From Dactylosporangium sp. AC04546 (lineage in GTDB: Bacteria; Actinomycetota; Actinomycetes; Mycobacteriales; Micromonosporaceae): DNA of 64,000 bases. The first letter of the stretch is position 1; each line of letters starts with the position of its first letter. Below are positions 1 through 64,000 of this stretch, piece by piece. Under the pieces are notes generated by a model. It was not told the origin of the DNA and made no database searches. It was given only the letters and a program-made list of their open reading frames with translations. The DNA lies in the NCBI RefSeq assembly GCF_022095675.1, contig NZ_JAHYSG010000024.1, forward strand, positions 55,134 through 119,133. Direction: 5' to 3'. The position numbers and the translations under genes are program-made.

Positions 1-1
1 C

Positions 2-139
2 GTCGCGCTGCACCAGATCAAACACCAGGAACAGCACGGCCGCGGGCTTGCGATCGCCGGGCTGGTGGTCGGCTACGCCGGCGTAGCGTTCTGGGTGATC
101 ATGATCATCGCCATGAGGAAGCGCTTCCTGGCCCAGTAG
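2..139 (+). CDS. DUF4190-type membrane protein, C-terminal fragment
   Basis: The window opens inside a gene. The frame beginning at base 2 reads VALHQIKHQEQHGRGLAIAG followed by a hydrophobic stretch (LVVGYAGVAFWVIMIIAM) and ends RKRFLAQ-stop at 137-139. The ALHQIK..GRGLAIAGLVxGY signature is the usual C-terminal half of DUF4190 domains, small actinobacterial proteins with two membrane segments joined by a short loop; only the second segment is present. Function of the family is unknown. The 5' part lies outside the window, so length and start cannot be judged. Confidence 0.6.
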   Translation, partial: VALHQIKHQEQHGRGLAIAGLVVGYAGVAFWVIMIIAMRKRFLAQ

Positions 140-279
140 GATGCCTCGCAGCGCCCGAATGGACCGCCGTCGCCACACCTCGCACCTCGTGCAGCAACCT
201 GCGCCGTCGACGGACAGCCGACGCACTTGCCTCACTCGACCCGCGCCCATCGGCACGACCGTTCGGCACTGCCCGGCTG

Positions 280-650
280 CCGGGCGACATCGGTGACATC
301 AGCCGGTTCCCAAGCCGCGGGCATTTCGCGTCCTGGAACGGCACTGCCCCGATCGACGCGTCCTGCGGAGACCAACGACGCCACCGCCTGTCCCGGGCCG
401 GAAACCGGCGCATCAACCGGACCCTGCACATCGCGGCGACCGTCCAGCTCCGACACGACACCTGTCAGACGTCGTCTACAAACAGATGGGCAAAGACGCC
501 AAGGCGGCAGCGACGGGCCCGGGAGGACAAACGGGAGCGACTCTGCAATCCAGCGCGGCCGACCCAATCCCAACAGCCGGCACTTCGGAACAGTCACTTC
601 CCGGACCCGCCACCAACCACTCTAGAACGACCCTCCTCACCACCGCTTGA
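280..650 (+). pseudogene. IS110-family transposase, degenerate C-terminal remnant
   Basis: From 286 the frame reads GDIGDISRFPSRGHFASWNG, TAPIDASCGDQRRHRLSRAG and NRRINRTLHIAATVQLRHDT, which is the transposase_20 region of IS110-family transposases. At about 460 the family match moves to another frame (LSDVVYKQMGKDAKAAATGP), continuing to a TGA at 648-650. The stretch normally between RHDT and LSDVVY (the EGRAYYDRK..GKTPMEA segment) is missing, so an internal deletion also shifted the frame. Upstream of about 280 nothing recognisable remains. IS110 transposases use a DEDD/RuvC-like N-terminal domain, which is absent, so this copy is dead. Confidence 0.75.
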
Positions 651-765
651 CACAGAGGAGTGCCTTGGCGGGGTGGGCCGGGCAAAGGCGGATGGGAACG
701 TCCATCAGGCGTGAGAACCGCCGTTCCGTCGCGAGGCAGCGGCCAACGTGCCAGGACACATCACG

Positions 766-1335
766 TCAAGCCGTTACTCGCGCGGGCCGGTATCGCAGGG
801 CGACCGCCCCCGACCGGAACTCATGGCGATCCACGAGCTCGAGCTGGATGCGCTCGCGCAGACCGGCGAGCAACGTCGGCCCGTGTCCGGCAAGGACCGG
901 CTGCACAAGGAACTCGTACTCGTCGATCAGTCCCAGATCTGCCAACGCCAGGGGGAGCGTCACGCCGCCTACCCACAGGCCCTCGCCTGGCTCCTGCTTG
1001 AGCCGCTGAACCGCTTGCCCCAAGTCGCCTCGCACCAGCTCGGCATTCCAATCGACCCCGCTCAGCGTGCTCGACACGACGTACTTCTTCGCCCGGTCGA
1101 TGGTCTCGGCGAACGGAATCTGCCACTCACCCATCCAGTCAGGCCACGTGCCCGTGGCCGGCTGCCGCCACGCCGACTCCATCATCTCGTAGGTCACCCG
1201 GCCGAAGAGCAGGGCATCAGCTCGTTCCATCTCAGCGGTCCAGTAGCGCATCGACTCCTCGTCTGGCGGGAGCCCTGCCTCGTGATGGCAGCAGCCGTCG
1301 AGTGTGACGTTGATCGAGTATCGAAGTGCTCTCAT
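766..1335 (-). CDS. Dihydrofolate reductase / RibD C-terminal domain family protein
   Basis: 189 residues, opening MRALRYSINVTLDGCCHHEA, the start expected for the RibD_C/DHFR-fold family of NADPH-dependent reductases common in actinomycetes. The family core follows: DALLFGRVTYEMME near residues 41-54, KYVVSSTL near 85, then GLWVGGVTLPLALADLGLID, the glycine-rich nucleotide-binding and dimer region. It is probably a soluble stand-alone reductase; the substrate is unknown, and most such proteins are not the housekeeping folate enzyme. An AGGGAG ribosome site sits just upstream of the ATG. It is flanked by transposase remnants on both sides and has no operon partner. Confidence 0.85.
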   Translation of the reverse strand: MRALRYSINVTLDGCCHHEAGLPPDEESMRYWTAEMERADALLFGRVTYEMMESAWRQPATGTWPDWMGEWQIPFAETIDRAKKYVVSSTLSGVDWNAELVRGDLGQAVQRLKQEPGEGLWVGGVTLPLALADLGLIDEYEFLVQPVLAGHGPTLLAGLRERIQLELVDRHEFRSGAVALRYRPARVTA

Positions 1336-1669
1336 CTCGTTGCTCTCCCTTGATGCGCGCAGCGCGTTTTCACCGGACCGTAATCAGACGACTGTCGGCG
1401 CCATTTCTCATCGGCGCCCGATCCCACCTACTCAACACCGTCGTGGTGCGAACCAGACCGCAGACCGAGCGCGCGACCGATTCGGCGATCTGCTCAAGCC
1501 GCGGTCAGCCGGCGGCTGTCCCAGAACGCGCGGACGAAGCGGCTCCATCGCATCGCCGACCGCCGGCACGCTGGCTGGGGCGAGTCGCGGCGCTCCTTGT
1601 CCCTCACCACCGCCGGGAGGTCGGTGGCCGTCAGCGGGCAGATCTCGTTAGCCACCCACAGATTAGCGT
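1336..1669. other. Intergenic stretch without a recognisable gene
   Basis: About 330 bases between the reductase start and the IS256-type remnant. Short open frames exist on both strands but none has a plausible ribosome site or a family signature. The first bases must hold the promoter of the leftward reductase gene. The rest is probably decayed mobile-element or flanking DNA; I see no inverted repeats that would mark an element end. Confidence 0.5.
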
Positions 1670-1921
1670 TCACGCGGCTTGAGCGTCATCTCCTGACTCG
1701 TGCTCAGGTTGGTCGTCGGGTCGTCCGACGATGCGGCCTTTGTCGGCGCCGGCGCGGACGAGGGCGACGAGGTGGGGTGCGTTGACGGCGCGCCAGCGGC
1801 GTTGGGCGGACTCGATGAGCTTGAAGGCCATGGCGATGCCAGCAGCGCGGGAGCCGGGTCCCTTGGCGACCCGTTGACGGAGCCGGATCGTGGCGAAGGT
1901 GGACTCGTGGCAGGTGCCGTT
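1670..1921 (-). pseudogene. IS256/Mutator-family transposase, 3' fragment
   Basis: Read leftward from about 1921 the translation is NGTCHESTFATIRLRQRVAK, then GPGSRAAGIAMAFKLIESAQ and RRWRAVNAPHLVALVRAGAD, ending near 1670. ESTFATxRLRQRVxKGPGSRAAGxAMAFKLIExAQxRWRAVNAPHLVALVRAGA is the standard C-terminal end of actinobacterial Mutator-type transposases. The catalytic DDE part is entirely missing, so this is a dead 5'-truncated fragment. The preceding residues in the same frame have no transposase character. It ends about 50 bases before the start of the small hypothetical gene on the other strand. Confidence 0.75.
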
Positions 1922-1971
1922 GACAAATGCGTTGGCGGACGCCGACGGATCGGGAAAGATCCGACCACGGG

Positions 1972-2406
1972 GTGACTGACGTGCGGACTCGGCTGCGGCA
2001 GGTGCGAATCGACGCGCGGACCTTTGTGTGGCGCGCGGAGATTCGTCACGTGCAGGGCAGCGGCGACTGCCACCGGTGCATCCGCGTTCGAGCCTGGGGC
2101 GCCGGAAAGACGAGCCAGGCGCTCCAGGCGGATCTGCTGTCGGTCGCCTGGCCGGCACCGTGGGGTGCATGTGCGACAGACGGCGCCTATCCCGCACCAG
2201 CCGACGTACGGGCGATCATCAGCTATTCCGTGGAGCACGGGTGGCAGCCAGAGCTGCGCGGCGGCACGTTCGTGCTGTCCGAGCGGGAGCATGCGGCTCG
2301 GTTCTCGTTGCCCGATTTCCTGCTGACCGATCGCCTGCGTACGCCGGAGAGCGCGGACCCCACCATCCGAGTGATCCGCGCTTACGAAGCTCGTCACCGA
2401 GACTGA
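1972..2406 (+). CDS. Conserved hypothetical protein, WRAEIRHVQG family
   Basis: 144 residues from a GTG at 1972. The core (TFVWRAEIRHVQGSGDCHRC, then IRVRAWGAGKTSQALQADLL, and WPAPWGACATDGAYPAPADV) resembles a compact family seen across Micromonosporaceae and Streptomyces that has no assigned function. Two closely spaced cysteines (GDCHRC) are conspicuous, as is a C-terminal segment with a FVLSERE motif. No signal peptide or membrane segment is visible, so it should be cytosolic. The gene stands alone, just downstream of a transposase fragment, so its N-terminus could have been altered by that event. The start is uncertain because no strong ribosome site is present. Confidence 0.6.
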   Translation: MTDVRTRLRQVRIDARTFVWRAEIRHVQGSGDCHRCIRVRAWGAGKTSQALQADLLSVAWPAPWGACATDGAYPAPADVRAIISYSVEHGWQPELRGGTFVLSEREHAARFSLPDFLLTDRLRTPESADPTIRVIRAYEARHRD

Positions 2407-2478
2407 CGGGCACGCGGTTCGGCTGGCTGACTTCAGGCGGGCGGTATCGTGCTTGCACGCTCGGGCTGGGAGGTCGGC

Positions 2479-4179
2479 ATGCGCAGTGCGCAGTGGTACG
2501 CAGGGGACGATCGCAACTCCTACATCCACCGGGCCTGGATGCGGCGCGGGTTGCCCGCCGACGCGCTCGCCGGGACGCGGCCGCAGATCGCCATCGCCAA
2601 CACCGCGTCGGACCTCACGCCGTGCAACAGCCATCTTGACGAGGTCGCCGAGCACGTCAAGCGCGGGGTCTGGGAGGCCGGCGGCGTGCCGCACAACCTG
2701 CCGGTCGTGTCGATCGGGGAGACGCAGGTGCGGCCCACCGCGATGCTCTGGCGGAACATGGCCGCCATGGCCACGGAGGAGATGCTCCGCGCCAACCCCG
2801 TCGACGGGGTCGTGCTGCTCGGCGGGTGTGACAAGACCATTCCGTCGCTGCTCATGGCGGCGGCATCCGTCGGGCTGCCCGCGCTTGTGGTGCCCGGCGG
2901 GCCCATGCTCACGGGGACGTTCCGGGGGACGCCGCTCGGGTGTGGGACCGACGTGTGGCGGCTGTCCGAGGAGGTTCGCGCCGGGGCGTTGTCGGAGCAG
3001 GCGTTCCTCGACTCCGAGTCGTCGATGATCCGCAGCCGGGGACACTGCAATACCATGGGTACCGCCTCCACCATGGCCATCATGGCCGAGGCGCTCGGGA
3101 TGACCATCCCGGGAACCGCCGGCATCCCGGCGCCCGACAGCCGGCTGCTCGTGCGGGCCCACGAGGCGGGGAAGCTCGCCGTGCGGCTCGTCCAGGACGG
3201 CGTACGGCCCTCGGACGTGATGACGGCGGGGTCGTTCCGCAACGCCATCGTCGCGCTCGCCGCTACCGGCGGGTCCACCAACGCCGTCGTGCACCTGCTC
3301 GCGATCGCCGGGCGACTGGGGGTACCGCTGAAACTCCAGGACTTCGATGATCTCGGGTCCGCCGTGCCGCTCCTCGTCGACCTCCAGCCGGCGGGGCGGC
3401 ATCTGATGGAGGACCTGCACCGGGCCGGCGGGCTGGCGGCGGTGCTGCGGGAGGTCGCCGACCTGCTCGACCCGGATGCGCGGACGGTGACCGGGCGGCC
3501 GTTCGTCGAGCATCTCGCGGAGGCGCAGATCTGGGACCGCGAGGTCATCCGCCCGCGGGAGGCGCCGCTGCAACCGGCGGCCGGGATCGCGGTGCTGCAC
3601 GGCAACCTCGCGCCGGCCGGCGCCATCATCAAGCCGGCCGCCGCGTCTTCGCATCTGCTGCAGCACCGGGGGCGGGCGCTGGTGTTCGACTCGATCGAGG
3701 ACTTCCACGCCCGCGTCGACGATCCCGAGCTGGACGTCGACGCCGACAGCGTGCTCATCCTGCGGGGATGCGGTCCCAAGGGGTACCCCGGAATGCCCGA
3801 GGTCTCGAACATGCCCCTGCCCGCCAAGCTCCTGCACCAGGGCGTCCGCGATATGGTCCGCATCTGTGACGGGCGGATGAGCGGCACCGCCTACGGCACC
3901 GTCGTGCTGCACGTGGCGCCCGAGGCGGCGGCCGGCGGGCCGCTCGACCGGGTGCGCACCGGCGACTGGGTCACGCTCGACGTGCCCGGCCGCACGCTGC
4001 ACGTCGAGGCCGACCTGGACGCCCGCGAGCCGTCGGAGGCGTTCCGCAACGCGCTCGCCCGGCCCCGGCGCGGCTGGGAGCGGCTGTACGTCCAGACCGT
4101 CATGGGTGCTGACACGGGCGCCGACCTGGACTTCCTCCTCGGGGCGAGCGGCGACGCGGTATCTCGCGAGTCACACTAA
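2479..4179 (+). CDS. IlvD/Edd family dehydratase (dihydroxy-acid or sugar-acid dehydratase)
   Basis: 566 residues. IlvD/Edd enzymes remove water from 2,3-dihydroxy acids or aldonic acids to give 2-oxo acids, using an Fe-S cluster. The three cluster cysteines are visible: C49 in LTPCN, C117 in GGCDKT and C190 in GHCNTMGTASTM, plus the GCGPKGYPGMPE motif of the C-terminal half. The N-terminus (SYIHRAWMRRGLPADAL) and the overall look fit the sugar-acid branch (arabonate/xylonate-type) at least as well as branched-chain IlvD, so the substrate is left open. I chose the ATG at 2479 because GGGAGG lies about eight bases upstream; a GTG at 2449 is in frame. No sugar transporter or aldolase lies beside it. 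Confidence 0.88.
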   Translation: MRSAQWYAGDDRNSYIHRAWMRRGLPADALAGTRPQIAIANTASDLTPCNSHLDEVAEHVKRGVWEAGGVPHNLPVVSIGETQVRPTAMLWRNMAAMATEEMLRANPVDGVVLLGGCDKTIPSLLMAAASVGLPALVVPGGPMLTGTFRGTPLGCGTDVWRLSEEVRAGALSEQAFLDSESSMIRSRGHCNTMGTASTMAIMAEALGMTIPGTAGIPAPDSRLLVRAHEAGKLAVRLVQDGVRPSDVMTAGSFRNAIVALAATGGSTNAVVHLLAIAGRLGVPLKLQDFDDLGSAVPLLVDLQPAGRHLMEDLHRAGGLAAVLREVADLLDPDARTVTGRPFVEHLAEAQIWDREVIRPREAPLQPAAGIAVLHGNLAPAGAIIKPAAASSHLLQHRGRALVFDSIEDFHARVDDPELDVDADSVLILRGCGPKGYPGMPEVSNMPLPAKLLHQGVRDMVRICDGRMSGTAYGTVVLHVAPEAAAGGPLDRVRTGDWVTLDVPGRTLHVEADLDAREPSEAFRNALARPRRGWERLYVQTVMGADTGADLDFLLGASGDAVSRESH

Positions 4180-4210
4180 AGCACCCGGACCGCCTGCCGA
4201 TGCTGCTCAG

Positions 4211-6370
4211 GTGCGGGACAGGTGGTGGCTGTGGTGGACGTTCGCCGGGGCGCTGGCGACGGCCGGCTACTTCACGTTGCCCGGACTCTCGCGCAGCCTG
4301 GTCTACGACGCGATCGGCGCGGTCTCGGCGCTGGTGATGCTCACCGCCGCCCGCCGCAACGACCGCACCAGGCGCCTCGCCTGGCTGCTCATGGCGGCGG
4401 GCACCGGCGTGTGGAGCGCCGGCGACTTCGTCTACACCTACTACGCCCACGGGCTGCACGCCGAGCCGTTCCCGTCGTTCGCCGACGTGCTGTACCTCAG
4501 CGCCTATCCCCTGATGATCGGCGGCCTGTTCCTGCTCGCGCGCGACCGGGGCCGCAGCCGCGCGGTCATCGTGGACGCGACGATCGTCGCCACCGGCGTC
4601 GGCCTGGTGCTGTGGACGTTCGTCATGCAGCCCATCGCCCAGGACTCGACCGTCTCGGTCGGCACCCGGCTCATCGCGCTCGCGTACCCGGCCGCCGACG
4701 TGCTGCTGCTGGCGATGGTCGCCCGGCTGCTGGTCTCCGGCGCCGCGCGCGACGCGAGCGTCCGGCTGCTCGTCGCCGCGCTGGGCGTGCTGCTGACGGC
4801 CGACATCGCGTACTCGATCGTGAGCGCGTACACCGCCTACAACGGCGGGCTGTTCGACGCCGGCTGGCTGCTGTCGTACACGCTGTGGGCCGCCGCCGCG
4901 CTGCACCCGGCCGTCCGCGCGCCGGGCCGCCCGCCGCGCTCGACCGGCACCCGTCCTCGGCTGGTCCTGCTCGCGTGCTCATCGCTGCTCGCCCCGGCCA
5001 TGCTGCTCGTGCAGGGCCTGCGGGACCCGCGCACCATCGAGTGGCAGGCCGACGGGATCGGTGCCGGCGTGCTGTTCCTGCTGGTCGTGGTCCGCATGGC
5101 CGGGCTGGTCCGCGAGGTGCACACGATGGCCATGTGCGACGAGCTCACGGGCCTGGCCAACCGGCGTGAGCTGGAGCACCGCATCCGGGCCGCGCTCGGT
5201 ACCGCCGCCGAGGTCGCTCTCATCGACCTGGATGACTTCAAGGCGATCAACGACCGTCTCGGTCACGGCATCGGCGACCGGCTCCTCGTGGCCGTCGGCG
5301 AACGCCTCACGGCCGCCGTCGCCCCCGGCGACACCGTGGCGCGGCTGGGCGGCGACGAGTTCGCGGTACTGCTGCCCACCGCTCCCCACGGCCTCACCGC
5401 CGCGCTGGCCGAGCCGTTCACGATCGGCCCGCACCGCCTGCTCGTCCGCGCGAGCATCGGCGTGGCCGACTGCACCGGCACCGACGACCCGTTCGAGCCG
5501 CTGCGCCGGGCGGACGTGGCGATGTACGCGGCGAAGGTCACCGGCGGCCGCAGCGCGCGCTACTCGCCGGAGCTCGACGCCCGGTCGAGCGAGCACGCGC
5601 AGCTGGGCGCGGAGCTGCGGGTGGCGCTGGACGAGGGCCAGTTCTTCCTGGTGTACCAGCCGATCGTCGCACTCCCCTCGGCCCGCGTGGCGGGCGTCGA
5701 GGCCCTGGTCCGCTGGCGCCACCCGGCGCGCGGCCTGGTCAGCCCGGCCGACTTCGTGCCGGTCGCGGAGCACAACGGCCTGATCGTCGAACTGGGCGCG
5801 TGGCTCCTCCGCGAATCGTGCACCCGCATGGAGTCCTGGCGCCGCGTTCACGGCGCCCGCGCCCCGGAGAAGATGAGCGTGAATGTCTCGGCGCGCCAGC
5901 TGTCCGAGCCCGACTTCGCCGATGTTGTGGCCACGGTACTGCGGGAGACCGGCCTACCCGCGTCGTACCTGGCGCTGGAGGTGACCGAAACCGCGGTCTT
6001 CGACAGCGCCGTGGCCCTGGACACGTTGCGCGCCGTGAAGGCCCTGGGGGTCCGTATCGCCCTGGACGACTTCGGCACCGGCCACTCGTCCCTGGGCCTG
6101 CTGCGCACAGCACCGGTCGACATCCTGAAGGTCGACAAGACCTTCGTCGACGACCTGGCCGCTCCTGGCGCCCAGGCAGCGATCGTGACAGCGTTGATCG
6201 ACGTGAGCAACCACCTGGGCCTGACGGCGATCGCCGAGGGCGTGGAGACCCGGGAACAGGCGGAGCGGCTGGTGTCGATGGGGTACCGCTACGCCCAGGG
6301 CTACCTGTTCGGCCGCCCGACCCCGGACCCCGACTTCACCGCCCCGCTGGCCCTGGCCGAGCGCGCCTAG
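4211..6370 (+). CDS. Membrane-bound GGDEF-EAL cyclic-di-GMP protein
   Basis: About 719 residues. Roughly ten hydrophobic segments occupy the first 300 residues and form an integral-membrane sensor region. A GGDEF diguanylate cyclase domain follows (DELTGLANRRELE, then ARLGGDEFAVLLP near residue 380), then an EAL phosphodiesterase domain with VEALVRWRHP, NVSARQL, LEVTETAVFD, ALDDFGTGHSSLG and AEGVETREQ. Both active-site motifs look intact, so it could make or degrade c-di-GMP. The product-inhibition RxxD site is replaced by APGD, suggesting the cyclase lacks that feedback. I start at the GTG at 4211, after the dehydratase stop; there is no strong ribosome site and earlier in-frame starts would overlap the previous gene. 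Confidence 0.85.
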   Translation: MRDRWWLWWTFAGALATAGYFTLPGLSRSLVYDAIGAVSALVMLTAARRNDRTRRLAWLLMAAGTGVWSAGDFVYTYYAHGLHAEPFPSFADVLYLSAYPLMIGGLFLLARDRGRSRAVIVDATIVATGVGLVLWTFVMQPIAQDSTVSVGTRLIALAYPAADVLLLAMVARLLVSGAARDASVRLLVAALGVLLTADIAYSIVSAYTAYNGGLFDAGWLLSYTLWAAAALHPAVRAPGRPPRSTGTRPRLVLLACSSLLAPAMLLVQGLRDPRTIEWQADGIGAGVLFLLVVVRMAGLVREVHTMAMCDELTGLANRRELEHRIRAALGTAAEVALIDLDDFKAINDRLGHGIGDRLLVAVGERLTAAVAPGDTVARLGGDEFAVLLPTAPHGLTAALAEPFTIGPHRLLVRASIGVADCTGTDDPFEPLRRADVAMYAAKVTGGRSARYSPELDARSSEHAQLGAELRVALDEGQFFLVYQPIVALPSARVAGVEALVRWRHPARGLVSPADFVPVAEHNGLIVELGAWLLRESCTRMESWRRVHGARAPEKMSVNVSARQLSEPDFADVVATVLRETGLPASYLALEVTETAVFDSAVALDTLRAVKALGVRIALDDFGTGHSSLGLLRTAPVDILKVDKTFVDDLAAPGAQAAIVTALIDVSNHLGLTAIAEGVETREQAERLVSMGYRYAQGYLFGRPTPDPDFTAPLALAERA

Positions 6371-6508
6371 CCGCGGACCAACCGCAGCCACTCCATCACA
6401 TCAAGCGGCCGCAAGGACACCACGGAATCGGCCGCGCTCGACGCCCCGTTCGGACCCACGGTTCCGGATGGACGGTCCCGGCCGGGACTCTCGCCGGAGC
6501 GGCGAGGG
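6371..6508. terminator. Convergent intergenic region with hairpin
   Basis: Between the converging GGDEF-EAL and ABC genes lies a 14-nt palindrome (GTCCCGGCCGGGAC, about 6475-6488), followed by a seven-base-pair stem CTCGCCG-GAG-CGGCGAG at 6490-6506. These could fold as terminators for either direction, but there is no U-tract. No gene is visible here. Confidence 0.4.
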
Positions 6509-9500
6509 TCAACCGGCCAGGTGGCCCCAGCGGTGTTCCAGCTCGCGCCACGTGCCCTGGGCCGCCGCGGTGCCGTCCTGGAGGACCACGACGCGGTCGG
6601 CCTGGGTCAGGGCCGCTCGCTTCGACGTCGAGCCGATCACCGTGACGCCGTGCTCGCGCAGGGCGCTCCACAGCGCCAGCTCCGTGGTCACGTCCAGGGC
6701 GGACGAGACGTCGTCGGCGATGAGCAGCTCCGTGCGCGGGGCCAGGGCGCGGGCCAGGGCCAGGCGTTGCAGCTGGCCGCCGGACAGGCGGGTGCCCTTG
6801 TGGCCGATGAGCAGGCCCAGGCCGGCGCCCGCGGCGGCCAGGTCGTGCTCCAGCTGGGCCGTCGAGACGGCCGTGTCGGCGTCGACCTCGTGGCCCAGGC
6901 GGATGTTGTCGGCAACCGTCCCGGACAGGACCCGCGGCAGCTGGGCCACGTAGCCGATCTGGTTCGGGCGCAGGAACATCTCCGGCTCGGTCACCGGCTC
7001 GCCGTTCCACTTCAGTTTGCCGGTGTGGTGGACGATGCCGGCCAGGGCGCGCAGCAGGCTCGACTTGCCCGACCCGACCGGGCCCACGACGAGGACGAGC
7101 TGGCCGCGTTCGATCGACAGGTCGAGGTCGCGGACCGCCACCGTGCCGTCCTCGTGGACGGCCGTGAAGCCGTCGAGGTCGAGGCGGCGCAGCGGGTGGC
7201 GGGGCGCCGCCTTCGGGGCCGGGGCGGTGCCGGCCGACAGGTCGACGCCCTGGACGCCGGCGCCGTACTCGCCGACACCGCTCATCGCGACCGTCCGGCG
7301 GGTCCAGACGCGGGCCGACGGCAGCTGGGAGATCAGCGACGCCGTGGTCCAGGCGAACCAGCGTGCCGAGCCCAGCGTGGAGACCGCGACGAGCGCGGCG
7401 CCCGGGGACAGCGCGCCGGTGAGCAGCAGCGCCCACGCCACGATCGGCAGCAGGCCGCTGGCCAGGGCCGGGGTCGAGCGGGCCCACACCTGGACCGAGA
7501 TCTCGAACCGCTGGCGGTCGCTGCGGACCCGGTCGAGGCGGGCCAGGTGGGCGAGCACCGGGGCGGTCGCGCCGGCCAGCTTGACCGTGCGGGCCGCGGA
7601 CAGCGACGACACGAGCGACGTGGCGAACGCCGCCCGCGCGGCGACCGTCTTCTGCGCCGAGCGTTTCAGCGACGGGCCGAAGAGGGTCGCGGCCAGGCCG
7701 GACAGCACGATCGTCCCGGCCATGAACAGCGCCGGCACGATCGAGCCGGACACGACCGTCATCGACACCAGCACGAAAAGGCAGATCCACTGGTCGATGA
7801 GGTTGTCGGCCAGCACGACCACCCGCTCGGTGTCGCCGCCCTGCGCGACGACCTCGGCCGGGGTGTGCTTGCTGACCCGGCGGGGGCCGGTCTGCCCGTG
7901 GACCAGCCGCAGGCTGATGCGCAGCAGCTGGCGGACCCACCACTCGGGGAACCACTTGCCGGTGTAGTACGGCAGCGCGAGCGGTATCAGCAGGCCGCAC
8001 ACGATCCCGATGGCCGGCCAGAGCGTGTCGCCGGCGCCGTCGACCAGGTCGGCCCACAGCCAGGGCAGGACCGAGCCGTCGAGGCCGAGCAGCACCATGA
8101 CGGAGAACATCAGCACCGACGCGATCCCGAACCGGGCGTCGTTGGTCGCCAGCTTGAAGATGTTCCACAGTGTGCGCGCCTTGGGCAGGTCGGGCAGCGG
8201 CGGCGGGTCGGCCTTCGCCGCGCCGCCGACGGCGTCGACCAGGGAGGACGGCAGCGCACTGCCGACGACGACCGGCGATGCGGCGCCGCTGGTGGCCAGC
8301 AGCGCGGCGAACCGCTGCGAGGTCGCCATCGGCCCGGCCTCCACGACCTGGCCGTCGGCGAGGACCACGACCTCGTCGCAGTTGCGCACCGACGACAGCC
8401 GGTGGGCGACGATGATGCCGATCCGCCCGCGCAGCATCCGGTCGGTGGCCCGCTGCACCTGCTGCTCGGTCACCGGGTCGAGCCGCGCCGTCGCCTCGTC
8501 GAGGATCACGACCTGCGGGTCGCGGACCGTGATCCGGGCGAACGCGACGAGTTGCTCCTGGCCGGCCGACAGCACGTGGCCGCCCTCGCCGAGCCGCGTG
8601 TCGAGGCCGTCGGGCAGGTCGGCGACCCAGCCGGTGAGGCCGAGCTCGTCGACCGCGCGGGCGGCGGCGTCGAGCAGCTGCTCGTCGAACAGCGCGATGT
8701 TCTCCGCGAGCGTGCCGGCCAGGATCTCGGTGCGCTGCGGTACCACCGCGATGAACCGGCGCAGCTCCTCGACGTCGACGTCCAGCAGGTCGGTCTCGCC
8801 CAGGAACACGGTGCCGCGGGGCAGGTCGACGGCGCGCGTCAGCACCTTGGCCAGGGTCGACTTGCCCGAGCCGGTCCGGCCGACGAGCGCGTAGGACCGG
8901 CCGCGGTGGAACGTCAGCGAGACGTCCAGCAGCGCCGGGCGGTGGGCCTGCTCGCCGTAGCGGAACGTGAGCCCGCGGACGCTGAGGTCGCCGGGCGTGG
9001 GGGCGACGCCGCCGGTCGGCTCCTGCTTCGAGTCGCGCAGCAGCTGGACGCGGCCCCAGGCGCCGAGCGCGTACTGCAGCTCGGGCACCATCCGGCTGGT
9101 GTGCTCGACGGTGGCGCCGAAGCCCAGCGCGAGCAGCCAGACGGCGGTGAGCTGGGCGCCGTCGATCCGGTCGGTCGCGAGCGCCCACACGCCGGCGAGC
9201 ACGACGACGGCGATGCCGAGCCGCACCACGCCGGACGCCGACGCGGTGACGGCGGCCGAGCGGTTCCACACCTTCCGGCCGCGGGTGAGCACCTGGCTGG
9301 CCCGTCGCGCGTAGAGGCGCAGCACGTAGGGCCGGGCGAGCGTGGTACGGACGTCGTCCTGGCCGTGGATCGACTCCTCCATGACCGCGGCGAGGTCGCT
9401 CCACGCTTCCTCCTCGCCCATCCGCAGCGAGGCGATCTTCGCCGTGGGCTTACGCAGGGCGATGGTCAGGCCGACGGTGAGCACGATCATGCCGATGCCG

Positions 9501-9940
9501 GCCGGCCACCAGACGAACAGGGTGGTACCGATGGACAGCACGGTGAACGCGACCGACTGAGCGATCCGCACGCCGCTGTTACGCAGCTCGGCGGCCACCT
9601 GGTAGACATCGCCGTCGATGCGGTCGAGCAGCTCGCCGACCGGGGTGGTCTCCAGGGTCGGCAGGTCCTGACCGAAGGCCACACGACAGAGCCGCCGGCG
9701 GACGTCGGCGGCCCAGTCGGCGGTCAGTCCGGCCATGATCAGCGATACCGCGAGATCGGTCAGCACGGCCGCGGCGAGCGCGACGGCCAGGATCGTGAAC
9801 ATGAGCCATGATCGATGGATGAGCACGGCGCCGCCGACGGCCGCGGCGATGGCCTGGCCGATGGCGCCGAACACGATGAGGCAGGCCACGACACCGGTGC
9901 GGCCCGGTGACGTGGCCCAGAGGTCACGGATCAGGCGCAT
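6509..9940 (-). CDS. Fused ABC exporter, TMD-NBD-TMD-NBD
   Basis: 1143 residues, both halves of an ABC exporter in one chain. Half one: six-helix membrane domain (residues about 1-330), then an ATPase with Walker A GRTGSGKST (about 353), signature LSAGQEQ, Walker B VVILDEATARLD and H-loop IIVAHRLSS. Half two: membrane domain (about 590-880), then Walker A GPVGSGKSS (about 952), signature LSGGQLQR, Walker B LLIADDVSSALD and IGSTSKRAAL where the H-loop should be. In half two the catalytic glutamate is Asp and the switch histidine is replaced, so one composite site is probably degenerate, as in asymmetric exporters. It likely exports a lipid, peptide or drug; no substrate gene adjoins. The AfsR-like regulator gene ends 71 bases upstream on the same strand. 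Confidence 0.9.
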   Translation of the reverse strand: MRLIRDLWATSPGRTGVVACLIVFGAIGQAIAAAVGGAVLIHRSWLMFTILAVALAAAVLTDLAVSLIMAGLTADWAADVRRRLCRVAFGQDLPTLETTPVGELLDRIDGDVYQVAAELRNSGVRIAQSVAFTVLSIGTTLFVWWPAGIGMIVLTVGLTIALRKPTAKIASLRMGEEEAWSDLAAVMEESIHGQDDVRTTLARPYVLRLYARRASQVLTRGRKVWNRSAAVTASASGVVRLGIAVVVLAGVWALATDRIDGAQLTAVWLLALGFGATVEHTSRMVPELQYALGAWGRVQLLRDSKQEPTGGVAPTPGDLSVRGLTFRYGEQAHRPALLDVSLTFHRGRSYALVGRTGSGKSTLAKVLTRAVDLPRGTVFLGETDLLDVDVEELRRFIAVVPQRTEILAGTLAENIALFDEQLLDAAARAVDELGLTGWVADLPDGLDTRLGEGGHVLSAGQEQLVAFARITVRDPQVVILDEATARLDPVTEQQVQRATDRMLRGRIGIIVAHRLSSVRNCDEVVVLADGQVVEAGPMATSQRFAALLATSGAASPVVVGSALPSSLVDAVGGAAKADPPPLPDLPKARTLWNIFKLATNDARFGIASVLMFSVMVLLGLDGSVLPWLWADLVDGAGDTLWPAIGIVCGLLIPLALPYYTGKWFPEWWVRQLLRISLRLVHGQTGPRRVSKHTPAEVVAQGGDTERVVVLADNLIDQWICLFVLVSMTVVSGSIVPALFMAGTIVLSGLAATLFGPSLKRSAQKTVAARAAFATSLVSSLSAARTVKLAGATAPVLAHLARLDRVRSDRQRFEISVQVWARSTPALASGLLPIVAWALLLTGALSPGAALVAVSTLGSARWFAWTTASLISQLPSARVWTRRTVAMSGVGEYGAGVQGVDLSAGTAPAPKAAPRHPLRRLDLDGFTAVHEDGTVAVRDLDLSIERGQLVLVVGPVGSGKSSLLRALAGIVHHTGKLKWNGEPVTEPEMFLRPNQIGYVAQLPRVLSGTVADNIRLGHEVDADTAVSTAQLEHDLAAAGAGLGLLIGHKGTRLSGGQLQRLALARALAPRTELLIADDVSSALDVTTELALWSALREHGVTVIGSTSKRAALTQADRVVVLQDGTAAAQGTWRELEHRWGHLAG

Positions 9941-9982
9941 GGTGGATCCCCCGGGGTGGTTGGTGGCGGTGTATTAGCCTCC

Positions 9983-10001
9983 ACCGACACCCGGGGTCGG
10001 T
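9983..10001 (-). terminator. Hairpin after the AfsR-like regulator gene
   Basis: ACCGAC and GTCGGT form a six-base-pair stem around a C/G-rich seven-base loop that can pair further. It lies 11 bases beyond the regulator stop codon and 43 bases before the ABC exporter start. It could end the regulator transcript or act as a 5' leader hairpin for the exporter; no U-tract is present. Confidence 0.35.
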
Positions 10002-10011
10002 ACAACAGGTT

Positions 10012-13000
10012 TTACCGTGGCTTTTCCTGTGGCGAGGGCAACAGTGCGTCGACGGTCTCGATCGTGGCCGTCGCGCCCGTCGTTTCTGCAGCGGCCCGGG
10101 CGTCGGCGTCGAGCGCGGCGCGGGCCCGGGCGGCGACCTGCGCGGTCCACGGCCGGGTGTGGTCCGGCCCGCCGCGCACCGCCTCGGCCGCCGCGACCAG
10201 CGTGACCGCCCAGACCGGGTCGCCGAGCACCAGCGCGATCTCGGCGGCGTCGTCGAGGACCGTGCCGATGACCGGGGCGTCGAACGACGCGCGTGCGTGC
10301 TTGAACGCCTCGCGCAGCGCGGCGTCGGCGCCGGCCCGGTCGCCGTCGAGCGCGAGCAGCAGCGCGCGGCCGCTGGTGATCATGGCCATCATCTGCGGCG
10401 AGACCCGGTGGTCGCCGACGATCGCGAGCGCGTGTGTGAAGCGGGCCCGGGCCTGGTCGAGGTCGCCGATGCGCAGCGCCCGGTGCGCGAACGCGTACTC
10501 GACGAAGGCGATGCTGTCCGGCACCCCCGACCGCTGGGCGGTGCGCCGCGCCTCGGCGAGGGTCTCCTCGGCGTTGTCGAACCGGCCGAGCAGCGCGTAC
10601 AGCTGGGCCAGCCGGACCTCGGTGACCGGACGGTCCTCGGTGGCGCCGAGCTCGCGGAGGTACAGCAGCGCCTCTTCGAAGTGCCCGACCGCCTCCTCAT
10701 GCTGGCCGTGCCGGGCGAGGACCTCGGCCAGTGCCGCGAGCGCGAACGCCATGCCCCACCGCTCGCCGAGCCGGCGGAACCCGTCCAGCGAGGCGCGGAA
10801 CTCACCGGCGGCCTCGCCGAACCGGCCTCCGACGTTGAGCAGCGTGTGGCCGTGCAGCAGGTGGCCGAGGCTGGCCGTCCACGGCTCGGGGTCGTCGGCG
10901 AGGCGCTCGATGCGGGCCAGGACCTCGGGTGTCGGGCCCTCGCGGTACAGGCCGGCGACCGCCTCGAACAGCCGGAACATCGAGTTGGAGCCGCGGTAGG
11001 TCAGCGCCTCCTGGAACCACTCGCTCAGCATCTCGGTGTCGCCGAGGCCGTCGAACCCGTTGACCGCGGCCACCCCGCAGGCGAGGGCGCGCACGTCGGG
11101 GTCGACCTCGCCGGGCAGGGTGAGCGCGGCGGCGGCGAGCCCGGCGCCCTCGACCCGGTGGCCGCCGAGCCACCAGTACCAGCCGACGCCCGCGACGAAC
11201 CGCACGGCGGTGGCGGCGTCGCCGTCGGCGATCGCCCGGCGCAGCGCGCCGTGGACGTTGTCGTGCTCGGCGCTGAGTGCGGCGAGGGCCGACAGCTGGT
11301 CGCGGGTGCGCAGCCGGCCTTCCAGTCGTTCGATGAGGTCGAGGAACCAGGCCGCGTGCCGGGCCCGCAGCGCCGCCGTCTCGCCGTGTTCGTCGAGGCG
11401 CTCCAGGCCGTAGGCGCGGATGGTCTCCAGCATGCGGTACCGCCCGGCGTCGCCGACGAGCAGCAGCGACTTGTCGACCAGCGTGGTGAGCAGCTCCAGC
11501 GGGTCGCCGAGCTCACCGTCGGGGTCGCAGACCGCGGCGGCCGACTCGATCGTCGCCCCGCCGGGGAACACGGCCAGCCGGCGCAGCATCGCCCGCTCGG
11601 CCGCGTCGAGCAGCTCCCAGCTCCAGTCGACGGTCGCCCGCAGGGTCTGGTGCCGGGGCAGGGCCGTGCGGCTGCCGCGGGTCAGCAGCCGGAACCGGTC
11701 GTCGAGCCGGTCGGCGATCTGGGCCGGGTTCAGCGTGCGGCACCGGGCGGCGGCCAGCTCGATCGCGAGGGGCATGCCGTCGAGGGCGCGGCAGATGCGG
11801 ACCACGGCCGCGATGCTGTCCCGATCGGTGGCGAGCTCCGGCCGTACCATAGCCGCCCGATCATGAAAGAGGAGCACCGCGGCGAAGTCTCGCGCGCTCG
11901 CCGGATCCGTGTCCGGCGGGGGCAGCGGCAGCGGCTCGACCGGGTGCAGCACCTCGCCGGTGATCCCGAGCGGCTCGCGGCTGGTCGCCAGCACATGCAG
12001 GTCCGGGCAGGCGCCGAGGAGCCGGTCGGCCAGCTCGGCGGCGGCCGCGACCACGTGCTCGCAGTTGTCGAGCACGAGCGTCAGCCGCCGCGGCGCGAGC
12101 GCGTTGCACAGCCGGCCGGTCGAGTCGGACCCGTCGCGGCCGCCCGGCAGCAGCTTGTGCGCCGCGCCCCCGGCCGGGTCACGAATGCCGAGCGCCGCCC
12201 ACACCGCCTGCACGACGTCGGCCGGGTCGGTGACCGGGGCCAGCTCCACCAGCCACACCCCGTCGGGCGGCGGCGGGGCGAGGGCCCGGCCCGCCTCCAG
12301 CGACAGGCGCGTCTTCCCGGCCCCGCCTGGCCCGACGAGCGTCACCAGCCGGTTCGACGCGATGGTCTTGGCCAGGTTTCGTACCTCCACGTCCCGGCCG
12401 ACGAAACTGGTCAGCGGGGTGCGCAGGTTGCCCTGGACGGCCGGCTCGCCGGCCCGCAGCAGCTCGACGTGCAGCCGGGCCAGCGCCGGCGACGGATCGG
12501 CCCCGAGCTCGTCGGCGAGGCGGCGGCGGTACCGCTCGAACACCATGAGCGCCTCGGGCGTCCGCTGCCGCTCGTGCAGCGCCCGCATGAGCAGGCCGGC
12601 GAGGCGCTCGCGGTGCGGATGGGCGGCGACGAGCGCCTCCAGCTCGGGGATGTCGTGCGTCCCGGCCTCGGCGGCGGCCAGCCTCGCCTCGTCGAACCGG
12701 GCCCGCCAGCTCAGCGCCCAGGCCGCGTCGCCGGCATCGGCGAGCGGGGTGCCCCGCCACAGCTCGTCCGCGTGGGTCTTGGCTTTGGTCCTTTCGAGCC
12801 GGAAGCAGTCAACGTCGTCTGGGGCGACGTCGAGCAGGTACCCGGCGGGCCGGGCCTGGATGACCCCGTCGGGCAGCAGCCGGCGCAGCCGCGAGACCAG
12901 CGACTGCAGCGCGTTGCCGGCGCCATTGGGCGGCTGGTCGCCCCAGATCCCGTCGATGAGCCGCCCCGCGGTGACGACCTTGCCGGGCTCGAGCGCGAGC

Positions 13001-13095
13001 AGGATCAGCAGGATCCGCAGGCGCGCGCCGCCGATGTCGATGGCGTTGCCGTCGCGGTCCCTGACCTCCAGGGGCCCGAGCAGTCTGATGTCCAT
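10012..13095 (-). CDS. BTAD/AfsR-SARP-type transcriptional regulator with NB-ARC and TPR
   Basis: 1027 residues. The N-terminus (MDIRLLGPLEVRDRDGNAID) is the OmpR-like winged helix of SARP/AfsR regulators, followed by a bacterial transcriptional activation (BTAD) domain to about residue 240. A P-loop ATPase comes next (VTLVGPGGAGKTRLSLEAGR; Walker-B-like LTLVLDNCEHV), then a long helical TPR-like C-terminal half. This architecture belongs to ATP-dependent activators, often of secondary metabolism or stress genes. The ATG at 13095 was chosen because the family begins exactly there; the frame stays open further upstream but only as shadow of the hydrolase gene. It follows the alpha/beta hydrolase by 16 bases, so the two are almost certainly co-transcribed. 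Targets unknown. Confidence 0.88.
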   Translation of the reverse strand: MDIRLLGPLEVRDRDGNAIDIGGARLRILLILLALEPGKVVTAGRLIDGIWGDQPPNGAGNALQSLVSRLRRLLPDGVIQARPAGYLLDVAPDDVDCFRLERTKAKTHADELWRGTPLADAGDAAWALSWRARFDEARLAAAEAGTHDIPELEALVAAHPHRERLAGLLMRALHERQRTPEALMVFERYRRRLADELGADPSPALARLHVELLRAGEPAVQGNLRTPLTSFVGRDVEVRNLAKTIASNRLVTLVGPGGAGKTRLSLEAGRALAPPPPDGVWLVELAPVTDPADVVQAVWAALGIRDPAGGAAHKLLPGGRDGSDSTGRLCNALAPRRLTLVLDNCEHVVAAAAELADRLLGACPDLHVLATSREPLGITGEVLHPVEPLPLPPPDTDPASARDFAAVLLFHDRAAMVRPELATDRDSIAAVVRICRALDGMPLAIELAAARCRTLNPAQIADRLDDRFRLLTRGSRTALPRHQTLRATVDWSWELLDAAERAMLRRLAVFPGGATIESAAAVCDPDGELGDPLELLTTLVDKSLLLVGDAGRYRMLETIRAYGLERLDEHGETAALRARHAAWFLDLIERLEGRLRTRDQLSALAALSAEHDNVHGALRRAIADGDAATAVRFVAGVGWYWWLGGHRVEGAGLAAAALTLPGEVDPDVRALACGVAAVNGFDGLGDTEMLSEWFQEALTYRGSNSMFRLFEAVAGLYREGPTPEVLARIERLADDPEPWTASLGHLLHGHTLLNVGGRFGEAAGEFRASLDGFRRLGERWGMAFALAALAEVLARHGQHEEAVGHFEEALLYLRELGATEDRPVTEVRLAQLYALLGRFDNAEETLAEARRTAQRSGVPDSIAFVEYAFAHRALRIGDLDQARARFTHALAIVGDHRVSPQMMAMITSGRALLLALDGDRAGADAALREAFKHARASFDAPVIGTVLDDAAEIALVLGDPVWAVTLVAAAEAVRGGPDHTRPWTAQVAARARAALDADARAAAETTGATATIETVDALLPSPQEKPR

Positions 13096-13111
13096 CACGC
13101 TTCGATGTCCA

Positions 13112-13879
13112 CTAGGCGAGGAACTCGTCGACCAGCGCGGGGAGCTCCGGGGCGGCCATGATGTCGTAGTGGGTCCTGCCCGGCAGCACCGCGAGGCGGG
13201 CCTCGGCCCGCAGCGCCCCGTCCCACCGCGCGTCGCGCTGCCCACCGCCGAACAGCCCGTAGAACTCCGCGATGTGCGTGACGGGCATCGAGTCGGCATC
13301 GGCGAACACGAGCATGGTCCGGGCCCGGATCCCGGCAATCTCGCGCGACCAGTCGTAGTCCCGCTGGAGCATCTCGCGCATCTTGGCGACGAGCACCGGC
13401 CAGTCCTCAGGCCTGGGTGCGACCTGGTTGTACTGCTGGTAGAGGGGGCTCATCCGCATCGCCTCCGCATCCAGCTGCGCCATGCCCTCGCGCACCTCCG
13501 GATACCACCCGGCGCTCTTGGCGACGGTGGAGACGACGACGAGGTTCCTGAACAGCTCGGGATGCTGGATCACGGCCCTGGTCGCCGTGCCGGCCCCGAG
13601 CGAGTACCCCACGATGTCGACGGGCGCGTCGAACCGCCGCATGACGAGGCCCGCGACATCGTCGGCGAGCGTCTCGTACGCGAGCGGCCGTTCGACGTCA
13701 CCCGTGTGCCCGTGCCCCTGCAGCTCGACGGCGACAACCTTCCGCCGCGTCGCCAGGGCGGGCAGCAGCTCGCCGAACACGGGGATCGTCCAGAACCCCC
13801 CGTGCAGCAGGACGAGCGGCGCGCCTTCGCCAAACTCCTCGAACCACAGGGAGACCCCGTTCACGTCGGCGTACGTCAT
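13112..13879 (-). CDS. Alpha/beta hydrolase
   Basis: 255 residues with the alpha/beta-hydrolase fold signatures in order: oxyanion-hole region VLLHGGFW (near residue 25), nucleophile elbow GYSLGAG, acid region MLVFADADSMP and catalytic histidine in PGRTHYDIM. No signal peptide, so a cytosolic esterase, lactonase or haloperoxidase-like enzyme; the substrate cannot be read from sequence. It is the first gene of a two-gene operon with the AfsR-like regulator. Its start lies 29 bases from the tRNA-Sec gene, which runs the other way, so that short gap should hold its promoter. Confidence 0.85.
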   Translation of the reverse strand: MTYADVNGVSLWFEEFGEGAPLVLLHGGFWTIPVFGELLPALATRRKVVAVELQGHGHTGDVERPLAYETLADDVAGLVMRRFDAPVDIVGYSLGAGTATRAVIQHPELFRNLVVVSTVAKSAGWYPEVREGMAQLDAEAMRMSPLYQQYNQVAPRPEDWPVLVAKMREMLQRDYDWSREIAGIRARTMLVFADADSMPVTHIAEFYGLFGGGQRDARWDGALRAEARLAVLPGRTHYDIMAAPELPALVDEFLA

Positions 13880-13908
13880 GGCTCCGAGCGTATTGCTAGG
13901 GTGGCGGT

Positions 13909-14004
13909 GGAGGCGTTCGGGTGGCTGGTGCCCCTCCCGGTCTTCAAAACCGAGGTGGTCCGGCATCCGGGCCAGGCGGGTTCGATTCCCGTCCGCTTCC
14001 GCCA
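13909..14004 (+). tRNA. selC: tRNA-Sec (UCA anticodon)
   Basis: A 96-nt gene with an encoded CCA end. The acceptor arm GGAGGCG pairs with CGCTTCC; the D arm GGG-CCC is long; the anticodon TCA sits at 13944-13946 in loop CTTCAAA. A long variable arm (GGTCCGG..CCGGGCC) and T arm GCGGG-TTCGATT-CCCGT follow, then discriminator G and CCA. The UCA anticodon, large variable arm and extended length identify selenocysteine tRNA, which reads UGA when SelB binds a SECIS hairpin. selA and selB lie 4.7 kb downstream on the same strand, which supports the call. Confidence 0.95.
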
Positions 14005-14035
14005 ACAGGTCGGCAACGGCCCTCGGGTCGCCGTC

Positions 14036-14213
14036 GTCTCACCTGCGCGCTGCCACAACGGGCACCCGCTCGGCCCGCTCCAGGTCATTGCTCGGCACCG
14101 AACTCTGCGACCCCGGCATGGGCCGCTACCAGCGCCACATCACCTGGACCTGCCGCACCTGCGGTGACGTCACGATCGCCGACGGCCACCCGGACGCCTG
14201 CCGTTCCTCATAG
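14036..14213 (+). pseudogene. Small CxNGHPLGP zinc-ribbon-like protein, frameshifted
   Basis: One frame reads SPARCHNGHPLGPLQVIARH and HRT; the next frame continues CDPGMGRYQRHITWTC and RTCGDVTIADGHPDACRSS-stop. Joined by removing one base at about 14106, they give a short protein with paired cysteines (CHNGH, C, TCRTC) resembling actinobacterial zinc-ribbon-like mini-proteins of unknown function. As it stands the frame is broken and I see no good start codon, so it is probably dead. A 41-codon product from a TTG at 14088 is conceivable but unsupported. Confidence 0.4.
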
Positions 14214-14228
14214 GCAGACCCGCCAAGA

Positions 14229-14582
14229 TCATGCCGTCTCCTTGCTCAAAGTGAACGTCCCGATGGCCGTCATGCCGTCCGACTCGTACACGGTAAGCAC
14301 CTGCGCGGGCTTGGATGCGTTCTGTCGTGACCATTCGATGGCGTCGTGAGGATTGGTGAACTTGGGTGGGTCAAGATCCTTCTTTTTCACGTAGCCTTGT
14401 TGACCCCGGCCGAACATTACGAGGATCAGGTCGGGCTCCTGGTCGGGCGACCAAGCCTCGGCGGCCGATCCGTACGTTTCACCAGATGCATTCCGGGGGT
14501 AGCCGGGGTCTGGACCCGTTGTCGGCACCGGAAAGGCCCCTTCGGTAGAAGGAGTGGGGTTGGAGGCGTCGCCGTGGGTCAC
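14229..14582 (-). CDS. Hypothetical protein, possibly 5'-truncated
   Basis: 117 residues from a GTG at 14582. The C-terminal half (EPDLILVMFGRGQQGYVKKK, then NPHDAIEWSRQN and LTVYESDGMTAIGTFTL) resembles a domain found at the end of longer Micromonosporaceae membrane or secreted proteins, where YVxxxDLD and IPVYESDGxTxIGxF recur. Here no membrane anchor precedes it. In-frame codons upstream still read like protein (APSGYVQTV) until a TGA about 20 codons earlier, which suggests loss of the N-terminal part. It may still be translated. No function can be assigned. Confidence 0.45.
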   Translation of the reverse strand: MTHGDASNPTPSTEGAFPVPTTGPDPGYPRNASGETYGSAAEAWSPDQEPDLILVMFGRGQQGYVKKKDLDPPKFTNPHDAIEWSRQNASKPAQVLTVYESDGMTAIGTFTLSKETA

Positions 14583-14782
14583 AGTCTGAACGTAGCCGCT
14601 GGGGGCCAGTGGCGGCGCCCGTCGATGGCGGGTGCTGCCGGGCGGTCATCGCATCGGCCACACGGGGCGACGACCTGCCCTGCACCCGTCCGGACAACAG
14701 TTCGCGGCACGTCGAGGAGGCTGACGTTTCGACCAGGCCCAGGGCGCCTACGGTCCATTGGAAGGTCCGGGAGGCTGCTCGA

Positions 14783-15610
14783 CTATTGCATCCGGTTCAG
14801 CGCGTCCGCGAGGGATGCGGCAACATCGGGCCGGGAGAAGTCCCACACCATCAGCAGTCCCTGCGGGGTCGTCAGAGCGAGCCGACCGTACAGCATGATA
14901 GGCAACTGCCGGTTGTTGTTGTACCGGCGGTCCGGGCCGCCCGACTTGTTCACGTACTTCCACGTCGTGTCGACGCATTGAGAGTCCGTCGGTGGGGTTT
15001 CAGTTTCAATAAACCGTTGCGACTCCACGTGAGCGCTGACTGCAGCATACGGAAGATCGGCATACCGGTTTCCGTGCCGAACGAGAATCCGGTCCGGAAG
15101 AAAATACAGGGACCGGTCTTTGCCCTGGAGGCTCGGGACAGCGATGTTCGTGACAAGTATGGGCGGCCCAGCCAGGTCCAATGCGCCGGTGCTACGACGG
15201 ATGAGCGCGCTGGCTCCGGCGTTCACCTTTCGCTGGTGGGTGGTATGCAGTAGGCCCTCCGCTTCGACTTGCCAGACCCGCTGGACCCGGCTGACGAAGC
15301 CGCTGCTACCGGTGAAGTGCTCATACTTCGCCGCAGGCGCGTCCTCGACCTGGTAGAAGACCACGACGGAGCGTCGGGCGAGGTCACGCTGTCGCAGCCA
15401 CCAAACGGCCGGCAGCCCGGGTAGGAGTAGCAGCAGCCCGTACGGCACGGTGACCAAGGACAAAAGCGTAATGACGGCGGCGGCCCAGGGCCACAACGAC
15501 CGCCGTTGCGCTGCGGTTTGGAACGCGGCCCCAGGAGAGCGCAGGTTCGACAGTGGGTGTCGACGGCAGCTCGACGACCGCATCAGCACCATGATCGTTG
15601 GCGTGCGCAT
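14783..15610 (-). CDS. Conserved hypothetical membrane protein
   Basis: About 275 residues. Two hydrophobic segments near residues 35-70 (WPWAAAVITLLSLVTVPYGL and LLLLPGLPAVWWL) precede a soluble C-terminal domain of about 190 residues. Conserved-looking blocks are KYEHFTGSSGFVSRVQRVW, LYFLPDRILVRHGNRYADL and TTWKYVNKSGGPDRRYNNNR followed by QLPIMLYGRLAL; the last is familiar from actinobacterial proteins of unknown function, sometimes fused to DUF4236. I chose the ATG at 15610 to leave room for promoters facing the next gene; an in-frame GTG at 15652 would nearly abut it. No function assigned. Confidence 0.65.
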   Translation of the reverse strand: MRTPTIMVLMRSSSCRRHPLSNLRSPGAAFQTAAQRRSLWPWAAAVITLLSLVTVPYGLLLLLPGLPAVWWLRQRDLARRSVVVFYQVEDAPAAKYEHFTGSSGFVSRVQRVWQVEAEGLLHTTHQRKVNAGASALIRRSTGALDLAGPPILVTNIAVPSLQGKDRSLYFLPDRILVRHGNRYADLPYAAVSAHVESQRFIETETPPTDSQCVDTTWKYVNKSGGPDRRYNNNRQLPIMLYGRLALTTPQGLLMVWDFSRPDVAASLADALNRMQ

Positions 15611-15669
15611 CAACAACCTGTTGAGGTCGTGGATCACCACGAGTTTCGCCACCCCGATACGCTGCCCGT

Positions 15670-15945
15670 ATGCGCACCATCGCCGCGATCGCTTTCAGCT
15701 TGGCGTTTTTTCTCGTCGGCGCGGCACTGGCTGTCAACTTCCGGGGCTTCACCGCCCGGTTTGCCCGAGAAGCGGTGCGCCAGTCGCCAAACAGCCTGTT
15801 CAACCCGTCGGCGCCACCGCCCGGCCCACTGGAGGTCGCCGGACGTGTGCAGGACGCGACGGCGCTCGCCCGCATCGTCGGCGTCATCTTCGCCGGGGCC
15901 GGCCTGTTCATGCTCAATGGCGCCTTCGCTCTGCTGGATGGCTGA
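15670..15945 (+). CDS. Small two-TM membrane protein
   Basis: 91 residues with two hydrophobic helices: residues 4-22 (IAAIAFSLAFFLVGAALAV) and about 67-88 (ALARIVGVIFAGAGLFMLNG), separated by a polar loop with NSLFNPSAPPPGPLEV. Not recognised. A TACGCT -10-like hexamer ends six bases before the ATG, so the transcript may be leaderless. It is divergent from the preceding membrane protein and the two may share a promoter region. Confidence 0.6.
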   Translation: MRTIAAIAFSLAFFLVGAALAVNFRGFTARFAREAVRQSPNSLFNPSAPPPGPLEVAGRVQDATALARIVGVIFAGAGLFMLNGAFALLDG

Positions 15946-16209
15946 ACCGCTCACAGCTCAAGGGTGGCCGGAGCTCGCAGCCGACACGGCCAGTGCCGCT
16001 ATATGGAGATCGTCCGGGTCCGATCCGGCACCGTCACTCGTCTCACTCGTTCTCACCAACACCCGGGCACGCTCGCATCCGCGGCAACGGTCCATCAGAG
16101 CGCCGGACTCGGGCGCACCGGCGTTGCGCCATAGCTACACGGCCGCGGGACTGAGACCATAGGGACGGGCCGCTGGTGTGATCCACATGAGCCGAAAAGA
16201 GCCGACCGA

Positions 16210-16800
16210 ATGTCTGATACGGTTCGAGCGCCCGACCGGGTGCTGCTCACACTTGCCGTCGCGGTTGCGTTCATCGTGACGACAACCACGACCGCGTATT
16301 TCATCAGGCGTGACGCCGCGTCTCACAGGAACTCCCTCAACACGGGCGTCTACGAGTCGGCGGTCGGATTGGGAGTCGATGTCGGGCAGGTAATGACGTA
16401 CGGCGACATTATCATGACCAACGACGGGCGCGATCCGATCGTGATTCAGGGCGCGGAGTTGCTCACGAATGACGCCGGAGCGGTCGTCGAAGACGTTCGC
16501 CTACTGGATGTCGATGCCGTTCCCCCTGGGACGCTGAAGGGAGAAGCCTTTGGCTATGAACCGCCGGTTGAGGCGAATGGAATCCCGGGCGCGACGATGC
16601 TGCCGTCGCGGCCGGATCACCGGAAGCATTATCAGCTGATTTTCGCTGTACGGGTCAAAAGTGCCGGGCCAACGCTGTTCCACTCGGTTCGCATCCGCTT
16701 TACGATTGAGGGTAAGAGGTACATGAAGTACGCGTACTACCAGTTGCGGATCTGCACGCCCAAAGGGATCGATTGTCATGCGCCGCAGCGCAAGAACTAG
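16210..16800 (+). CDS. Hypothetical membrane-anchored protein
   Basis: 196 residues: a single hydrophobic helix at about 12-32 (LLTLAVAVAFIVTTTTTAYF) followed by an extracellular-looking, beta-rich domain (ESAVGLGVDVGQVMTYGDII, DPIVIQGAELL, KHYQLIFAVRVKSAGPTLFH and VRIRFTIEGKRYMKYAYYQL). The short cytoplasmic start and long outer part fit a signal-anchored protein. I do not recognise the family. Somewhat lower GC than the flanking biosynthetic genes is noticeable by eye. It sits in a cluster of orphan membrane proteins between tRNA-Sec and selA. Confidence 0.65.
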   Translation: MSDTVRAPDRVLLTLAVAVAFIVTTTTTAYFIRRDAASHRNSLNTGVYESAVGLGVDVGQVMTYGDIIMTNDGRDPIVIQGAELLTNDAGAVVEDVRLLDVDAVPPGTLKGEAFGYEPPVEANGIPGATMLPSRPDHRKHYQLIFAVRVKSAGPTLFHSVRIRFTIEGKRYMKYAYYQLRICTPKGIDCHAPQRKN

Positions 16801-16884
16801 CATTCCGGTGGGGTCAGGTGGTGATGTTGTGGAGGTGTTGGGCTGACTATCGCGCGGTCGCGCGTCGGTTGGCAGGCTGACGCC

Positions 16885-17709
16885 ATGGATCACGGAGCCG
16901 TGGCGACCGTCAAGTGGTGGCAGTCGGGCTTGGTCGGAATCGGCGCCGGATTACCCATGGTCTGGGCGGTCTGGGCCTTCACGGCAGACGTGTCCGCCGT
17001 GGACGGGCTTGGCGTCATCCTCGTGTTCTTCTGGTACGGGCCGATGATCGTGGCCTTCCTCGCGGTTGCCGGGTGGATTGCGGTGTTGGCGGTCGTCGGG
17101 AACGGAAAAGCGCGGTGGCGGTATTGGTGGTGGGTGGTCGCCACGCCCTTGGCCCTGTGGGGTGTGCTGCTGATCGGCGCGCTCACGAGCGGGCCGACCG
17201 GATCGGCGCCCGAGCAGCGGCTGGGTTGGTCACTGGTTGTCGTGGTGATCTACGGCGCGGTCGGTGCCGGGTTTGCCCAGCGCGCGCCACGAGTGGTGCG
17301 CCTGCTCGCAAGCATGATCGTCGTCGCCGCCGCGCCGCTGATGATCGTCTATGATGACGCCTCGCAATACCGGTGGCGCAAGGCCACCTTTGCGTCGGCG
17401 CCGCAGGTGTTGCCGGTGATTCCTGGCTACGCGGTGGTCGCTGCGCGGGGCGACGGGCAGGCACTCGAGGTCACCATGAGGGGGCCGACCGACCTGCGGG
17501 TTTCGGTGCTGCGATGCCGGGACTGCTCCGTCCGCCAGGAATACGCGGTCAACGGGATGACCGTCGTGGACGGAAGCTTTGAACTGTGGGTACCGGCGGT
17601 GGACAACCCAGCGGGGCATTGGGTGGCCCTGGACGGCATCCACGTGCGCCCTGCCAGCATCGACGAATTGGCGTCCTTGCCACTGGCTGTCTCCCGCAGC
17701 GCCGATTAG
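16885..17709 (+). CDS. Hypothetical multi-TM membrane protein
   Basis: 274 residues. Four or five hydrophobic helices occupy residues 10-155 (including LGVILVFFWYGPMIVAFLAV, WWWVVATPLALWGVLLIGAL and LLASMIVVAAAPLMIV), followed by a soluble C-terminal domain containing a CRDC pair (RVSVLRCRDCSVRQEYAV) and ending in SLPLAVSRSAD. The two cysteines, probably outside the membrane, could form a disulfide. Not recognised. It lies 84 bases after the previous gene on the same strand, so it could be co-transcribed or have its own promoter. Confidence 0.65.
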   Translation: MDHGAVATVKWWQSGLVGIGAGLPMVWAVWAFTADVSAVDGLGVILVFFWYGPMIVAFLAVAGWIAVLAVVGNGKARWRYWWWVVATPLALWGVLLIGALTSGPTGSAPEQRLGWSLVVVVIYGAVGAGFAQRAPRVVRLLASMIVVAAAPLMIVYDDASQYRWRKATFASAPQVLPVIPGYAVVAARGDGQALEVTMRGPTDLRVSVLRCRDCSVRQEYAVNGMTVVDGSFELWVPAVDNPAGHWVALDGIHVRPASIDELASLPLAVSRSAD

Positions 17710-17828
17710 CGAGGCAGCCGATTATGGCATGACGGCGGAGCCGATGTTCCACCGTGCCCAATCCGCTTGCAGACGTGTGTGGTCGATGATCGGATGCCGG
17801 CATGATGACCGGCTGCCGGGAGTCCTCA

Positions 17829-17994
17829 ATGGTCTATCAGGCCGCCGACGGCAGTGAGCTGCCCTTGCTGGTCTTCGAGCCCGGCAACGGCACGCCGCCC
17901 CGCGCCGGAATCGTCGGATCGACCTACAGATCAACCAGGCGGACTCCGTGCGCGATCTGCACCGCGGCGTAGCCGAGGAAGAACACCACGACGG
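17829..17994 (+). pseudogene. Truncated start of an alpha/beta-hydrolase-like gene
   Basis: The frame from the ATG at 17829 reads MVYQAADGSELPLLVFEPGN and then GTPPRAGIVG, matching the opening of actinobacterial alpha/beta hydrolases that begin MxYRxxDGxELPLLVFEP and proceed to the HGGGW motif. Instead of that motif the frame runs into the 3' end of the leftward membrane gene (STYRSTRRTPCAICTAA-stop). It looks like a gene cut off by a rearrangement. Evidence is a short match only. Confidence 0.3.
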
Positions 17995-18613
17995 CAAGTG
18001 ACGCGAACACCAGGCCGCGGGACCCGGAATCCAATACCGAGTAGATTCCCGCCAGAATGGTGAGGAGGAACGGCAGTGCCAGGATGACCAGGTTCTTGAC
18101 CACGATGAACGCCCGCATCCGGTCCCGCCCGGCACCGAACCCACCCCATCCTGGCAGCTCGGGCGAGAGAATGGAGTTGGCCGACGGCATCATGAGCATG
18201 TCGAGATCCGTCTTGAACAGGCCCGGATGGAACTTGCTCGTGATCCCGTAGAAGACCCGCTCGAAGGCGGCCGAGCAGCAGAACAGTGCGGCGACCTGAT
18301 AGGTGAAGTAACTCATCAGGGCGGGGATGAAGATACGAACCGGGTCGACCTTGGAAAGCTTCACCGGACCCAGACTCAGCTCCGACACGTTCTTCAGCCG
18401 CACAAGAGCGTACGCGGCGGCGAGCAACAGCAGCGTGAAGTAGGCCTTCCGCATCGCCGTCTCGACGCTCTGCCATTCTGCGATGAGCCGGTCCAGATAT
18501 TTCTGCCGGGCTTCGTCGTCACGCAGATCTTCCCCTGCCGCATCAATCCGGTTGGCGACCTTGTCCATCGATGCTCCGTTCGGAGGGAGTGAGGCTGGTC
18601 GAAATTGTGCCAT
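17924..18613 (-). CDS. Hypothetical membrane protein, about four TM helices
   Basis: 229 residues. A charged N-terminal helix (VANRIDAAGEDLRDDEARQK) leads to hydrophobic segments near 60-75, 95-115 (FIPALMSYFTYQVAALFCCS), 170-190 (VVKNLVILALPFLLTILAGI) and 200-220 (RGLVFASLAVVVFFLGYAAV). Not recognised; similar small multi-pass proteins occur singly in many actinomycetes. The ATG at 18613 has AGGGAAG just upstream; a second ATG at 18568 is possible. Its start lies 125 bases from selA, which reads the other way, so promoters for both must share that gap. Confidence 0.65.
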   Translation of the reverse strand: MAQFRPASLPPNGASMDKVANRIDAAGEDLRDDEARQKYLDRLIAEWQSVETAMRKAYFTLLLLAAAYALVRLKNVSELSLGPVKLSKVDPVRIFIPALMSYFTYQVAALFCCSAAFERVFYGITSKFHPGLFKTDLDMLMMPSANSILSPELPGWGGFGAGRDRMRAFIVVKNLVILALPFLLTILAGIYSVLDSGSRGLVFASLAVVVFFLGYAAVQIAHGVRLVDL

Positions 18614-18738
18614 CCACTTCCCTGAATCGGAGCGTCAGGACAGGGCTCGTGCCCAAGACGACCTGGCGCCCGGGGAGCCGCCAGTCAAGGCGAAGCGGGC
18701 GGCCTCGGGGGCGCCGCCGCGCTGCTAGCGTTCGACGC

Positions 18739-20322
18739 ATGAATGGTGACCCGCGGCGGAACGTGCCGCGGACGGATCGGGTGCTCGACGATCCGCGGCT
18801 CAAGGGCGTCGATCGCGACCGGGCCAAGATCGTCGTGCGGGAGCAGCTCGAGCGGGTGCGGCGCGGGGAGCTCCAGGCGGACGACGTGGTGCCGGCCGTT
18901 GTCGAGGCGCTCCACCGCGGCCGTGGCCGGGCCGTGATCAACGCTACCGGCGTTGTCCTGCACACCAACCTCGGGCGGGCCGCGCTCTCCGAAACCGCGA
19001 TCAACGCCATCCGGCAGGCCGCCGGATACACCGACGTGGAGCTCGATCTTGACAGCGGCAAGCGGGCGAAGCGGGGGCGCGCCGCGATCGCGGCGCTCGC
19101 CGCAGCCGTGCCGCAGGCCCACGCGGTACACCTGCTGAACAACGGTGCCGCGGCACTCGTCCTCGCTGCCACCGGGCTCGCCGGCGGCAAGGAGATCATC
19201 GTGAGCCGCGGGGAGCTCGTCGAGATCGGGGACGGGTTCCGGCTACCGGATCTCCTCCAGTCCACCGGGGCGCGGCTGCGGGAGGTCGGGACCACCAACC
19301 GTACGTCACTCGCCGACTACGCAGCCGCCATCGGGCCGCACACCGGGTTTGTGCTCAAGGTGCATCCGTCGAACTTCTACCAGCGCGGGTTCGTCGCCTC
19401 CGTGCCGGTGCGGCAGCTCGCGACCCTCGACGCCCCGCTCGTCGTCGACATCGGATCTGGCCTGCTGGCCCCAGATCCCGTGCTTCGCGATGAGCCGGAT
19501 GCGGATTCGGTACTGCGGGAAGGCGCGGACCTCGTCACCGCCAGCGGCGACAAGCTGCTCGGCGGGCCGCAGGCGGGGCTGCTGCTCGGGCGGGCCGACC
19601 TCGTCGAGACCCTGCGCCGGCATCCCCTGGCACGCGCCCTGCGGGTCGACAAGCTCACCCTCGCCGCCGTCGAGGCGACGCTGACCGGCGGGGCCACGCC
19701 GACCCGCCGGGCGCTGCACGCGACGGTGGCGCAGCTACGGCCGCGGGTCGAGCGGCTGGCCGCCGCGACCGGCGGCGACGTGGTGGACACGGTGGCCGTC
19801 GTGGGCGGGGGCGGCGCGCCCGAGGTGGAGCTGCCGTCCGTGGCCGTCGCACTGCCCGCGGAGCTGGCCCGCCCGCTGCGGCTCGGCGAGCCGGCCGTCG
19901 CCGGGCGGGTCGAACACGGGCGGCTGCTGCTCGACCTGCGCTGCGTGCCGGAGCCCCAGGACGCCGCGGTCGCCGAGGCGGTCCGCCGCGCGGGCGCGGC
20001 AGCAGCGGTTCCGAGCCCGGCGGGAACGGCGGGAACGCCGGGAGCTGACGCGGAAACGGCGGGAACGGACGCGGAAACGGCGGAAACGGCGGGAGCTGAC
20101 GCGGAAACGGCCGGAGCTGACGCGGGAACGGACGCGGAAACGGCGGAAACGGACGCGGGAACGCCGGGAGCGGACGCGGGAACGCCGGGAGCGGACGCGG
20201 GAACGCCGGGAGCGGACGCGGAAACGCCGGGAACGGCGGGAGCGGAAACGGCGGAAACGGACGCGGAAACCGCGGGAACGGCGGGCGCCGGAGCGGCGGC
20301 GCGCGGCGGTGCCGGGCGTTGA
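18739..20322 (+). CDS. selA: L-seryl-tRNA(Sec) selenium transferase SelA with repetitive tail
   Basis: 527 residues. SelA is a decameric PLP enzyme that turns Ser-tRNA-Sec into Sec-tRNA-Sec using selenophosphate. The family core is clear: INATGVVLHTNLGRAALSE, VHLLNNGAAALVLAA, VGTTNRTSLADY, VHPSNFYQRGFV and the PLP-lysine motif SGDKLLGGPQAG with K272. Typical SelA ends near residue 430-460; here about 95 extra residues (428 onward) consist almost only of G, A, D, E, T and P in GTPGADA/AETAGTDAET-type repeats. The ATG at 18739 fits the family start and is preceded by a TAGCGT hexamer seven bases away, so it may be leaderless. The stop overlaps the selB start (TTGA). Confidence 0.95.
   Translation: MNGDPRRNVPRTDRVLDDPRLKGVDRDRAKIVVREQLERVRRGELQADDVVPAVVEALHRGRGRAVINATGVVLHTNLGRAALSETAINAIRQAAGYTDVELDLDSGKRAKRGRAAIAALAAAVPQAHAVHLLNNGAAALVLAATGLAGGKEIIVSRGELVEIGDGFRLPDLLQSTGARLREVGTTNRTSLADYAAAIGPHTGFVLKVHPSNFYQRGFVASVPVRQLATLDAPLVVDIGSGLLAPDPVLRDEPDADSVLREGADLVTASGDKLLGGPQAGLLLGRADLVETLRRHPLARALRVDKLTLAAVEATLTGGATPTRRALHATVAQLRPRVERLAAATGGDVVDTVAVVGGGGAPEVELPSVAVALPAELARPLRLGEPAVAGRVEHGRLLLDLRCVPEPQDAAVAEAVRRAGAAAAVPSPAGTAGTPGADAETAGTDAETAETAGADAETAGADAGTDAETAETDAGTPGADAGTPGADAGTPGADAETPGTAGAETAETDAETAGTAGAGAAARGGAGR
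20021..20290 (+). repeat. Low-complexity tandem repeats in the selA 3' end
   Basis: About 270 bases of imperfect repeats built from GGAACGGC, GGAGCTGACGC, GGAAACGGCGG and similar blocks. The most regular part, around 20155-20225, is a 21-nt unit (GTPGADA) present about three times in tandem. All variation keeps the reading frame, so the whole array is translated as an acidic, proline/threonine-spaced tail of SelA. Confidence 0.9.
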
Positions 20323-22076
20323 GCACCTGGGTTGTTGCCACCGCCGGGCACGTCGACCACGGCAAGTCGACGCTTGTGCGCGCGCTCACCGGGATGGAGC
20401 CCGATCGGTGGGCCGAGGAGCGGCGGCGCGGGATGACGATCGATCTCGGGTTCGCCTGGACCACGCTGCCGTCCGGCGCGACCGTGGCGTTCGTCGACGT
20501 GCCGGGGCATGAGCGGTTCGTGCCGAACATGCTGGCGGGGGTCGGGCCGGTACCGGCCGCGCTGCTCGTCGTCGCCGCCGACGAGGGGTGGAAGCCGCAG
20601 TCGGCCGAGCACCTCGCCGCGCTCGCCGCGCTCGGCGTCACGCACGGGCTGCTGGTGGTGACCCGGTCGGACCTCGCCGACCCGGCGGCGGCCACCGCGC
20701 AGGCGCGGGGCGAGCTGGCCGGGACCTCGCTCGCCGGCGTCGAGGCGGTCGCGGTGAGCGGCGCGACCGGCGCCGGGCTCGACGAGCTGCGGGCCGCCCT
20801 CGACCGGCTGGGGGCCGCCCTGCCGGCGCCCGACGCCGACGCGCCGGTCCGGCTGTGGATCGACCGCAGCTTCACCGTCCGCGGCAGCGGCACCGTGGTC
20901 ACCGGCACGCTCGGCGCGGGGCGGCTGGCCGCCGGGAGCGAGCTGGAGGTGGCGGCGACCGGTCGTGCGGTGCGGGTCCGGGGGCTGCAGTCGCTCGGGG
21001 TGCCGGAGTCCACCGTGGACGCGGTGGCCCGGGTCGCGGTGAACCTGCGCGGCGTCGAGCGGGACGCGCTCTCGCGCGGTGACGCGCTGGTGACGCCGGG
21101 GCGGTTCACGACGACCGAGCTGATCGACGTGCGCGTGCACGGGGATCCGGTCGCGGACCTGCCGGTGATGGTGGTGCTGCACGTGGGTTCGGCGGCGGTA
21201 CCGGCGAGAATCCGTCCGCTGGGGACGGACACCGCGCGGTTGCGGCTGGACCGGCCGCTGCCCCTGCACGTGGGCGACCGGGCGCTCCTGCGCGATCCCG
21301 GGCTGCACCGGGTGCCGGGCGGGGTCACGGTGCTCGACGTCGCGCCGCCGCCGCTACGGCGCCGGGGAGCCGCCGCGGCCCGGGCCGTCGAGCTGTCCAA
21401 GATGGACGGTCCCGACCTGCCCGGCGAGCTGCGGAGACGGCATCTCGCGCGGGCGTCCGACCTCGTCCGGATGGGTGTGCCGGTCGGCGGGGTCACGCCC
21501 GTCGCCGGGGAGTGGCTGGCCGATCCCGCGCACTGGGCGGCGCTGGGCGGGCGGCTGGTGTCCGAAGTGGACGCCTACGCCGCCGCGCACCCCGTCGAGC
21601 CGGACGCGCCGGTCGAGGTACTGCGGCAGCGTCTCGGCCTGCCGGACCGCGCGCTGGTCGAGGCCCTCGTGCGGGCGCCGCTCACCGTCCACGACGGGCG
21701 GATCGGCACCGGGCGGGGGCTGCCCGAGCGGCTGCTGCGGGCGCTCGCCGCGGTGCGGGCCGACCTGGAGCGTTCGCCGTTCGCCGCGCCCGAGGCCGGC
21801 CGGCTGGCCGAGCTGGGGCTCGGGCCGAAGGAGGTCGGGGCGGCGGTGAAGGCGCGGCTGCTGCTGCGCATCGCCGACGGGATCGTGCTGCTGCCGTCGG
21901 CGGTGGACGCGGCCGTCGCCGAGCTGGCCCGCCTGCCGCAGCCGTTCACGGTCTCCTCGGCGCGGCAGGCGCTCGGCACCTCGCGGCGGGTCGCGGTACC
22001 ACTGCTGGAGTTTCTGCACCGCCAGGGCCGCACACGACAGCTCGCGGACGGACGTCACACGACATCGACGTGTTGA
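20319..22076 (+). CDS. selB: Selenocysteine-specific elongation factor SelB
   Basis: 585 residues from a TTG overlapping the selA stop. SelB is the GTPase that carries Sec-tRNA-Sec to UGA codons marked by a SECIS hairpin. Visible: G1 GHVDHGKST at residues 10-18, switch region GMTIDLGFAW, G3 DVPGHE, and G4 as TRSD (the usual Lys is Arg). EF-Tu-like domains II and III follow (FTVRGSGTVVTGTL; RLRLDRPLPLHVGDRALLRD), then C-terminal winged helices that bind SECIS RNA (SSARQALGTSRRVAVPLLEF near the end). Translationally coupled to selA; the tRNA-Sec gene is upstream. Its stop overlaps a TTGACA hexamer for the next gene. Confidence 0.95.
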   Translation: MSTWVVATAGHVDHGKSTLVRALTGMEPDRWAEERRRGMTIDLGFAWTTLPSGATVAFVDVPGHERFVPNMLAGVGPVPAALLVVAADEGWKPQSAEHLAALAALGVTHGLLVVTRSDLADPAAATAQARGELAGTSLAGVEAVAVSGATGAGLDELRAALDRLGAALPAPDADAPVRLWIDRSFTVRGSGTVVTGTLGAGRLAAGSELEVAATGRAVRVRGLQSLGVPESTVDAVARVAVNLRGVERDALSRGDALVTPGRFTTTELIDVRVHGDPVADLPVMVVLHVGSAAVPARIRPLGTDTARLRLDRPLPLHVGDRALLRDPGLHRVPGGVTVLDVAPPPLRRRGAAAARAVELSKMDGPDLPGELRRRHLARASDLVRMGVPVGGVTPVAGEWLADPAHWAALGGRLVSEVDAYAAAHPVEPDAPVEVLRQRLGLPDRALVEALVRAPLTVHDGRIGTGRGLPERLLRALAAVRADLERSPFAAPEAGRLAELGLGPKEVGAAVKARLLLRIADGIVLLPSAVDAAVAELARLPQPFTVSSARQALGTSRRVAVPLLEFLHRQGRTRQLADGRHTTSTC

Positions 22077-22122
22077 CATATTCAAGAACTTGAAACAAAC
22101 TTCACCGTTGAGAGCGCTCTCA
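22073..22122 (+). promoter_or_regulatory. Promoter and CebR-like palindromic operator of the protease gene
   Basis: TTGACA at 22073-22078, a 17-base spacer and CAAACT at 22096-22101 form a plausible promoter that overlaps the selB stop. Immediately after, at 22109-22122, lies the perfect 14-nt palindrome TGAGAGCGCTCTCA. It has the same layout as CebR/LacI-family operators (TGGGAGCGCTCCCA). Placed at about +1, it would block transcription when bound, suggesting sugar control of the exoenzyme. Confidence 0.6.
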
Positions 22123-22154
22123 GCCCTCGCCCTCGGGTCTGAAAGGGGACCCCC

Positions 22155-23567
22155 ATGAAGTACGTGCTGAGAGCCGGGGCGGTCGTGGCCGCGCTCGTCG
22201 CGATCAACGCGACGGCGGCCAACGCCGCGCCGACCCCCGTGTCCGACGTCAGCGAAGCGCGCGCCGAGACGGTGCTCGGCACCGCGTTCGCCGGTGCCTG
22301 GCAGGCCCCCGGCGGCAGCCTCGTCGTGGCCACCACCGACGGCGCCCGCGCCGGCGGCCTGCGCGCGGCCGGCGTCGAGGTCCGCACCGTCAAGCACAGC
22401 AAGCAGGACCTGGAGCGGTCCCGCCAGGCGCTCGACGCGAGCGCGGCGAAGGCCGCCAAGTCGATCCACAGCTGGTACGTCGACGTCACCACCAACGCCG
22501 TCGTCGTCACCGCCGAGCCGTCCGCCACCGGCTCGGCCGCCGCGTTCGTCGCCGCCAGCGGTGCCGACGCCGCCACCGTCCGGGTCACCACGAGCGCCGG
22601 AGCGCCGCGCCCGCTGTACGACGTCCGGGGCGGCGACCAGTACGTCATCAACAGCTCGGTGCTCTGCTCGGTCGGCTTCTCCGTCGTGGGCGGCTTCGTC
22701 ACGGCCGGGCACTGCGGCGGCGCCGGCGCGTCGACGGCCGGCTACAACAACGTCGCCCAGGGCACGTTCCGCGGCTCGTCGTTCCCCGGCAACGACTACG
22801 CGTGGGTGCAGACGAACGGCTCGTGGACGCCGCAGCCGTGGGTGAACAACTACGCTGGCGGCAACGTCGCCGTCGCGGGCTCGCAGGAGGCCGGGGTCGG
22901 CGCCGGGGTGTGCCGCTCGGGCCGCACGACGGGCTGGCGGTGCGGGACGATCCAGGCCAAGAACGTCACGGTGAACTACGCCCAGGGCGCCGTGTACGGC
23001 CTGACCCAGACGAACGCCTGCGCCGAGGGCGGCGACTCGGGCGGCGCGTGGCTGTCCGGCAACCAGGCGCAGGGTGTCACGTCCGGCGGCTCGGGCAACT
23101 GCAGTACCGGCGGGAACACGTTCTTCCAGCCGGTCAACGAGATCCTCCAGACGTACGGCCTGACGCTGGTCACGACCGGCGGCGGGTCGACAAGCCGCAT
23201 CATCGGGTACACCGGGCGCTGCATCGACGTGCCCAGCTCGAACGGGGTCGACGGGCAGTACCTGCAGATCTGGACCTGCAACGGCACCGCGGCCCAGTCC
23301 TGGACGTTCCCAGGTGACGGCACGATCCGCGCGTTCGGCCTGTGCATGGACGTGGCCTGGGGCTCGACCGCGCCCGGCGCGGTGATCCAGCTCGCCGGCT
23401 GCAGCGGCAACCCCGCCCAGCAGTTCGTCCTCACCGCGGCCGGCGACCTGGTCAACCCACAGGCGAACAAGTGCGTGGACGTGAAGGACTGGGCGGGCTA
23501 CGACGGCGGCCGGCTCATCACGTGGGACTGCCACGGCGGCGCCAACCAGAAGTGGTACCGCGGCTGA
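22155..23567 (+). CDS. Secreted S1E (alpha-lytic-type) protease with ricin B lectin domain
   Basis: 470 residues. Signal peptide (MKYVLRAGAVVAALVAINAT, cleavage near ANA-APT), then a pro-region of about 125 residues that normally chaperones folding. The protease domain has the triad H186 (TAGHC), D214 (GNDYAWV) and S295 (GGDSGGAW), with cysteine pairs typical of streptogrisin/alpha-lytic enzymes. From about residue 347 a ricin-type beta-trefoil follows (GRCIDVPSS, QYLQIWTCNGTAAQSWTF, CVDVKDW, QKWYRG), likely binding glycans of cell walls or polysaccharide. A GGGGA ribosome site precedes the ATG. Probably a nutrient-scavenging exoenzyme, controlled by the palindrome upstream. Confidence 0.92.
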   Translation: MKYVLRAGAVVAALVAINATAANAAPTPVSDVSEARAETVLGTAFAGAWQAPGGSLVVATTDGARAGGLRAAGVEVRTVKHSKQDLERSRQALDASAAKAAKSIHSWYVDVTTNAVVVTAEPSATGSAAAFVAASGADAATVRVTTSAGAPRPLYDVRGGDQYVINSSVLCSVGFSVVGGFVTAGHCGGAGASTAGYNNVAQGTFRGSSFPGNDYAWVQTNGSWTPQPWVNNYAGGNVAVAGSQEAGVGAGVCRSGRTTGWRCGTIQAKNVTVNYAQGAVYGLTQTNACAEGGDSGGAWLSGNQAQGVTSGGSGNCSTGGNTFFQPVNEILQTYGLTLVTTGGGSTSRIIGYTGRCIDVPSSNGVDGQYLQIWTCNGTAAQSWTFPGDGTIRAFGLCMDVAWGSTAPGAVIQLAGCSGNPAQQFVLTAAGDLVNPQANKCVDVKDWAGYDGGRLITWDCHGGANQKWYRG

Positions 23568-23577
23568 CCCCCCGGCG

Positions 23578-23742
23578 CTAGAAGAAGCTGAGCCCGACGC
23601 AGCCCAGGACGAGCACCAGGGCGATCGCGGCGGCGATTCCCGCCGCGATCGCCGTGGGCTGCGCTCTCTGGTCCGCGGGTCGCGCAGGCCTGCAACCCGA
23701 TCGATCCCGCCCGGCCGCTGGGCCGCAACCGCCGGAGTCCAC
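23578..23742 (-). CDS. Possible small single-TM protein
   Basis: A leftward frame ends QPTAIAAGIAAAIALVLVLG followed by CVGLSFF-stop, a convincing C-terminal membrane helix of the kind seen in small tail-anchored or DUF4190-like actinobacterial proteins. The upstream part (VDSGGCGPAAGRDRSGCRPA) is less protein-like and I cannot identify a start with a ribosome site; roughly 54 codons are assumed. It may be a 3' remnant. Low confidence. Confidence 0.3.
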   Translation of the reverse strand: MDSGGCGPAAGRDRSGCRPARPADQRAQPTAIAAGIAAAIALVLVLGCVGLSFF

Positions 23743-23779
23743 GCTGGCGAGCCACGGACACCCCCGACGGAGGTTTGGC

Positions 23780-24016
23780 ATGGCGCACAAGCAGTGGGTA
23801 CTGGTGATGGCGGTCGCTACGGCCGGCGCCGTCATGCTGGCCGGCCCGACGGCCGCGTCGGCGGGCCCGCCGCGCGATCCGGCGAAGAAGTCCAGGGTGA
23901 CGAAGGCGAAGAAGCTGCCGGCCCGCAAGACGGCGAAGGCGCCGGCCGCGGCGGCCGTGCGGTGGGCCACCGGCCAGGCCGTCCAACACGACGTCAGCTG
24001 GACCCGCTTGGACTGA
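23780..24016 (+). CDS. Small secreted lysine-rich protein
   Basis: 78 residues. A clear signal peptide (QWVLVMAVATAGAVMLAGPT, cleavage near ASA-GPP) precedes a basic, Ala/Lys-rich mature part (DPAKKSRVTKAKKLPARKTA) ending AVQHDVSWTRLD. GGAGG lies seven bases before the ATG. No cysteine and no recognisable domain. It could be a small cationic exported peptide that binds the wall or polyanions, but that is only inference from composition. A strong hairpin follows its stop. Confidence 0.55.
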   Translation: MAHKQWVLVMAVATAGAVMLAGPTAASAGPPRDPAKKSRVTKAKKLPARKTAKAPAAAAVRWATGQAVQHDVSWTRLD

Positions 24017-24020
24017 CCGC

Positions 24021-24057
24021 GGCATGATCACGGACGCGCATCGTCCGTGATCATGCC
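24021..24057. terminator. Bidirectional hairpin terminator, 16-bp stem
   Basis: GGCATGATCACGGACG at 24021-24036 and its exact complement at 24042-24057 enclose a five-base loop. It lies between the convergent small secreted gene and the condensation-domain gene and can serve both. There is no U-tract, as is common for high-GC actinomycete terminators. Confidence 0.85.
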
Positions 24058-24067
24058 TGGCCGGGCG

Positions 24068-25330
24068 TCAGAGCGTGGTTGCCAGGGTCTCCATGCCGCG
24101 CAGGACGGCCTCGGCATCCGTCGGGGTCATGTGGGCGGCGTCGACGTACACCGTCAGCTGGAGGGTGTCCGGGACGTTGTCCACGTGGACGAACAGGGGC
24201 TCGAAGGACGGGGCGTCCTGGGACGTCACCCAGCGGAACGTCGACTCGCCCGGCGGGCACGGCGTGTCGCGCAGCGGGCCGCGGCGGTCGTTGAAGTAGC
24301 AGCCCAGCTCCACCGGCTCGCCCCGCTCGGCCGCCACGCGGTCGACCAGGGCGGCCATGTCGGCGTGGTGGAAGTAGGCGTACTTGTACGCGCTCATCGT
24401 CACCCGCCGCATCCGGTCGAGCAGCTCGGGCACGTCGGCGCCCGCGGCGTGGACCGACAGCAGGCCGGCCTGGGCCAGGGTGCAGACCACGTCCGACAGG
24501 CCGGGGCGGAAGCGGTTGCTCACCATGGGGCGGATCACCACCGGGTCCACGCCCGTGACGCGGGTGAGGGCGCCGGCGTACAGCGACAGCAGCACCGTCG
24601 ACGAGTCCAGGCCGCTCGCCGCGGCCAGTGACGGCACCGCCCGGGCTAAGGACGGCGAGACGAACTCGCCGTGCCAATACCGCGGTCGGGTCACCGCCGC
24701 CGGCGGCGGGAAGCGGCGTGGCTGCACCGAGCGCAGGATGCCCTCCCAGTATCGCTGGGCGGCCGCGTTGTGCCGCTGCCCGGCCGGCGACCGCTGCCAC
24801 GCGGCCTGGGCGAGCGGCTGGAGGCCCGCGACCGGGGTCGCCACGCGGGAGGCCACCTCGGTCATCATGGTCACCGCGCCGGCCGCGTCGGTGACGAAGT
24901 GACTGACCAGCACTGCCATGTGCGTCAGCCTGCCATCCTTGCGTACCACCGCCATGCGCACCGGCCACTCCGCCGTGAAGTCGAGGGGCTCGTCTCGCCA
25001 GCGGTCGCAGACGCCCTCGGCGACCTTCTCCGGGTCCTCGTCGCCGGCGTCGACGACGTCGAGGAACGTCTCTCCCTCGGGGTACACCTGCTGGATCGGG
25101 GTGCCGTCGGGCTCGAACGACAGTTTGGTGCGCATCGGCTGGTAGCGGCTCATAAGGTATCGCAGCTCGCCCGCGATCTCCGCGACCGTGGTCCCCTCGG
25201 GCAGGGGCTTGACGCCGCCCAGCGGCAGCCAGGTCCCCTGCTTCACGATCGCGGACCAGTTCTCCAGCTGCCCCCAGGACAGCGGCCCGGTCCCGGACCC
25301 ATCACCCTCGAAACGCACGCGTTCGCGCAC
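24068..25330 (-). CDS. Stand-alone condensation-domain (acyltransferase-fold) protein
   Basis: 420 residues resembling the chloramphenicol-acetyltransferase fold of NRPS condensation and wax-ester/PapA-type acyltransferases. N-terminus GTGPLSWGQLENWSAIVKQG matches the opening motif of C domains. The catalytic motif appears as SHFVTDAAG (HxxxD present, the usual following Gly is Ala); further blocks are FRPGLSDVVCTLAQAGLLSV and LGCYFNDRRGPLRD. No adenylation or carrier domain is nearby, so it is a free-standing acyl- or amide-forming enzyme or an inactive relative. The GTG at 25330 is preceded by GGGAAGG, which decided the start. No transporter or peptide gene adjoins. Confidence 0.75.
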   Translation of the reverse strand: MRERVRFEGDGSGTGPLSWGQLENWSAIVKQGTWLPLGGVKPLPEGTTVAEIAGELRYLMSRYQPMRTKLSFEPDGTPIQQVYPEGETFLDVVDAGDEDPEKVAEGVCDRWRDEPLDFTAEWPVRMAVVRKDGRLTHMAVLVSHFVTDAAGAVTMMTEVASRVATPVAGLQPLAQAAWQRSPAGQRHNAAAQRYWEGILRSVQPRRFPPPAAVTRPRYWHGEFVSPSLARAVPSLAAASGLDSSTVLLSLYAGALTRVTGVDPVVIRPMVSNRFRPGLSDVVCTLAQAGLLSVHAAGADVPELLDRMRRVTMSAYKYAYFHHADMAALVDRVAAERGEPVELGCYFNDRRGPLRDTPCPPGESTFRWVTSQDAPSFEPLFVHVDNVPDTLQLTVYVDAAHMTPTDAEAVLRGMETLATTL

Positions 25331-25663
25331 AGGCCTTCCCTTTCCGTGGTCACGGCATGGTTGTCCGGCAGGGCATCCCCCTGCCGGCCGACCGCGCCCC
25401 CGGCACACGGGAAGCGACCTGCGCGGCGTGGCGGGTCGCGGCAGGTCGCCCGGGAAGGCATCGACGTCGGTTCGAAGCCTACGGATCATCGTTCCGGTGT
25501 GCCATGAGACGTTGGTACGATGTGCGGCATGACTGCCGGGTCGGCCACGCGCCGTGAGTGGAAGTTGCGCCCGGCCACGGCTTGATCGCCTCGCGGGCCC
25601 GCGGCCCGCCCCTCCTTCCCGCGTCCGCATCCTGCGGCGTCTGCCGAGGAAGGAGGTGATCGC
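25331..25663 (+). promoter_or_regulatory. Divergent upstream region; leader with sequestered Shine-Dalgarno
   Basis: This 333-base gap carries a TACGAT -10 hexamer (25516-25521), a short leader frame starting seven bases later, a CG-rich palindrome CGCGGGCCCGCG (25592-25603) and CCTCCTTCC (25611-25619). The last is exactly complementary to GGAAGGAGG (25648-25656) in the ribosome site of the S1-domain gene. Between those arms a small CCGCA-TCC-TGCGG hairpin can form. The left part must hold the promoter of the condensation-domain gene. Confidence 0.55.
25529..25585 (+). CDS. Putative 18-residue leader peptide
   Basis: An ATG at 25529 opens MTAGSATRREWKLRPATA-stop. It lies seven bases after a TACGAT hexamer, so it would be translated from a leaderless transcript. 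The stop at 25583-25585 is 78 bases before the S1-domain start, just ahead of the elements that can hide its ribosome site. A regulatory role is inferred from position; the peptide matches nothing I know. Confidence 0.4.
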   Translation: MTAGSATRREWKLRPATA

Positions 25664-25891
25664 ATGACCCGCTCCGAGGGATGGGACCTGTTCGCCGCCA
25701 CGCACCGAGCCGGTGACGTGGTGGACGGGGTGGTGACGCGGCTCGCACCGTTCGGCGTGTTCCTGTACGTCGGCGGCGATGTGCCGGCACTGCTCGTCAC
25801 GAACGCCAGACCGGCCGTCGGCTCGACGCTGCCGGTACGAGTCAAGGAGATCGACCCGGTCAAACACCGGGTGGCCTTGATCGAGGCGTAG
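25664..25891 (+). CDS. S1 RNA-binding domain mini-protein
   Basis: 75 residues that are essentially one S1/OB-fold domain: GDVVDGVVTRLAPFGVFLYV near residues 17-36, then PALLVTNARP and VGSTLPVRVKEIDPVKHRVA. The pattern G.V..G.V....FG.FV...G...L and the closing D....R..L are diagnostic of S1 repeats, which bind single-stranded RNA. The ribosome site AAGGAGGTGATC (25650-25661) is complementary to twelve consecutive bases of the usual 16S rRNA tail, an unusually long match. Probably an RNA-associated protein in the cytoplasm; partner unknown. Confidence 0.8.
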   Translation: MTRSEGWDLFAATHRAGDVVDGVVTRLAPFGVFLYVGGDVPALLVTNARPAVGSTLPVRVKEIDPVKHRVALIEA

Positions 25892-25900
25892 CTTGGCACA

Positions 25901-25938
25901 GACGTTGGTCGATGACCACGCGGTCATCGACCAACGTC
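25901..25938. terminator. Bidirectional hairpin terminator, 17-bp stem
   Basis: GACGTTGGTCGATGACC (25901-25917) and its exact complement (25922-25938) flank a four-base loop. It sits between the convergent S1-domain and DUF418 genes, nine bases from the first stop and one from the second, and should terminate both. Confidence 0.88.
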
Positions 25939-25939
25939 G

Positions 25940-27112
25940 TCAGCGGCGCCAGGCGGGGCGGGACCAGATCGTCAGGGCGCGCAGGAGCCACTCCACCGGG
26001 CCGTAGCGGTGGGACCGCAGCCAGGCCGCGCTCGCCACCAGCTGGACCACGAACACCGCCACCGCGATCGCCGCCACCGCGAGCGGGGGAACCTCGCCGA
26101 TCAGGCCGAAGCCAAGGCCCGTGAAGATGAGCGCCAGGACCAGGGACTGCATCAGGTAGTTGGTCAGGGCCATCCGCCCCGCCGGGGCCAGTGCCGTCGC
26201 CAGGCGGCGGCCCGCCGAGGTCTGGAACACCGACAGCATCGACGCGGCGTAGGCCGCCGCGAGCAGCGGGCTGGTCAGCGTCGACACCGCCAGGCCGGCC
26301 ATCGTGGAAATGCCGCCCAGGGCCACCACCGCGGCAGCGCCGGCCAGGCCCAGCGGGTAGCCGATCGCCTGGATCAGCAGCAGGCCGCGGCGGTGGGCGG
26401 GCGGGTCGGCGAGCAGCCGGCGGCGGCCGACGGCCAGGCCGACCAGGAACATCGCCAGGGCCACCGGGGCCTGGAGGACCACCGTGCCGCCGATGGCCGT
26501 GGGCAGCGAGCGCAGGTGCTCGGCGATGACGTCCGCCGGGGCGCCGCCGAGCGCGGCGGTCGTGGCCGCGCCGTTGGCCAGGGCAGCCGGCTCATCGACC
26601 GACGGTACCGCCGCGAAGGCCATCGCCGCGAAGAACAGCACGACCAGGCCGACCAGCGCGCCCGCCACGATCAGCGCCGTGCGTGGCCGGATGCGGTGCA
26701 GGGCGAGCAGGATCAGGCCGAGCACCGCGTAGGTGGTCAGGATGTCGCCGTGGAACAGCAGGACCGCGTGCAGGGCGCCGAGCGCGAACAGGCCGGCGAC
26801 GCGGCGCAGGAAGCGCGGGCGGAAGGCGGCGCCGGCCCGGTCGGCGGCGTCGATCTGCAGCGTGAAGCTGTACCCGAAGAGGAACGAGAACAGCAGGTAA
26901 AACTTCATCTCGAAGACGAACGCGACGACGGCGTGGACCCCGTGGTCCAGCGGCGCGCCGTATGCCGGGTCGGGCACCCGGTGGAACGCGTAGCCGGACG
27001 CGAAGTACCAGATGTTGACGATCAGGATGCCGAACAGCGCGAAGCCCCGCAGGGCGTCGACGTCGAGCAGGCGGCGCGTGAGGGTGGGCCGGTCGGCCAG
27101 CTGCTGGGTCAT
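25940..27112 (-). CDS. DUF418 domain membrane protein
   Basis: 390 residues, polytopic. It begins LLDVDALRGFALFGILIVNI, the signature start of the YeiB/DUF418 family, and has eight to ten hydrophobic helices with FLFGYSFTLQID, FRPRFLRRVAGLFALGALHA and a C-terminal DUF418 block (LAPAGRMALTNYLMQSLVLA; GPVEWLLRALT). The family is of unknown function; distant resemblance to acyltransferase-3 proteins has suggested a role in modifying envelope molecules. The ATG at 27112 was chosen because the family opens near there. It is divergent from a TetR gene 79 bases away, which probably controls it. Confidence 0.85.
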   Translation of the reverse strand: MTQQLADRPTLTRRLLDVDALRGFALFGILIVNIWYFASGYAFHRVPDPAYGAPLDHGVHAVVAFVFEMKFYLLFSFLFGYSFTLQIDAADRAGAAFRPRFLRRVAGLFALGALHAVLLFHGDILTTYAVLGLILLALHRIRPRTALIVAGALVGLVVLFFAAMAFAAVPSVDEPAALANGAATTAALGGAPADVIAEHLRSLPTAIGGTVVLQAPVALAMFLVGLAVGRRRLLADPPAHRRGLLLIQAIGYPLGLAGAAAVVALGGISTMAGLAVSTLTSPLLAAAYAASMLSVFQTSAGRRLATALAPAGRMALTNYLMQSLVLALIFTGLGFGLIGEVPPLAVAAIAVAVFVVQLVASAAWLRSHRYGPVEWLLRALTIWSRPAWRR

Positions 27113-27132
27113 GCATCGACGGTAGCCGAGAT

Positions 27133-27185
27133 TTGGGCGAACGCGCAATGCGATCGCCCGAATAAGGCGGACGCCCTGCTAGAGT
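27133..27185. promoter_or_regulatory. Divergent promoter region with candidate TetR operator
   Basis: GGGCGA (27135-27140) and TCGCCC (27154-27159) form an inverted repeat centred between the divergent DUF418 and TetR genes. A TAGAGT hexamer at 27180-27185 ends six bases before the TetR ATG, so the TetR transcript may be leaderless. Confidence 0.4.
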
Positions 27186-27191
27186 GTCGCC

Positions 27192-27734
27192 ATGGGCAAC
27201 CGGGAGGACCTGCTGGCGGGCGCGAAGCGCTGCCTGCTGGAGAAGGGCTACGCGCAGACGACGGTCCGGGACATCGCCTCGGCCGCCGGCGTGAGCATGG
27301 CCGCGATCGGCTACCACTACGGCTCCCGTGAGGCCCTGCTCACCGCCGCGATGTTCGGCGCGCTCCAGGACTGGGGGGCCGAGATGGAGCGGCTGCTCGG
27401 CTCCGGCGACTACGTCACCGAGTGGCGGCAGATCATCGGCTCGTTCACCACCCACCGCGCGCTGTGGGTCGCCACCATCGAGGCGTTCCTGCAGGCCGAG
27501 CGCTCGCCGGAGCTGCGCGAGCAGCTCGCCGCCGGCCAGTGGGCAGGGCTGCGCTCCTACACGGCGGGGCTCGTCGACGAGGTCACCGAGGAGAGCATGC
27601 GCACCGTCGGCGCGATCCAGATGGCCCTGATCTCGGGCGTCATGGTGCAGTGGATCGTCGACCCGCAGCACGCGCCCCGGGCCGAGGAGGTCGTGGCCGG
27701 CCTGCGCGCCCTCGCCGCGATATCCCAGCAGTAG
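27192..27734 (+). CDS. TetR-family transcriptional regulator
   Basis: 180 residues. The N-terminal DNA-binding domain is classic: REDLLAGAKRCLLEKGYAQT, TVRDIASAAGVSMAAIGYHY and GSREALLTAAM, with the recognition helix around residues 32-45. The remaining helices form a ligand pocket of unknown specificity. It presumably represses the divergent DUF418 gene and itself through the inverted repeat between them. The sigma-factor gene follows after 40 bases and may have its own promoter. Confidence 0.9.
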   Translation: MGNREDLLAGAKRCLLEKGYAQTTVRDIASAAGVSMAAIGYHYGSREALLTAAMFGALQDWGAEMERLLGSGDYVTEWRQIIGSFTTHRALWVATIEAFLQAERSPELREQLAAGQWAGLRSYTAGLVDEVTEESMRTVGAIQMALISGVMVQWIVDPQHAPRAEEVVAGLRALAAISQQ

Positions 27735-27774
27735 CAGGCAACCGGATGACGCCGCCGCTCCGTGAATAACCACG

Positions 27775-28323
27775 ATGATGGGATTTCTCCGGCGCGGCGG
27801 GCGGCGCGGGCACGACGAGGACTTCGTCGCGTACTACGCCGCCCGTGCGGGCCATCTACGCAACACCGCCTATCTGCTGTGCGGCGACTGGCACCTCGCC
27901 GAGGACCTCACGCAGACGGCGTTCACCAACCTGTACCGGGCGTGGGGGCGGATCGACCGCCACGACGTCCTCGACCAATACGCCCGCCGCGTCCTGCTCC
28001 GCGCGTTCCTCGACGAACGCCGGCGCCCGTGGCGGCGTGAGCAGCCGACGCTCCCGGGCGACGAGGCCCTCGACTCCATCACCATCGAGCACGGGCCCGA
28101 GGACCGGCAGGTCCTCAAGACCGCGCTGCTGCGCGTGCCGAAGCGGCGCCGGGCGGTGCTCGTCCTGCGCTTCTGGGCCGACCTGTCGGTGGAGCAGGTG
28201 GCCGAGATCCTCGGCTGCAGTACCGGCACCGTGAAGAGCCAGACCTCCCGCGGCCTCGACGACCTGCGCAGTGCGCTCGGCGGGGCCCTCCATGACCTCA
28301 AGACATCCGGAGGACAGTCGTGA
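27775..28323 (+). CDS. SigE-family ECF RNA polymerase sigma factor
   Basis: 182 residues. Region 2 is visible as EDFVAYYAARAGHLRNTAYL and DWHLAEDLTQTAFTNLYRAW; region 4 as RVPKRRRAVLVLRFWADLSV and VEQVAEILGCSTGTVKSQTS. This matches the SigE-type subfamily abundant in actinomycetes, about 170-190 residues long. The stop overlaps the start of the next gene (GTGA), so the partner membrane protein is translationally coupled and likely acts as its regulator. Two adjacent ATGs make the exact start ambiguous by one codon. Confidence 0.92.
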   Translation: MMGFLRRGGRRGHDEDFVAYYAARAGHLRNTAYLLCGDWHLAEDLTQTAFTNLYRAWGRIDRHDVLDQYARRVLLRAFLDERRRPWRREQPTLPGDEALDSITIEHGPEDRQVLKTALLRVPKRRRAVLVLRFWADLSVEQVAEILGCSTGTVKSQTSRGLDDLRSALGGALHDLKTSGGQS

Positions 28324-29168
28324 ACGATGTGAAGTACCTGTGCGAGGTCAGCCTCGACGCGCCCGCCCCACCGCTGCGCGACGCGTCCACCGCGCTCGCG
28401 ATCGCCCGCCGGGACGCGGCGCGCCGCACCCGGGTCCTGGCGACGGCGGGCCTCGCCGGCGCGGCCGCGCTGGCCGCCGTGGTCACCCCGACGGCGATGG
28501 GCAGCCCGGCGCTGGTGGCCGACGCTCCGGCTCAGGCTCCGTCCCCGTCCGCGGTGCCGTCCAGCAGCGCGCCGCCGGTGGTACGAGACGCCCAGGCCGC
28601 GGCCACCGACGACCGCAACGTCTACGCCCGGCTCGTCGCCGCGCTCCCGGCCGGGTACACGGCCCGCACCCAGTACCCGTTCGCCACCGACAACACGCGA
28701 TACCCGATCCGCCTCGACGGAGTCCCCGCGGGCGAAAGCGTCCTCATCCCGATGACGGTGAGCGTCCTGGTCAGCGACGGCAGCGGCGAAGGCAGGCTGT
28801 GGGCGTACATGGCCAACGACGGCAAGCCGACGCCGAGCGGCGACCTGTGCGCTCCCCCGGCCCTCCAGCCGCTGGACGGCGAGGACTGCGTCGTGAAGAC
28901 CATCGGCGGGGTGGCGGTGCGGGTCACGACGCAGCGCGACGAGGACGGCCGCCCGATCACCGTGGCCCGCCGCTACCTGCGCGGCGGCTGGTTCGAGGTC
29001 ATCGCCGCGCAGAAGGTCGAGCTGTACTCCGGGGACAGCGACCTGCCGCCCGACGCGAAGAGCACCGGCAAGCCGGACAAGAAGACGCCCAAGCCGGCGC
29101 TCGCCGCCCCGTTCCTCACTCGCGACCAGGTCGCGGCGCTGGCGGCCGACCCGGCGATGCTGCCGTGA
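28320..29168 (+). CDS. Membrane-anchored partner of the SigE-type sigma factor
   Basis: 282 residues: a cytoplasmic N-terminal segment of about 40 residues (TALAIARRDAARRTRVLATA), one membrane helix (AGLAGAAALAAVVTPTAMG), a Pro/Ser/Ala linker and an outer domain (ARLVAALPAGYTARTQYPFA; GRLWAYMANDGKPTPSGDLC and a second Cys in DGEDCVVKTIGG). This is the usual shape of the protein encoded right after SigE-type factors; an anti-sigma role is plausible, but no zinc anti-sigma (HxxxCxxC) motif is present, so I leave it open. Its last 53 bases overlap the convergent kinase-like gene. Confidence 0.75.
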   Translation: MNDVKYLCEVSLDAPAPPLRDASTALAIARRDAARRTRVLATAGLAGAAALAAVVTPTAMGSPALVADAPAQAPSPSAVPSSSAPPVVRDAQAAATDDRNVYARLVAALPAGYTARTQYPFATDNTRYPIRLDGVPAGESVLIPMTVSVLVSDGSGEGRLWAYMANDGKPTPSGDLCAPPALQPLDGEDCVVKTIGGVAVRVTTQRDEDGRPITVARRYLRGGWFEVIAAQKVELYSGDSDLPPDAKSTGKPDKKTPKPALAAPFLTRDQVAALAADPAMLP

Positions 29169-29628
29169 CGAACTGACGGATCCGGTCGGCGACGGCATCC
29201 ACGGGCTGGGTGCCGTCGACGACCAGGTCGGCCAGCTGCCGGCCGTTGGCGACGAAGCGGGCCAGCACGTCCCGCCCGTGCTCCAGATAGCCCCGCAGCA
29301 CCTGCCGCGGATCCTCGGCGTCCAGCGCCCGCCGCGCGATCGCGATGTCGGGCGGCGTGTCGACGTAGACCGTCCACCGGGCCGCCCACCGGATCGGCGG
29401 CAGCGTCAGCGCGAACACGCCCTCCACGATGAGCAGCGGCGCGTCCTGGACCGTGTCGAGCCGCTCCTGCAACGCGATCAGGTCGACCCCGTGCTGGTCG
29501 GCGAAGCCTCCGTCGCCGAGACCGACCACCGTGGCGCCGAGCGGCCCGGCGACCGCGGCGGCGATGCTGCTCTTCCCGGAGCCGGCCGGCCCCGCGAGCA
29601 CGAGGAGGGGCGGCACAGCGAGCATCAT
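29116..29628 (-). CDS. P-loop kinase, uridine kinase-like
   Basis: 170 residues with a Walker A GPAGSGKSS at 13-21, a Walker-B-like LLIVEGVFAL near 64-73, then VYVDTPPDIAIARRALDAED and RQVLRGYLEHGRDVLARFV. The order and the VEGVFAL segment resemble uridine kinase/phosphoribulokinase-type small-molecule kinases; the acceptor is unknown. The last 53 bases lie under the 3' end of the sigma-partner gene on the other strand, a genuine antiparallel coding overlap since both C-termini look natural. Confidence 0.75.
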   Translation of the reverse strand: MMLAVPPLLVLAGPAGSGKSSIAAAVAGPLGATVVGLGDGGFADQHGVDLIALQERLDTVQDAPLLIVEGVFALTLPPIRWAARWTVYVDTPPDIAIARRALDAEDPRQVLRGYLEHGRDVLARFVANGRQLADLVVDGTQPVDAVADRIRQFVTAASPGRPPAPRPGRE

Positions 29629-29647
29629 GATCCCGGACCCTACCGGT

Positions 29648-30106
29648 TCAGCGGATGGTGTGGAGCCCCGCGGCGTCGTGGGCGCGCAGAACCTTGCCCA
29701 GCGCGGTGGCCACGGTCGCCGCCTCGGCCGCGGTCATCCGGCCGGTGAAGTGGCGCTCGATGCCGGCCAGGTAGGTGGGGGCGGCGGCCTTGAGCCGGGC
29801 CCGGCCATCTGCCGTCAGCTTCGCGAACGCCGAGCGCTTGTCGGCCGGATTGGGCTCGCGCTCGACCAGGCCGGCCCGCACGAGCTCGTCGACGACCCGG
29901 CTCACCCGGCTGCGGCTCACCACCGCGGCGGCGCCGAGGTCGGTCATGGTCAGCCGCTTCCCCGGCGCGGCGTTGAGCTCCAGCAGCACGTCGTACCACG
30001 TCAGGGGCAGCCCGTGCGCGGCCTGGAGCTCCTGGTCGAGCAGCGGCACAAGCGCGGCGTGCACCCGCAGCAGTCCCGCCCAGGCGGCCGTGTTGTCCAC
30101 CGTCAC
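29648..30106 (-). CDS. MarR-family transcriptional regulator
   Basis: 152 residues. The winged-helix core is typical: HGLPLTWYDVLLELNAAPGK, RLTMTDLGAAAVVSRSRVSR, VVDELVRAGLVEREPNPADK, then RSAFAKLTADGRARL for the wing. I chose the GTG at 30106 (MTVDNTAAWAGLLRVHAALV) because an earlier ATG at 30136 would start inside a palindromic operator. It is divergent from the azoreductase gene, with two operator copies between them, so it most likely represses the azoreductase and itself and responds to quinones or electrophiles, as related MarR proteins do. Confidence 0.9.
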   Translation of the reverse strand: MTVDNTAAWAGLLRVHAALVPLLDQELQAAHGLPLTWYDVLLELNAAPGKRLTMTDLGAAAVVSRSRVSRVVDELVRAGLVEREPNPADKRSAFAKLTADGRARLKAAAPTYLAGIERHFTGRMTAAEAATVATALGKVLRAHDAAGLHTIR

Positions 30107-30119
30107 ACCGTACCAGTCT

Positions 30120-30164
30120 TGTGCGCGCGCACGCATCTGGCGCACTATGTGCGTGCGCACGCAT
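30120..30164. promoter_or_regulatory. Two tandem MarR operators
   Basis: Two 17-nt copies, TGTGCGCGCGCACGCAT (30120-30136) and TGTGCGTGCGCACGCAT (30148-30164), differ at one base and are spaced 28 bases start to start. The second contains the perfect 14-nt palindrome TGCGTGCGCACGCA. They fill the gap between the divergent marR and azoreductase genes, ending 17 bases before the azoreductase ATG. Confidence 0.75.
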
Positions 30165-30181
30165 TCGAACTAGGAGGAGCC

Positions 30182-30808
30182 ATGACCACCCTGCTGCACA
30201 TCTCCGCCTCGCCGCGCGGCGAGCGCTCCGAATCGCTCGCCCTCGCCGGGCACTTCCTGGCCGCCTACCGCGAACTGCACCCGGAGGAGACGGTCGTCGA
30301 GTGGGACCTGTGGGACGGCTCGCTGCCGGCCTTCGGCCCGCCGGCCGCGGCCGCCAAGATGGACGTGTTCGCCGGCAGGACCCCGAGCGGCGAGGGCGCC
30401 GCGGCCTGGGCGGCGGCGCGGACGACCTTCGAGCGGTTCGCCGCGGCGGACAAGTACCTCTTCTCCGTGCCCATGTGGAACGCCGGCGTACCGTACATCC
30501 TCAAGCAGTTCATCGACGTCGTCAGCCAGCCGGGCATGGTCTTCGGCTTCGACCCGGACGCGGGTTACTCAGGCCTGGTGACCGGCCGCAAGGCCGCGGT
30601 GATCTACACCAGCGCCGTCTACGGTGTGGGTCGCGGGCCGTCGTTCGGCGCCGACCTCCAGCTCCCGTACCTCGACAACTGGCTGCGCTGGGCCGGCATC
30701 GACGACATCACGCCGGTGACCTTCCGCCCCAACCTGGCCACGACCGACGTCGGCGCCAAGCGCGACCGCGCGGTCGCCGACGCGGTGGAGGCCGCCAAGC
30801 GGTTCTAA
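30182..30808 (+). CDS. azoR: FMN-dependent NADH:quinone/azo reductase
   Basis: 208 residues of the flavodoxin-like AzoR family, which reduces quinones and azo compounds by two electrons with FMN and NADH. Phosphate-binding loop HISASPRGERSESLALAGHF at the N-terminus; flavin-contacting PMWNAGVPYILKQFIDVVSQ in the middle; later GRKAAVIYTSAVYGVGRG and QLPYLDNWLRWAGI. AGGAGG lies four bases before the ATG. Divergently controlled by the MarR gene. The stop codon falls in a ten-base tandem duplication (AAGCGGTTCT twice), and the convergent M20 gene ends six bases further on. Confidence 0.9.
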   Translation: MTTLLHISASPRGERSESLALAGHFLAAYRELHPEETVVEWDLWDGSLPAFGPPAAAAKMDVFAGRTPSGEGAAAWAAARTTFERFAAADKYLFSVPMWNAGVPYILKQFIDVVSQPGMVFGFDPDAGYSGLVTGRKAAVIYTSAVYGVGRGPSFGADLQLPYLDNWLRWAGIDDITPVTFRPNLATTDVGAKRDRAVADAVEAAKRF

Positions 30809-30814
30809 GCGGTT

Positions 30815-31852
30815 CTAGGCCGACTGGCGGGCGCGCAGCAGCCGGGTCATCGCCGCGATGCCCGCGCCGATCGCCGACTCGTCCGGGGTGAACCCGGGGT
30901 GGTGCGGGATGCCCTCGGGGCCGACGCCGAGGTAGAACATGGCCCCGGGCACCCGCTCCAGGAACAGCGCGAAGTCCTCGCCGTTGAACGGGAACATCGC
31001 GTGCGACTCCACGACCTGGCCGAGGTGCGGCACGGCGGACCGGCTCAGGCCGGGGTCGCAGACCATCGCCGGGAACGGCGGCGCGGGGAAGTCGGCCGCG
31101 CCGCCGAGGGCGCGGATCCGCTCCCGCACCTCGGCGTACCGCTCCGGCGGCCAGGCCCGCACCCAGACCCGCACCCGCCGCGCGTCCTCGACCTGCGCGT
31201 GGGTGACGACGAACGTCGCGAGCGGCCCGCCGGGCGTCAGGAGGTCGGCGACGATCCGCTCGTACTCCTCCGGCGACTGCGGGTAGGCGACCGTGGACAG
31301 TGCCTCGACGGCCGCCGCCACCCGCTCGGGCTCGCCGGTGACGACGGTCCCGGTGTCGAGCCCCGGCAGCCCGGTCCCGGGCATGATCCCGAACGTCCCG
31401 GCCGGCAGCGGCGCGCAGTGCAGGGCGTAGACCTCGTCCGGCACGAGCCGGTCGAGCGCCCCGTCGGCGATCATCGCCCGGGCGCCTTCGAGGTTCTCCT
31501 CGGCGGGCTGGAAGTAGAAGACGACCTTCCCGCGGGCGCCGGCCGCCTGTGCCAGCGTCCGCGCGATCCCGACCCCGACCGCGGTGTGGACGTCGTGCCC
31601 GCAGATGTGCGCCGCCCCGCCCTGCTCGTCGGGCACGGCGTCGAGGTCGGCCCGGTACCCGATGACGGGCCCGTCCCCGCCGTCGAGGACGGCGACGATC
31701 CCGTGCCCGCCGACCCCGGTGGTGACGTCGAGCCCGGCCGCTCGGAGCTGCTCGGCCACGAGCCCGGCGGTGCGCCGCTCCTGCCCGGCGAGCTCGGGCG
31801 CCCGCTGGATCTCCCGCCGCAACCACACACAGTCGTCATCGATCCCCGTCAC
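30815..31852 (-). CDS. M20-family amidohydrolase/peptidase
   Basis: 345 residues. M20D enzymes cleave N-acyl amino acids, hippurate-like amides or peptides with metal ions. Visible: RADLDAVPDE near 68-77, HICGHDVHTAVGVGIARTLA with the metal ligands, FQPAEENLEGARAMI with catalytic and ligand glutamates, and a C-terminal metal region FNGEDFALFLERVPGAMFYL ending HHPGFTPDE. The substrate is not determined. Its GTG start overlaps the stop of the asparagine-synthetase gene (GTGA), so the two are translationally coupled, which hints that one makes and the other trims an amide. Confidence 0.85.
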   Translation of the reverse strand: MTGIDDDCVWLRREIQRAPELAGQERRTAGLVAEQLRAAGLDVTTGVGGHGIVAVLDGGDGPVIGYRADLDAVPDEQGGAAHICGHDVHTAVGVGIARTLAQAAGARGKVVFYFQPAEENLEGARAMIADGALDRLVPDEVYALHCAPLPAGTFGIMPGTGLPGLDTGTVVTGEPERVAAAVEALSTVAYPQSPEEYERIVADLLTPGGPLATFVVTHAQVEDARRVRVWVRAWPPERYAEVRERIRALGGAADFPAPPFPAMVCDPGLSRSAVPHLGQVVESHAMFPFNGEDFALFLERVPGAMFYLGVGPEGIPHHPGFTPDESAIGAGIAAMTRLLRARQSA

Positions 31853-33729
31853 GCCTCCGATCGTTGCACAAGTCGCGCCAGCCGGTCGCCCGAGTCAGGA
31901 TCCGGCACCGGTGGTGCGGTGCGCCGGTTCCACCACAGACAGAACATCAGCACCGTCCAGAGCTTGCGCGAGTGGTCGTGGGCTCCGCGGCGGTGGGCCG
32001 AGAGCAGGGACTGGACGTACCGCACGTCCAGCAGGTCGTCGACGTCCGTCGTGGCGAACACCTCCGCCGCCCACTCGCCCACGATGCCGCGGAGCCACAC
32101 CCGCGTCGGGGTCGGGAAGCCCAGCTTGCGCCGGTCGACCACGGCGTCGGGGACGATGCCGCGGACCGCCTCGCGCAGCGCCAGCTTCGTCGTGCGGCCC
32201 AGCTTCAGCGACGTCGGCAGGGTGGCCGCGGCCGCGTACACGGCCCGGTCGAGGAACGGCACGCGCAGCTCCAGCGAGTGGGCCATCGTCATCCGGTCGG
32301 CCTTCGTGAGGATGTCGCCGGGCAGCCACGTGTGCAGGTCGACGTACTGCATCGTGGCCACGTCGTCGAGGTCGGCCGCCTCGCGATACAGCGGCGCCGT
32401 GACCGCGGTGTGCGCGGCGCCCGGCACCCGCATGAGCCGCGCCTTCTCGGCCGGGCCGAAGATGCGGGCGTTGCCGTAGTACCGCGCCTCCATCGGGGTC
32501 GTCGCCCGGTCCAGGAAGCTCTTGCCGCGCACGCCCTCGGGCAGCGCCGCCGACAGGGCGCGCAGCCCGCGCCGCACCGGGTCGGGCAGGCCGGCCACGG
32601 TGGCCAGGGCGCCCGGCTCGCGGTAGATCTCGTAGCCGGCGAACAGCTCGTCGGCGCCCTCGCCGGACAGCACCACGGTCACGTCCTGCGCGGCGCGCCG
32701 GGCCAGGAACCACAGCGGCACGATCGCCGGGTCGGCGACCGGGTCGTCGAGGTGCCACACGATCTGCGGCAGCGCGCTGATGACGTCCTCGTCGCGCACG
32801 ACCGTCGCCGTGAGGCCCACACCGAGCGCGGCGGCCGTCTCCGCGGCGGCCTCGATCTCCGAGTAGCGCTCGTCGTCGAAGCCGACCGTGTACGTGTGGA
32901 TGTTCGGGTGCTTCTCCTTGGCCAGCGCGACGACCGCGGTCGAGTCGACGCCGCTGGACAGGAACGCGCCCAGCGGCACCTCCGACTGGAGGTGGGCGTG
33001 CACGCTGTCGCGCAGCGCGTCGCGCACGGCGGCGATCGCCACGTCCGCCGGGAGGGTGGCGGGGCGCAGGGAGTGCCGGAAGTACCGCTCGATGCGCGGC
33101 TCCTCGCCGGCCCGGTACGTGAGCGTGTGGCCGGCCGGCAGGCGGCGCACCGCGGTGTGCAGCGTGGCCGGCTCGGGCACGTACTGGAACGTCAGGTAGT
33201 TGGCCAGGGCGTCGGCGTCGACGTCGCCGCCCGCGTACGGCAGGAGGGCCTTCTTCTCGCTGGCGAGGAAGAGGCCGGACGCGGTCTGCATGAGGTACAA
33301 CGGCTTGATCCCGAACGGGTCCCGCATCGCGTGGAGGGTGCCGGTGTCCCGGTCCCAGGCCACGATCGCGAACATCCCCCGCAGCCGGCGCACCGCCGAC
33401 GGCCCCCAGTGATGGAACGCGGCGGCCAGCATCTCCGCCTCCCCCTCGGTGGCGAAGGTGGCGCCGTGCTCCTGCATGAGCTGCGCGCGCAGCTGCCGGT
33501 AGTTGTAGATCTCGCCGTTGAACACGACGGTCCAGCCGGCGTAGCGCATCGGCTGGCGGCTGTGCGCCACGTCGACGATCGCGAGGCGCTGGAAACCGAA
33601 CGCGACGCCGGCGTCCAGCGCCACCCCGGTCTCGTCGGGGCCGCGGTGCCGCAGGCGGTCCAGGGCCTCGGCGAAGCCCGGCACGTCGACGGTACCGGTG
33701 GCACTCACGAACACCAGAAGTCCACACAT
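31849..33729 (-). CDS. asnB: Asparagine synthetase, glutamine-hydrolysing
   Basis: 626 residues. It starts MCGLLVFVS, so Cys2 is the nucleophile of the class II glutamine amidotransferase domain (with RLRHRGPDETG, FQRLAIVD and FNGEIYNYRQLR). From about residue 230 comes the synthetase ATP-pyrophosphatase domain with the PP-loop FLSSGVDSTAVVALA and VLSGEGADELFAGYEIYR. Both halves look complete, so it should make asparagine or a related amide from glutamine and ATP. The ATG at 33729 is fixed by the need for Cys2. Coupled to the downstream M20 hydrolase; divergent from the response regulator across 113 bases. Confidence 0.93.
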   Translation of the reverse strand: MCGLLVFVSATGTVDVPGFAEALDRLRHRGPDETGVALDAGVAFGFQRLAIVDVAHSRQPMRYAGWTVVFNGEIYNYRQLRAQLMQEHGATFATEGEAEMLAAAFHHWGPSAVRRLRGMFAIVAWDRDTGTLHAMRDPFGIKPLYLMQTASGLFLASEKKALLPYAGGDVDADALANYLTFQYVPEPATLHTAVRRLPAGHTLTYRAGEEPRIERYFRHSLRPATLPADVAIAAVRDALRDSVHAHLQSEVPLGAFLSSGVDSTAVVALAKEKHPNIHTYTVGFDDERYSEIEAAAETAAALGVGLTATVVRDEDVISALPQIVWHLDDPVADPAIVPLWFLARRAAQDVTVVLSGEGADELFAGYEIYREPGALATVAGLPDPVRRGLRALSAALPEGVRGKSFLDRATTPMEARYYGNARIFGPAEKARLMRVPGAAHTAVTAPLYREAADLDDVATMQYVDLHTWLPGDILTKADRMTMAHSLELRVPFLDRAVYAAAATLPTSLKLGRTTKLALREAVRGIVPDAVVDRRKLGFPTPTRVWLRGIVGEWAAEVFATTDVDDLLDVRYVQSLLSAHRRGAHDHSRKLWTVLMFCLWWNRRTAPPVPDPDSGDRLARLVQRSEA

Positions 33730-33842
33730 GGCGGTGAGTGTGCGGATCCGCTCGTTGGAAACTGATGAAGAAGTGTGGCCGGGATCAAAACCCGACCCTG
33801 GTTTCGCAGGTTCTTCACATTCGGCGCGGGACAATGTCCGGG

Positions 33843-34532
33843 ATGAGCGCACGAATCCTGGTCGCGGAGGACGACCCGAAGCAGGCCGAGCTGATCCGGC
33901 TGTACCTCGAACGCGACGGGCACAGCGTGCTCACGGTCAACAACGGTCGCGCGGCGCTGGAGCAGTGCCGCTCGCGCAAGCCCGACCTGCTCGTGCTCGA
34001 CGTCATGATGCCGCTGGTCGACGGCCTCGACGTGTGCCGGATCATCCGGGCCGAGTCCAACGTGGCGATCCTGCTGGTCACGGCCCGCTCCACCGAGGAC
34101 GACCTGCTGCTCGGCCTCGACCTGGGCGCCGACGACTACATGACGAAGCCGGTCAGCCCGCGCGAGCTCACCGCCCGGGTGCGGGCGCTGCTGCGCCGGG
34201 CCGGGATCGGCAGCCCGGGCCACCAGCGGGTGCTGCGGGTCGGCGACCTGACCGTCGACGCCGGCCGGTTCGAGGTCCGGGTCGGCGACGCGGCGGTGGT
34301 GCTCACGGCCAAGGAGTTCGGCATCCTGGAGCTGCTCGCGGGCGAGCCCGGCCGGGTCTTCACCCGCGGCGAGATCATCAACCGGGTGTTCGGGTTCGAG
34401 CGTGACGTGTCGGAGCGGACGGTCGACGCGCACGTGGTGAACCTGCGCCGCAAGATCGAGGCGGAGCCGATGGAGCCACGGTACGTCCAGACGGTCTACG
34501 GGCGGGGCTACCGCCTCGCCGACACCACATGA
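33843..34532 (+). CDS. OmpR-family response regulator
   Basis: 229 residues. Receiver domain: acidic pair EDD at 9-11, phosphorylation site D53 in LLVLDVMMP, T/S in LLVTARS and K in DDYMTKPVSP. Winged-helix output domain from about 130: TVDAGRFEVRVGDAAVVLTA, KEFGILELLAGEPGRVFTRG, ERTVDAHVVNLRRKIEAEP and YVQTVYGRGYRL. The histidine-kinase gene follows after 79 bases on the same strand, so they form a two-component system with unknown signal. An in-frame ATG three codons earlier is possible. Confidence 0.95.
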   Translation: MSARILVAEDDPKQAELIRLYLERDGHSVLTVNNGRAALEQCRSRKPDLLVLDVMMPLVDGLDVCRIIRAESNVAILLVTARSTEDDLLLGLDLGADDYMTKPVSPRELTARVRALLRRAGIGSPGHQRVLRVGDLTVDAGRFEVRVGDAAVVLTAKEFGILELLAGEPGRVFTRGEIINRVFGFERDVSERTVDAHVVNLRRKIEAEPMEPRYVQTVYGRGYRLADTT

Positions 34533-34537
34533 GTGGT

Positions 34538-34609
34538 CCGGAGCGGAGCGGAGGGGCCGCTCATCATAGGCTCAGCTGGGGCTCGTGCGCCCGGAGCGAA
34601 GCGGAGGGT
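34538..34609 (+). repeat. Pair of 19-nt direct repeats between regulator and kinase genes
   Basis: CCGGAGCGGAGCGGAGGGG (34538-34556) and CCGGAGCGAAGCGGAGGGT (34591-34609) differ at two positions. The second copy supplies the GGAGGG ribosome site directly before the kinase ATG. Similar GGAGCGAAGCGGAG strings are scattered through actinomycete genomes, so this may be a recurrent small repeat. Confidence 0.55.
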
Positions 34610-34611
34610 GC

Positions 34612-36267
34612 ATGAGTTTCCGGGCCCGGGTCTTCGGGCTGGTCCTGCTGGTGGCCGTGATCGCGATCGGGGCCACCGCCTGGCTCACGTTCAAGCTGGC
34701 CACCCGCCAGATCGACGAATCGCAGGAGAAGGCCACCCAGCACGTCGTCGACACGGCCGACATCGTGCGGTCGTACGCGCGCCGGCACGGCACCTGGGCG
34801 GGCGTGTCCGTCAAGGTCCAGGCGCTGTCCGAGGCCAACCACCAGCGGATCCGGCTGGTCAACCTGTACGGGCAGGTCACCGTCGACAGCGACCACCTGG
34901 CCAAGCGCGCGGCCCGCCCGGTCGTCAGCCCGCCGACGCTCATCGACCCGCGCCCGACGCTGACCCTGCCGGACAACGTCGACGAGCTGCCCTGGCCGGA
35001 ATCCGTCGTGCGGGACGCCAAGGTGCGGAGCCTGACGAAGGCCGAGGCGGTCACGCTCGACGGGATCCGCAAGTTCCGCCAGACCCAGCTGGTCGCCCGC
35101 TGCCTCACCGAGCGCGGGATCGAGCCGCCGGCCGTGACCCCGAACAAGCTCGGGATCCCGATCCCGGCCACCCCTCCGGAGGCGTCGGACTGCATCCAGA
35201 CGATCAAACCGGAGCTGGCCGAGGACGAGGGCGGCGACGAGGCCGCCGTGAAGGTGTGCCGCTCCGAGAAGGTGGAGCACGGCTGCCTGGTCCGCGTGTT
35301 CGGCGAGCGGGTGTCGGCGTTCGCGCCCGAGCCGCTCCAGCTGTTCCTGGGCGCCGTCGACGACGACCCGGCCAAGCTGGTCGGCGGCCCGATGGCCGTC
35401 GCGGCCGGCAGCGTCCTGGTCCTCGCCCTGGCCGGCACGGCCGTGGTCGCCCGGCACGTGAGCCGCCCGGTCCGGTCGCTGACCGCCGCCTCGCGCCGCC
35501 TCGCCGACGGCCACCTCGACACCCGGGTCCCGCTGGTCGGCGGCGGCGAGCTGGGCCAGCTGTCGACGTCGTTCAACCGGATGGCGCAGGCCATCGAGGC
35601 CTCCGAGCAGGCCCAGCGCCGACTCGTCGCGAGCGTCGCGCACGAGCTGCGGACCCCGCTGTCCAACCTGCTGGGCTACCTGGAGGCGCTGCAGGACGGC
35701 GTGGTCCCCCCGTCGCGCGAGCTGTTCGCCTCCCTGCACGACGAGGCACAGCTCCAGCGGCGCATCCTCGACGACCTGCAGGACCTGACGCTGGCCGAGG
35801 CCGGCCACCTGACCTACCGCCGGGTCGACTTCGACCTGGCCGAGCTGGTCGAGACGGCCCGCGTGGCGCACCTGGCGGTGGCGGAGGCGACCGGCGTGCG
35901 GCTGCGCGCGGAGGTCGCCGGCCCCCTGCTGTTCCACGGCGACCACGACCGCCTGCGCCAGGTCCTCGGCAACCTGGTCACCAACGCGCTGCGGTACACG
36001 GACGCGGGCGGCTCGGTGACCCTGCGGGCGTACGTGGCCAACGGCCGCCCGGTGCTCGAGGTCGAGGACACCGGCTGCGGTATCGCGGCCGCGGACCTGC
36101 CGTTCGTCTTCCACCGCTTCTGGCGCGCCGACCCGGCCCGCGACCGCGCGACGGGCGGCAGCGGCCTGGGCCTGACGATCGCCCGCCAGATCGCGCGCGA
36201 CCACGGCGGCGAGATCTCCGTCGCCAGCGAAGTGGGAGTGGGATCGACGTTTCGCGTCACCCTGTGA
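34612..36267 (+). CDS. Sensor histidine kinase
   Basis: 551 residues. First membrane helix at 8-24 (FGLVLLVAVIAIGATAWLTF), an extracytoplasmic domain of about 230 residues with four cysteines in two regions (LVARCLTERG, EASDCIQT, AVKVCRSEKVEHGCLV), then a second helix near 265-285 (MAVAAGSVLVLALAGTAVVA). HAMP follows (ARHVSRPVRSLTAASRRLAD), then HisKA with phospho-His H344 in ASVAHELRTPLSN, and the ATPase with VLGNLVTNALRYTDAGG, EDTGCGIAAAD and GGSGLGLTIARQIARDHGG. The cysteine-rich sensor part is unfamiliar and could sense redox state or hold a disulfide. Pairs with the response regulator just upstream. Confidence 0.92.
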   Translation: MSFRARVFGLVLLVAVIAIGATAWLTFKLATRQIDESQEKATQHVVDTADIVRSYARRHGTWAGVSVKVQALSEANHQRIRLVNLYGQVTVDSDHLAKRAARPVVSPPTLIDPRPTLTLPDNVDELPWPESVVRDAKVRSLTKAEAVTLDGIRKFRQTQLVARCLTERGIEPPAVTPNKLGIPIPATPPEASDCIQTIKPELAEDEGGDEAAVKVCRSEKVEHGCLVRVFGERVSAFAPEPLQLFLGAVDDDPAKLVGGPMAVAAGSVLVLALAGTAVVARHVSRPVRSLTAASRRLADGHLDTRVPLVGGGELGQLSTSFNRMAQAIEASEQAQRRLVASVAHELRTPLSNLLGYLEALQDGVVPPSRELFASLHDEAQLQRRILDDLQDLTLAEAGHLTYRRVDFDLAELVETARVAHLAVAEATGVRLRAEVAGPLLFHGDHDRLRQVLGNLVTNALRYTDAGGSVTLRAYVANGRPVLEVEDTGCGIAAADLPFVFHRFWRADPARDRATGGSGLGLTIARQIARDHGGEISVASEVGVGSTFRVTL

Positions 36268-36301
36268 CCGCCACCCTTTCCGCGGTGACGATGATCGGCG
36301 T

Positions 36302-36715
36302 ATGACCGTTGAACTGACCATCGGCGTGGAGGCCCTGCTGGCAAGGGCCCGCGAGGGCATGCACCGCCTCGGCCCGCACGAGACCCGCGCCGCCGCCGCG
36401 GCCGGCGCCCTGCTCGTCGACACCCGCACCGAGACCCAGCGCCGGGAGCAGGGCGAGCTGCCGGGCGCCCTGGTCATCGACCGCACGGTCCTGGAGTGGC
36501 GCCTCGACCCGGCGTCGCCGGACCGCATCCCGGAGGCAACCGACTACGACCGCCTGGTCATCGTGGCGTGCCGCCAGGGCTACAGCTCCAGCCTGGCCGC
36601 GGCGAGCCTGCGCGCGGTGGGCCTGCACCGCGCGACGGACCTGGTGGGCGGCGTCGAGGCCTGGCTGGCCGCGGGCCTGCCGATGACCGAGGCTCCGGCC
36701 GACGTCCGCCGCTAG
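36302..36715 (+). CDS. Rhodanese-like domain protein
   Basis: 137 residues, a single rhodanese domain. GALLVDTRTETQRREQGELP marks the N-terminal half, VIVACRQGYSSSLAAASLRA the active-site loop with C90, and DLVGGVEAWLAAGLPM the closing helix that is highly typical of sulfurtransferases. Probably a cytosolic sulfur-transfer or thiol-handling protein; whether it serves selenium chemistry is not indicated. Its last four bases overlap the convergent TPR gene. A GATGAT hexamer lies close before the ATG. Confidence 0.88.
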   Translation: MTVELTIGVEALLARAREGMHRLGPHETRAAAAAGALLVDTRTETQRREQGELPGALVIDRTVLEWRLDPASPDRIPEATDYDRLVIVACRQGYSSSLAAASLRAVGLHRATDLVGGVEAWLAAGLPMTEAPADVRR

Positions 36716-37005
36716 CCCCTTGGACGATCCTGGGACAGGCCGCTGGGCCGGTGGGTGGACTTGACGGCGGCCAGGTCTTCGGTCAGGGCCGCCACCTCGC
36801 GGTGGTCCGGGCCGAAGATCGCGGTCCTGATGCGCAGCGCCTCGGTGAGCGCCGCCTCGGCGCGCGTGAAGTTGCCCAGGCGGTACTCCGACTCGCTCAG
36901 TGCCAACAGGGCGGCGGTCGCGTACCGACCGCCGCCCTGGTCCCCCACCCCCTCGGCGAAAGTGCGCACGGCGCGGCGCCACAACCGCAGCGCCCCCGTC
37001 CACAT
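36712..37005 (-). CDS. Small TPR-repeat protein
   Basis: 97 residues. GRYATAALLALSESEYRLGN, FTRAEAALTEALRIRTAIFG and PDHREVAALTEDLAAVKS form about one and a half tetratricopeptide units of the kind found in NB-ARC/TPR regulators (FGPDHREVA is typical). The short length suggests either a scaffold mini-protein or a fragment of a larger TPR gene. The ATG at 37005 was chosen because GGGAGG lies six bases upstream. It follows the hydrolase by 12 bases in the same operon. Confidence 0.55.
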   Translation of the reverse strand: MWTGALRLWRRAVRTFAEGVGDQGGGRYATAALLALSESEYRLGNFTRAEAALTEALRIRTAIFGPDHREVAALTEDLAAVKSTHRPSGLSQDRPRG

Positions 37006-37017
37006 GCGCACCTCCCG

Positions 37018-37746
37018 TCACTCCAGAAGCACGCGCAGCGGGGGCAGTTGGTTCACAACTGCGGCGGGATTTTCTACCTGGGCGTTATGTCCCAATCCCG
37101 GCAGTACCACGAACTCGGGAACCAGGGCCTCGAGGTCGGCGGAGGACACCATCTGGTCGTGCTCGCCCCGGGCCAGCAGCACGGGCACGGGGGCGGCGGC
37201 GAGCAGGGCCGCGACCCCCGGCTCCCCCACACCGAACGCCCGCTGGTCGAACGCCAGCCCCCACCCGCCGGGAACGGCGCGGACGGCCGCGCCGGGCGCG
37301 GCCGCGAGACCGTCGAGCCCGGCGATGCGCAGGTGCCGCCGCTCGGCCTCGTCCCGCGAGGCGAAGACGGACCCGGGCCGCGCGGCCAGGTCCGACGCGC
37401 GGGACAGCTCGGCGGGCGTCCACGACACCTTGATCCCGACGCCCACCACGGCCCGGACGCCGGGCAGCCCGGCCAGGTGCAGGCCGACCACGCCGCCGAA
37501 GGAGTGGCCGACGACGACCGTCCCGGCCGGGTCGACGAGCGGCGCGACGGCGGCCGCCACCGCCGCGAACGTGTACTCCTCCAGGTGGGCGGACCCGCCG
37601 TGGCCCGGAAGGTCGGGCGCCACCCAGGAGACGCCCGCCAGAGCCTGCCCCACCCCGTCCCACACGTCGGCGGTCGCGCCGAGCCCGTGCAGCAACACCA
37701 CCGTGGGACCCCGCCCACCGCCACGCAACACCCGCAGTTCGGTCAT
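37018..37746 (-). CDS. Alpha/beta hydrolase
   Basis: 242 residues. Signatures in order: VVLLHGLGATADVWDGVGQA, PDLPGHGGSAHLE, nucleophile elbow VVVGHSFGGVVGL, acid LLARGEHDQMV and histidine LPGLGHNAQVENPAAVV. These make a complete catalytic triad in the usual 230-280-residue size. A cytosolic esterase or C-C hydrolase is likely; the substrate is unknown. It heads a two-gene operon with the TPR protein and is divergent from the MFS-Usp gene, sharing an AT-rich promoter region. Confidence 0.85.
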   Translation of the reverse strand: MTELRVLRGGGRGPTVVLLHGLGATADVWDGVGQALAGVSWVAPDLPGHGGSAHLEEYTFAAVAAAVAPLVDPAGTVVVGHSFGGVVGLHLAGLPGVRAVVGVGIKVSWTPAELSRASDLAARPGSVFASRDEAERRHLRIAGLDGLAAAPGAAVRAVPGGWGLAFDQRAFGVGEPGVAALLAAAPVPVLLARGEHDQMVSSADLEALVPEFVVLPGLGHNAQVENPAAVVNQLPPLRVLLE

Positions 37747-37781
37747 GCGCTCAGCATCACATGCCAGAAGCATAAGCACAC

Positions 37782-37808
37782 TATATAAGTAGATGATATA
37801 CCTGAGCG
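37782..37808 (+). promoter_or_regulatory. AT-rich promoter with extended -10 for the MFS-Usp gene
   Basis: TGATATACC at 37794-37802 is an extended -10 that ends six bases before the ATG, implying a leaderless transcript. TATAT (37782-37786) and ATATA (37796-37800) form an inverted repeat overlapping it, a candidate operator. This patch is strikingly AT-rich compared with its surroundings. Confidence 0.45.
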
Positions 37809-39422
37809 ATGGGAGCCTTCAGGCAGCCGCGGGCCGTGTGGGCCGTGGCGTTCGCGTGCGTCATCTCGTTCATGGGCATCGGGCTCGTCGACCCGATCCT
37901 TCCGGCGCTGTCCAAGCAGCTCGACGCCTCGCCGTCGCAGGTGTCGCTGCTGTTCACCAGCTACCTGCTGGTGACCGCCGTCGCCATGCTCGTGACGAAC
38001 TGGGTGTCCAGCCGGCTCGGCGCGAAGCGGACGCTCGTCGCCGGCCTGATCCTCATCGTCCTGTTCGCCGGCCTCGCCGGTACCTCCGGATCCATCGGCG
38101 GCATCGTGGGCTTCCGGGCCGGCTGGGGGCTCGGCAACGCCCTGTTCATCGCCACCAGCCTCGCCATCATCGTGGCCAGCGCCAGCGGCGGCATCGCGGG
38201 CGCCATCATCCTGTACGAGACCGCGCTCGGGTTCGGCATCGCGGTCGGGCCGCTGCTCGGTGGGTACCTCGGCGCGATCAGCTGGCGGGGACCGTTCTTC
38301 GGCGTGAGCGTGCTGATGGCCGTCGCGCTCGTGCTCACGCTCGTGCTCGTGCCGGCGACGCCGAAGCCCGACCACAAGACATCCCTGAAGGCGCCGATCG
38401 TCGCGCTGAAGGACCGCGGGCTGCTGATCATGAGCCTCGCCGCGGTCTGCTACAACTGGGGCTTCTTCACGCTGCTCGGCTACGCGCCCTACCCGATGCA
38501 CCTCGACGAGCACAAGCTCGGCCTGGTCTTCGCCGGCTGGGGCCTGCTCGTCGCGCTGTTCAGCATCGCCGTCGCGCCGCGGCTGGAGAAGCGCTTCGGC
38601 ACCGTGCGGACGCTCTACGTGAACATGGCCGGCCTGGCCGTCGTGCTCGCCGTCATCGGCGCCTGGACCGGCAGCGCCACGGCCGTCATCGTCGCGACGA
38701 TCGTCTCCGGCGCGTTCATCGGCATCAACAACACGCTCACCACGCAGGCCGTCATGACGGTCGCGAAGGTCGAGCGGCCGGTCGCCTCCGCGTCGTACGG
38801 GTTCGTGCGGTTCATCGGCGGCGGCCTCGCGCCGTTCGTCGCCGGCAAGCTCGCCGACCACTTCGACATGCACGTGCCGTTCTTCGTCGGCGCCGTCGCG
38901 CTGCTGCTGGCGATCGTGGTCCTCGCGGCGGGGCGCCGGTTCATCACCACCGGGTCGGAGCCCGCCGCGGCCGAGCGGCGGCCGGTCGTGGTGGCGGTCG
39001 ACGCCTCCGACGCCGCCACGGCGGTCACCGCGAAGGCCGTGGAGCTCGCCGCCCGCCGGCACGCGCCGATCGAGGTGCTGCACGTGTACGAGGTCGACGT
39101 CATCGGCGACGACGCCGTCGAGCGCGAGTCCCTGGACGAGGCCAACCGGGTGGTGGCCGCGCACGTCGGGGAGATCACGGCGACGGGTGCCGTGCCGGCG
39201 GTGTCGGGTCACGTCCTGCGCAGCGTCGCCGACCACGCCGCCACGGGGCGCCTGCTGGTCCGGGAGGCCGAGCGGCTCGGCGCGCAGGTCCTCGTGGTCG
39301 GCCGCTCGACCAGCGGCCCGATCGCCCGCTGGCTCGACGACAGCAGCACCCAGCGGGTCCTGGCCGAGGCCACCACGGACGTGCTGGTGGTCCAGGGAAC
39401 TCCGTTGACCGCTCAGCCGTAG
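37809..39422 (+). CDS. MFS efflux transporter fused to a universal stress (Usp) domain
   Basis: 537 residues. Residues 1-385 are a 12-helix major-facilitator drug-efflux protein: FACVISFMGIGLVDPILPAL, motif-A-like region SSRLGAKRTLVAGLILIVLF and motif C in ETALGFGIAVGPLLGGYLG. From about residue 395 a UspA domain follows: PVVVAVDASDAATAVTAKAV, IEVLHVYEVD, and the nucleotide loop VVGRSTSGPIARWLDDSSTQ with RVLAEATTDVLVV. The GxSxxGxxxRxxxxS-type loop suggests ATP binding. The fusion suggests export tuned by cellular energy or stress; the drug is unknown. A short gap separates it from the GNAT gene. Confidence 0.88.
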   Translation: MGAFRQPRAVWAVAFACVISFMGIGLVDPILPALSKQLDASPSQVSLLFTSYLLVTAVAMLVTNWVSSRLGAKRTLVAGLILIVLFAGLAGTSGSIGGIVGFRAGWGLGNALFIATSLAIIVASASGGIAGAIILYETALGFGIAVGPLLGGYLGAISWRGPFFGVSVLMAVALVLTLVLVPATPKPDHKTSLKAPIVALKDRGLLIMSLAAVCYNWGFFTLLGYAPYPMHLDEHKLGLVFAGWGLLVALFSIAVAPRLEKRFGTVRTLYVNMAGLAVVLAVIGAWTGSATAVIVATIVSGAFIGINNTLTTQAVMTVAKVERPVASASYGFVRFIGGGLAPFVAGKLADHFDMHVPFFVGAVALLLAIVVLAAGRRFITTGSEPAAAERRPVVVAVDASDAATAVTAKAVELAARRHAPIEVLHVYEVDVIGDDAVERESLDEANRVVAAHVGEITATGAVPAVSGHVLRSVADHAATGRLLVREAERLGAQVLVVGRSTSGPIARWLDDSSTQRVLAEATTDVLVVQGTPLTAQP

Positions 39423-39439
39423 TCCGGTTGGCTGCCGGC

Positions 39440-39871
39440 ATGAGCGAGCTGCGGATCTTGGCTGTTTCGGAGGGACCGACCGCCGACGACTGGCGGCACG
39501 TCCACAACGTGATCATCCCGGCCGACGCGCTGAGCGCCGACGAGGTCCGCGAGCGGATCGGTCGCAACCGCCTCCACGTGGCGTACCGGGGTGACACGCT
39601 CGTGGGCTGCACGACGGTCCGGCCGGGAGCGGTCGCCACGGTCATCGTGCGGGTGCTTGCGCAGTACCGCCGGCAGGGCATCGGCCGGCAGCTGCACGCC
39701 ATGGCCCTCGCGGAGGCGCGGGCGCTCGACGCCGAGCGGGTCGAGACGATCGTCTGGGCGTCCAATGTGGACGGCCTGCGGTTCGCCGCGGCGCACGGGT
39801 ACGCCGAGGAGGTCGACCGCTACCTGCCGGACGGCGAGGACGTCCCGTACATCACCCTGAGACGGGCCTGA
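39440..39871 (+). CDS. GNAT-family N-acetyltransferase
   Basis: 143 residues. The acetyl-CoA binding motif appears as RVLAQYRRQGIGRQLHAMAL (Q/RxxGxG/A type) at about 71-90, preceded by strand ATVIVRV and followed by RVETIVWASNVDGLRFAAAH and GYAEEVDRYL, the usual C-terminal end of small GNATs. The acceptor substrate is unknown. It follows the MFS-Usp gene closely on the same strand. Its final 52 bases overlap the 3' end of the leftward permease gene. Confidence 0.85.
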   Translation: MSELRILAVSEGPTADDWRHVHNVIIPADALSADEVRERIGRNRLHVAYRGDTLVGCTTVRPGAVATVIVRVLAQYRRQGIGRQLHAMALAEARALDAERVETIVWASNVDGLRFAAAHGYAEEVDRYLPDGEDVPYITLRRA

Positions 39872-42705
39872 CTCGACAGCACCGCCACGACGGCCAGCAG
39901 CACCAGGGCCGAGCCGTACGCCACGGCCGGCTCGGCCAGCGGCGGCACGCCCACCCACCGCAGCCCGGGCAGTGAGCCGGCCGCGGCCAGCCAGGCGACG
40001 ACGGCCGCGACGGCCCCGGCGACGCCGGCCGCGAGGACCAGCCGCAGCGCGGCCAGCGGCTCGACCAGCCGGGCGGTGCGGGCCGGCAGCCCCTGGGCGC
40101 GCAGCGCCCGCAGGTCGGCCGCGCTCCCGCCGATGGTGCCGACGATCAGGGCCGCCGCGGCGAGGGCCACCGCGATCACGCCCGCGACGAGATAGAACCG
40201 CAGGCCCTGGGCGCTGCCCTCGCCGGCCAGCGCGGCCCGGGCGTCGCCGACCGTGTGCCGGCCCTCGACGGTGAGGCCGCGGGACACCAGCGTGTCGACG
40301 AGCGACGGCGGGGCGTCGGCGGTGAGCCACACCTCGGCGTCGTCGGCGGCGCTGTCGGTGGCGAGCCGGTCGGCGTAGTCGAGGTCGACCAGGGCGCCGC
40401 TGGTGCCGAGCCGCGGCAGCCGGTCGGCGGTGGCGGCGATGCGGGCCGGGACCGACCTGCCGCCGAACGAGCCGACCGTGCCCTCCGGCGGCAGCGGGCC
40501 GGTGGCCAGCACGGGCAGCGCCTCGGGCGCGTCGGCGGTGCGAAGGATTCCGGCGTCGACACGCGACGACGCGGGGAGCGTGAACGTGACCCCGCCGCCG
40601 TCGGCCGGCGCCGCCGACGCGCCGGGCGCGACCCGCCAGCGGGGCGACGGCGGGTTGTGCACGGTCAGCACGACCGTCGGTCCCAGATAGGGAGGCAGTC
40701 GTACCGTGAGATCGACGAGCCGGCATCCGGCCGCGCACGGCAGCTCGGCAGTGTACGTCGATCGCCCCGGCCGCAGCGCGCCGAGCTCGACGGCCGTGGT
40801 GGCCCGCCCGTCCCGCGGCGCGACGGTGACCGCGAACCCGAGGTCCGGCCGGTCCAGCGACGTCACCGTGACGTCGAGCGAGATGCGGTTCGCGGTGAGC
40901 ACCACGGGCTCCCCGTCGACCGGCGGGTGCAGGACGCCGGCCAGCTCGGTGGGCGGGACCGACGCGGACGTGTGGGACAGGATCGCGACCCGGCCGAGCC
41001 GCGTCGCGTCGACGGCGAGCACGGGTGGGCTGCCGGCCGTGGCCGGGATGGGCACGACCGCCATCGCGTACCGGCCGTCGGGGTCGGCGGCCCGGACCGC
41101 GCTCAGCAGGTGGGTGCGGCTGCTCGCGCCGACCTGGAGCACGACCGGCGCACCGGTGCTCACATCGGCGTCGACCGCCTGCCGCTGGGTGACGGCGGTG
41201 CCGGCGGCCGCGGCGAACCCGAGCGACGCGAGCGCGACGACGAGCACCACGAGCACCCGCGCGCCGACCGGCCGGCGGGCCAGGCGCAGCCCGGCCAGGG
41301 CGGCGGCGAGCCGGCCCCGGTGCAGCGCCCGGCGGGCCGCGGCGGCGGCGAGCGGCGGCACCACGGCCGCGGCGGCCAGCGCGACGGCGAGCATGACGAG
41401 GGCCGGCGCGACGAGCGCGACCCCGCCGCCGAAGCCGCCGGCGCCGCGCAGCTGCACGGTGGCGACGGCCGCGGCGACGAGCACGAGCACGACGGCCCCG
41501 CGCCAGCGCGCTACCCGCCGGTCGACCTCGCGCAGCAGCGCGCTCACCGGCGCCGCCACGGTCCGCACGGCGACCACGAGCGCGAGGAGCACCGCGCCGA
41601 GCACCGCGACGCCGGCGTACCGCAGCGCACCCGGCGTGCTCCAGCCGCCGGCGGCGGTGAACCCGGCGACCGCGCCCACGGGCACGGCGACGAGCGTCTC
41701 GCCGACCGCCAGCCACCACCGCCAGCGCCGGGCGACGCCGCGCAGGGCGATGATGCCGTGCTCGAAGCGGCGGGCCCGGGCGGCGGCCGACACGGCGAGG
41801 ACGATGACCGCCCAGGCGAGCACGAGGACCGGGGCGACGGCGTACGGGACGGTGGCCCGCACCGCGGCCCGCCGCTCGTCGATGCGCTCGATGACGCCGT
41901 CGAGGTCGGTCGACAGCCGCGCGCCCTCGGTGCTGCGCCGCTTCGCGCTCGCGACCCAGTCGCGCAGCTCGTCCAGCGACGCGACGCTGATGGCCCCGGG
42001 CCGCGGATAGCCGTTGTACGCCTGCAGCTCGGCGGGCCGGGAGAAGGTGGCGAGGGTGCGCCGGTCGACCGAGATCGCCGGGCCGGTGAGGTCGGCGAGC
42101 GCGCCGCTGCGGCCCCAGTAGGGCTCGGAGCTGTCGCGGGCCCGGACGATCCCGACCACGGTCAGGGCGGTGGGGCCGCCGGCCGGGACGTACTTGTTGA
42201 GGAGGTCGTCGTAGCGGGAGCCGCTCATCGAGATCGCCTGGCCGGGCTTCACCCCGAGCCGCTGGGCGGAGTGCTCGCTGACGACCGCCTCGCCGGCGCC
42301 CATGAGGCAGCGGCCGGCGACGATCACGACGTGCTCACAGAGGCGTTCGCGGTAGGAGATCCGGGAGAGCTGCTCGGCGGTGGCCACCGGCAGCTCGGTG
42401 GGCTGCGCGACGAACTGGGCGGAGAACACCGACTCGTAGCCGGGCGCGTCGAGCCAGCCGGACGCGAGGCTCTCGAAGGTGCGCGGCATGCTGCCGTCGC
42501 CGGTCGACTCGACCTGGCCGGTGACGACGATGTTGACGTCGCCGGCGGCGGCGCCGGCCAGCTCGGCGGCGACGATGCGCCGGTCGGCGCGGTCGACGTA
42601 GACGGGCGCGGCCACGGCGGCGGCGGTCGCCAGCGCGGTGAGCATGGCGACGGTGAGCGCGCGGGCCCAGCGGGACCGCAGCATGGCCAGCACCAGCGCG
42701 ATCAC
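39820..42705 (-). CDS. FtsX-like ABC permease, second of a pair
   Basis: 961 residues. An N-terminal helix (VLAMLRSRWARALTVAMLTA) and a large outer domain (SVFSAQFVAQPTELPVATAE) lead to helices near 290-450. A second long outer domain then runs to about 830, with three more helices at the C-terminus (GLRFYLVAGVIAVALAAAAL; VLAAGVAGAVAAVVAWLAAA). This is the shape of FtsX/MacB-superfamily permeases, which couple a cytoplasmic ATPase to work on outer domains. The GTG start overlaps the stop of the preceding permease gene (GTGA). No ATPase gene is adjacent. The C-terminus overlaps the convergent GNAT gene. Confidence 0.8.
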   Translation of the reverse strand: MIALVLAMLRSRWARALTVAMLTALATAAAVAAPVYVDRADRRIVAAELAGAAAGDVNIVVTGQVESTGDGSMPRTFESLASGWLDAPGYESVFSAQFVAQPTELPVATAEQLSRISYRERLCEHVVIVAGRCLMGAGEAVVSEHSAQRLGVKPGQAISMSGSRYDDLLNKYVPAGGPTALTVVGIVRARDSSEPYWGRSGALADLTGPAISVDRRTLATFSRPAELQAYNGYPRPGAISVASLDELRDWVASAKRRSTEGARLSTDLDGVIERIDERRAAVRATVPYAVAPVLVLAWAVIVLAVSAAARARRFEHGIIALRGVARRWRWWLAVGETLVAVPVGAVAGFTAAGGWSTPGALRYAGVAVLGAVLLALVVAVRTVAAPVSALLREVDRRVARWRGAVVLVLVAAAVATVQLRGAGGFGGGVALVAPALVMLAVALAAAAVVPPLAAAAARRALHRGRLAAALAGLRLARRPVGARVLVVLVVALASLGFAAAAGTAVTQRQAVDADVSTGAPVVLQVGASSRTHLLSAVRAADPDGRYAMAVVPIPATAGSPPVLAVDATRLGRVAILSHTSASVPPTELAGVLHPPVDGEPVVLTANRISLDVTVTSLDRPDLGFAVTVAPRDGRATTAVELGALRPGRSTYTAELPCAAGCRLVDLTVRLPPYLGPTVVLTVHNPPSPRWRVAPGASAAPADGGGVTFTLPASSRVDAGILRTADAPEALPVLATGPLPPEGTVGSFGGRSVPARIAATADRLPRLGTSGALVDLDYADRLATDSAADDAEVWLTADAPPSLVDTLVSRGLTVEGRHTVGDARAALAGEGSAQGLRFYLVAGVIAVALAAAALIVGTIGGSAADLRALRAQGLPARTARLVEPLAALRLVLAAGVAGAVAAVVAWLAAAGSLPGLRWVGVPPLAEPAVAYGSALVLLAVVAVLSSQARLRVMYGTSSPSGR

Positions 42706-45548
42706 GGGCGCTCCTCCCCGTTCTTCAGCGCGGCTCCGGACAGGGCGACGGCGGCGAACACCGCCAGGGCGAACACCGCCACGACCAGGAGGGCGAGCGG
42801 CTGGACGGCGGGCTCGGTGACCGGCCAGCGGTCGGTGAACGGCCGCACGGGTGGCGGCGCGAGCAACCGCAGCACGACGGCGGCGAGCAGCCCGACCGGT
42901 ACGCCGACGAGGACCGGGGCGAGCGCCGACCAGCGGCCGGCGGTGCGCAGCGCGGCCCGCCCGACGCCCTGGCGGCGCAGCGCGGTCCGCTCGGCGGCCC
43001 GCTGGCGGCGGTCGACGGCGGCGACGACGGCCGCGGTGACCCCGCCGAGCAGCAGGATGGCGGCGGCCCCGGCGAGGCCGCCGAGGAGGATCAGCGCCGG
43101 GGCGAGCCGCCCGGCCCGGTCGGTGGCCCGGTCGACGGTGTCGTCGCCGATGACGGTGAGACCGGCGGCGCGCAGCCGCTCGACGGTCCGGTCGGTGGCG
43201 GCCGGGCTGAGCCAGACCTCGGGACGGTCGCCGGAGCCGCCGGGCCGCCCCGTGCCGGCGGCGATGCGCTGGGCGTAGTCGAGGTCGACGATCACACCCT
43301 CGGTGCCACCGCGCGGGACGGTGGCGACCGGGTGCGGCGCCAGCGGTACCGTCGCGCCGAAGATGGTGACGGCGGGCTCCTCGTGGGCCGGCAGCGCGTC
43401 CCCGGACACGAGCGCCGGCAGTGGCACCGGCGTGTTGACAGCGTAGAGGCGGCTGTCGATCGGTGAGGTGCTCATCGGCGCGGCGTCCAGCAGGCGCAGC
43501 CCGCCGCCCGACTGGTCGACCTGGATGCCGCTGACGGCCCTGCCGAGCGTGGTGCGCCAGCGGGCCGCATCGCCGAACGCGCCGGCGTCGACCACGGCGC
43601 GGCCGCCGGCGGTCAGCTCGCGCAGCTCGACCGGGCCGTGTTCGGCGTCGATCGCGTCGACGCGGCAGCCCCGGTCGCAGGCCGGCACGGCGACCGTGCG
43701 GGCCGACGGCTGCGGGTCGACCGGGCCGAACTCGGCGATCACCTGCTCGCCGGTGGCAGCGACCGTTAGCACGACCCGGATGACCGCGCCCTCGCCCCCG
43801 GCGGTGAGGGTGAGCGCGGTACCGCTGAACTCGAGCGCCTCCGGCGACGGCCCGCGCAGGGCGTCCGCGGGGCCGCCGGTCACCGCCGCGAACCGGGCGC
43901 TGTCGACGGCGATCACCGGGGCCGCGCCGGCCGCACCGGTGACGACGACGGCCATCGCCTCCGTGCCCGACGGGTCGGCGGCGCGCACGGCGGCGAGCAG
44001 CCGTGCCGGTGCGACCGGCGCGACCCGCAGCACCCGGTCGGCGCCGAGCTCGACGGCGGCCCGCTCGGCCCGGGCGGTGATGGCACCGGCCCAGTCCTGC
44101 GCGGCGAGCGCGGCGACGCAGGTGGCGGCGGCGAGCACGGGCACGATGCGGTACGCGGTGCGGCGCCGCCCGAGGGTCAGCCCGGCGATGCCGCCGGCGA
44201 CCCGGCCGGCGGCGAGCGCGTTGCGCCCGGCCAGTCCGGCCCCGGCCAGCAGCGCGCGGGTGGCGAGCACCCCGGCGCCGACGGCGAGCAGCAGCGGCGC
44301 CGCCTGGGAGAGGCCGAACCCGGTGTCGCGCCGCACGTCGGCGGCCGGCTCGGTGGCGACCTGGAAGAACGCGGCGACGGCGAGCGCGAGGGCACACACC
44401 TCGACGGTGGCGGCGGCGAGCGGCCGGCGCGGGAGCACGACCCGCAGCAGGTCGGCGACGCGCCGCTGGGTGGCCGCCCAGTCGGCCGCGACCACGATGA
44501 CGGCGGCCGCGCCGAGCAGCACCCAGAGCTCGACCGGCGGCCGCTGCCGCAGCGCGTACGCGATCGCGAGCGGCACGGCGGCGCCGGCCGCCAGCGGGAA
44601 CAGGCTCTGTCCGGCGGTGGCGGCCAGGGCGCGCCACCGCGGCAGGCCGCGGATCGCCAGCCGGGCGGCGTCGCCACGGCGCTCGGCGGCGGCGTAGGCG
44701 GCCGCCACCGCGAGGGCCAGCGTGCCGAACAGCAGGACCTGGAGCTCGGCGATGCGGATGCCGCGCAATGTCGCCCGCCGGTCGGTGGCGAGCGCGGCGG
44801 CGAGCGCGGGCGCACCGGAGTACACCTGCGGAAATGCCCCCTGCAGGCGGATCAGCTCGGCCGAGAGCTCCTCCGGCGCGTCGAACGCCACCGGGCGCAG
44901 CAGGGCGTCGACGGTGGCGCTCACCGACACCTTCGCCCGGGCGATCGTGTCGAGCGTCGTGTACGCGGCGGGGCCACCCTGGTCGGACCAGTACCAGCCG
45001 GTCGGGTCGGCCGCCTGGAAGACGCCGGTGACCGTGAGCTCGACCGGGGTGGCGGTGAGGCCCGCGTCGTGCCGCAGCTTCGCGCCGGGGCCGACGGCGA
45101 GCTGCCGGGCCAGGTCGGCGCCGAGCATGACCTCACCGTCGGCGGACGGGCAGCTCCCGGCGGTGAACGTGACGTTGCGGCAGACCTCGTCCAGGACGCG
45201 CAGCTCGACCGGCTGCTTGCGGTCGCCGGCGTAGAGACCCCCGGCCAGGCGTACCCCGGTGATCATCCGCTCGGTGTTGTCCGGCGTCAGGGCATTGCCG
45301 CTGACCAGCTGGCGGAAGCGGTCGAGGGTCGGGCCGGGGCTGGTGCCGAGGTCGACCGGGCCGCGGACGCCGAGCGAGCGCTGCGCCTCGCCGGCGGCGC
45401 TGATGCGCTCGCGGGTCGCGGTGCGCTCGGCGGTGGCGGCGCCCCAGCCGGCGGCGAGGGCGGCACTGACGGTGATCGCCGCGAGCAACGCCATGACCAG
45501 AGCCTGCGGGCGTCGCGCCCGCAGCGCGGCGAAGATCAGGCCCAGCAT
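42702..45548 (-). CDS. FtsX-like ABC permease, first of a pair
   Basis: 948 residues with the same plan as its neighbour: first helix MLGLIFAALRARRPQALVMA onward, outer domain 1 with paired cysteines (LDEVCRNVTFTAGSCPSADG) and EVMLGADLARQLAVGPGAKL (MacB-PCD-like), a block of helices about 290-480, and outer domain 2 with another cysteine pair (VAVPACDRGCRVDAI). Three C-terminal helices complete it (LAPALILLGGLAGAAAILLL). The ATG at 45548 was chosen because the membrane helix starts right there. Translationally coupled to the second permease; both presumably form a heterodimer. The function could be lipoprotein, peptide or wall-hydrolase control, but this is open. Confidence 0.8.
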   Translation of the reverse strand: MLGLIFAALRARRPQALVMALLAAITVSAALAAGWGAATAERTATRERISAAGEAQRSLGVRGPVDLGTSPGPTLDRFRQLVSGNALTPDNTERMITGVRLAGGLYAGDRKQPVELRVLDEVCRNVTFTAGSCPSADGEVMLGADLARQLAVGPGAKLRHDAGLTATPVELTVTGVFQAADPTGWYWSDQGGPAAYTTLDTIARAKVSVSATVDALLRPVAFDAPEELSAELIRLQGAFPQVYSGAPALAAALATDRRATLRGIRIAELQVLLFGTLALAVAAAYAAAERRGDAARLAIRGLPRWRALAATAGQSLFPLAAGAAVPLAIAYALRQRPPVELWVLLGAAAVIVVAADWAATQRRVADLLRVVLPRRPLAAATVEVCALALAVAAFFQVATEPAADVRRDTGFGLSQAAPLLLAVGAGVLATRALLAGAGLAGRNALAAGRVAGGIAGLTLGRRRTAYRIVPVLAAATCVAALAAQDWAGAITARAERAAVELGADRVLRVAPVAPARLLAAVRAADPSGTEAMAVVVTGAAGAAPVIAVDSARFAAVTGGPADALRGPSPEALEFSGTALTLTAGGEGAVIRVVLTVAATGEQVIAEFGPVDPQPSARTVAVPACDRGCRVDAIDAEHGPVELRELTAGGRAVVDAGAFGDAARWRTTLGRAVSGIQVDQSGGGLRLLDAAPMSTSPIDSRLYAVNTPVPLPALVSGDALPAHEEPAVTIFGATVPLAPHPVATVPRGGTEGVIVDLDYAQRIAAGTGRPGGSGDRPEVWLSPAATDRTVERLRAAGLTVIGDDTVDRATDRAGRLAPALILLGGLAGAAAILLLGGVTAAVVAAVDRRQRAAERTALRRQGVGRAALRTAGRWSALAPVLVGVPVGLLAAVVLRLLAPPPVRPFTDRWPVTEPAVQPLALLVVAVFALAVFAAVALSGAALKNGEERP

Positions 45549-45683
45549 GCAGTGGACCCTAGCGAAGTCCCATTGCCTCATCAATGCCGTCGAGTGCACT
45601 TGGAGAAACCTCAACGCACCCCTCTGGCGGCCGATGAGTCGATCGTCCGGTGTTCAACCAACGCGACTGGGACGTGAAGCAGC

Positions 45684-47336
45684 ATGAGCACATCCACGAC
45701 ACCGATCGAGATCACGGTGCGGCGCGGCGCGCTGCGGGGCTGGGTCGCCGACCGGCCGGTCGCGACCAAGATCCTGATCATCTCCGCGGTCGTCGCCGTG
45801 GTCGCGATCGGCGTCGGCATCCTGTCGATCGTGAGCATGAACCGGCTCAACGGCCGGCTCGACCAGCTCAAGACCCGCCACCTGGAGAGCGTGGCCCAGC
45901 TGGTGGTCATCCGGCAGGGGATCAGCGAGAACTACCGCTCCCAGTCGCTGTTCGCCTGGTCCTCCTCCGATCCGACGCTGGGGCCGCGGGCCCTGGACGC
46001 CCGCAACGCCGGCGACACGCTGGTCGACCAGGGCCTCACGAGGTACCGCCGGCTCACCAGCGGCTCGGACGCGCGCGAGAAGGCCGTGACCACGTTCGCC
46101 GACACCTGGGCGAACTACACCAACCTGCGCAACGTCGTGGTGTTCCGTGACCAGCCCCGGGCCGGCACGACCGTCCCGACCGACGGCGCCGAGCGAACGA
46201 AGCTGTGGAACAGCCTCGAGGCGCAGATGAACACCTCGGTCGCCGAGCTGCAGAAGCTGGAGACCGACGAGGCCGCCGCGATGGCGTCGGACGCGACCAG
46301 CGACTACGCGACCGCCCGCGACTGGACGGTCGGTTCGCTCGTCGCCGGCCTGCTGCTGGCGCTGGTGATCGGTGTGGCGATCAGCCGGCGGATGACGGCG
46401 CAGCTGCGCAGCGTCTCGGACACCCTCCGCGGCGTCGCCGACGGTGACCTGACCCGGCGGGCCGAGGTGCACGGGCGCGACGAGCTGGGCCGGATGGCGG
46501 TGGCCGTCAACCAGGCGAACGCGAGCATCGGCCGTACCGTGGAGACCCTCTCGACCGCCGCGAGCACCCTCGGGACGAGCTCCGGGCAGCTGACCGGCGT
46601 CACGTCGCGCATCGCCGACAGCGCGCGGGCCGCGGCCGAGCGGGCCAACGTGGTGGCCGGCGACGCGGGCACGGTGTCGCACAACGTGCAGACGGTGGCC
46701 GCCGGCTCGGAGGAGATGGGCGCCTCGATCCGGGAGATCGCGCAGAACGCCAACGACGCGGCGCGGGTCGCCTCGGAGGCGGTCGGCGTGGCCGAGTCGA
46801 CCAACCGGACGGTGTCGAAGCTCGGCGACTCCTCGACCGAGATCGGCAACGTGGTCAAGGTGATCACCTCGATCGCCGAGCAGACGAACCTGCTGGCGCT
46901 GAACGCGACGATCGAGGCGGCCCGGGCGGGCGCGGCCGGCAAGGGCTTCGCGGTCGTGGCCTCCGAGGTCAAGGACCTCGCCCAGGAGACGGCCCGGGCG
47001 ACCGAGGACATCTCGCGGCGGGTCGAGGCGATCCAGTCGGACACGGCGAACGCGGTCGAGGCGATCGGCGAGATCAGCCGGATCATCGCCCGGATCAACG
47101 ACTACCAGCTGACGATCGCCTCCGCGGTCGAGGAGCAGACGGCGACGACGAGCGAGATGAGCCGCAGCGTCGGCGACGCGGCGCACGGGGCGGCGAACAT
47201 CGCGAACAACATCGCGGGGGTCGCGGACGCCACGCAGACGACGACGGCGACGCTCGCCGAGGTGGACCGGACGGTGGCCGAGCTGAGCCGGCTGGCCACC
47301 GACCTGCAGCAGGCTGTGGGGTCGTTCAAGGTGTGA
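45684..47336 (+). CDS. Methyl-accepting chemotaxis protein
   Basis: 550 residues. Membrane helix about 30-52 ([20 protein letters not shown]), a four-helix sensor domain ([20 protein letters not shown]), a second helix near 215-235 ([20 protein letters not shown]), then HAMP ([20 protein letters not shown]) and a long coiled-coil signalling domain. Its tip carries [20 protein letters not shown] and [20 protein letters not shown], the near-invariant hairpin that binds CheA/CheW. No CheA or CheW gene is in this window. Many Micromonosporaceae with motile spores have such receptors. A strong hairpin follows the stop. Confidence 0.93.
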
Positions 47337-47340
47337 CTCC

Positions 47341-47374
47341 CTGGGGGCGGCCACCCCACCGTGGCCGCCCCCAG
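47341..47374. terminator. Bidirectional hairpin terminator, 14-bp stem
   Basis: CTGGGGGCGGCCAC (47341-47354) pairs exactly with GTGGCCGCCCCCAG (47361-47374) around a six-base loop. It lies four bases after the chemoreceptor stop and just before the 3' end of the convergent GH30 gene. Confidence 0.88.
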
Positions 47375-47378
47375 GTGC

Positions 47379-48878
47379 TCACCAGGTGAATGTCGCCAGG
47401 GCGCCGCCGGGCAGCGTGTACTCGAACGTCCTGCCGCCGACCGTCACCGCGAACGAGCGCGGGTCGTCGTTCTGGTTGTGCACGACCAGGGCGGTCGTGC
47501 CGTCCGGGGTACGGAAGGCGACGTCCTGGATCTGGCCGTTCCAGCCGGTGGTGCCGTACGAGGTGCTCGCGATGCGCACCGAGCCGGGCGGCACGAACTT
47601 GGCCAGGTGACCGATCGTGTAGTACTCGGCGTCGGTGGTCACGCTGCCGTCGGCCTGGCGGGTGACCAGGCCGGTGCAGGTGCCGCAGCCGCCCAGGTGT
47701 GGGCCGCCGTCACTGTCGAGCGCGATGTTCCAGTTGACGACCGACTTCGCCCACTCGCGGGTGGTGCCGATGACGATGTTCCGCGCGTGCCAGACCAGCG
47801 TGTCGCGGAAGATCTGGGCCGGCGGGTCGTTCGGGCCGTGCGAGCCGGAGCACTCGGTGAACCAGATGCCCTTGTCGGGGAAGGCGTCGTGCAGCTTGCC
47901 CTGCGCGGACGGGTCGCCGGAGTAGCAGTGGTACGCGGTACCGGCGATCCACTTGGCCGCCGGGCTGGCCAGCAGCTTGTAGGGGTAGTCGGTCTCCGGG
48001 TCCTCGCCGGGCGGGGTGGACCCGACGTCGCCGGGGTGCGTGGTCCAGTTGTGGTCGTAGCCGAGGATCTTCGTGCGCGGGCTGAACAGGCGCAGCAGCG
48101 GGCCGAGGATCTCGATGACCTTCGCCTCCTGGCGCACCGGCAGGTCGGTGCCGGGGTAGCCGCTCGGGTGCCGGTTCTGCGGCTCGTTCTGCACGCTGAT
48201 GAAGTCGACCGGCACGCCCGCGGCGGTGTAGGCGAGCACGAAGCGCAGCAGGTAGGCGGCGTAGGCCGCATAGACGGCGGGCTCGTCCTTGAGCCGGCCA
48301 CCGACGAGCGAGTCGCCGGTCTTCATCCAGGCCGGCGGGCTCCACGGCGTGGCCATGACCTTCAGCTGCGGGTTGAGCTGCTTGGCCCGCCGCAGCAGCG
48401 GCAGGATCCGCGCCCGGTCGTGCTCGATGCCGAAGTGCCGCAGCGTGTAGTCGGTCTGGCCCGGGGGCATGTCGTCGTACGTGTAGTGCTCCGCCTCGGC
48501 GGTGAAGTCCGACGAGCCGACGGGCTGGCGCAGGAAGCTCACGCCGATGCCGGAGCGCGGGTCGAACAGCTTGCGCATGGTGTCCTCGCGCTGCGCCGGG
48601 GTGAGCCGGTAGAGCACGTCGGCGGAGGAGTCGGTGATGGCGGCACCGAAGCCGTCCATGCGCTGGTACGTCTGTGCGGGGTCGACGGTGATCGTGACCT
48701 CGGCCGAGGTGCCGGGGTTGAACTTCACGGGTGCGCGCTCGTGCAGCAGCTCGGCGCGGTCGACGGTGGTCACCCAGACCCGGGCGGTCGTGGTCCGGGG
48801 TTGTGCGACGGCGCTGCCGGACGCGGCGAGTGCGAGCACGCACCCGGTCGCGATCGCGCCGGTGAGACGGGTGAGCAT
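47379..48878 (-). CDS. Secreted GH30 glycoside hydrolase
   Basis: 499 residues. Signal peptide (LTRLTGAIATGCVLALAASG, cleavage near AVA-QPR). GH30 retaining glycosidases act as glucosylceramidases, beta-1,6-glucanases or xylanases. Family marks: YQRMDGFGAAITDSSADVLY, FLRQPVGSSDFT, MATPWSPPAWMKTGDSL, acid/base E232 in SVQNEPQN and nucleophile E342 in WFTECSG, ending in a small beta-sandwich (DGTTALVVHNQNDDPRSFAV). It resembles the glucosylceramidase/beta-1,6-glucanase branch. AGAGGAGA precedes the ATG. It is divergent from a LacI repressor gene, which probably controls it in response to a glucoside. Confidence 0.92.
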   Translation of the reverse strand: MLTRLTGAIATGCVLALAASGSAVAQPRTTTARVWVTTVDRAELLHERAPVKFNPGTSAEVTITVDPAQTYQRMDGFGAAITDSSADVLYRLTPAQREDTMRKLFDPRSGIGVSFLRQPVGSSDFTAEAEHYTYDDMPPGQTDYTLRHFGIEHDRARILPLLRRAKQLNPQLKVMATPWSPPAWMKTGDSLVGGRLKDEPAVYAAYAAYLLRFVLAYTAAGVPVDFISVQNEPQNRHPSGYPGTDLPVRQEAKVIEILGPLLRLFSPRTKILGYDHNWTTHPGDVGSTPPGEDPETDYPYKLLASPAAKWIAGTAYHCYSGDPSAQGKLHDAFPDKGIWFTECSGSHGPNDPPAQIFRDTLVWHARNIVIGTTREWAKSVVNWNIALDSDGGPHLGGCGTCTGLVTRQADGSVTTDAEYYTIGHLAKFVPPGSVRIASTSYGTTGWNGQIQDVAFRTPDGTTALVVHNQNDDPRSFAVTVGGRTFEYTLPGGALATFTW

Positions 48879-48899
48879 GCGATCTCCTCTGCGGCCTCT

Positions 48900-48984
48900 G
48901 TAACAAAATGAAACAGCCGTGTAACATCGCCGGGCATTAGAAAACTCTCATCGATATCGACTGTCAAGCTTGGTGATGTAACAG
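48900..48984. promoter_or_regulatory. Divergent GH30/LacI promoter region with palindrome
   Basis: TCGATATCGA at 48951-48960 is a ten-base palindrome next to a leftward TTGACA (complement of 48962-48967), so a LacI-type protein bound there would cover the GH30 promoter; the matching -10 is poor. GTAACA occurs three times (about 48900, 48921 and 48978), which may be a second signal. Confidence 0.5.
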
Positions 48985-49977
48985 ATGACTGATCGACGGC
49001 GGGTGACAGTGCGCGACATCGCCGCGGCGACGGGGCTGTCGATCGCGACCGTGTCGCGGGCGCTGAACGGGCACGCCACCGTCACGGCGGCGACCCGGGC
49101 GGTGGTCAACGAGGCGGCCGAGCGGCTGCGGACGGGATCGCACTCCTTCCGCGGCACCGTGTTCGTGCGCTGCCCGTACATCCTCACCGACTACTTCGGC
49201 CTGATCGTGTCGTCGATCGCCGAGACGCTGAGCCTGCACGGCCGCCAGCTGGTCCTGACCGCGGGCGAGGCCGCGGCACGCACCCCGCTGCTGGCCGACC
49301 TGGCCGGCCGCCAGGGCGTGGCCGGGGTGATCGTGATCCTGCCCCCGGAGCCCGGTTCGGAGCTGCTGGAGCTCCAGGGCCGCGGCGTCCCGTTCGTGGT
49401 GGTGGACCCGCGCACCGCCCTCCCGCGCGACATCGTGTCGGTATCGGCGGCGCACTTCGCGGGCGCCCGCGCGCTGACCGGCCACCTGGTCTCGCTCGGC
49501 CATCGCCGCATCGGCGTGATCGGCGGCCCGACGGAGTGGCTGGTGAGCGACGCCCGCCTGGCCGGGCACAACGCGGCGCTGGCCGACGTGGGCGTGCTGC
49601 CGTCACCGTCGCTGCTGCGCGCGGTGGAGCCGACGACGGAGCAGGGCTACCTCGCGGCGTCGTCGCTGCTGGACCTGCCGGCGCGCCCGACCGCGCTGGT
49701 GTGCTTCAACGACAAGGTCGCGGTGGGCGCGCTGCGGGCCGCGCTGGAGCGCGGCCTGCGGGTTCCCGCGGACCTGTCGGTGACGGGCTTCGACGACCTG
49801 GACCTGGCCCAGGCGACGGGCCTGACGACGGTGCGGCAGCCGCTGCAGGAGATGGGCCGGATGGCGGTGACCCTGCTGATCCGCCTGCTGGACCGGCACG
49901 AGCTGGACGCGCTGCACGTGGAACTGGCGACGGAACTGGTGGTACGGACGTCGAGCGCTCCTCCGCCCTCGGACTGA
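48985..49977 (+). CDS. LacI-family transcriptional regulator
   Basis: 330 residues. The N-terminal helix-turn-helix is textbook LacI: VTVRDIAAATGLSIATVSRA and LNGHATVTAATRAVV. The rest is the periplasmic-binding-protein-like sensor: GVAGVIVILPPEPGSELLEL, VPFVVVDPRTALPRDIVSVS, GHRRIGVIGGP and VCFNDKVAVGALRAALERGL, followed by VPADLSVTGFDDLDLAQAT. It senses an unknown sugar and most likely represses the divergent GH30 gene. The ATG follows a GATGTAACAG stretch; no strong ribosome site is visible, so a leaderless or weakly translated message is possible. Confidence 0.93.
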   Translation: MTDRRRVTVRDIAAATGLSIATVSRALNGHATVTAATRAVVNEAAERLRTGSHSFRGTVFVRCPYILTDYFGLIVSSIAETLSLHGRQLVLTAGEAAARTPLLADLAGRQGVAGVIVILPPEPGSELLELQGRGVPFVVVDPRTALPRDIVSVSAAHFAGARALTGHLVSLGHRRIGVIGGPTEWLVSDARLAGHNAALADVGVLPSPSLLRAVEPTTEQGYLAASSLLDLPARPTALVCFNDKVAVGALRAALERGLRVPADLSVTGFDDLDLAQATGLTTVRQPLQEMGRMAVTLLIRLLDRHELDALHVELATELVVRTSSAPPPSD

Positions 49978-50000
49978 CCCCGGCCACGCCCCGACGCTCC

Positions 50001-51254
50001 TCACCGCTGCCGCGGGGTGGACCTGGCCATGGCGGCCAGGCCGACGACGGCCGCGAGCGCCAGCGCGGCCGGGATGAGGAACACCCGCGGGAGTCCGGCG
50101 GCAGCGGCACCGACGCCACCGGCGGCACCGCCGAGGGCGGACGCGAGGGCGGTGGAGCTCATGAAGATCGCGGAGGCGGTGGCGACAGCGGTGGGCAGCA
50201 GGCGCTGGGCGACGATGATGCCGAGGGTGGCGAAGACGCCCCACACGCCGCCCATGAGGATCTGCCCGGCGAACAGGCCGACGGGGTTGCCGGTGACGGC
50301 GAAGCAGATGTTGGCCGCGACGCCGAACCCGGCTCCGAGGACCATCAGCTGCATCATGCCGGTCCGGCGGGCCACGATCACGGCGACGGGCATCAGGACG
50401 ATCTCGACCAGCGGCTGGATGCCGATGACGGCGCCGCTGAGCCCGGCCGGGAGGTGCAGCTGCGTGTTCATGTAGATCGGCAGGTAGGCGTACTTGATCG
50501 GCTCGCCCGCGTAGACGAGGACGTACAGGCCGGTGAAGGCCAGCAGCGGCAGCATCGCCCGCAGGCCCGGGCTAGGGCGTCCCGGTGGGGCGTCGTCGGG
50601 CCCGGCAGGGACGGCTGGCGCCCCGCGCAGCACGCCGAGCGGGGCGATCTGGGCGAGGGTGCAGATCGCTGTGGCGAGCAGCATCGTGCGCAGCGAGGTC
50701 TGGGCGGCGAGGAACGATCCGGCGACCGGGCCGACCACCCAACCGGCGGTCAGGGCCATCCGCACGATGGCGACCACGCCGTCGTTGTTCGGGCCGGGGT
50801 GCGCCTCGAGCTCGTCGTGGACGGCGGCGAAGAGCTGCGAGGTGGCCGCGCCACCGAACGCGCCGATGACCGCGGTGATGACGTAGGGCATCCAGAGCTC
50901 GGTCGAGTACGCGATGCCCACCCAGCCTGCGAACCCGGCGATGGCGCACCAACGGAACAGCCCGAGCCGCCGGCCGGTGCGATCCGAGCGCCGGCCGACG
51001 AGGAACCCGGCCACCGGCGCGGTCAGGCTCGTCAGGTAGAACAGCCCCGCCGCGGTCAGTGAGGCGTGCAGCTCGTTGACCAGGAACGACGCGATCTGCG
51101 GAGCGGCCGCCGAGAACCCCAGCGCGGACAGGAAGACCGCGAGCGTCGCGCCGCGGTACAGCGGCGACGCGAAGGTCAGCCGCAGCGCCGACACATGCGC
51201 CACCGGCTCGTCGAGCGCCGGATCAGTCGGCTGGACCTGCTCGGGAAGGGTCAT
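50001..51254 (-). CDS. MFS sugar-efflux-type transporter
   Basis: 417 residues with 12 hydrophobic helices. RGATLAVFLSALGFSAAAPQ, LVGRRSDRTGRRLGLFRWCA (motif A) and LPIYMNTQLHLPAGLSGAVI resemble the SetA/sugar-efflux branch of the major facilitator superfamily. The ATG at 51254 is preceded by a promoter containing a 25-nt palindrome and by a TetR gene on the same strand, so it is very probably the efflux pump controlled by that TetR. Its substrate is unknown. The LacI gene ends 23 bases away, convergently. Confidence 0.87.
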   Translation of the reverse strand: MTLPEQVQPTDPALDEPVAHVSALRLTFASPLYRGATLAVFLSALGFSAAAPQIASFLVNELHASLTAAGLFYLTSLTAPVAGFLVGRRSDRTGRRLGLFRWCAIAGFAGWVGIAYSTELWMPYVITAVIGAFGGAATSQLFAAVHDELEAHPGPNNDGVVAIVRMALTAGWVVGPVAGSFLAAQTSLRTMLLATAICTLAQIAPLGVLRGAPAVPAGPDDAPPGRPSPGLRAMLPLLAFTGLYVLVYAGEPIKYAYLPIYMNTQLHLPAGLSGAVIGIQPLVEIVLMPVAVIVARRTGMMQLMVLGAGFGVAANICFAVTGNPVGLFAGQILMGGVWGVFATLGIIVAQRLLPTAVATASAIFMSSTALASALGGAAGGVGAAAAGLPRVFLIPAALALAAVVGLAAMARSTPRQR

Positions 51255-51327
51255 CCGCGGTGCCTCCACATCACGTCGCGGAGCAGCGGCTCGGCCCTGG
51301 CGGCCGGCCCGAGCATGCCCGTGGCGA

Positions 51328-51359
51328 CAGATTCTTCCAATGGAAGAATCTGCGGTCAA
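51328..51359 (-). promoter_or_regulatory. MFS promoter with perfect 25-nt TetR-type operator
   Basis: Read leftward, TTGACC (complement of 51354-51359), a 17-base spacer and AAGAAT (complement of 51331-51336) make a promoter. The palindrome at 51328-51352 has 12-base arms (CAGATTCTTCCA and its complement) around one central A and covers the -10 and spacer. A bound TetR dimer would exclude RNA polymerase. Confidence 0.75.
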
Positions 51360-51369
51360 GGACGTCCGC

Positions 51370-52002
51370 TCAGGTCCGCTCGCGGTGCTCTACATGCGGC
51401 GACGGCGACGGCGGCAGCAGCCGTTCGAGCAGTGCGAGCGCCCGGCGTACGTCCACCGCCTCCGGGTCGAGCAGCCCCTGCAACTGCAGACCGTCGGACG
51501 CGGCGATGACAAGTGAGGCCGCGTCATCGGGATCGATGTCCGCGGCGATCGCGCCGGCGCGCTGCCCGACGCGGACCCGCTCGGCCAGATGCTCACGCAC
51601 CATGCGGAACCGGTCGCGGACGAAGTCCCGGGTCAGCGGATGCTGCTCGCCCTGCAGAGCGTCGGTGGTCAGCGTGGCGTACAGCTCGACGAGGCCGGGG
51701 ATCGTGCGGTTGCGCTCGGCACTGCGCTCCATCACCCCGACCGCTGACACCGAATCCGGCGGCGGGTCGTCGTGCTCACCCTGCTCGTGCGCGCGGTACA
51801 CCTCGACCAACAGCTCGTCACGCGACGGGAAGTAGTACCGCAACGCCGCATGCGAAACGCCGATCGCCTCACCGATCGCCCGCAGCGATGCGCCGACACC
51901 ACGCTCGGCGAACAGCTCGATGGCCCTGGCCAGGATCTCCGCACGCCGTACCGCGGCCTTCCGGTACGACCGCTCCCGACCCTCCGCGCCATGCTTCTCC
52001 AC
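51370..52002 (-). CDS. TetR-family transcriptional regulator
   Basis: 210 residues. HTH domain: RRAEILARAIELFAERGVGA, SLRAIGEAIGVSHAALRYYF and PSRDELLVEVYRAHE; the remainder is a TetR_C_6-like ligand domain (LVELYATLTTDALQGEQHPL; VREHLAERVRVGQRAGAIAA). It ends 17 bases before the palindromic promoter of the MFS gene, so the gene order regulator - operator - pump on one strand suggests it represses the pump. Whether it also controls its own promoter is not evident. Confidence 0.9.
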   Translation of the reverse strand: MEKHGAEGRERSYRKAAVRRAEILARAIELFAERGVGASLRAIGEAIGVSHAALRYYFPSRDELLVEVYRAHEQGEHDDPPPDSVSAVGVMERSAERNRTIPGLVELYATLTTDALQGEQHPLTRDFVRDRFRMVREHLAERVRVGQRAGAIAADIDPDDAASLVIAASDGLQLQGLLDPEAVDVRRALALLERLLPPSPSPHVEHRERT

Positions 52003-52175
52003 CCGCGCATCGTATGGGGATCCCAGATCCGATCGCCGCCACAGAACAGCGAGCCGGCCGCGGAACGGCTGGGACGTGTGTGGGACGCGCTGCCGCTGCC
52101 GGAGACGGCATTGAGCGCCTTCGGCACGCGCGCCCCCTCGCTCCGCCCGGACCCGGCGGATGCGACGATCGGGGC

Positions 52176-53036
52176 ATGACGCTGGCGGTGCTGGGGACCG
52201 GAATCATGGGCGCGGCGATGGCGCGCAACTGGCTGAAGGCCGGGCAGGAGGTGCGGGTCTGGAACCGCACCCGCGCGGCGGCCGAGCCGCTCGCCGCCGA
52301 CGGGGCGGTCGTCGCGGGCTCGCCGGCCGAGGCGGTCGCGGGGGCCGACGTGGTCGTCACCATGCTGTTCGACGCGCCGGTCGTCGAGGAGGTCATGACG
52401 GCCGCGGCACCGGGCCTTGCCGCAAATGCCCTCTGGCTGCAGATGAGCACCGTCGGGGCCGACGGCGCCGACGCGCTCGGGGCGCTCGCCGGGCGGCTCG
52501 GCCTGGTGTACGTCGACGCGCCCGTCCTCGGCACGCGCGGCCCCGCCGAGCAGGGCAAGCTCAACGTCCTCGCCTCTGGACCGGCCGAGGTACGGCAGCA
52601 GGTCGAGGAGCTGGCCGGGCCGATCGCGGCCAAGGTGACCTGGCTCGGCGAGGCCGGCGCCGCCAGCCGCACCAAGCTCGTCGTCAACAGCTGGGTGATG
52701 ACGACCGTCGCCGCGACCGCGCAGAGCGTGGCCCTCGCCGACGCGCTCGGCATCGACCCGAAGCTGTTCCTGGGGCTCATCGCGGGCGGCCCGCTCGACC
52801 AGCAGTACGCCCAGCTCAAGGGCGCGGCCATGATGGACCGCGACTACCCGGTGGCCTTCCCGGCGAGCGGCGCCGCGAAGGACGCCCGCCTCGTCGGCGA
52901 GCTGGGCGCCCAGGCCGGCATCGACACGTCGGTCGTCGACGCGGCGCGCCGCCTGCTCGAAACCGCGGTCGAGCGCGGCTACCACGAGCACGACATGGCC
53001 GCCCTGTACGAGGCCGTGCGCACGCCCGAGCAGTGA
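52176..53036 (+). CDS. NAD(P)-dependent beta-hydroxyacid dehydrogenase family protein
   Basis: 286 residues. The N-terminal Rossmann motif VLGTGIMGAAMARNWLKAGQ, EVRVWNRT (Arg after the second strand favours NADP), the substrate loop in YVDAPVLGTRGPAEQGKLNV and the catalytic lysine region SRTKLVVNSWVMTTVAATAQ match the 3-hydroxyisobutyrate/6-phosphogluconate dehydrogenase superfamily. The substrate is unknown; reductive aminases and glyoxylate reductases share this fold. The stop overlaps the start of the following gene (GTGA), so they are co-translated. Confidence 0.88.
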   Translation: MTLAVLGTGIMGAAMARNWLKAGQEVRVWNRTRAAAEPLAADGAVVAGSPAEAVAGADVVVTMLFDAPVVEEVMTAAAPGLAANALWLQMSTVGADGADALGALAGRLGLVYVDAPVLGTRGPAEQGKLNVLASGPAEVRQQVEELAGPIAAKVTWLGEAGAASRTKLVVNSWVMTTVAATAQSVALADALGIDPKLFLGLIAGGPLDQQYAQLKGAAMMDRDYPVAFPASGAAKDARLVGELGAQAGIDTSVVDAARRLLETAVERGYHEHDMAALYEAVRTPEQ

Positions 53037-55611
53037 CGTTCGCGGCCGTCCACGCCGGCGACGTCGAGGCCACCGCGGCCGCGTTCGCCGGGCTGGGCGA
53101 GGAGCGCCGGCGCGCGCTGGCCGCGGAGGTCGTCGCCGGCTTCCGGCGCCACCGCACCGAGCGATGGAACACCGGCCGGGCCACGGCGCTCGCGGTCGCC
53201 GCCGTGGGCGGACTGCCGGGCGCAGCGGCGGCGGCGGACCTGCTCACGCACCCGACGGTGTTCCCCGGCGAGAGCGCGGTCGAGCCGGTGGTCGCCGCCG
53301 CCGGCGAGCGCGGCGTCCCCTGGCTCGGCGACCTGGCGGCCCGGCTCGCGCTGCGGCTGCCGGACGTCACGTCGCGCTGGCGGTTCACCGCCGGGCTGCT
53401 GCTGAGCACGGAGGTCGCGCCGCCGCCGGGCGCCGACCGCTTCGCCGAGCAGTGGCTCGCACTCCTCGACTGGCCTATGGAGGAGGTGCGGCACATCCCG
53501 ATCGCGGATCGGCTGCGGACCGATCCGTTTCTGGCGGTACTGCTGCCGCGGTTGTTCGAGATCGACGGCATCGGCGTGCGGCTGGGGTCGGTGAACGACG
53601 ACCGGTCCGAGCGGCAGGCGATGCTGCACGCGCTGGCCCAGCTCGCCGCGGAGGGGCTGCTCGACCGGGCCGCGCTCCTCGACGGCTGCCTGGGCCGGCT
53701 CCTGCGGGGCGACCGGCCCGCCGCGGTACGCACGTTCCTGACGCTGCTCGACCTGCTCCAGCCGACGGAGGAGGAGGTCGGCCGGCGGTCCGGCGACTAC
53801 CTGCGGCTGCTCGCCGACGGCCCCGGTCCGGCCGCGGCGATGGCCCAGCGGACGCTGCGGGACCGGGCCGACCCCGATGCGGTCCTGGAGGTGTCCGCCG
53901 CCGTCCTGGCCCGACCGGAGAAGGGCGTCGTCACCGCGCAGCTGGCAATGCTGGACGCGCTCGTCCGGCGCCACCCGGAGCGGGCGCCAGAGGCGGTGGC
54001 CGTCGTCGCCGCAGCGCTCGACGCACTCCCGACTGACCTGCGCGACCGGGCGCAAGCGCTGCTCACCAAGCGCGACGTCGCCGCAATACGGCCGGCAGCC
54101 GCCGAACCACGCGGCGACGACCTGCCGCCCCGGCTCGCGCCACCGGCTCCGGCCGCGCCGATCACGAGCGCCGACGAGCTCGCGGAGGAGGTTGCCGCGC
54201 TGCCGGCCTCCCTGACAGCTCTGACGGCGGCGCCGCTGGAGCGGGTCCTGGACGGCCTGGTCCGGCTGGCGGGCACGGACCGGCCGGCGCTGGCCCGGGC
54301 CCTGGATCCGGTACTGCGGCGGCGTCGGGTCCCGGCCGGCGGCTTCGCGTGGCAGCCGATGGCGCTGGACGGTCTGCTGGGCGGGGCGCTGTATGCGGCC
54401 GCTTCGCTGTCCACGGCTCCGGGGGCTGTGGCTGCGGTGGCGGGGGCCGGTCGTTGGGTACCCGCACCGCATCGGCTGCTGCAGGCGCGGCTGGCCGAGA
54501 TCGCGGACGCCGCCGGCGACGGCTACCCCGGTCTGCTCGCCGCACCGACCTCCAGCACCGGCGCCCTCGACCCCGGCGTACTCCTCGACCGCCTGGGCGC
54601 GCTCGGCGAACGGGAGCCGTGGCCCGGGGACCTGCACCAGGCACTCCTGCGCCTTCCGGCGGTCCCCGACCCGGCCGCCGCGAAGCGCGCCGCCAAACTT
54701 CGCACCCCGGCCGGCGCCCGCGTGGCCGCCTGGCTGCGCGCCGGTGGGCTGGCCGACGTCACGACCGAGGTCGTCACTGTCCCGGGCGAGGAGTTGGTGA
54801 CCGCGTCACGCTGGGACTGGGTCCCGGAGCGGCGAACCGTCGTCCGGGTGACCGGCGGCGGGATGTTCGGTCCGTTCCGGGCGTCCGCGGTCGACCACCG
54901 CGAGTGGAGCGGGTTGTGGCCCGCGGTGCTGCCGGGCTATCGGCAGCTGGCCGCCGCGTACGCCCTGCCCGACATCGCGGCCGCCGCCGACCTCGACCGC
55001 AGGGGCGGCGCGGCGGTGCTGCCGTCGCTGGCCGACTGCACGGGCCCGGGCGGGGACGCGTTCGACCTGGTGCTCGCGTACGGCCTGGCAGCCCGCCACG
55101 ACATCGACCGCTCCGCGGCCCTCGACGCGCTGCTCGCCGTCGCGGCCGACGGGCAGCTGGACCCGCAGGGCGTCGGCCGCTGGCTCGGCGAACTGGCGGC
55201 GTCCGGGCCGCACACGCCGCCCGTTCGGACGGTCGGTCGGTCGACCGACCGAACCCACGCCACGAACCCGACGCTCGGTCGGTCGACCGACCGAACCCAC
55301 ACCACGAACCCGACGCTCGGTCGGTCGACCGACCGGCGCTGGTCCTCACCCGCGTCGTTGCGCCGCTGCGCGACGCGGCCGAGGCCGGCGCGGTGCTCAC
55401 GGTCTGGCGCCTGCTCGCCGCCGCCCTGCCGCCCCTGCTGGCCTCCACCCCGCCAACCCGCGGCACGCCCGACCTGCTGATGCTCGCCGCGCGGCTCGCC
55501 ACCGTGACCGGGGTGCGGCTGCCGGTCGCCGGCCTCGACGACGCCGCGGCCCGCGGGGGCGGGAGCCGCCTCGCCGTCGAGGCGCGCCGCCTCCGCGACG
55601 CCATCGCATAG
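53033..55611 (+). CDS. HEAT-like DUF6493-type protein, frameshifted near its 3' end
   Basis: From the GTG at 53033 one frame encodes about 740 residues of Ala/Leu-rich helical repeats (EERRRALAAEVVAGFRRHRT; GLLDRAALLDGCLGRLLRGD; PLERVLDGLVRLAGTDRPAL), resembling the uncharacterised DUF6493 group. At 55231-55335 three palindromic repeats interrupt it. After them that frame becomes shadow-like and stops at 55480, while the natural C-terminus (ALVLTRVVAPLRDAAEAGAV and LTVWRLLAAALPPLLASTPP) continues in another frame to 55611. The repeat insertion therefore broke the frame, unless slippage or assembly error explains it. Coupled to the dehydrogenase upstream. Function unknown. Confidence 0.7.
55231..55335. 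repeat. Three palindromic repeats, 42-nt period, inside a coding gene
   Basis: TCGGTCGGTCGACCGACCGA occurs at 55233-55252 and 55275-55294, and an 18-nt version at 55318-55335. The centres are exactly 42 bases apart; the linkers (AACCCACGCCACGAACCCG type) differ at one base. Each copy can form a perfect hairpin. The array looks like a REP-type insertion. Confidence 0.9.
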
Positions 55612-55612
55612 G

Positions 55613-56752
55613 GTGGGCGGCGTGCGGCGGCGGGCGCTCCTGGGGCTGTTCGGTGCGATGCTCACCGGCTGCGATGTCTCCGTCGCGGCCGCACCCGTCA
55701 GCCCGTGGAAGCTCCCGGTGGCAGCGCCGGAGCCCTGGGCGCCACCCCAAGCCGGCAACGAGGCCACGCTTCGAGCGGTGCTCCAGCGGTACCAGAACCT
55801 CTTCCCGAGCGCAGTGGTGTTCGCGGCCGTCGACGGGCACGTCGTCGCGCACTTCGCCGTCGGGGACGCGGTGCGGTACGGCGCCGAGCCCGTTCCGGCC
55901 ACGACCGGCACGCTCTACGACCTGGCGTCGCTGACCAAGGTGTTCACGGCGGTCCTGGTGCTCCGGCTGCACGAGCAGGGGGCGGTGCAGCTCGACTCGC
56001 CAGCGTATCGATTTCTACCACTGTTCAGTGGCAAGCCGGACATCACCGTCCGCATGCTGCTGACCCACACGTCCGGGCTGTCCAAGGACACGCCGCTGGC
56101 CGGCGAGACACCGGCCGAGCGGCTCGCCCACGTGCTGCGCGCGCCGCCCGTCGCCGCGCCCGGCAGCGGGTACATCTACGCGGACCAGAACTTCATCGCG
56201 CTCGGGGCGCTCGCCGAGCGGCTCGGCGGCGAGCCGCTCGACCGGCAGGTGCGGCGGCAGATCGCGGCGCCGCTGGGGATGGCCGACACCGGGTACCGGC
56301 CGCCGGCGGCGCTGCTGCCGCGCATCGCGGCGACCGAGGGCACCCTGCGCGGTACCGTGCACGACCCGTCAGCGGCGGCGTTCGGCGGGGTGGCCGGGCA
56401 CGCGGGGCTGTTCGCGACGGCGGCGGACGTGGCGCTGCTCGGCCGGGCGCTGATGACCGGCGGCCCGCTGCTGCGGCCGCCCACGATCGAGCTCATGCGC
56501 ACGAACCACAACGCCGCGTTCGGCCCGTCCGCCGCGCACGGGCTGGGCGTCGACCTCGACCAGGCGTGGTACATGGGCCGTCTGGCCGGCCACGGCGCCT
56601 TCGGCCACACCGGATTCACCGGGACGTCGATCGTCGTGGAGCCGCGCCGGCGGGTCGTGCTCGTGCTGCTCACCAACCGGGTGCACCCGAGCGCGTCCGC
56701 GCCCAGCCCCAACCCGGCCCGCAAGGCCGTCGCCGACGCGCTCGCCGCGTGA
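55613..56752 (+). CDS. Lipoprotein serine hydrolase, beta-lactamase/PBP-like fold
   Basis: 379 residues. The N-terminus (RRRALLGLFGAMLTGC) ends in a lipobox LTGC, so it should be a lipid-anchored outer-face protein. The class C beta-lactamase/DD-peptidase fold is shown by SLTK (active Ser) in LYDLASLTKVFTAVLVLRLH, YADQN in place of the YxN motif, and GHTGFTG in the KTG position, with LLTHTSGLS between. Length and motifs fit esterase or DD-peptidase-like beta-lactamase family members acting on wall or exogenous esters. The GTG at 55613 sits right after the previous stop; a GTG at 55622 is the alternative. Confidence 0.85.
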   Translation: MGGVRRRALLGLFGAMLTGCDVSVAAAPVSPWKLPVAAPEPWAPPQAGNEATLRAVLQRYQNLFPSAVVFAAVDGHVVAHFAVGDAVRYGAEPVPATTGTLYDLASLTKVFTAVLVLRLHEQGAVQLDSPAYRFLPLFSGKPDITVRMLLTHTSGLSKDTPLAGETPAERLAHVLRAPPVAAPGSGYIYADQNFIALGALAERLGGEPLDRQVRRQIAAPLGMADTGYRPPAALLPRIAATEGTLRGTVHDPSAAAFGGVAGHAGLFATAADVALLGRALMTGGPLLRPPTIELMRTNHNAAFGPSAAHGLGVDLDQAWYMGRLAGHGAFGHTGFTGTSIVVEPRRRVVLVLLTNRVHPSASAPSPNPARKAVADALAA

Positions 56753-56765
56753 GGCCCCGGTCACG

Positions 56766-56793
56766 TTGCCCGCGGCGGCCGGTGCGGTACAGT
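56766..56793 (+). promoter_or_regulatory. Promoter of the DAHP synthase leader
   Basis: TTGCCC (56766-56771), a 16-base spacer and TACAGT (56788-56793). The leader-peptide GTG begins at 56800, where transcription should start, so the leader would be translated without a 5' untranslated region. Confidence 0.6.
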
Positions 56794-56799
56794 GGCGGC

Positions 56800-56862
56800 G
56801 TGATTCGGTGGTATTGGCGCTTTACCGTGGCTCCGGGTGGAGCCGGCGGCCGTTTGCGCTGA
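56800..56862 (+). CDS. Aromatic-rich leader peptide of the DAHP synthase attenuator
   Basis: A 20-residue frame, MIRWYWRFTVAPGGAGGRLR, begins with GTG at the predicted transcription start. Residues 4-8 are W-Y-W-R-F, an extreme concentration of all three aromatic amino acids, directly ahead of the gene for the first enzyme of aromatic biosynthesis. This is what a ribosome-stalling sensor of Trp, Tyr and Phe supply would look like. Confidence 0.75.
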   Translation: MIRWYWRFTVAPGGAGGRLR

Positions 56863-56912
56863 ACGCCAGTCACCCGGAGCCAGCAAGGGCAGAGACCTCG
56901 GTCTCTGCCCTT
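56828..56912 (+). promoter_or_regulatory. Transcription attenuator structures upstream of DAHP synthase
   Basis: TGGCTCCGGGTG (56828-56839) pairs with CACCCGGAGCCA (56871-56882) in a 12-bp stem that spans the end of the leader. A terminator follows: AAGGGCAGAGAC (56885-56896), loop CTCG, GTCTCTGCCCTT (56901-56912). The first stem can extend by four pairs (56820-56823 with 56885-56888) into the terminator arm, so the two may compete. Confidence 0.7.
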
Positions 56913-56972
56913 CGTCGTGTCACACGGCGGGCTGGTTGTCCGATGAGCCCGCCGCCAACCTGGGAGGGCCTC

Positions 56973-58022
56973 ATGAACGACACCAGCAACCTGCGGGTCA
57001 CCGGCTACCGGCCGCTGGTCACGCCCCGCGAGCTCAGCGCCGAGCTGCCGATGGACGACGCACGCGCCGACCTGGTCCGCCGATCACGCGACGAGGTGCA
57101 CCGGATCGTCACCGGGCAGGACGACCGCCTGCTCGTCGTGGTCGGGCCGTGTTCCGTGCACGATCCGGTCGCGGCCGTCGACTACGCCCGCCGCCTGGCG
57201 GTCGCCGCGGAAGCGCACAGCGCCGATCTCTCCATCGTGATGCGGGTGTACTTCGAGAAGCCGCGCACGACCGTCGGCTGGAAGGGCCTCATCAACGACC
57301 CGGGGCTCGACGAGACGTTCGACGTGCCCACCGGGCTGCGGCTGGCCCGGCGGCTGCTGCTCGACGTGCTCGGACTGGGCCTGCCGGTGGGTTGCGAGTT
57401 CCTGGAGCCGACGAGCCCGCAGTACATCGCGGACGCGGTGTCGTGGGGCGCGATCGGTGCCCGTACCCCCGAGAGCCAGGTCCACCGGCAGCTCGCCTCC
57501 GGCCTGTCCATGCCCGTCGGCTTCAAGAACGGCACCGACGGCGACGTCCAGGTCGCCATCGACGGCTGCCGCACCGCGGCGAGCAAGCACGTGTTCTTCG
57601 GCGTCGACGAGGACGGCCGCGCCGCGGTCGTGTCGACGACGGGCAACCCGGACTGCCACATCATCCTGCGCGGCGCCCGCTCGGGCCCGAACTACGGCCC
57701 GGCCGACCTCCGCGACGCCCTGGCCCGCCTGGAGAAGGCGGGCATGCCGCAGCGCCTCATCGTCGACGCGAGCCACGGCAACAGCGGCAAGGACCACGTG
57801 CGCCAGGCCGGTGTCGCGGGCGAGGTGGCCGAGCAGATCGCCGCGGGCCAGGAGGGCATCGCTGGCATCATGCTGGAGAGCTTCCTGGTGGCGGGTCGCC
57901 AGGACCTGGGCGGCGACCTGACGTACGGCCAGAGCGTCACCGACGCCTGCATGTCCTGGGACACGACCGCGGGCATCCTCGACGAGCTGGCCGCCGCCGT
58001 CCGCGCCCGCCGGGCTAGCTGA
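56973..58022 (+). CDS. 3-deoxy-7-phosphoheptulonate (DAHP) synthase, class I (AroFGH type)
   Basis: 349 residues. It condenses phosphoenolpyruvate and erythrose-4-phosphate, opening the shikimate pathway. Class I alpha marks: LLVVVGPCSVHDPVAAVDYA (metal and PEP site), MRVYFEKPRTTVGWKGLIND, CEFLEPTSPQYIADAVSWGA, IGARTPESQVHRQLASGLSM, PVGFKNGTDG and IVDASHGNSGKD. Many actinomycetes rely on the unrelated class II enzyme, so an E. coli-like class I form is noteworthy. GGGAGG precedes the ATG. The aromatic leader and terminator upstream indicate attenuation by aromatic amino acids. The last eight bases overlap the convergent phosphofructokinase gene. Confidence 0.95.
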   Translation: MNDTSNLRVTGYRPLVTPRELSAELPMDDARADLVRRSRDEVHRIVTGQDDRLLVVVGPCSVHDPVAAVDYARRLAVAAEAHSADLSIVMRVYFEKPRTTVGWKGLINDPGLDETFDVPTGLRLARRLLLDVLGLGLPVGCEFLEPTSPQYIADAVSWGAIGARTPESQVHRQLASGLSMPVGFKNGTDGDVQVAIDGCRTAASKHVFFGVDEDGRAAVVSTTGNPDCHIILRGARSGPNYGPADLRDALARLEKAGMPQRLIVDASHGNSGKDHVRQAGVAGEVAEQIAAGQEGIAGIMLESFLVAGRQDLGGDLTYGQSVTDACMSWDTTAGILDELAAAVRARRAS

Positions 58023-59343
58023 ACGAGGCCGGCTGACCTGTGGCCTCCAGCACGGAGAGCCACAGGTCACCGTCCGGGTCGACCAGGTTCCGCGAGCTGA
58101 TCGCCAGCGTGATGGGCACGTGCACGAACCGCCCGCGCCAGCGGCCGACCACCATCTCGGTCCGCCCGGCCATCGCCGCGTGCACCGCGGCGTGGGCCAG
58201 GCGGATGCAGTACACGCTGTCGTACGGGTCGGCGGGGACGCTCCGGATGGTGTAACTGGGGTCGATGTACTTCAGGTTCGCCTCGACCCCCGCCGCGGCG
58301 AAGTGCTCGGCGATGCGCTGCCGCAGGTAGCGGCCGAAGTCCTCCAGCCGGACGTTGCCGGAGGCGTCGGTGCCCTTCGCGGTGAGGTACTCCTGGCCGG
58401 CGCCCTCGGCCACGACGATCATCGCGTGGCCGCGGTCGACCACCCGCCGCCGCAGGTGCTCCAGGAACCCGCCGGGGCCGTCGAGGGCGAACGGCACCTC
58501 GGGGATGAGGACGTAGTCGGCGTCGTTGTTGGCCAGCGCCGCATAGCAGGCGATGAAGCCGGAGTGCCGCCCCATCAGCTGCACCAGGCCGATCCCGTTC
58601 GGGAAGGCCGTCGCCTCCACGTGCGCCGCGCGGATCGCCTCGGTCGCCTTGCCGAAGGCGGTCTGAAAGCCGAAAGAGCGTTCGATGTACGGAATGTCGT
58701 TGTCAATGGTCTTGGGAACGCCCACGACGGCGATGCGGCGGCCCCGCTCGGCGACCACCTCGGCGATCTTCAGCGCGCCGCGCATCGAGCCGTCGCCGCC
58801 GATGACGAACAGGACGTTGATGCTCAGCTGCTCCAGGCAGTCGACGATCTCGTTCGGGTCCTGGTTGCCGCGCGAGGTCCCGAGAATCGTGCCGCCGTAC
58901 TCGTTGATGCCGCTCACGACCTCGGGCGTGAGGTCGACGACGGGCCGGCCGTAGCGCGCGGTCATCCCCTGGTAGCCGTTGCGGAAGCCGAAGATGCGGT
59001 GCACGCCGTAGTGGTTGGTGAGCTCCAGGACCAGGGCCCGGATCACGTCGTTGAGCCCCGGGCACAGCCCGCCGCAGGTGACGATCCCGACCCGGGTCTT
59101 CGACGGGTCGAAAAAGATCTTCGATCGCGGCCCGCCCGGCTCGAACCCCGGCAGCTCCGCCACCGGCACCCCGCGCGCGGCGACGAGCGACACCGTGTCG
59201 TCGAGCAGCACCCGGTCGTCCTCGTCGACGTAGTGCTGCGTGCTGCGCTGCCGCCGCAGCGCCGCCGACAGCGGCGAATCGATGCGACACTCACCGAGGG
59301 TGGTGACCTCGAGCTGCGCGCGTTCGTCGACCATGCCCGCCAT
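58015..59343 (-). CDS. 6-phosphofructokinase, ATP-dependent, long TP0108-like clade
   Basis: About 442 residues, longer than PfkA (about 320-340). The glycolytic enzyme phosphorylates fructose-6-phosphate. Motifs: VGIVTCGGLCPGLNDVIRAL, RNGYQGM, ILGTSRGNQDPNEIVDCLEQ, GGDGSMRGALKIAE and PKTIDNDIPYIERSFGFQTA, MGRHSGFIA. GGDG (not GGDD) at the phosphate site points to ATP and not pyrophosphate as donor. The roughly 70-residue N-terminal extension is typical of this clade. The start is uncertain: ATGs at 59343 and 59334 and a GTG at 59364 are in frame and none has a strong ribosome site. Confidence 0.92.
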   Translation of the reverse strand: MAGMVDERAQLEVTTLGECRIDSPLSAALRRQRSTQHYVDEDDRVLLDDTVSLVAARGVPVAELPGFEPGGPRSKIFFDPSKTRVGIVTCGGLCPGLNDVIRALVLELTNHYGVHRIFGFRNGYQGMTARYGRPVVDLTPEVVSGINEYGGTILGTSRGNQDPNEIVDCLEQLSINVLFVIGGDGSMRGALKIAEVVAERGRRIAVVGVPKTIDNDIPYIERSFGFQTAFGKATEAIRAAHVEATAFPNGIGLVQLMGRHSGFIACYAALANNDADYVLIPEVPFALDGPGGFLEHLRRRVVDRGHAMIVVAEGAGQEYLTAKGTDASGNVRLEDFGRYLRQRIAEHFAAAGVEANLKYIDPSYTIRSVPADPYDSVYCIRLAHAAVHAAMAGRTEMVVGRWRGRFVHVPITLAISSRNLVDPDGDLWLSVLEATGQPASFS

Positions 59344-59414
59344 GGTCCGCGACCGAGGTTTCACGCCGATGAAATCGCGTTGTGGCCCGGTGTGATCTGC
59401 TGGATGGTGGGCGC

Positions 59415-59978
59415 ATGCGGGTGACGTTCTCCCGGTTGGCCGACCACGAGTGGGCCGACGTGCTGATCGAGCGCGATGACGGCGTGGTGTACCGGATGCA
59501 CGCCGGTCCCGTGACCGAGCACCTCCCGCACGATCTCGTCCACTTCACCGTCGAGGAAGCGCTGGGCATGCCGGACGGCATCTGGGGCGCGATCGCCGGC
59601 GGCGCGGTGTTCAAGAGCATGACGCACGTGTCGGGCCGCCGGCCGCCCCACGCGGCCGACAGGTCCGCCGCCCTGATCCGTGAGCACCGCGCGCTGCTGC
59701 AGCGGGCCGAGCTCATCGGCGGGTTCGTCGAGCGCGCCGCCGACCTGCCGGACGCCGAGCTGCCGCACTACGTCGCGACCGCCCCGGTGGGCGAGGTCCC
59801 CCGGCCGACGGTGGACCGCGTGCGGACCGCGGTGGCCGCGCTGCGGGCGGCCCAGGAGCGCTGGAGCGCGCTGGAGGTCGGCGACACGCTCGTGGTGGAG
59901 TGGCCGGTCCACCGCCGGATGCCGCCGGCGACGAGGCCCAGGTCGGCCCGGCGGGAGCCCGCCCGCCGCCGCGGCTGA
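59415..59978 (+). CDS. Hypothetical protein
   Basis: 187 residues. No membrane helix or signal peptide. Blocks are HEWADVLIERDDGVVYRMHA, LPHDLVHFTVEEALGMPDGI, WGAIAGGAVFKSMTHVSGRR, then a helical pair (IREHRALLQRAELIGGFVER) and a basic C-terminal tail (ATRPRSARREPARRR). LPHDLVHFxVExALGxxxGxWGxIAxGxxF recurs in uncharacterised actinobacterial proteins. Function unknown. Its stop is one base from the convergent EEP-domain gene. Confidence 0.7.
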   Translation: MRVTFSRLADHEWADVLIERDDGVVYRMHAGPVTEHLPHDLVHFTVEEALGMPDGIWGAIAGGAVFKSMTHVSGRRPPHAADRSAALIREHRALLQRAELIGGFVERAADLPDAELPHYVATAPVGEVPRPTVDRVRTAVAALRAAQERWSALEVGDTLVVEWPVHRRMPPATRPRSARREPARRRG

Positions 59979-59979
59979 C

Positions 59980-61161
59980 TCAGAGATCCAGGTCCACCCA
60001 CACCGCCGCGTGGTCGGAGGCGCCGTGGCGGGCCGCGGTCAGGTCCTCGTAGACCGTCCAGTGGCTCGGCGGCTTCTTGTTCGACGGGGTGCCCCACAGG
60101 CCCTTGCGGAAGATGCCGCCCGCCGTCACGCGCTCGGCCAGCTCGGGGCTGAGCAGGATGTAGTCGAGGCGGTTGCCCAGGCTGCACGACTGGAAGCTGC
60201 CCGGGCGCTCGCGGTCCTCGTCCTTCGCGTCATAGAGGCCCGTGAACGCGTCCAGGTCGTACGCGTTGACCAGCGGCGTGCCCGGGTCCAGCAGCGGCTC
60301 CAGGGTCGGGTGGTGCTTCGGGTCGTGGCGGTCCGGGCCCTTGTTGAAGTCGCCCATGATCGCCACATGTTCGGCACCGTCCGCGCGGAGGCGGTCGTAG
60401 ATCGCGCGCACCTCGGCGCTCTGGCGGGACCGCAGCGGGTCCGGGTCGCCGCCGGTGAACGACTGGCTCTTGAGGTGGTTCAGCAGCAGGTACAGGTCGG
60501 TGCCGCCGGGCAGCCGCAGCTTGTACAGCGGGCAGTCGCGGCTGAACAGGCGCTTGCCGGGGCGGCCCGGGTCCGGGACGTCGACGTGGCTGCGGACCCA
60601 GTCGACGTCGATCTCGGCGGTACACAAGAGGCCCACGTCGATGCCGCGGGCGTCGTTGCCGTCGACCAGCATCGCGTGGCCGTAGCGGTCGCCGAGGAGC
60701 TCGTCGTTGAAGCGCACGAGGGCCGGGCGGTTCTCGGCCTCGACCAGGCACAGGACGTCGGCGGCGACGTCGCCGATCACCCGCGCCGTCATCCGGGTCG
60801 ATTGCTCGTCGACCGGCTCGACGGTCAGCTCGACCCAGCCCGTCCAGTCGGCCCGGCCGCGCGCCACGATCCGCGGCTCGCGGTCGTCCGGCGCGGCGAG
60901 GAAGTCGCCGCGGTTCTCCCGCAGGATCGCCCACGCGGTCTCGAACTGCTCCTTGTTGAGCCGCCGCCCGGCGCGCGTCTCGACCAGCACGCCGAGTGTC
61001 TGCAGCGCGTCGAGCATCGCCGCCTTGTCGTCGTCGGAGTACTCGGCCTTCGCCGCGATCCGGTTGAACGTCTCGAACGCGGTCAGCGCCGGCTGTCCTG
61101 CGTCCCGGAGCGCTTTCGCTCGTGCGAACAGGTTCTCCACGTTGAACGTCGCCAGTCGCAT
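59980..61161 (-). CDS. Endonuclease/exonuclease/phosphatase (EEP) family protein
   Basis: 393 residues. The EEP fold of Mg-dependent DNase I/exonuclease III-like phosphodiesterases is shown by MRLATFNVENLFARAKALRD (first catalytic Asn), VLCLVEAENRPALVRFNDEL (metal Glu), LLLNHLKSQSF, IMGDFNKGPD (Asp/Asn pair) and the closing GASDHAAVWVDLDL (His). An insert of about 80 residues follows the first strand (AEYSDDDKAAMLDALQTLGV). No signal peptide, so cytosolic; nucleic acid or phospholipid-type substrates are both possible. I start at the ATG at 61161, directly at the first strand. Confidence 0.85.
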   Translation of the reverse strand: MRLATFNVENLFARAKALRDAGQPALTAFETFNRIAAKAEYSDDDKAAMLDALQTLGVLVETRAGRRLNKEQFETAWAILRENRGDFLAAPDDREPRIVARGRADWTGWVELTVEPVDEQSTRMTARVIGDVAADVLCLVEAENRPALVRFNDELLGDRYGHAMLVDGNDARGIDVGLLCTAEIDVDWVRSHVDVPDPGRPGKRLFSRDCPLYKLRLPGGTDLYLLLNHLKSQSFTGGDPDPLRSRQSAEVRAIYDRLRADGAEHVAIMGDFNKGPDRHDPKHHPTLEPLLDPGTPLVNAYDLDAFTGLYDAKDEDRERPGSFQSCSLGNRLDYILLSPELAERVTAGGIFRKGLWGTPSNKKPPSHWTVYEDLTAARHGASDHAAVWVDLDL

Positions 61162-61191
61162 GCACGCACCGTAGCAACCCCTCACCGACGG

Positions 61192-62367
61192 TCAGGTCGG
61201 CAACGCGACACGTTCGTCCCAATCGATGGGGTGGTCGAACTGCCACGCGAACGAGCTGGGCCGTGCGAACCGCATCAGCGTCGGCATGAGCAGGTCGCGC
61301 AGCACCCGGCCGACCGGCCCGGCGGCCTTGTCGCTGTTGGTCCGCGCGGCCATCTTGATGATCCGTTCCACGCGTTCGCGGCGGATTCGCTCGTACTGCT
61401 GGAAGGCCCGCTCCGGCGGAAGGTCCCGCAGGCACCGGGCGAGCTGGACCGCGCTCTCGATCGCGAGGGAGGCGCCCTGCCCGGAGCTCGGGCTGGTCGG
61501 GTGGGCCGCGTCGCCGATGAGCACGACGTTGCCGCGGTGCCACGTCGGCACCCTCGGGATGTCCTCCAGCCCGCCGGTGACGACGAGGTCGTCCGGGTCG
61601 GTGCGGCGGATCAGCTCGACGGCCGGCACCCGGTCGTCGCCGAACACCTCGGCGATGCGCCGCAGCCACTCGGCGTTGTCGACCCGGCGAGCCTCGGCGG
61701 CGCTCATCGGCGCGCGGTGCGGCAGGTTGGCGAACCAGCCGGCGTCGTCCCGGCCGACCTGGTAACCGAAGAAGGCCCGCTTGCCGAACACCATGTGCAT
61801 CTTGTCGTGGGTGTCGTCGAGGCCGTCGGTCTTGGTCACGCGCGCGCCGAACCCGAGCAGCCCGGCGTACCGCGGCTCGGGCGCCGCCGGGTCGATCAGG
61901 CGCCGGGTGGTGGAGCGGATCCCGTCGGCGCCGACGATGACGTCGGCGGCCGCGGTCGTGCCGTCCGCGAACCGGGCTTCGCCGCCATCAATCTGGGTGA
62001 GTCTCTTGCCGTGCTCGAACGCGACGCCGCGCTGGACGGCCTCGTCATACAGCGCGCGGTACAGCTCGGCCCGCCACACGAGCAGCATCTGCGGCAGGTC
62101 GGCCGGGCTGCCGAACTCGCCGAGCCGCTTGCCCGTCCAGCTCTGCATGACCATCCCGGCCATGGGGGTGCCGATCCGCTCGACGACGTGCTCGGCATCG
62201 ATGGCCTTCAGCGCGGTACGCCCGTTGGGCGCGATGCTGAGCGCCCCACCAACGCCGTCGGCAGTGCCGTCGTACGCCTCGAACACCCGACTTTCGATCC
62301 CGGACTTCTGCAGCGCCATGGCTGCGACGGGGCCGGCGATCCCGCCCCCGATGACGATCGCCTTCAT
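61192..62367 (-). CDS. FAD-dependent monooxygenase
   Basis: 391 residues. The FAD-binding N-terminus VIGGGIAGPVAAMALQKSGI (GxGxxG-type), the DG motif ADVIVGADGIRSTTRR and the GD motif VVLIGDAAHPTSPSSGQGAS mark class A flavoprotein hydroxylases, which use NAD(P)H and O2 to oxygenate aromatics or polyketides or to inactivate drugs. The substrate is unknown. The ATG lies seven bases after the -10 hexamer, so the message is probably leaderless. A PadR regulator and aldo-keto reductase lie upstream on the same strand, and the operator between them suggests PadR control. Confidence 0.9.
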   Translation of the reverse strand: MKAIVIGGGIAGPVAAMALQKSGIESRVFEAYDGTADGVGGALSIAPNGRTALKAIDAEHVVERIGTPMAGMVMQSWTGKRLGEFGSPADLPQMLLVWRAELYRALYDEAVQRGVAFEHGKRLTQIDGGEARFADGTTAAADVIVGADGIRSTTRRLIDPAAPEPRYAGLLGFGARVTKTDGLDDTHDKMHMVFGKRAFFGYQVGRDDAGWFANLPHRAPMSAAEARRVDNAEWLRRIAEVFGDDRVPAVELIRRTDPDDLVVTGGLEDIPRVPTWHRGNVVLIGDAAHPTSPSSGQGASLAIESAVQLARCLRDLPPERAFQQYERIRRERVERIIKMAARTNSDKAAGPVGRVLRDLLMPTLMRFARPSSFAWQFDHPIDWDERVALPT

Positions 62368-62373
62368 GGCTCA

Positions 62374-62402
62374 AGTATTCAGCTCTGACTAGTCAGCGTC
62401 AA
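62374..62402 (-). promoter_or_regulatory. Promoter of the monooxygenase gene with PadR-type operator
   Basis: Leftward TTGACG (complement of 62397-62402), exactly 17 bases, then AATACT (complement of 62374-62379). The spacer contains the perfect palindrome CTGACTAGTCAG (62385-62396) adjoining the -35. Transcription would begin at about 62367, the first base of the start codon. Confidence 0.75.
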
Positions 62403-62998
62403 CTATTCGCGCGCAACTCCTCGTGGAAGGCCGCCCACGTCGGCCCCCAGTCCGTGGCGATCTTCTCGATGAACTCGCCCACGAAGGCCGCTTCGGCATC
62501 GAGCAGCTTGACGCGATATACCTCCTCGACCAGGAACAACGGGTGGACGCCCTGGCTCTCCGCCAGATCGATCGCCTGCTGCGTCTCGGCGCGCACCGTG
62601 TGGAGTTTCCGCAGCCGCTGGCCGAGCAGCTCGACGACCTCGTCCGGTTCGAGCGCGCCGATGAGCGACAGCGCGGAGACGAACGCCGGGTACTCGTGCT
62701 GCGGCTGCTCCACCAGCTCCCGGAGCCACTCCCGCAGCTCGGCCCGCCCTTCGCCGGTGATCGCGTACACGGTCCGCTCCGGCCGCTGCCCGTCCCGGCT
62801 GGTGGCCTGCTCGGCGACGAACCCGGCCTTGGCGAGCTGCTGGATGACCATGTACAGCGACCCGTGGGTGAACTTGATGCTGCGCGCGTCCCCGTTGGCC
62901 TGCAGCGCCTTGCTGAGCTCGTAGGGGTGCATCGGCGCCCGGCTGAGATAGGCGAGCGCGGCCAGTGCCAGGAGGTTGGCGACCTTCCGCTTGCTCAT
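62399..62998 (-). CDS. PadR-family transcriptional regulator
   Basis: 199 residues. The N-terminal winged helix LLALAALAYLSRAPMHPYEL, SKALQANGDARSIKFTHGSL, YMVIQQLAKAGFVAEQATSR and ERTVYAITGEGRAELREWLR is diagnostic of PadR, followed by a helical dimerisation domain with a PadR C-terminal look (FVSALSLIGALEPDEVVELL). It likely represses the downstream monooxygenase gene through the palindrome just beyond its stop codon. Its ATG overlaps the stop of the aldo-keto reductase gene (ATGA), so the two are translationally coupled. Confidence 0.92.
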   Translation of the reverse strand: MSKRKVANLLALAALAYLSRAPMHPYELSKALQANGDARSIKFTHGSLYMVIQQLAKAGFVAEQATSRDGQRPERTVYAITGEGRAELREWLRELVEQPQHEYPAFVSALSLIGALEPDEVVELLGQRLRKLHTVRAETQQAIDLAESQGVHPLFLVEEVYRVKLLDAEAAFVGEFIEKIATDWGPTWAAFHEELRANS

Positions 62999-63984
62999 CG
63001 CCCACCGCCCGCAGGGTCGTGCGGAGCGCGCCGACCCGGCTCGCCCGCGCCGTCGCCTTGCCCGGTTCGGCCCGCGCCGTGCTTCCCTGGCTTGATCGCC
63101 GTTTCGGCCTCGGCGGCGCCCTCCTTGGTCGCGCGCTGGTCGATGGCCCCGACCACGCCGAGCTCGGCCAGCGAGCCCTCGTCGAGCCGGATGTGCTCGA
63201 CAGCGAGGTTCTCCTCGAGGTGCTCCAGCCGCGAGGTGCCGGGAATGAGCAGCGTGTTCGGCGCGACGGCCAGCACCCAGGCGAGCGCCACCTGCGCGGG
63301 CGTGATGTCGAACCGCCGGGCGACGTCCTTGACCCGCGGATGCCCGATCACCCGCTCCCGCCCGAACGCGGCCCCGAGCGGAAAGAACGGCACGAACGCG
63401 ATCCCGCGCTCGGCACACTCCCGCAGCACACCCTCGGACCCCCGGTCGACGAGATTGAACGGATTCTGCACGCAGGCGATCTCGGTCCGTCCGAGCGCCT
63501 GCCGCAACTGCCCCACCTCGACGTTGCTGAGCCCGATCCCCCCGATGAGCCCCTCGTCGCGCATGGCGATCATCGCGTCCAGCTGCTCACCGAACTCCCC
63601 GTGCCCGGTCAGCCGCAGGTTGACCACCGCAAGCCGCTCAAGCTTGAGCGCCTTGAGATTCTCCAGCACTCCCGCCCGCAACTGCTCGGGCCGCTGCGCC
63701 GGCACCCACCCCCCGCGGGCATCCCGCTCGGCCCCGACCTTGCTGACGATGACGAGCCGCTCGGGATACGGATACAGCGCGCTGCGCAACAACTCGTTCG
63801 CGACGTCAGGCCCGTAGTACTGGGCGGTGTCGATGTGGTCGACCCCCAGCTCCACGGCCCGCCGCACCACGGCCAGCGCCTCGGCCCGATCCCGAGGCGG
63901 CCCGAAGGCCCCACGCCCGGGAAGCTGCATGGCCCCGAACCCAACCCGGTGCACCTTCCGCCCGCCCAGTGGAAAGCTCTTCAC
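62995..63984 (-). CDS. Aldo/keto reductase with charged C-terminal tail
   Basis: 329 residues. NADPH-dependent carbonyl reductase of the AKR fold: VHRVGFGAMQLPG, catalytic Asp/Tyr in VDHIDTAQYYGPDVANELLR, Lys in LVIVSKVGAERDARGGW, His in NLRLTGHGEF (the usual RxH-like strand), IGGIGLSNVEVGQLRQAL and the cofactor end LLIPGTSRLEHLEENLAVEH. The last 40 or so residues (TKEGAAEAETAIKPGKHGAG and basic Gly-rich sequence) extend past the normal end and look disordered. GTG start, with no upstream sequence left to judge the promoter. It may act in one pathway with the monooxygenase. Confidence 0.88.
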   Translation of the reverse strand: MKSFPLGGRKVHRVGFGAMQLPGRGAFGPPRDRAEALAVVRRAVELGVDHIDTAQYYGPDVANELLRSALYPYPERLVIVSKVGAERDARGGWVPAQRPEQLRAGVLENLKALKLERLAVVNLRLTGHGEFGEQLDAMIAMRDEGLIGGIGLSNVEVGQLRQALGRTEIACVQNPFNLVDRGSEGVLRECAERGIAFVPFFPLGAAFGRERVIGHPRVKDVARRFDITPAQVALAWVLAVAPNTLLIPGTSRLEHLEENLAVEHIRLDEGSLAELGVVGAIDQRATKEGAAEAETAIKPGKHGAGRTGQGDGAGEPGRRAPHDPAGGGR

Positions 63985-64000
63985 ACGGCCAGCCTACGGC

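Follow-up and report, generated by a model that had tools for sequence, protein, structure and literature searches.

A leaderless aromatic leader peptide and conserved hairpins upstream of class I DAHP synthase genes of actinobacteria: a probable attenuator-like element

Is the class I DAHP synthase gene of Dactylosporangium sp. AC04546 controlled by an attenuator that reads the supply of aromatic amino acids? The gene lies in a stretch of 64,000 nucleotides, called the window below. The original prediction, made from the letters of the window, placed a promoter, a GTG-opened peptide of 20 codons with Trp4, Tyr5, Trp6 and Phe8, a 12-bp stem and a 12-bp hairpin with a CTCG loop ahead of it. The parts considered here are listed by window position and strand.

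56766..56793, +: promoter, with a weak -35-like element TTGCCC (56766-56771) and a -10 element TACAGT (56788-56793); predicted start point at or adjoining the GTG
56800..56862, +: leader ORF, VIRWYWRFTVAPGGAGGRLR, 20 codons from GTG (56800-56802) to the stop codon TGA (56860-56862); the GTG is the presumed first transcript base
56809..56823, +: control codons Trp4 TGG, Tyr5 TAT, Trp6 TGG, (Arg7) and Phe8 TTT, from conservation and codon bias
56828..56839, +: arm 1 of the long stem, TGGCTCCGGGTG, within the leader ORF; covariation
56829..56844, +: small local hairpin GGCTCC-GGGT-GGAGCC, which shares arm 1; candidate pause hairpin
56871..56882, +: arm 3 of the long stem, CACCCGGAGCCA, ending 2 nt 5' of the terminator hairpin
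56885..56912, +: terminator-like hairpin AAGGGCAGAGAC-CTCG-GTCTCTGCCCTT, arms 56885-56896/56901-56912; weak U-tract; covariation
56925..56954, +: third hairpin, CGGCGGGCT / AGCCCGCCG, from the stem list, immediately 5' of the ribosome-binding site
56962..56968, +: Shine-Dalgarno-like GGGAGGG of the DAHP synthase gene, from sequence
56973..58022, +: class I DAHP synthase (aroFGH type), ATG at 56973; TIGR00034

The peptide with its four aromatic residues was confirmed in the bases, and both the long stem (56828-56839/56871-56882) and the terminator hairpin (56885-56896/56901-56912) pair at 12 of 12 positions, exactly as predicted. Folding of the 121-base leader gave a z-score of -4.56, and none of 200 shuffles folded as well. 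The product of 56973-58022 scores 505 bits with TIGR00034 (aroFGH; cut-off 173.2), in agreement with the predicted enzyme, and it is the sole match to Pfam DAHP_synth_1 in the genome. One type II enzyme is encoded elsewhere in the genome; no separate short aromatic ORF was found in the ~180 bases upstream of it. At the gathering score of Rfam 15, none of 20 relatives' loci gave a match and the only one in the window was a distant tRNA-Sec gene (13909-14000, +; RF01852, 74.2 bits), the presence of which means that the genome can probably make selenoproteins. As further observations on the window, the 3' ends of the DAHP synthase gene and of a convergent ORF (58015-59364, -) share a few bases (58015-58022), and a tandem repeat at 55228-55335 (period 42, 2.6 copies, 96% match) lies within a long ORF and reads in one frame as a repeated RSVDRPN.HEPDA-like segment.

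Relatives were collected from (i) a family search with the DAHP synthase protein in 300 genomes, of which 269 matched at E <= 1e-30 and 30 loci were used, (ii) named genome contigs, where the best 80 of at least 588 related stretches were taken and (iii) 40 further upstream stretches of family members, hand-chosen across genera among the matches listed. This sample is neither random nor even, the named loci being those of highest similarity and the hand picks leaning to diversity. It contained 104 actinobacterial loci, that is, 102 distinct upstream regions, two genomes being present twice; the loci carried 94 leaders, or 92 after identical upstream regions were merged. As a separate observation, one in-frame TGA occurs in the DAHP synthase matches of two sets of genomes, G018, G052, G072, G088, G101 and G110, and G031, G057, G091, G103 and G112; it is common to members of two genera and may be near the match end.

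A short aromatic ORF with a TANNNT -10 element just before its start was present in 92 of the 102 distinct actinobacterial upstream regions, versus 1 of 2,040 shuffles of those regions; the predicted link between leader and gene is thus backed by comparison. Named genera with the leader include Streptomyces (one strain), Catellatospora, Mycobacterium, Glycomyces, Williamsia, Dietzia, Amycolatopsis, Pseudonocardia, Isoptericola, Rhodococcus, Nocardia, Paractinoplanes, Gordonia, Arthrobacter and Kribbella, among others. No leader was counted in 10 of the 102 regions: L035 and L048 (both Nocardiopsis), L039 and L052 (both MAGs), L058, the four Bifidobacteriaceae L067, L075, L083 and L100, and L123. 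L048 has a chance ORF and no hairpin, and was excluded from all structure tests. L039 retains YWRF and an arm, and its early stop codon has apparently been lost.

The TANNNT element was found in all 92 distinct leaders, its last T lying 7–9 nt 5' of the start codon (6–8 nt between). The 92 leaders were first collected without requiring it; its expectation is 2.7% per random position, to be read with the fact that a leader offers one to several candidate start codons. TACAGT in the window fits the pattern, and the -35 element TTGCCC is poor. A sigma-70 consensus scan of 56600-57050 found no promoter, and a consensus terminator scan did not detect the terminator hairpin; both silences follow from the poor -35 element and from the tail TTCGTCGTGT. 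From the conserved -10 we infer that the transcript starts at the GTG: the predicted start point corresponds to a leaderless geometry kept in 92/92 leaders, in spite of the negative sigma-70 scan.

The encoded peptides have 15–26 codons, with variable length and N-terminal part. Tyr occurs in 92/92 of them, Phe in 91/92, Trp in 83/92 and all three in 82/92. The prediction that the leader reads all three aromatic amino acids therefore holds for most leaders but not within the window's own genus, where Tyr5 and Phe8 are kept in 7/7 and Trp4 with Trp6 in 2/7 (L002 and L003), the leaders beginning VIRWYWRF, VIRWYWRF, VILDYQRF, VILDYRRF, VMQGYRRF, VLLGYRAF and VMLGYRRF. Because Trp is present in 2/7 and Tyr and Phe in 7/7, Trp appears to be optional; as a required sensed residue it is ruled out by the same count. 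In the alignment of relatives, Tyr, Phe and both stems are kept, whereas the expected WYW is restricted to 2/7 of the genus. The locus thus has a short ORF with end-product codons between promoter and gene, and its control codons and stems are kept in relatives save for Trp in its own genus.

Conservation of the stems was analysed in hand-picked alignments, A1 with 44 rows and A3 with 24 rows, from which near-duplicates and Rhodococcus-type leaders are absent; L025 and L003 were omitted from A2. Across the 44 sequences of A1, 96.2% of cells in the long stem and terminator hairpin are paired and 12 of the 24 pairs are changed on both sides, 7 of the 12 pairs of the terminator hairpin taken alone among them. 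None of 500 shuffles was as high on four measures and 1/500 on a fifth; slid versions of the structure were at most 47.8% paired. Both stems of the original prediction are therefore not only exact in the window but covarying in relatives. The small hairpin (56829-56844) is paired in 100% of cells in 42 sequences, and 1 of its 6 pairs shows a two-sided change. An outer pairing that involves the stop-codon region (56814-56820/56856-56862) is paired in 93.5% of cells with 0 pairs changed on both sides, and is unproven. RNAalifold run without a given structure returned only pairs of the long stem and the terminator hairpin (20 pairs), both together.

A covariance model, R1, whose scope is the YxRF subtype only, gave one strong match in the genome itself (3.6e-34; the next was 0.23). 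Within the class it matched 68 of 394 genomes at E <= 0.01, the own genome included and the last matches being weak, and DAHP synthase was adjacent at all of the 30 best loci, the window's included. In a second subtype, YRWF/FYWF (A3), the arms occupy the same places with a different sequence, and RNAalifold on A3 chose arm 3 with a later segment and not the leader arm with arm 3. When leaders were tested singly, pairing of arm 3 with the leader arm was significant (p <= 0.05) in 84/88 and 85/88 (two tests), and pairing of arm 3 with a segment 3' of the terminator in 43/88 and 40/88 (two tests), as in L118 (CGAGCCGGCTG with CAGCCGGCTCG). L118, L120, L127, L146 and others carry a further arm copy, AGCCGGCTC, after the terminator that can pair with arm 3. 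In the window, pairing of arm 3 with the post-terminator segment was not significant (p 0.71 and 0.77).

In sum, the observation is real and conserved: comparison of the upstream regions shows that the putative -10 element, the Tyr and Phe codons, the long stem and the terminator-like hairpin are kept ahead of the gene across many actinobacteria.

Codon choice is the most surprising feature. At the 52 loci with a full gene (two genomes, L018/L036 and L023/L033, being counted twice), TAT:TAC is 52:3 and TTT:TTC 53:9 in the leaders, versus 1:273 and 1:350 in the downstream DAHP synthase genes (Fisher p ~1e-55 for Tyr and likewise for Phe, values not corrected for kinship). Leader codons end in U or A more often than those of the gene throughout, most strongly at Tyr and Phe: 4/96 Tyr codons and 12/108 Phe codons have G or C in third position, versus 82/96 of those between the two, 198/321 of those before, 774/1108 of those after and 92.6% in the gene. 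With third-position GC so much lower at Tyr and Phe, a general AU-richness does not account for these codons. It is conceivable that they are kept solely because their bases have to stay unpaired or to pair, and not for slow reading; codon 6, which is mainly TGG, CAG or CGG and so preserves the outer pairing with the stop-codon region, speaks for such a role. However, the neighbouring codons between and before Tyr and Phe are less often U- or A-ending (the 82/96 and 198/321 just given), the outer pairing has no pair changed on both sides, and the bias is found in both subtypes despite different flanks (TAT in 44/44 rows of A1, TTT in 24/24 rows of A3). A purely structural reason, which would be compatible with the other explanations discussed here, therefore seems doubtful to us; slow wobble reading may be the reason for TAT and TTT. 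Tyr and Phe are presumably each served by a single tRNA. If so, isoacceptor charging cannot apply, and the switch to TAT/TTT would have to rest on wobble or another codon property. This near-total switch makes the leaders a sharp test of attenuator codon choice, which in E. coli has been explained by selective charging of different isoacceptors, according to the part of PMC1183508 that was available.

How could a paused ribosome alter the RNA structure? The first base of the last Phe codon precedes arm 1 (GGCTCC) by 8 nt in the window and in 78 of the 94 leaders; other spacings are 5 in 9 leaders and 11 in 4, with no value in 3. The spacing of 5 appears to arise because the search word starts earlier; in the three of these nine entries that were viewed, the stem begins at 8. 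With the usual ribosome footprint as the basis for which leader bases a stalled ribosome covers, a ribosome at Phe8 would cover the first bases of arm 1 and a ribosome at Tyr5 would leave arm 1 free. The original prediction had assumed instead that a stall at codons 4–8 favours the long stem, which, extended by four pairs into the terminator arm, would permit read-through. The four pairs (CUUU 56820-56823 with AAGG 56885-56888) do exist on paper, and a longer extension can be drawn in the Catellatospora-type L010, albeit without significance (p 0.71). However, their leader half is the last base of codon 7 plus codon 8, so that CUUU lies inside a ribosome stalled at codons 5–8 and is not free to form the extension. 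With the ribosome at Phe8, moreover, the first bases of the long stem would be covered, and the stem would not be favoured. Pairing of the leader with the terminator 5' arm exceeded shuffles (p <= 0.05) in just 11/87 or 6/87 leaders (two tests; window p 0.76 and 0.61), consensus folding has both stems together, and the terminator 5' arm is free under a Tyr stall (0.04 paired). The read-through logic of the original prediction thus fails and a switch of this kind is very improbable: as an antiterminator, the four-pair extension is ruled out, its leader half being under the ribosome and the long stem being compatible with the terminator.

Other pairings were likewise rejected as a general switch, namely the leader with the terminator 3' arm (p <= 0.05 in 12/87; window p 0.15) and the post-terminator segment with the leader (6/88), the 3' arm (3/85) or the 5' arm (0/85). 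In the window's lineage no antiterminator above chance was found by two shuffle tests, and in the window itself none was found that would be exclusive with the terminator and favoured by a stall. Folding of the 94 leaders in different ribosome states (in L007, L140, L141 and L144 the ORF was set by hand to the conserved motif) gave mean upstream pairing of the terminator 5' arm of 0.22 when the ribosome stood at Tyr, 0.43 when it stood at Phe, 0.45 when it had reached the stop codon and 0.62 in its absence; the corresponding values for the window are 0.04, 0.48, 0.49 and 0.81. Pairing at Phe exceeded that at the stop codon by >0.2 in just 4/94 and pairing at Tyr exceeded it in 7/94, and the ribosome-free state exceeded the Phe state in 48/94. 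On simple thermodynamics, most of the family is therefore not expected to switch upon starvation, and for these leaders such folding fails as proof of a switch.

A few Actinoplanes-type relatives behave differently in the models. In L119, L127 and L150 a leader segment can form 10 bp with the terminator base, and L151 joins them by p value. In L150 the predicted pairing of the terminator 5' arm is 0.99 for a ribosome at Phe, compared with 0.48 for one at the stop codon and 0.07 for one at Tyr; in L051, L122, L127, L129, L131 and L151 the gain under a Phe stall is slight (0.60–0.77 vs 0.48–0.53 at the stop codon). The values for L119 were obtained with an earlier Phe as the stall position and thus say nothing about the last one. 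Pairing as modelled in the Actinoplanes-type leaders would amount to classical attenuation in which the Phe codon decides.

Whether the hairpin next to the gene ends transcription by itself bears directly on the mode of control. As an intrinsic terminator, the window's element presents a strong, covarying 12-bp hairpin, a weak U-tract in its tail TTCGTCGTGT (TT, then CGTCGTGT) and a negative consensus scan. Leader control might instead proceed via translation coupling, Rho or RNA decay, the hairpins acting on ribosome loading or RNA stability. Consistent with this are the window's want of a consensus terminator and of an above-chance antiterminator, the ribosome-state folding that gives no switch in most of the family, and the alternative pairing of arm 3 with a segment 3' of the terminator in 43/88 leaders. 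It also agrees with the Rhodococcus/Nocardia/Amycolatopsis-type leaders (L040, L043-L045, L047, L050, L054, L057, L113 and L114), whose hairpin GAGCCGG/CCGGCTC has almost no U-tract; for that reason, control in this group may not be intrinsic termination. Conversely, Micromonospora- and Actinoplanes-type relatives have U-richer tails on the same hairpin, at least three T in 8 nt are present in 77 of the 92 tails (a figure raised by a hairpin finder that itself favoured T-rich tails), and in the window the pairing between arm 3 and the later segment lacks significance (p 0.71). On this evidence we judge control without intrinsic termination to be unlikely.

The reading that we prefer, and consider fairly likely on the comparative evidence, is that a leaderless leader peptide and its hairpins set the level of class I DAHP synthase according to aromatic supply, Tyr and Phe foremost. 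With enough charged tRNA, the ribosome would reach the stop codon, the long hairpin and the terminator would form, and most transcripts would end. With Phe-tRNA (or Tyr-tRNA) in short supply, the ribosome would pause at the U-ending codons; if it did so at Phe8, which lies 8 nt from arm 1, it would mask the beginning of that arm and open the long hairpin, so that the polymerase might continue. In a few Actinoplanes-type relatives the freed RNA could form a true antiterminator. The element thus probably acts in the manner of a ribosome-mediated attenuator; that it belongs to the classical attenuators in the strict sense is not established for the window's lineage, because the antiterminator test failed there. 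The alternative that the peptide or a short terminated RNA acts in trans, attenuation being secondary, has a precedent in peTrpL/rnTrpL of Sinorhizobium, such dual use being reported in the accessible parts of PMC10117765 and PMC7298713. Here, however, the peptide after Phe follows the RNA stems (APGG corresponds to arm 1 plus loop) and its N-terminal part and length vary (15–26 codons), and we consider action in trans extremely unlikely.

Taken together, these elements allow a wider reading of control by the leader, which we offer tentatively and at clearly less than even confidence. Class I DAHP synthase across much of the actinobacteria would be under one old leaderless aromatic sensor. Its control codons would be the wobble-read TAT and TTT, which are near-absent in these genes, so that one tRNA species per amino acid would give both a normal and a hypersensitive reading. 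The RNA switch would be of unusual build, a single arm that touches the terminator alternating between the leader arm as partner and, in many species, one located downstream, and the window's lineage would lack a classical antiterminator. Apart from this wider reading, the preferred one would extend leader-peptide control of the first aromatic step from one studied corynebacterium to most actinobacterial loci examined, many of them from groups known for natural products.

Does the arrangement occur outside the actinobacteria? At 21 of 46 non-actinobacterial loci a script detected an aromatic leader and, after it, a hairpin whose tail is T-rich; L076 and L077 were added by eye. Leader-bearing Proteobacteria include Burkholderia, Xanthomonas, rhizobia and others (loci L070, L074, L078, L084-L086, L088, L096, L099, L107-L109 and L111 among them; a Polyangiaceae MAG, L087, is a weaker case), the gene downstream of each leader being class I DAHP synthase. 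The leaders contain, for instance, MSAKFYFYFFWHLRPLADREG (Burkholderiales), SFYFWYYGF (Xanthomonas), and SYFWYFS and YWYFS (rhizobia and relatives). No Rfam match to non-actinobacterial leaders was obtained among the 20 loci scanned. These leaders resemble that of the window in the order of aromatic leader, terminator and class I DAHP synthase gene; they differ in that the tails mostly have long T runs (at least three T in 8 nt being present by construction of the search) and in that the leader pairs directly with a terminator arm, with at least 7 adjacent pairs in 16/21, a count made without shuffle control. The leader principle recurs at the DAHP synthase gene, and the Proteobacterial leaders are analogous.

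How, finally, does the element compare with known systems? The literature on these was available in part, and the statements below apply to the parts covered. In S. coelicolor, the regulation of ilvB and leuA was described as not attenuation in the strict sense (PMC1262725), which counts against the attenuation reading, and the same source gives no conserved structures in actinobacteria for amino acid pathways beyond Trp, Cys and Leu, plus ileS T-boxes. The C. diphtheriae leaders in PMC5784534 are trp, ilvB and leu, and a term search in the text portions of PMC2965389 and PMC10117765 returned no DAHP entry. From an older database, PMC1173090 reports putative attenuators before operons starting with DAHP synthase (aroAI) in Vibrio and some other bacteria, and leader peptides go unmentioned for these operons in the passages covered. 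The enteric trp and pheA attenuators (trpL and pheL, named in the covered part of PMC11802643) share with the window a leader ORF with control codons, hairpins and a terminator before the gene; in contrast, the ORF in the window has a leaderless start, two to three amino acids would be read at once, and a terminator-overlapping antiterminator is not demonstrable in its lineage. Closer in promoter architecture are trpL1, leuL and ilvL of Streptomyces lividans, which have a leaderless ORF at the transcript start and a TANNNT -10 element, although of the eight leaders counted there none is named ahead of DAHP synthase in the sections available (PMC8079986). Within the literature covered, which did not extend to the original aroR-aroF study, aroR-aroF of C. 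glutamicum, the nearest known counterpart, is the sole leader peptide named for DAHP synthase (PMC11802643, PMC4046766, PMC7356990 and PMC3890552), and the covered passages on it make no mention of spread across the phylum, codon bias or stem covariation. Its residues are Phe-Tyr-Phe versus Trp-Tyr-Trp-Arg-Phe here, a comparison by description and not by RNA sequence. According to a review, transcription of aroF in C. glutamicum rises under Phe limitation and is unaffected by Tyr availability (PMC11802643, in the part covered), with which the Phe-decisive reading of the Actinoplanes-type leaders agrees. What aroR-aroF and the window have in common is a short aromatic leader peptide 5' of a DAHP synthase gene in an actinobacterial host.
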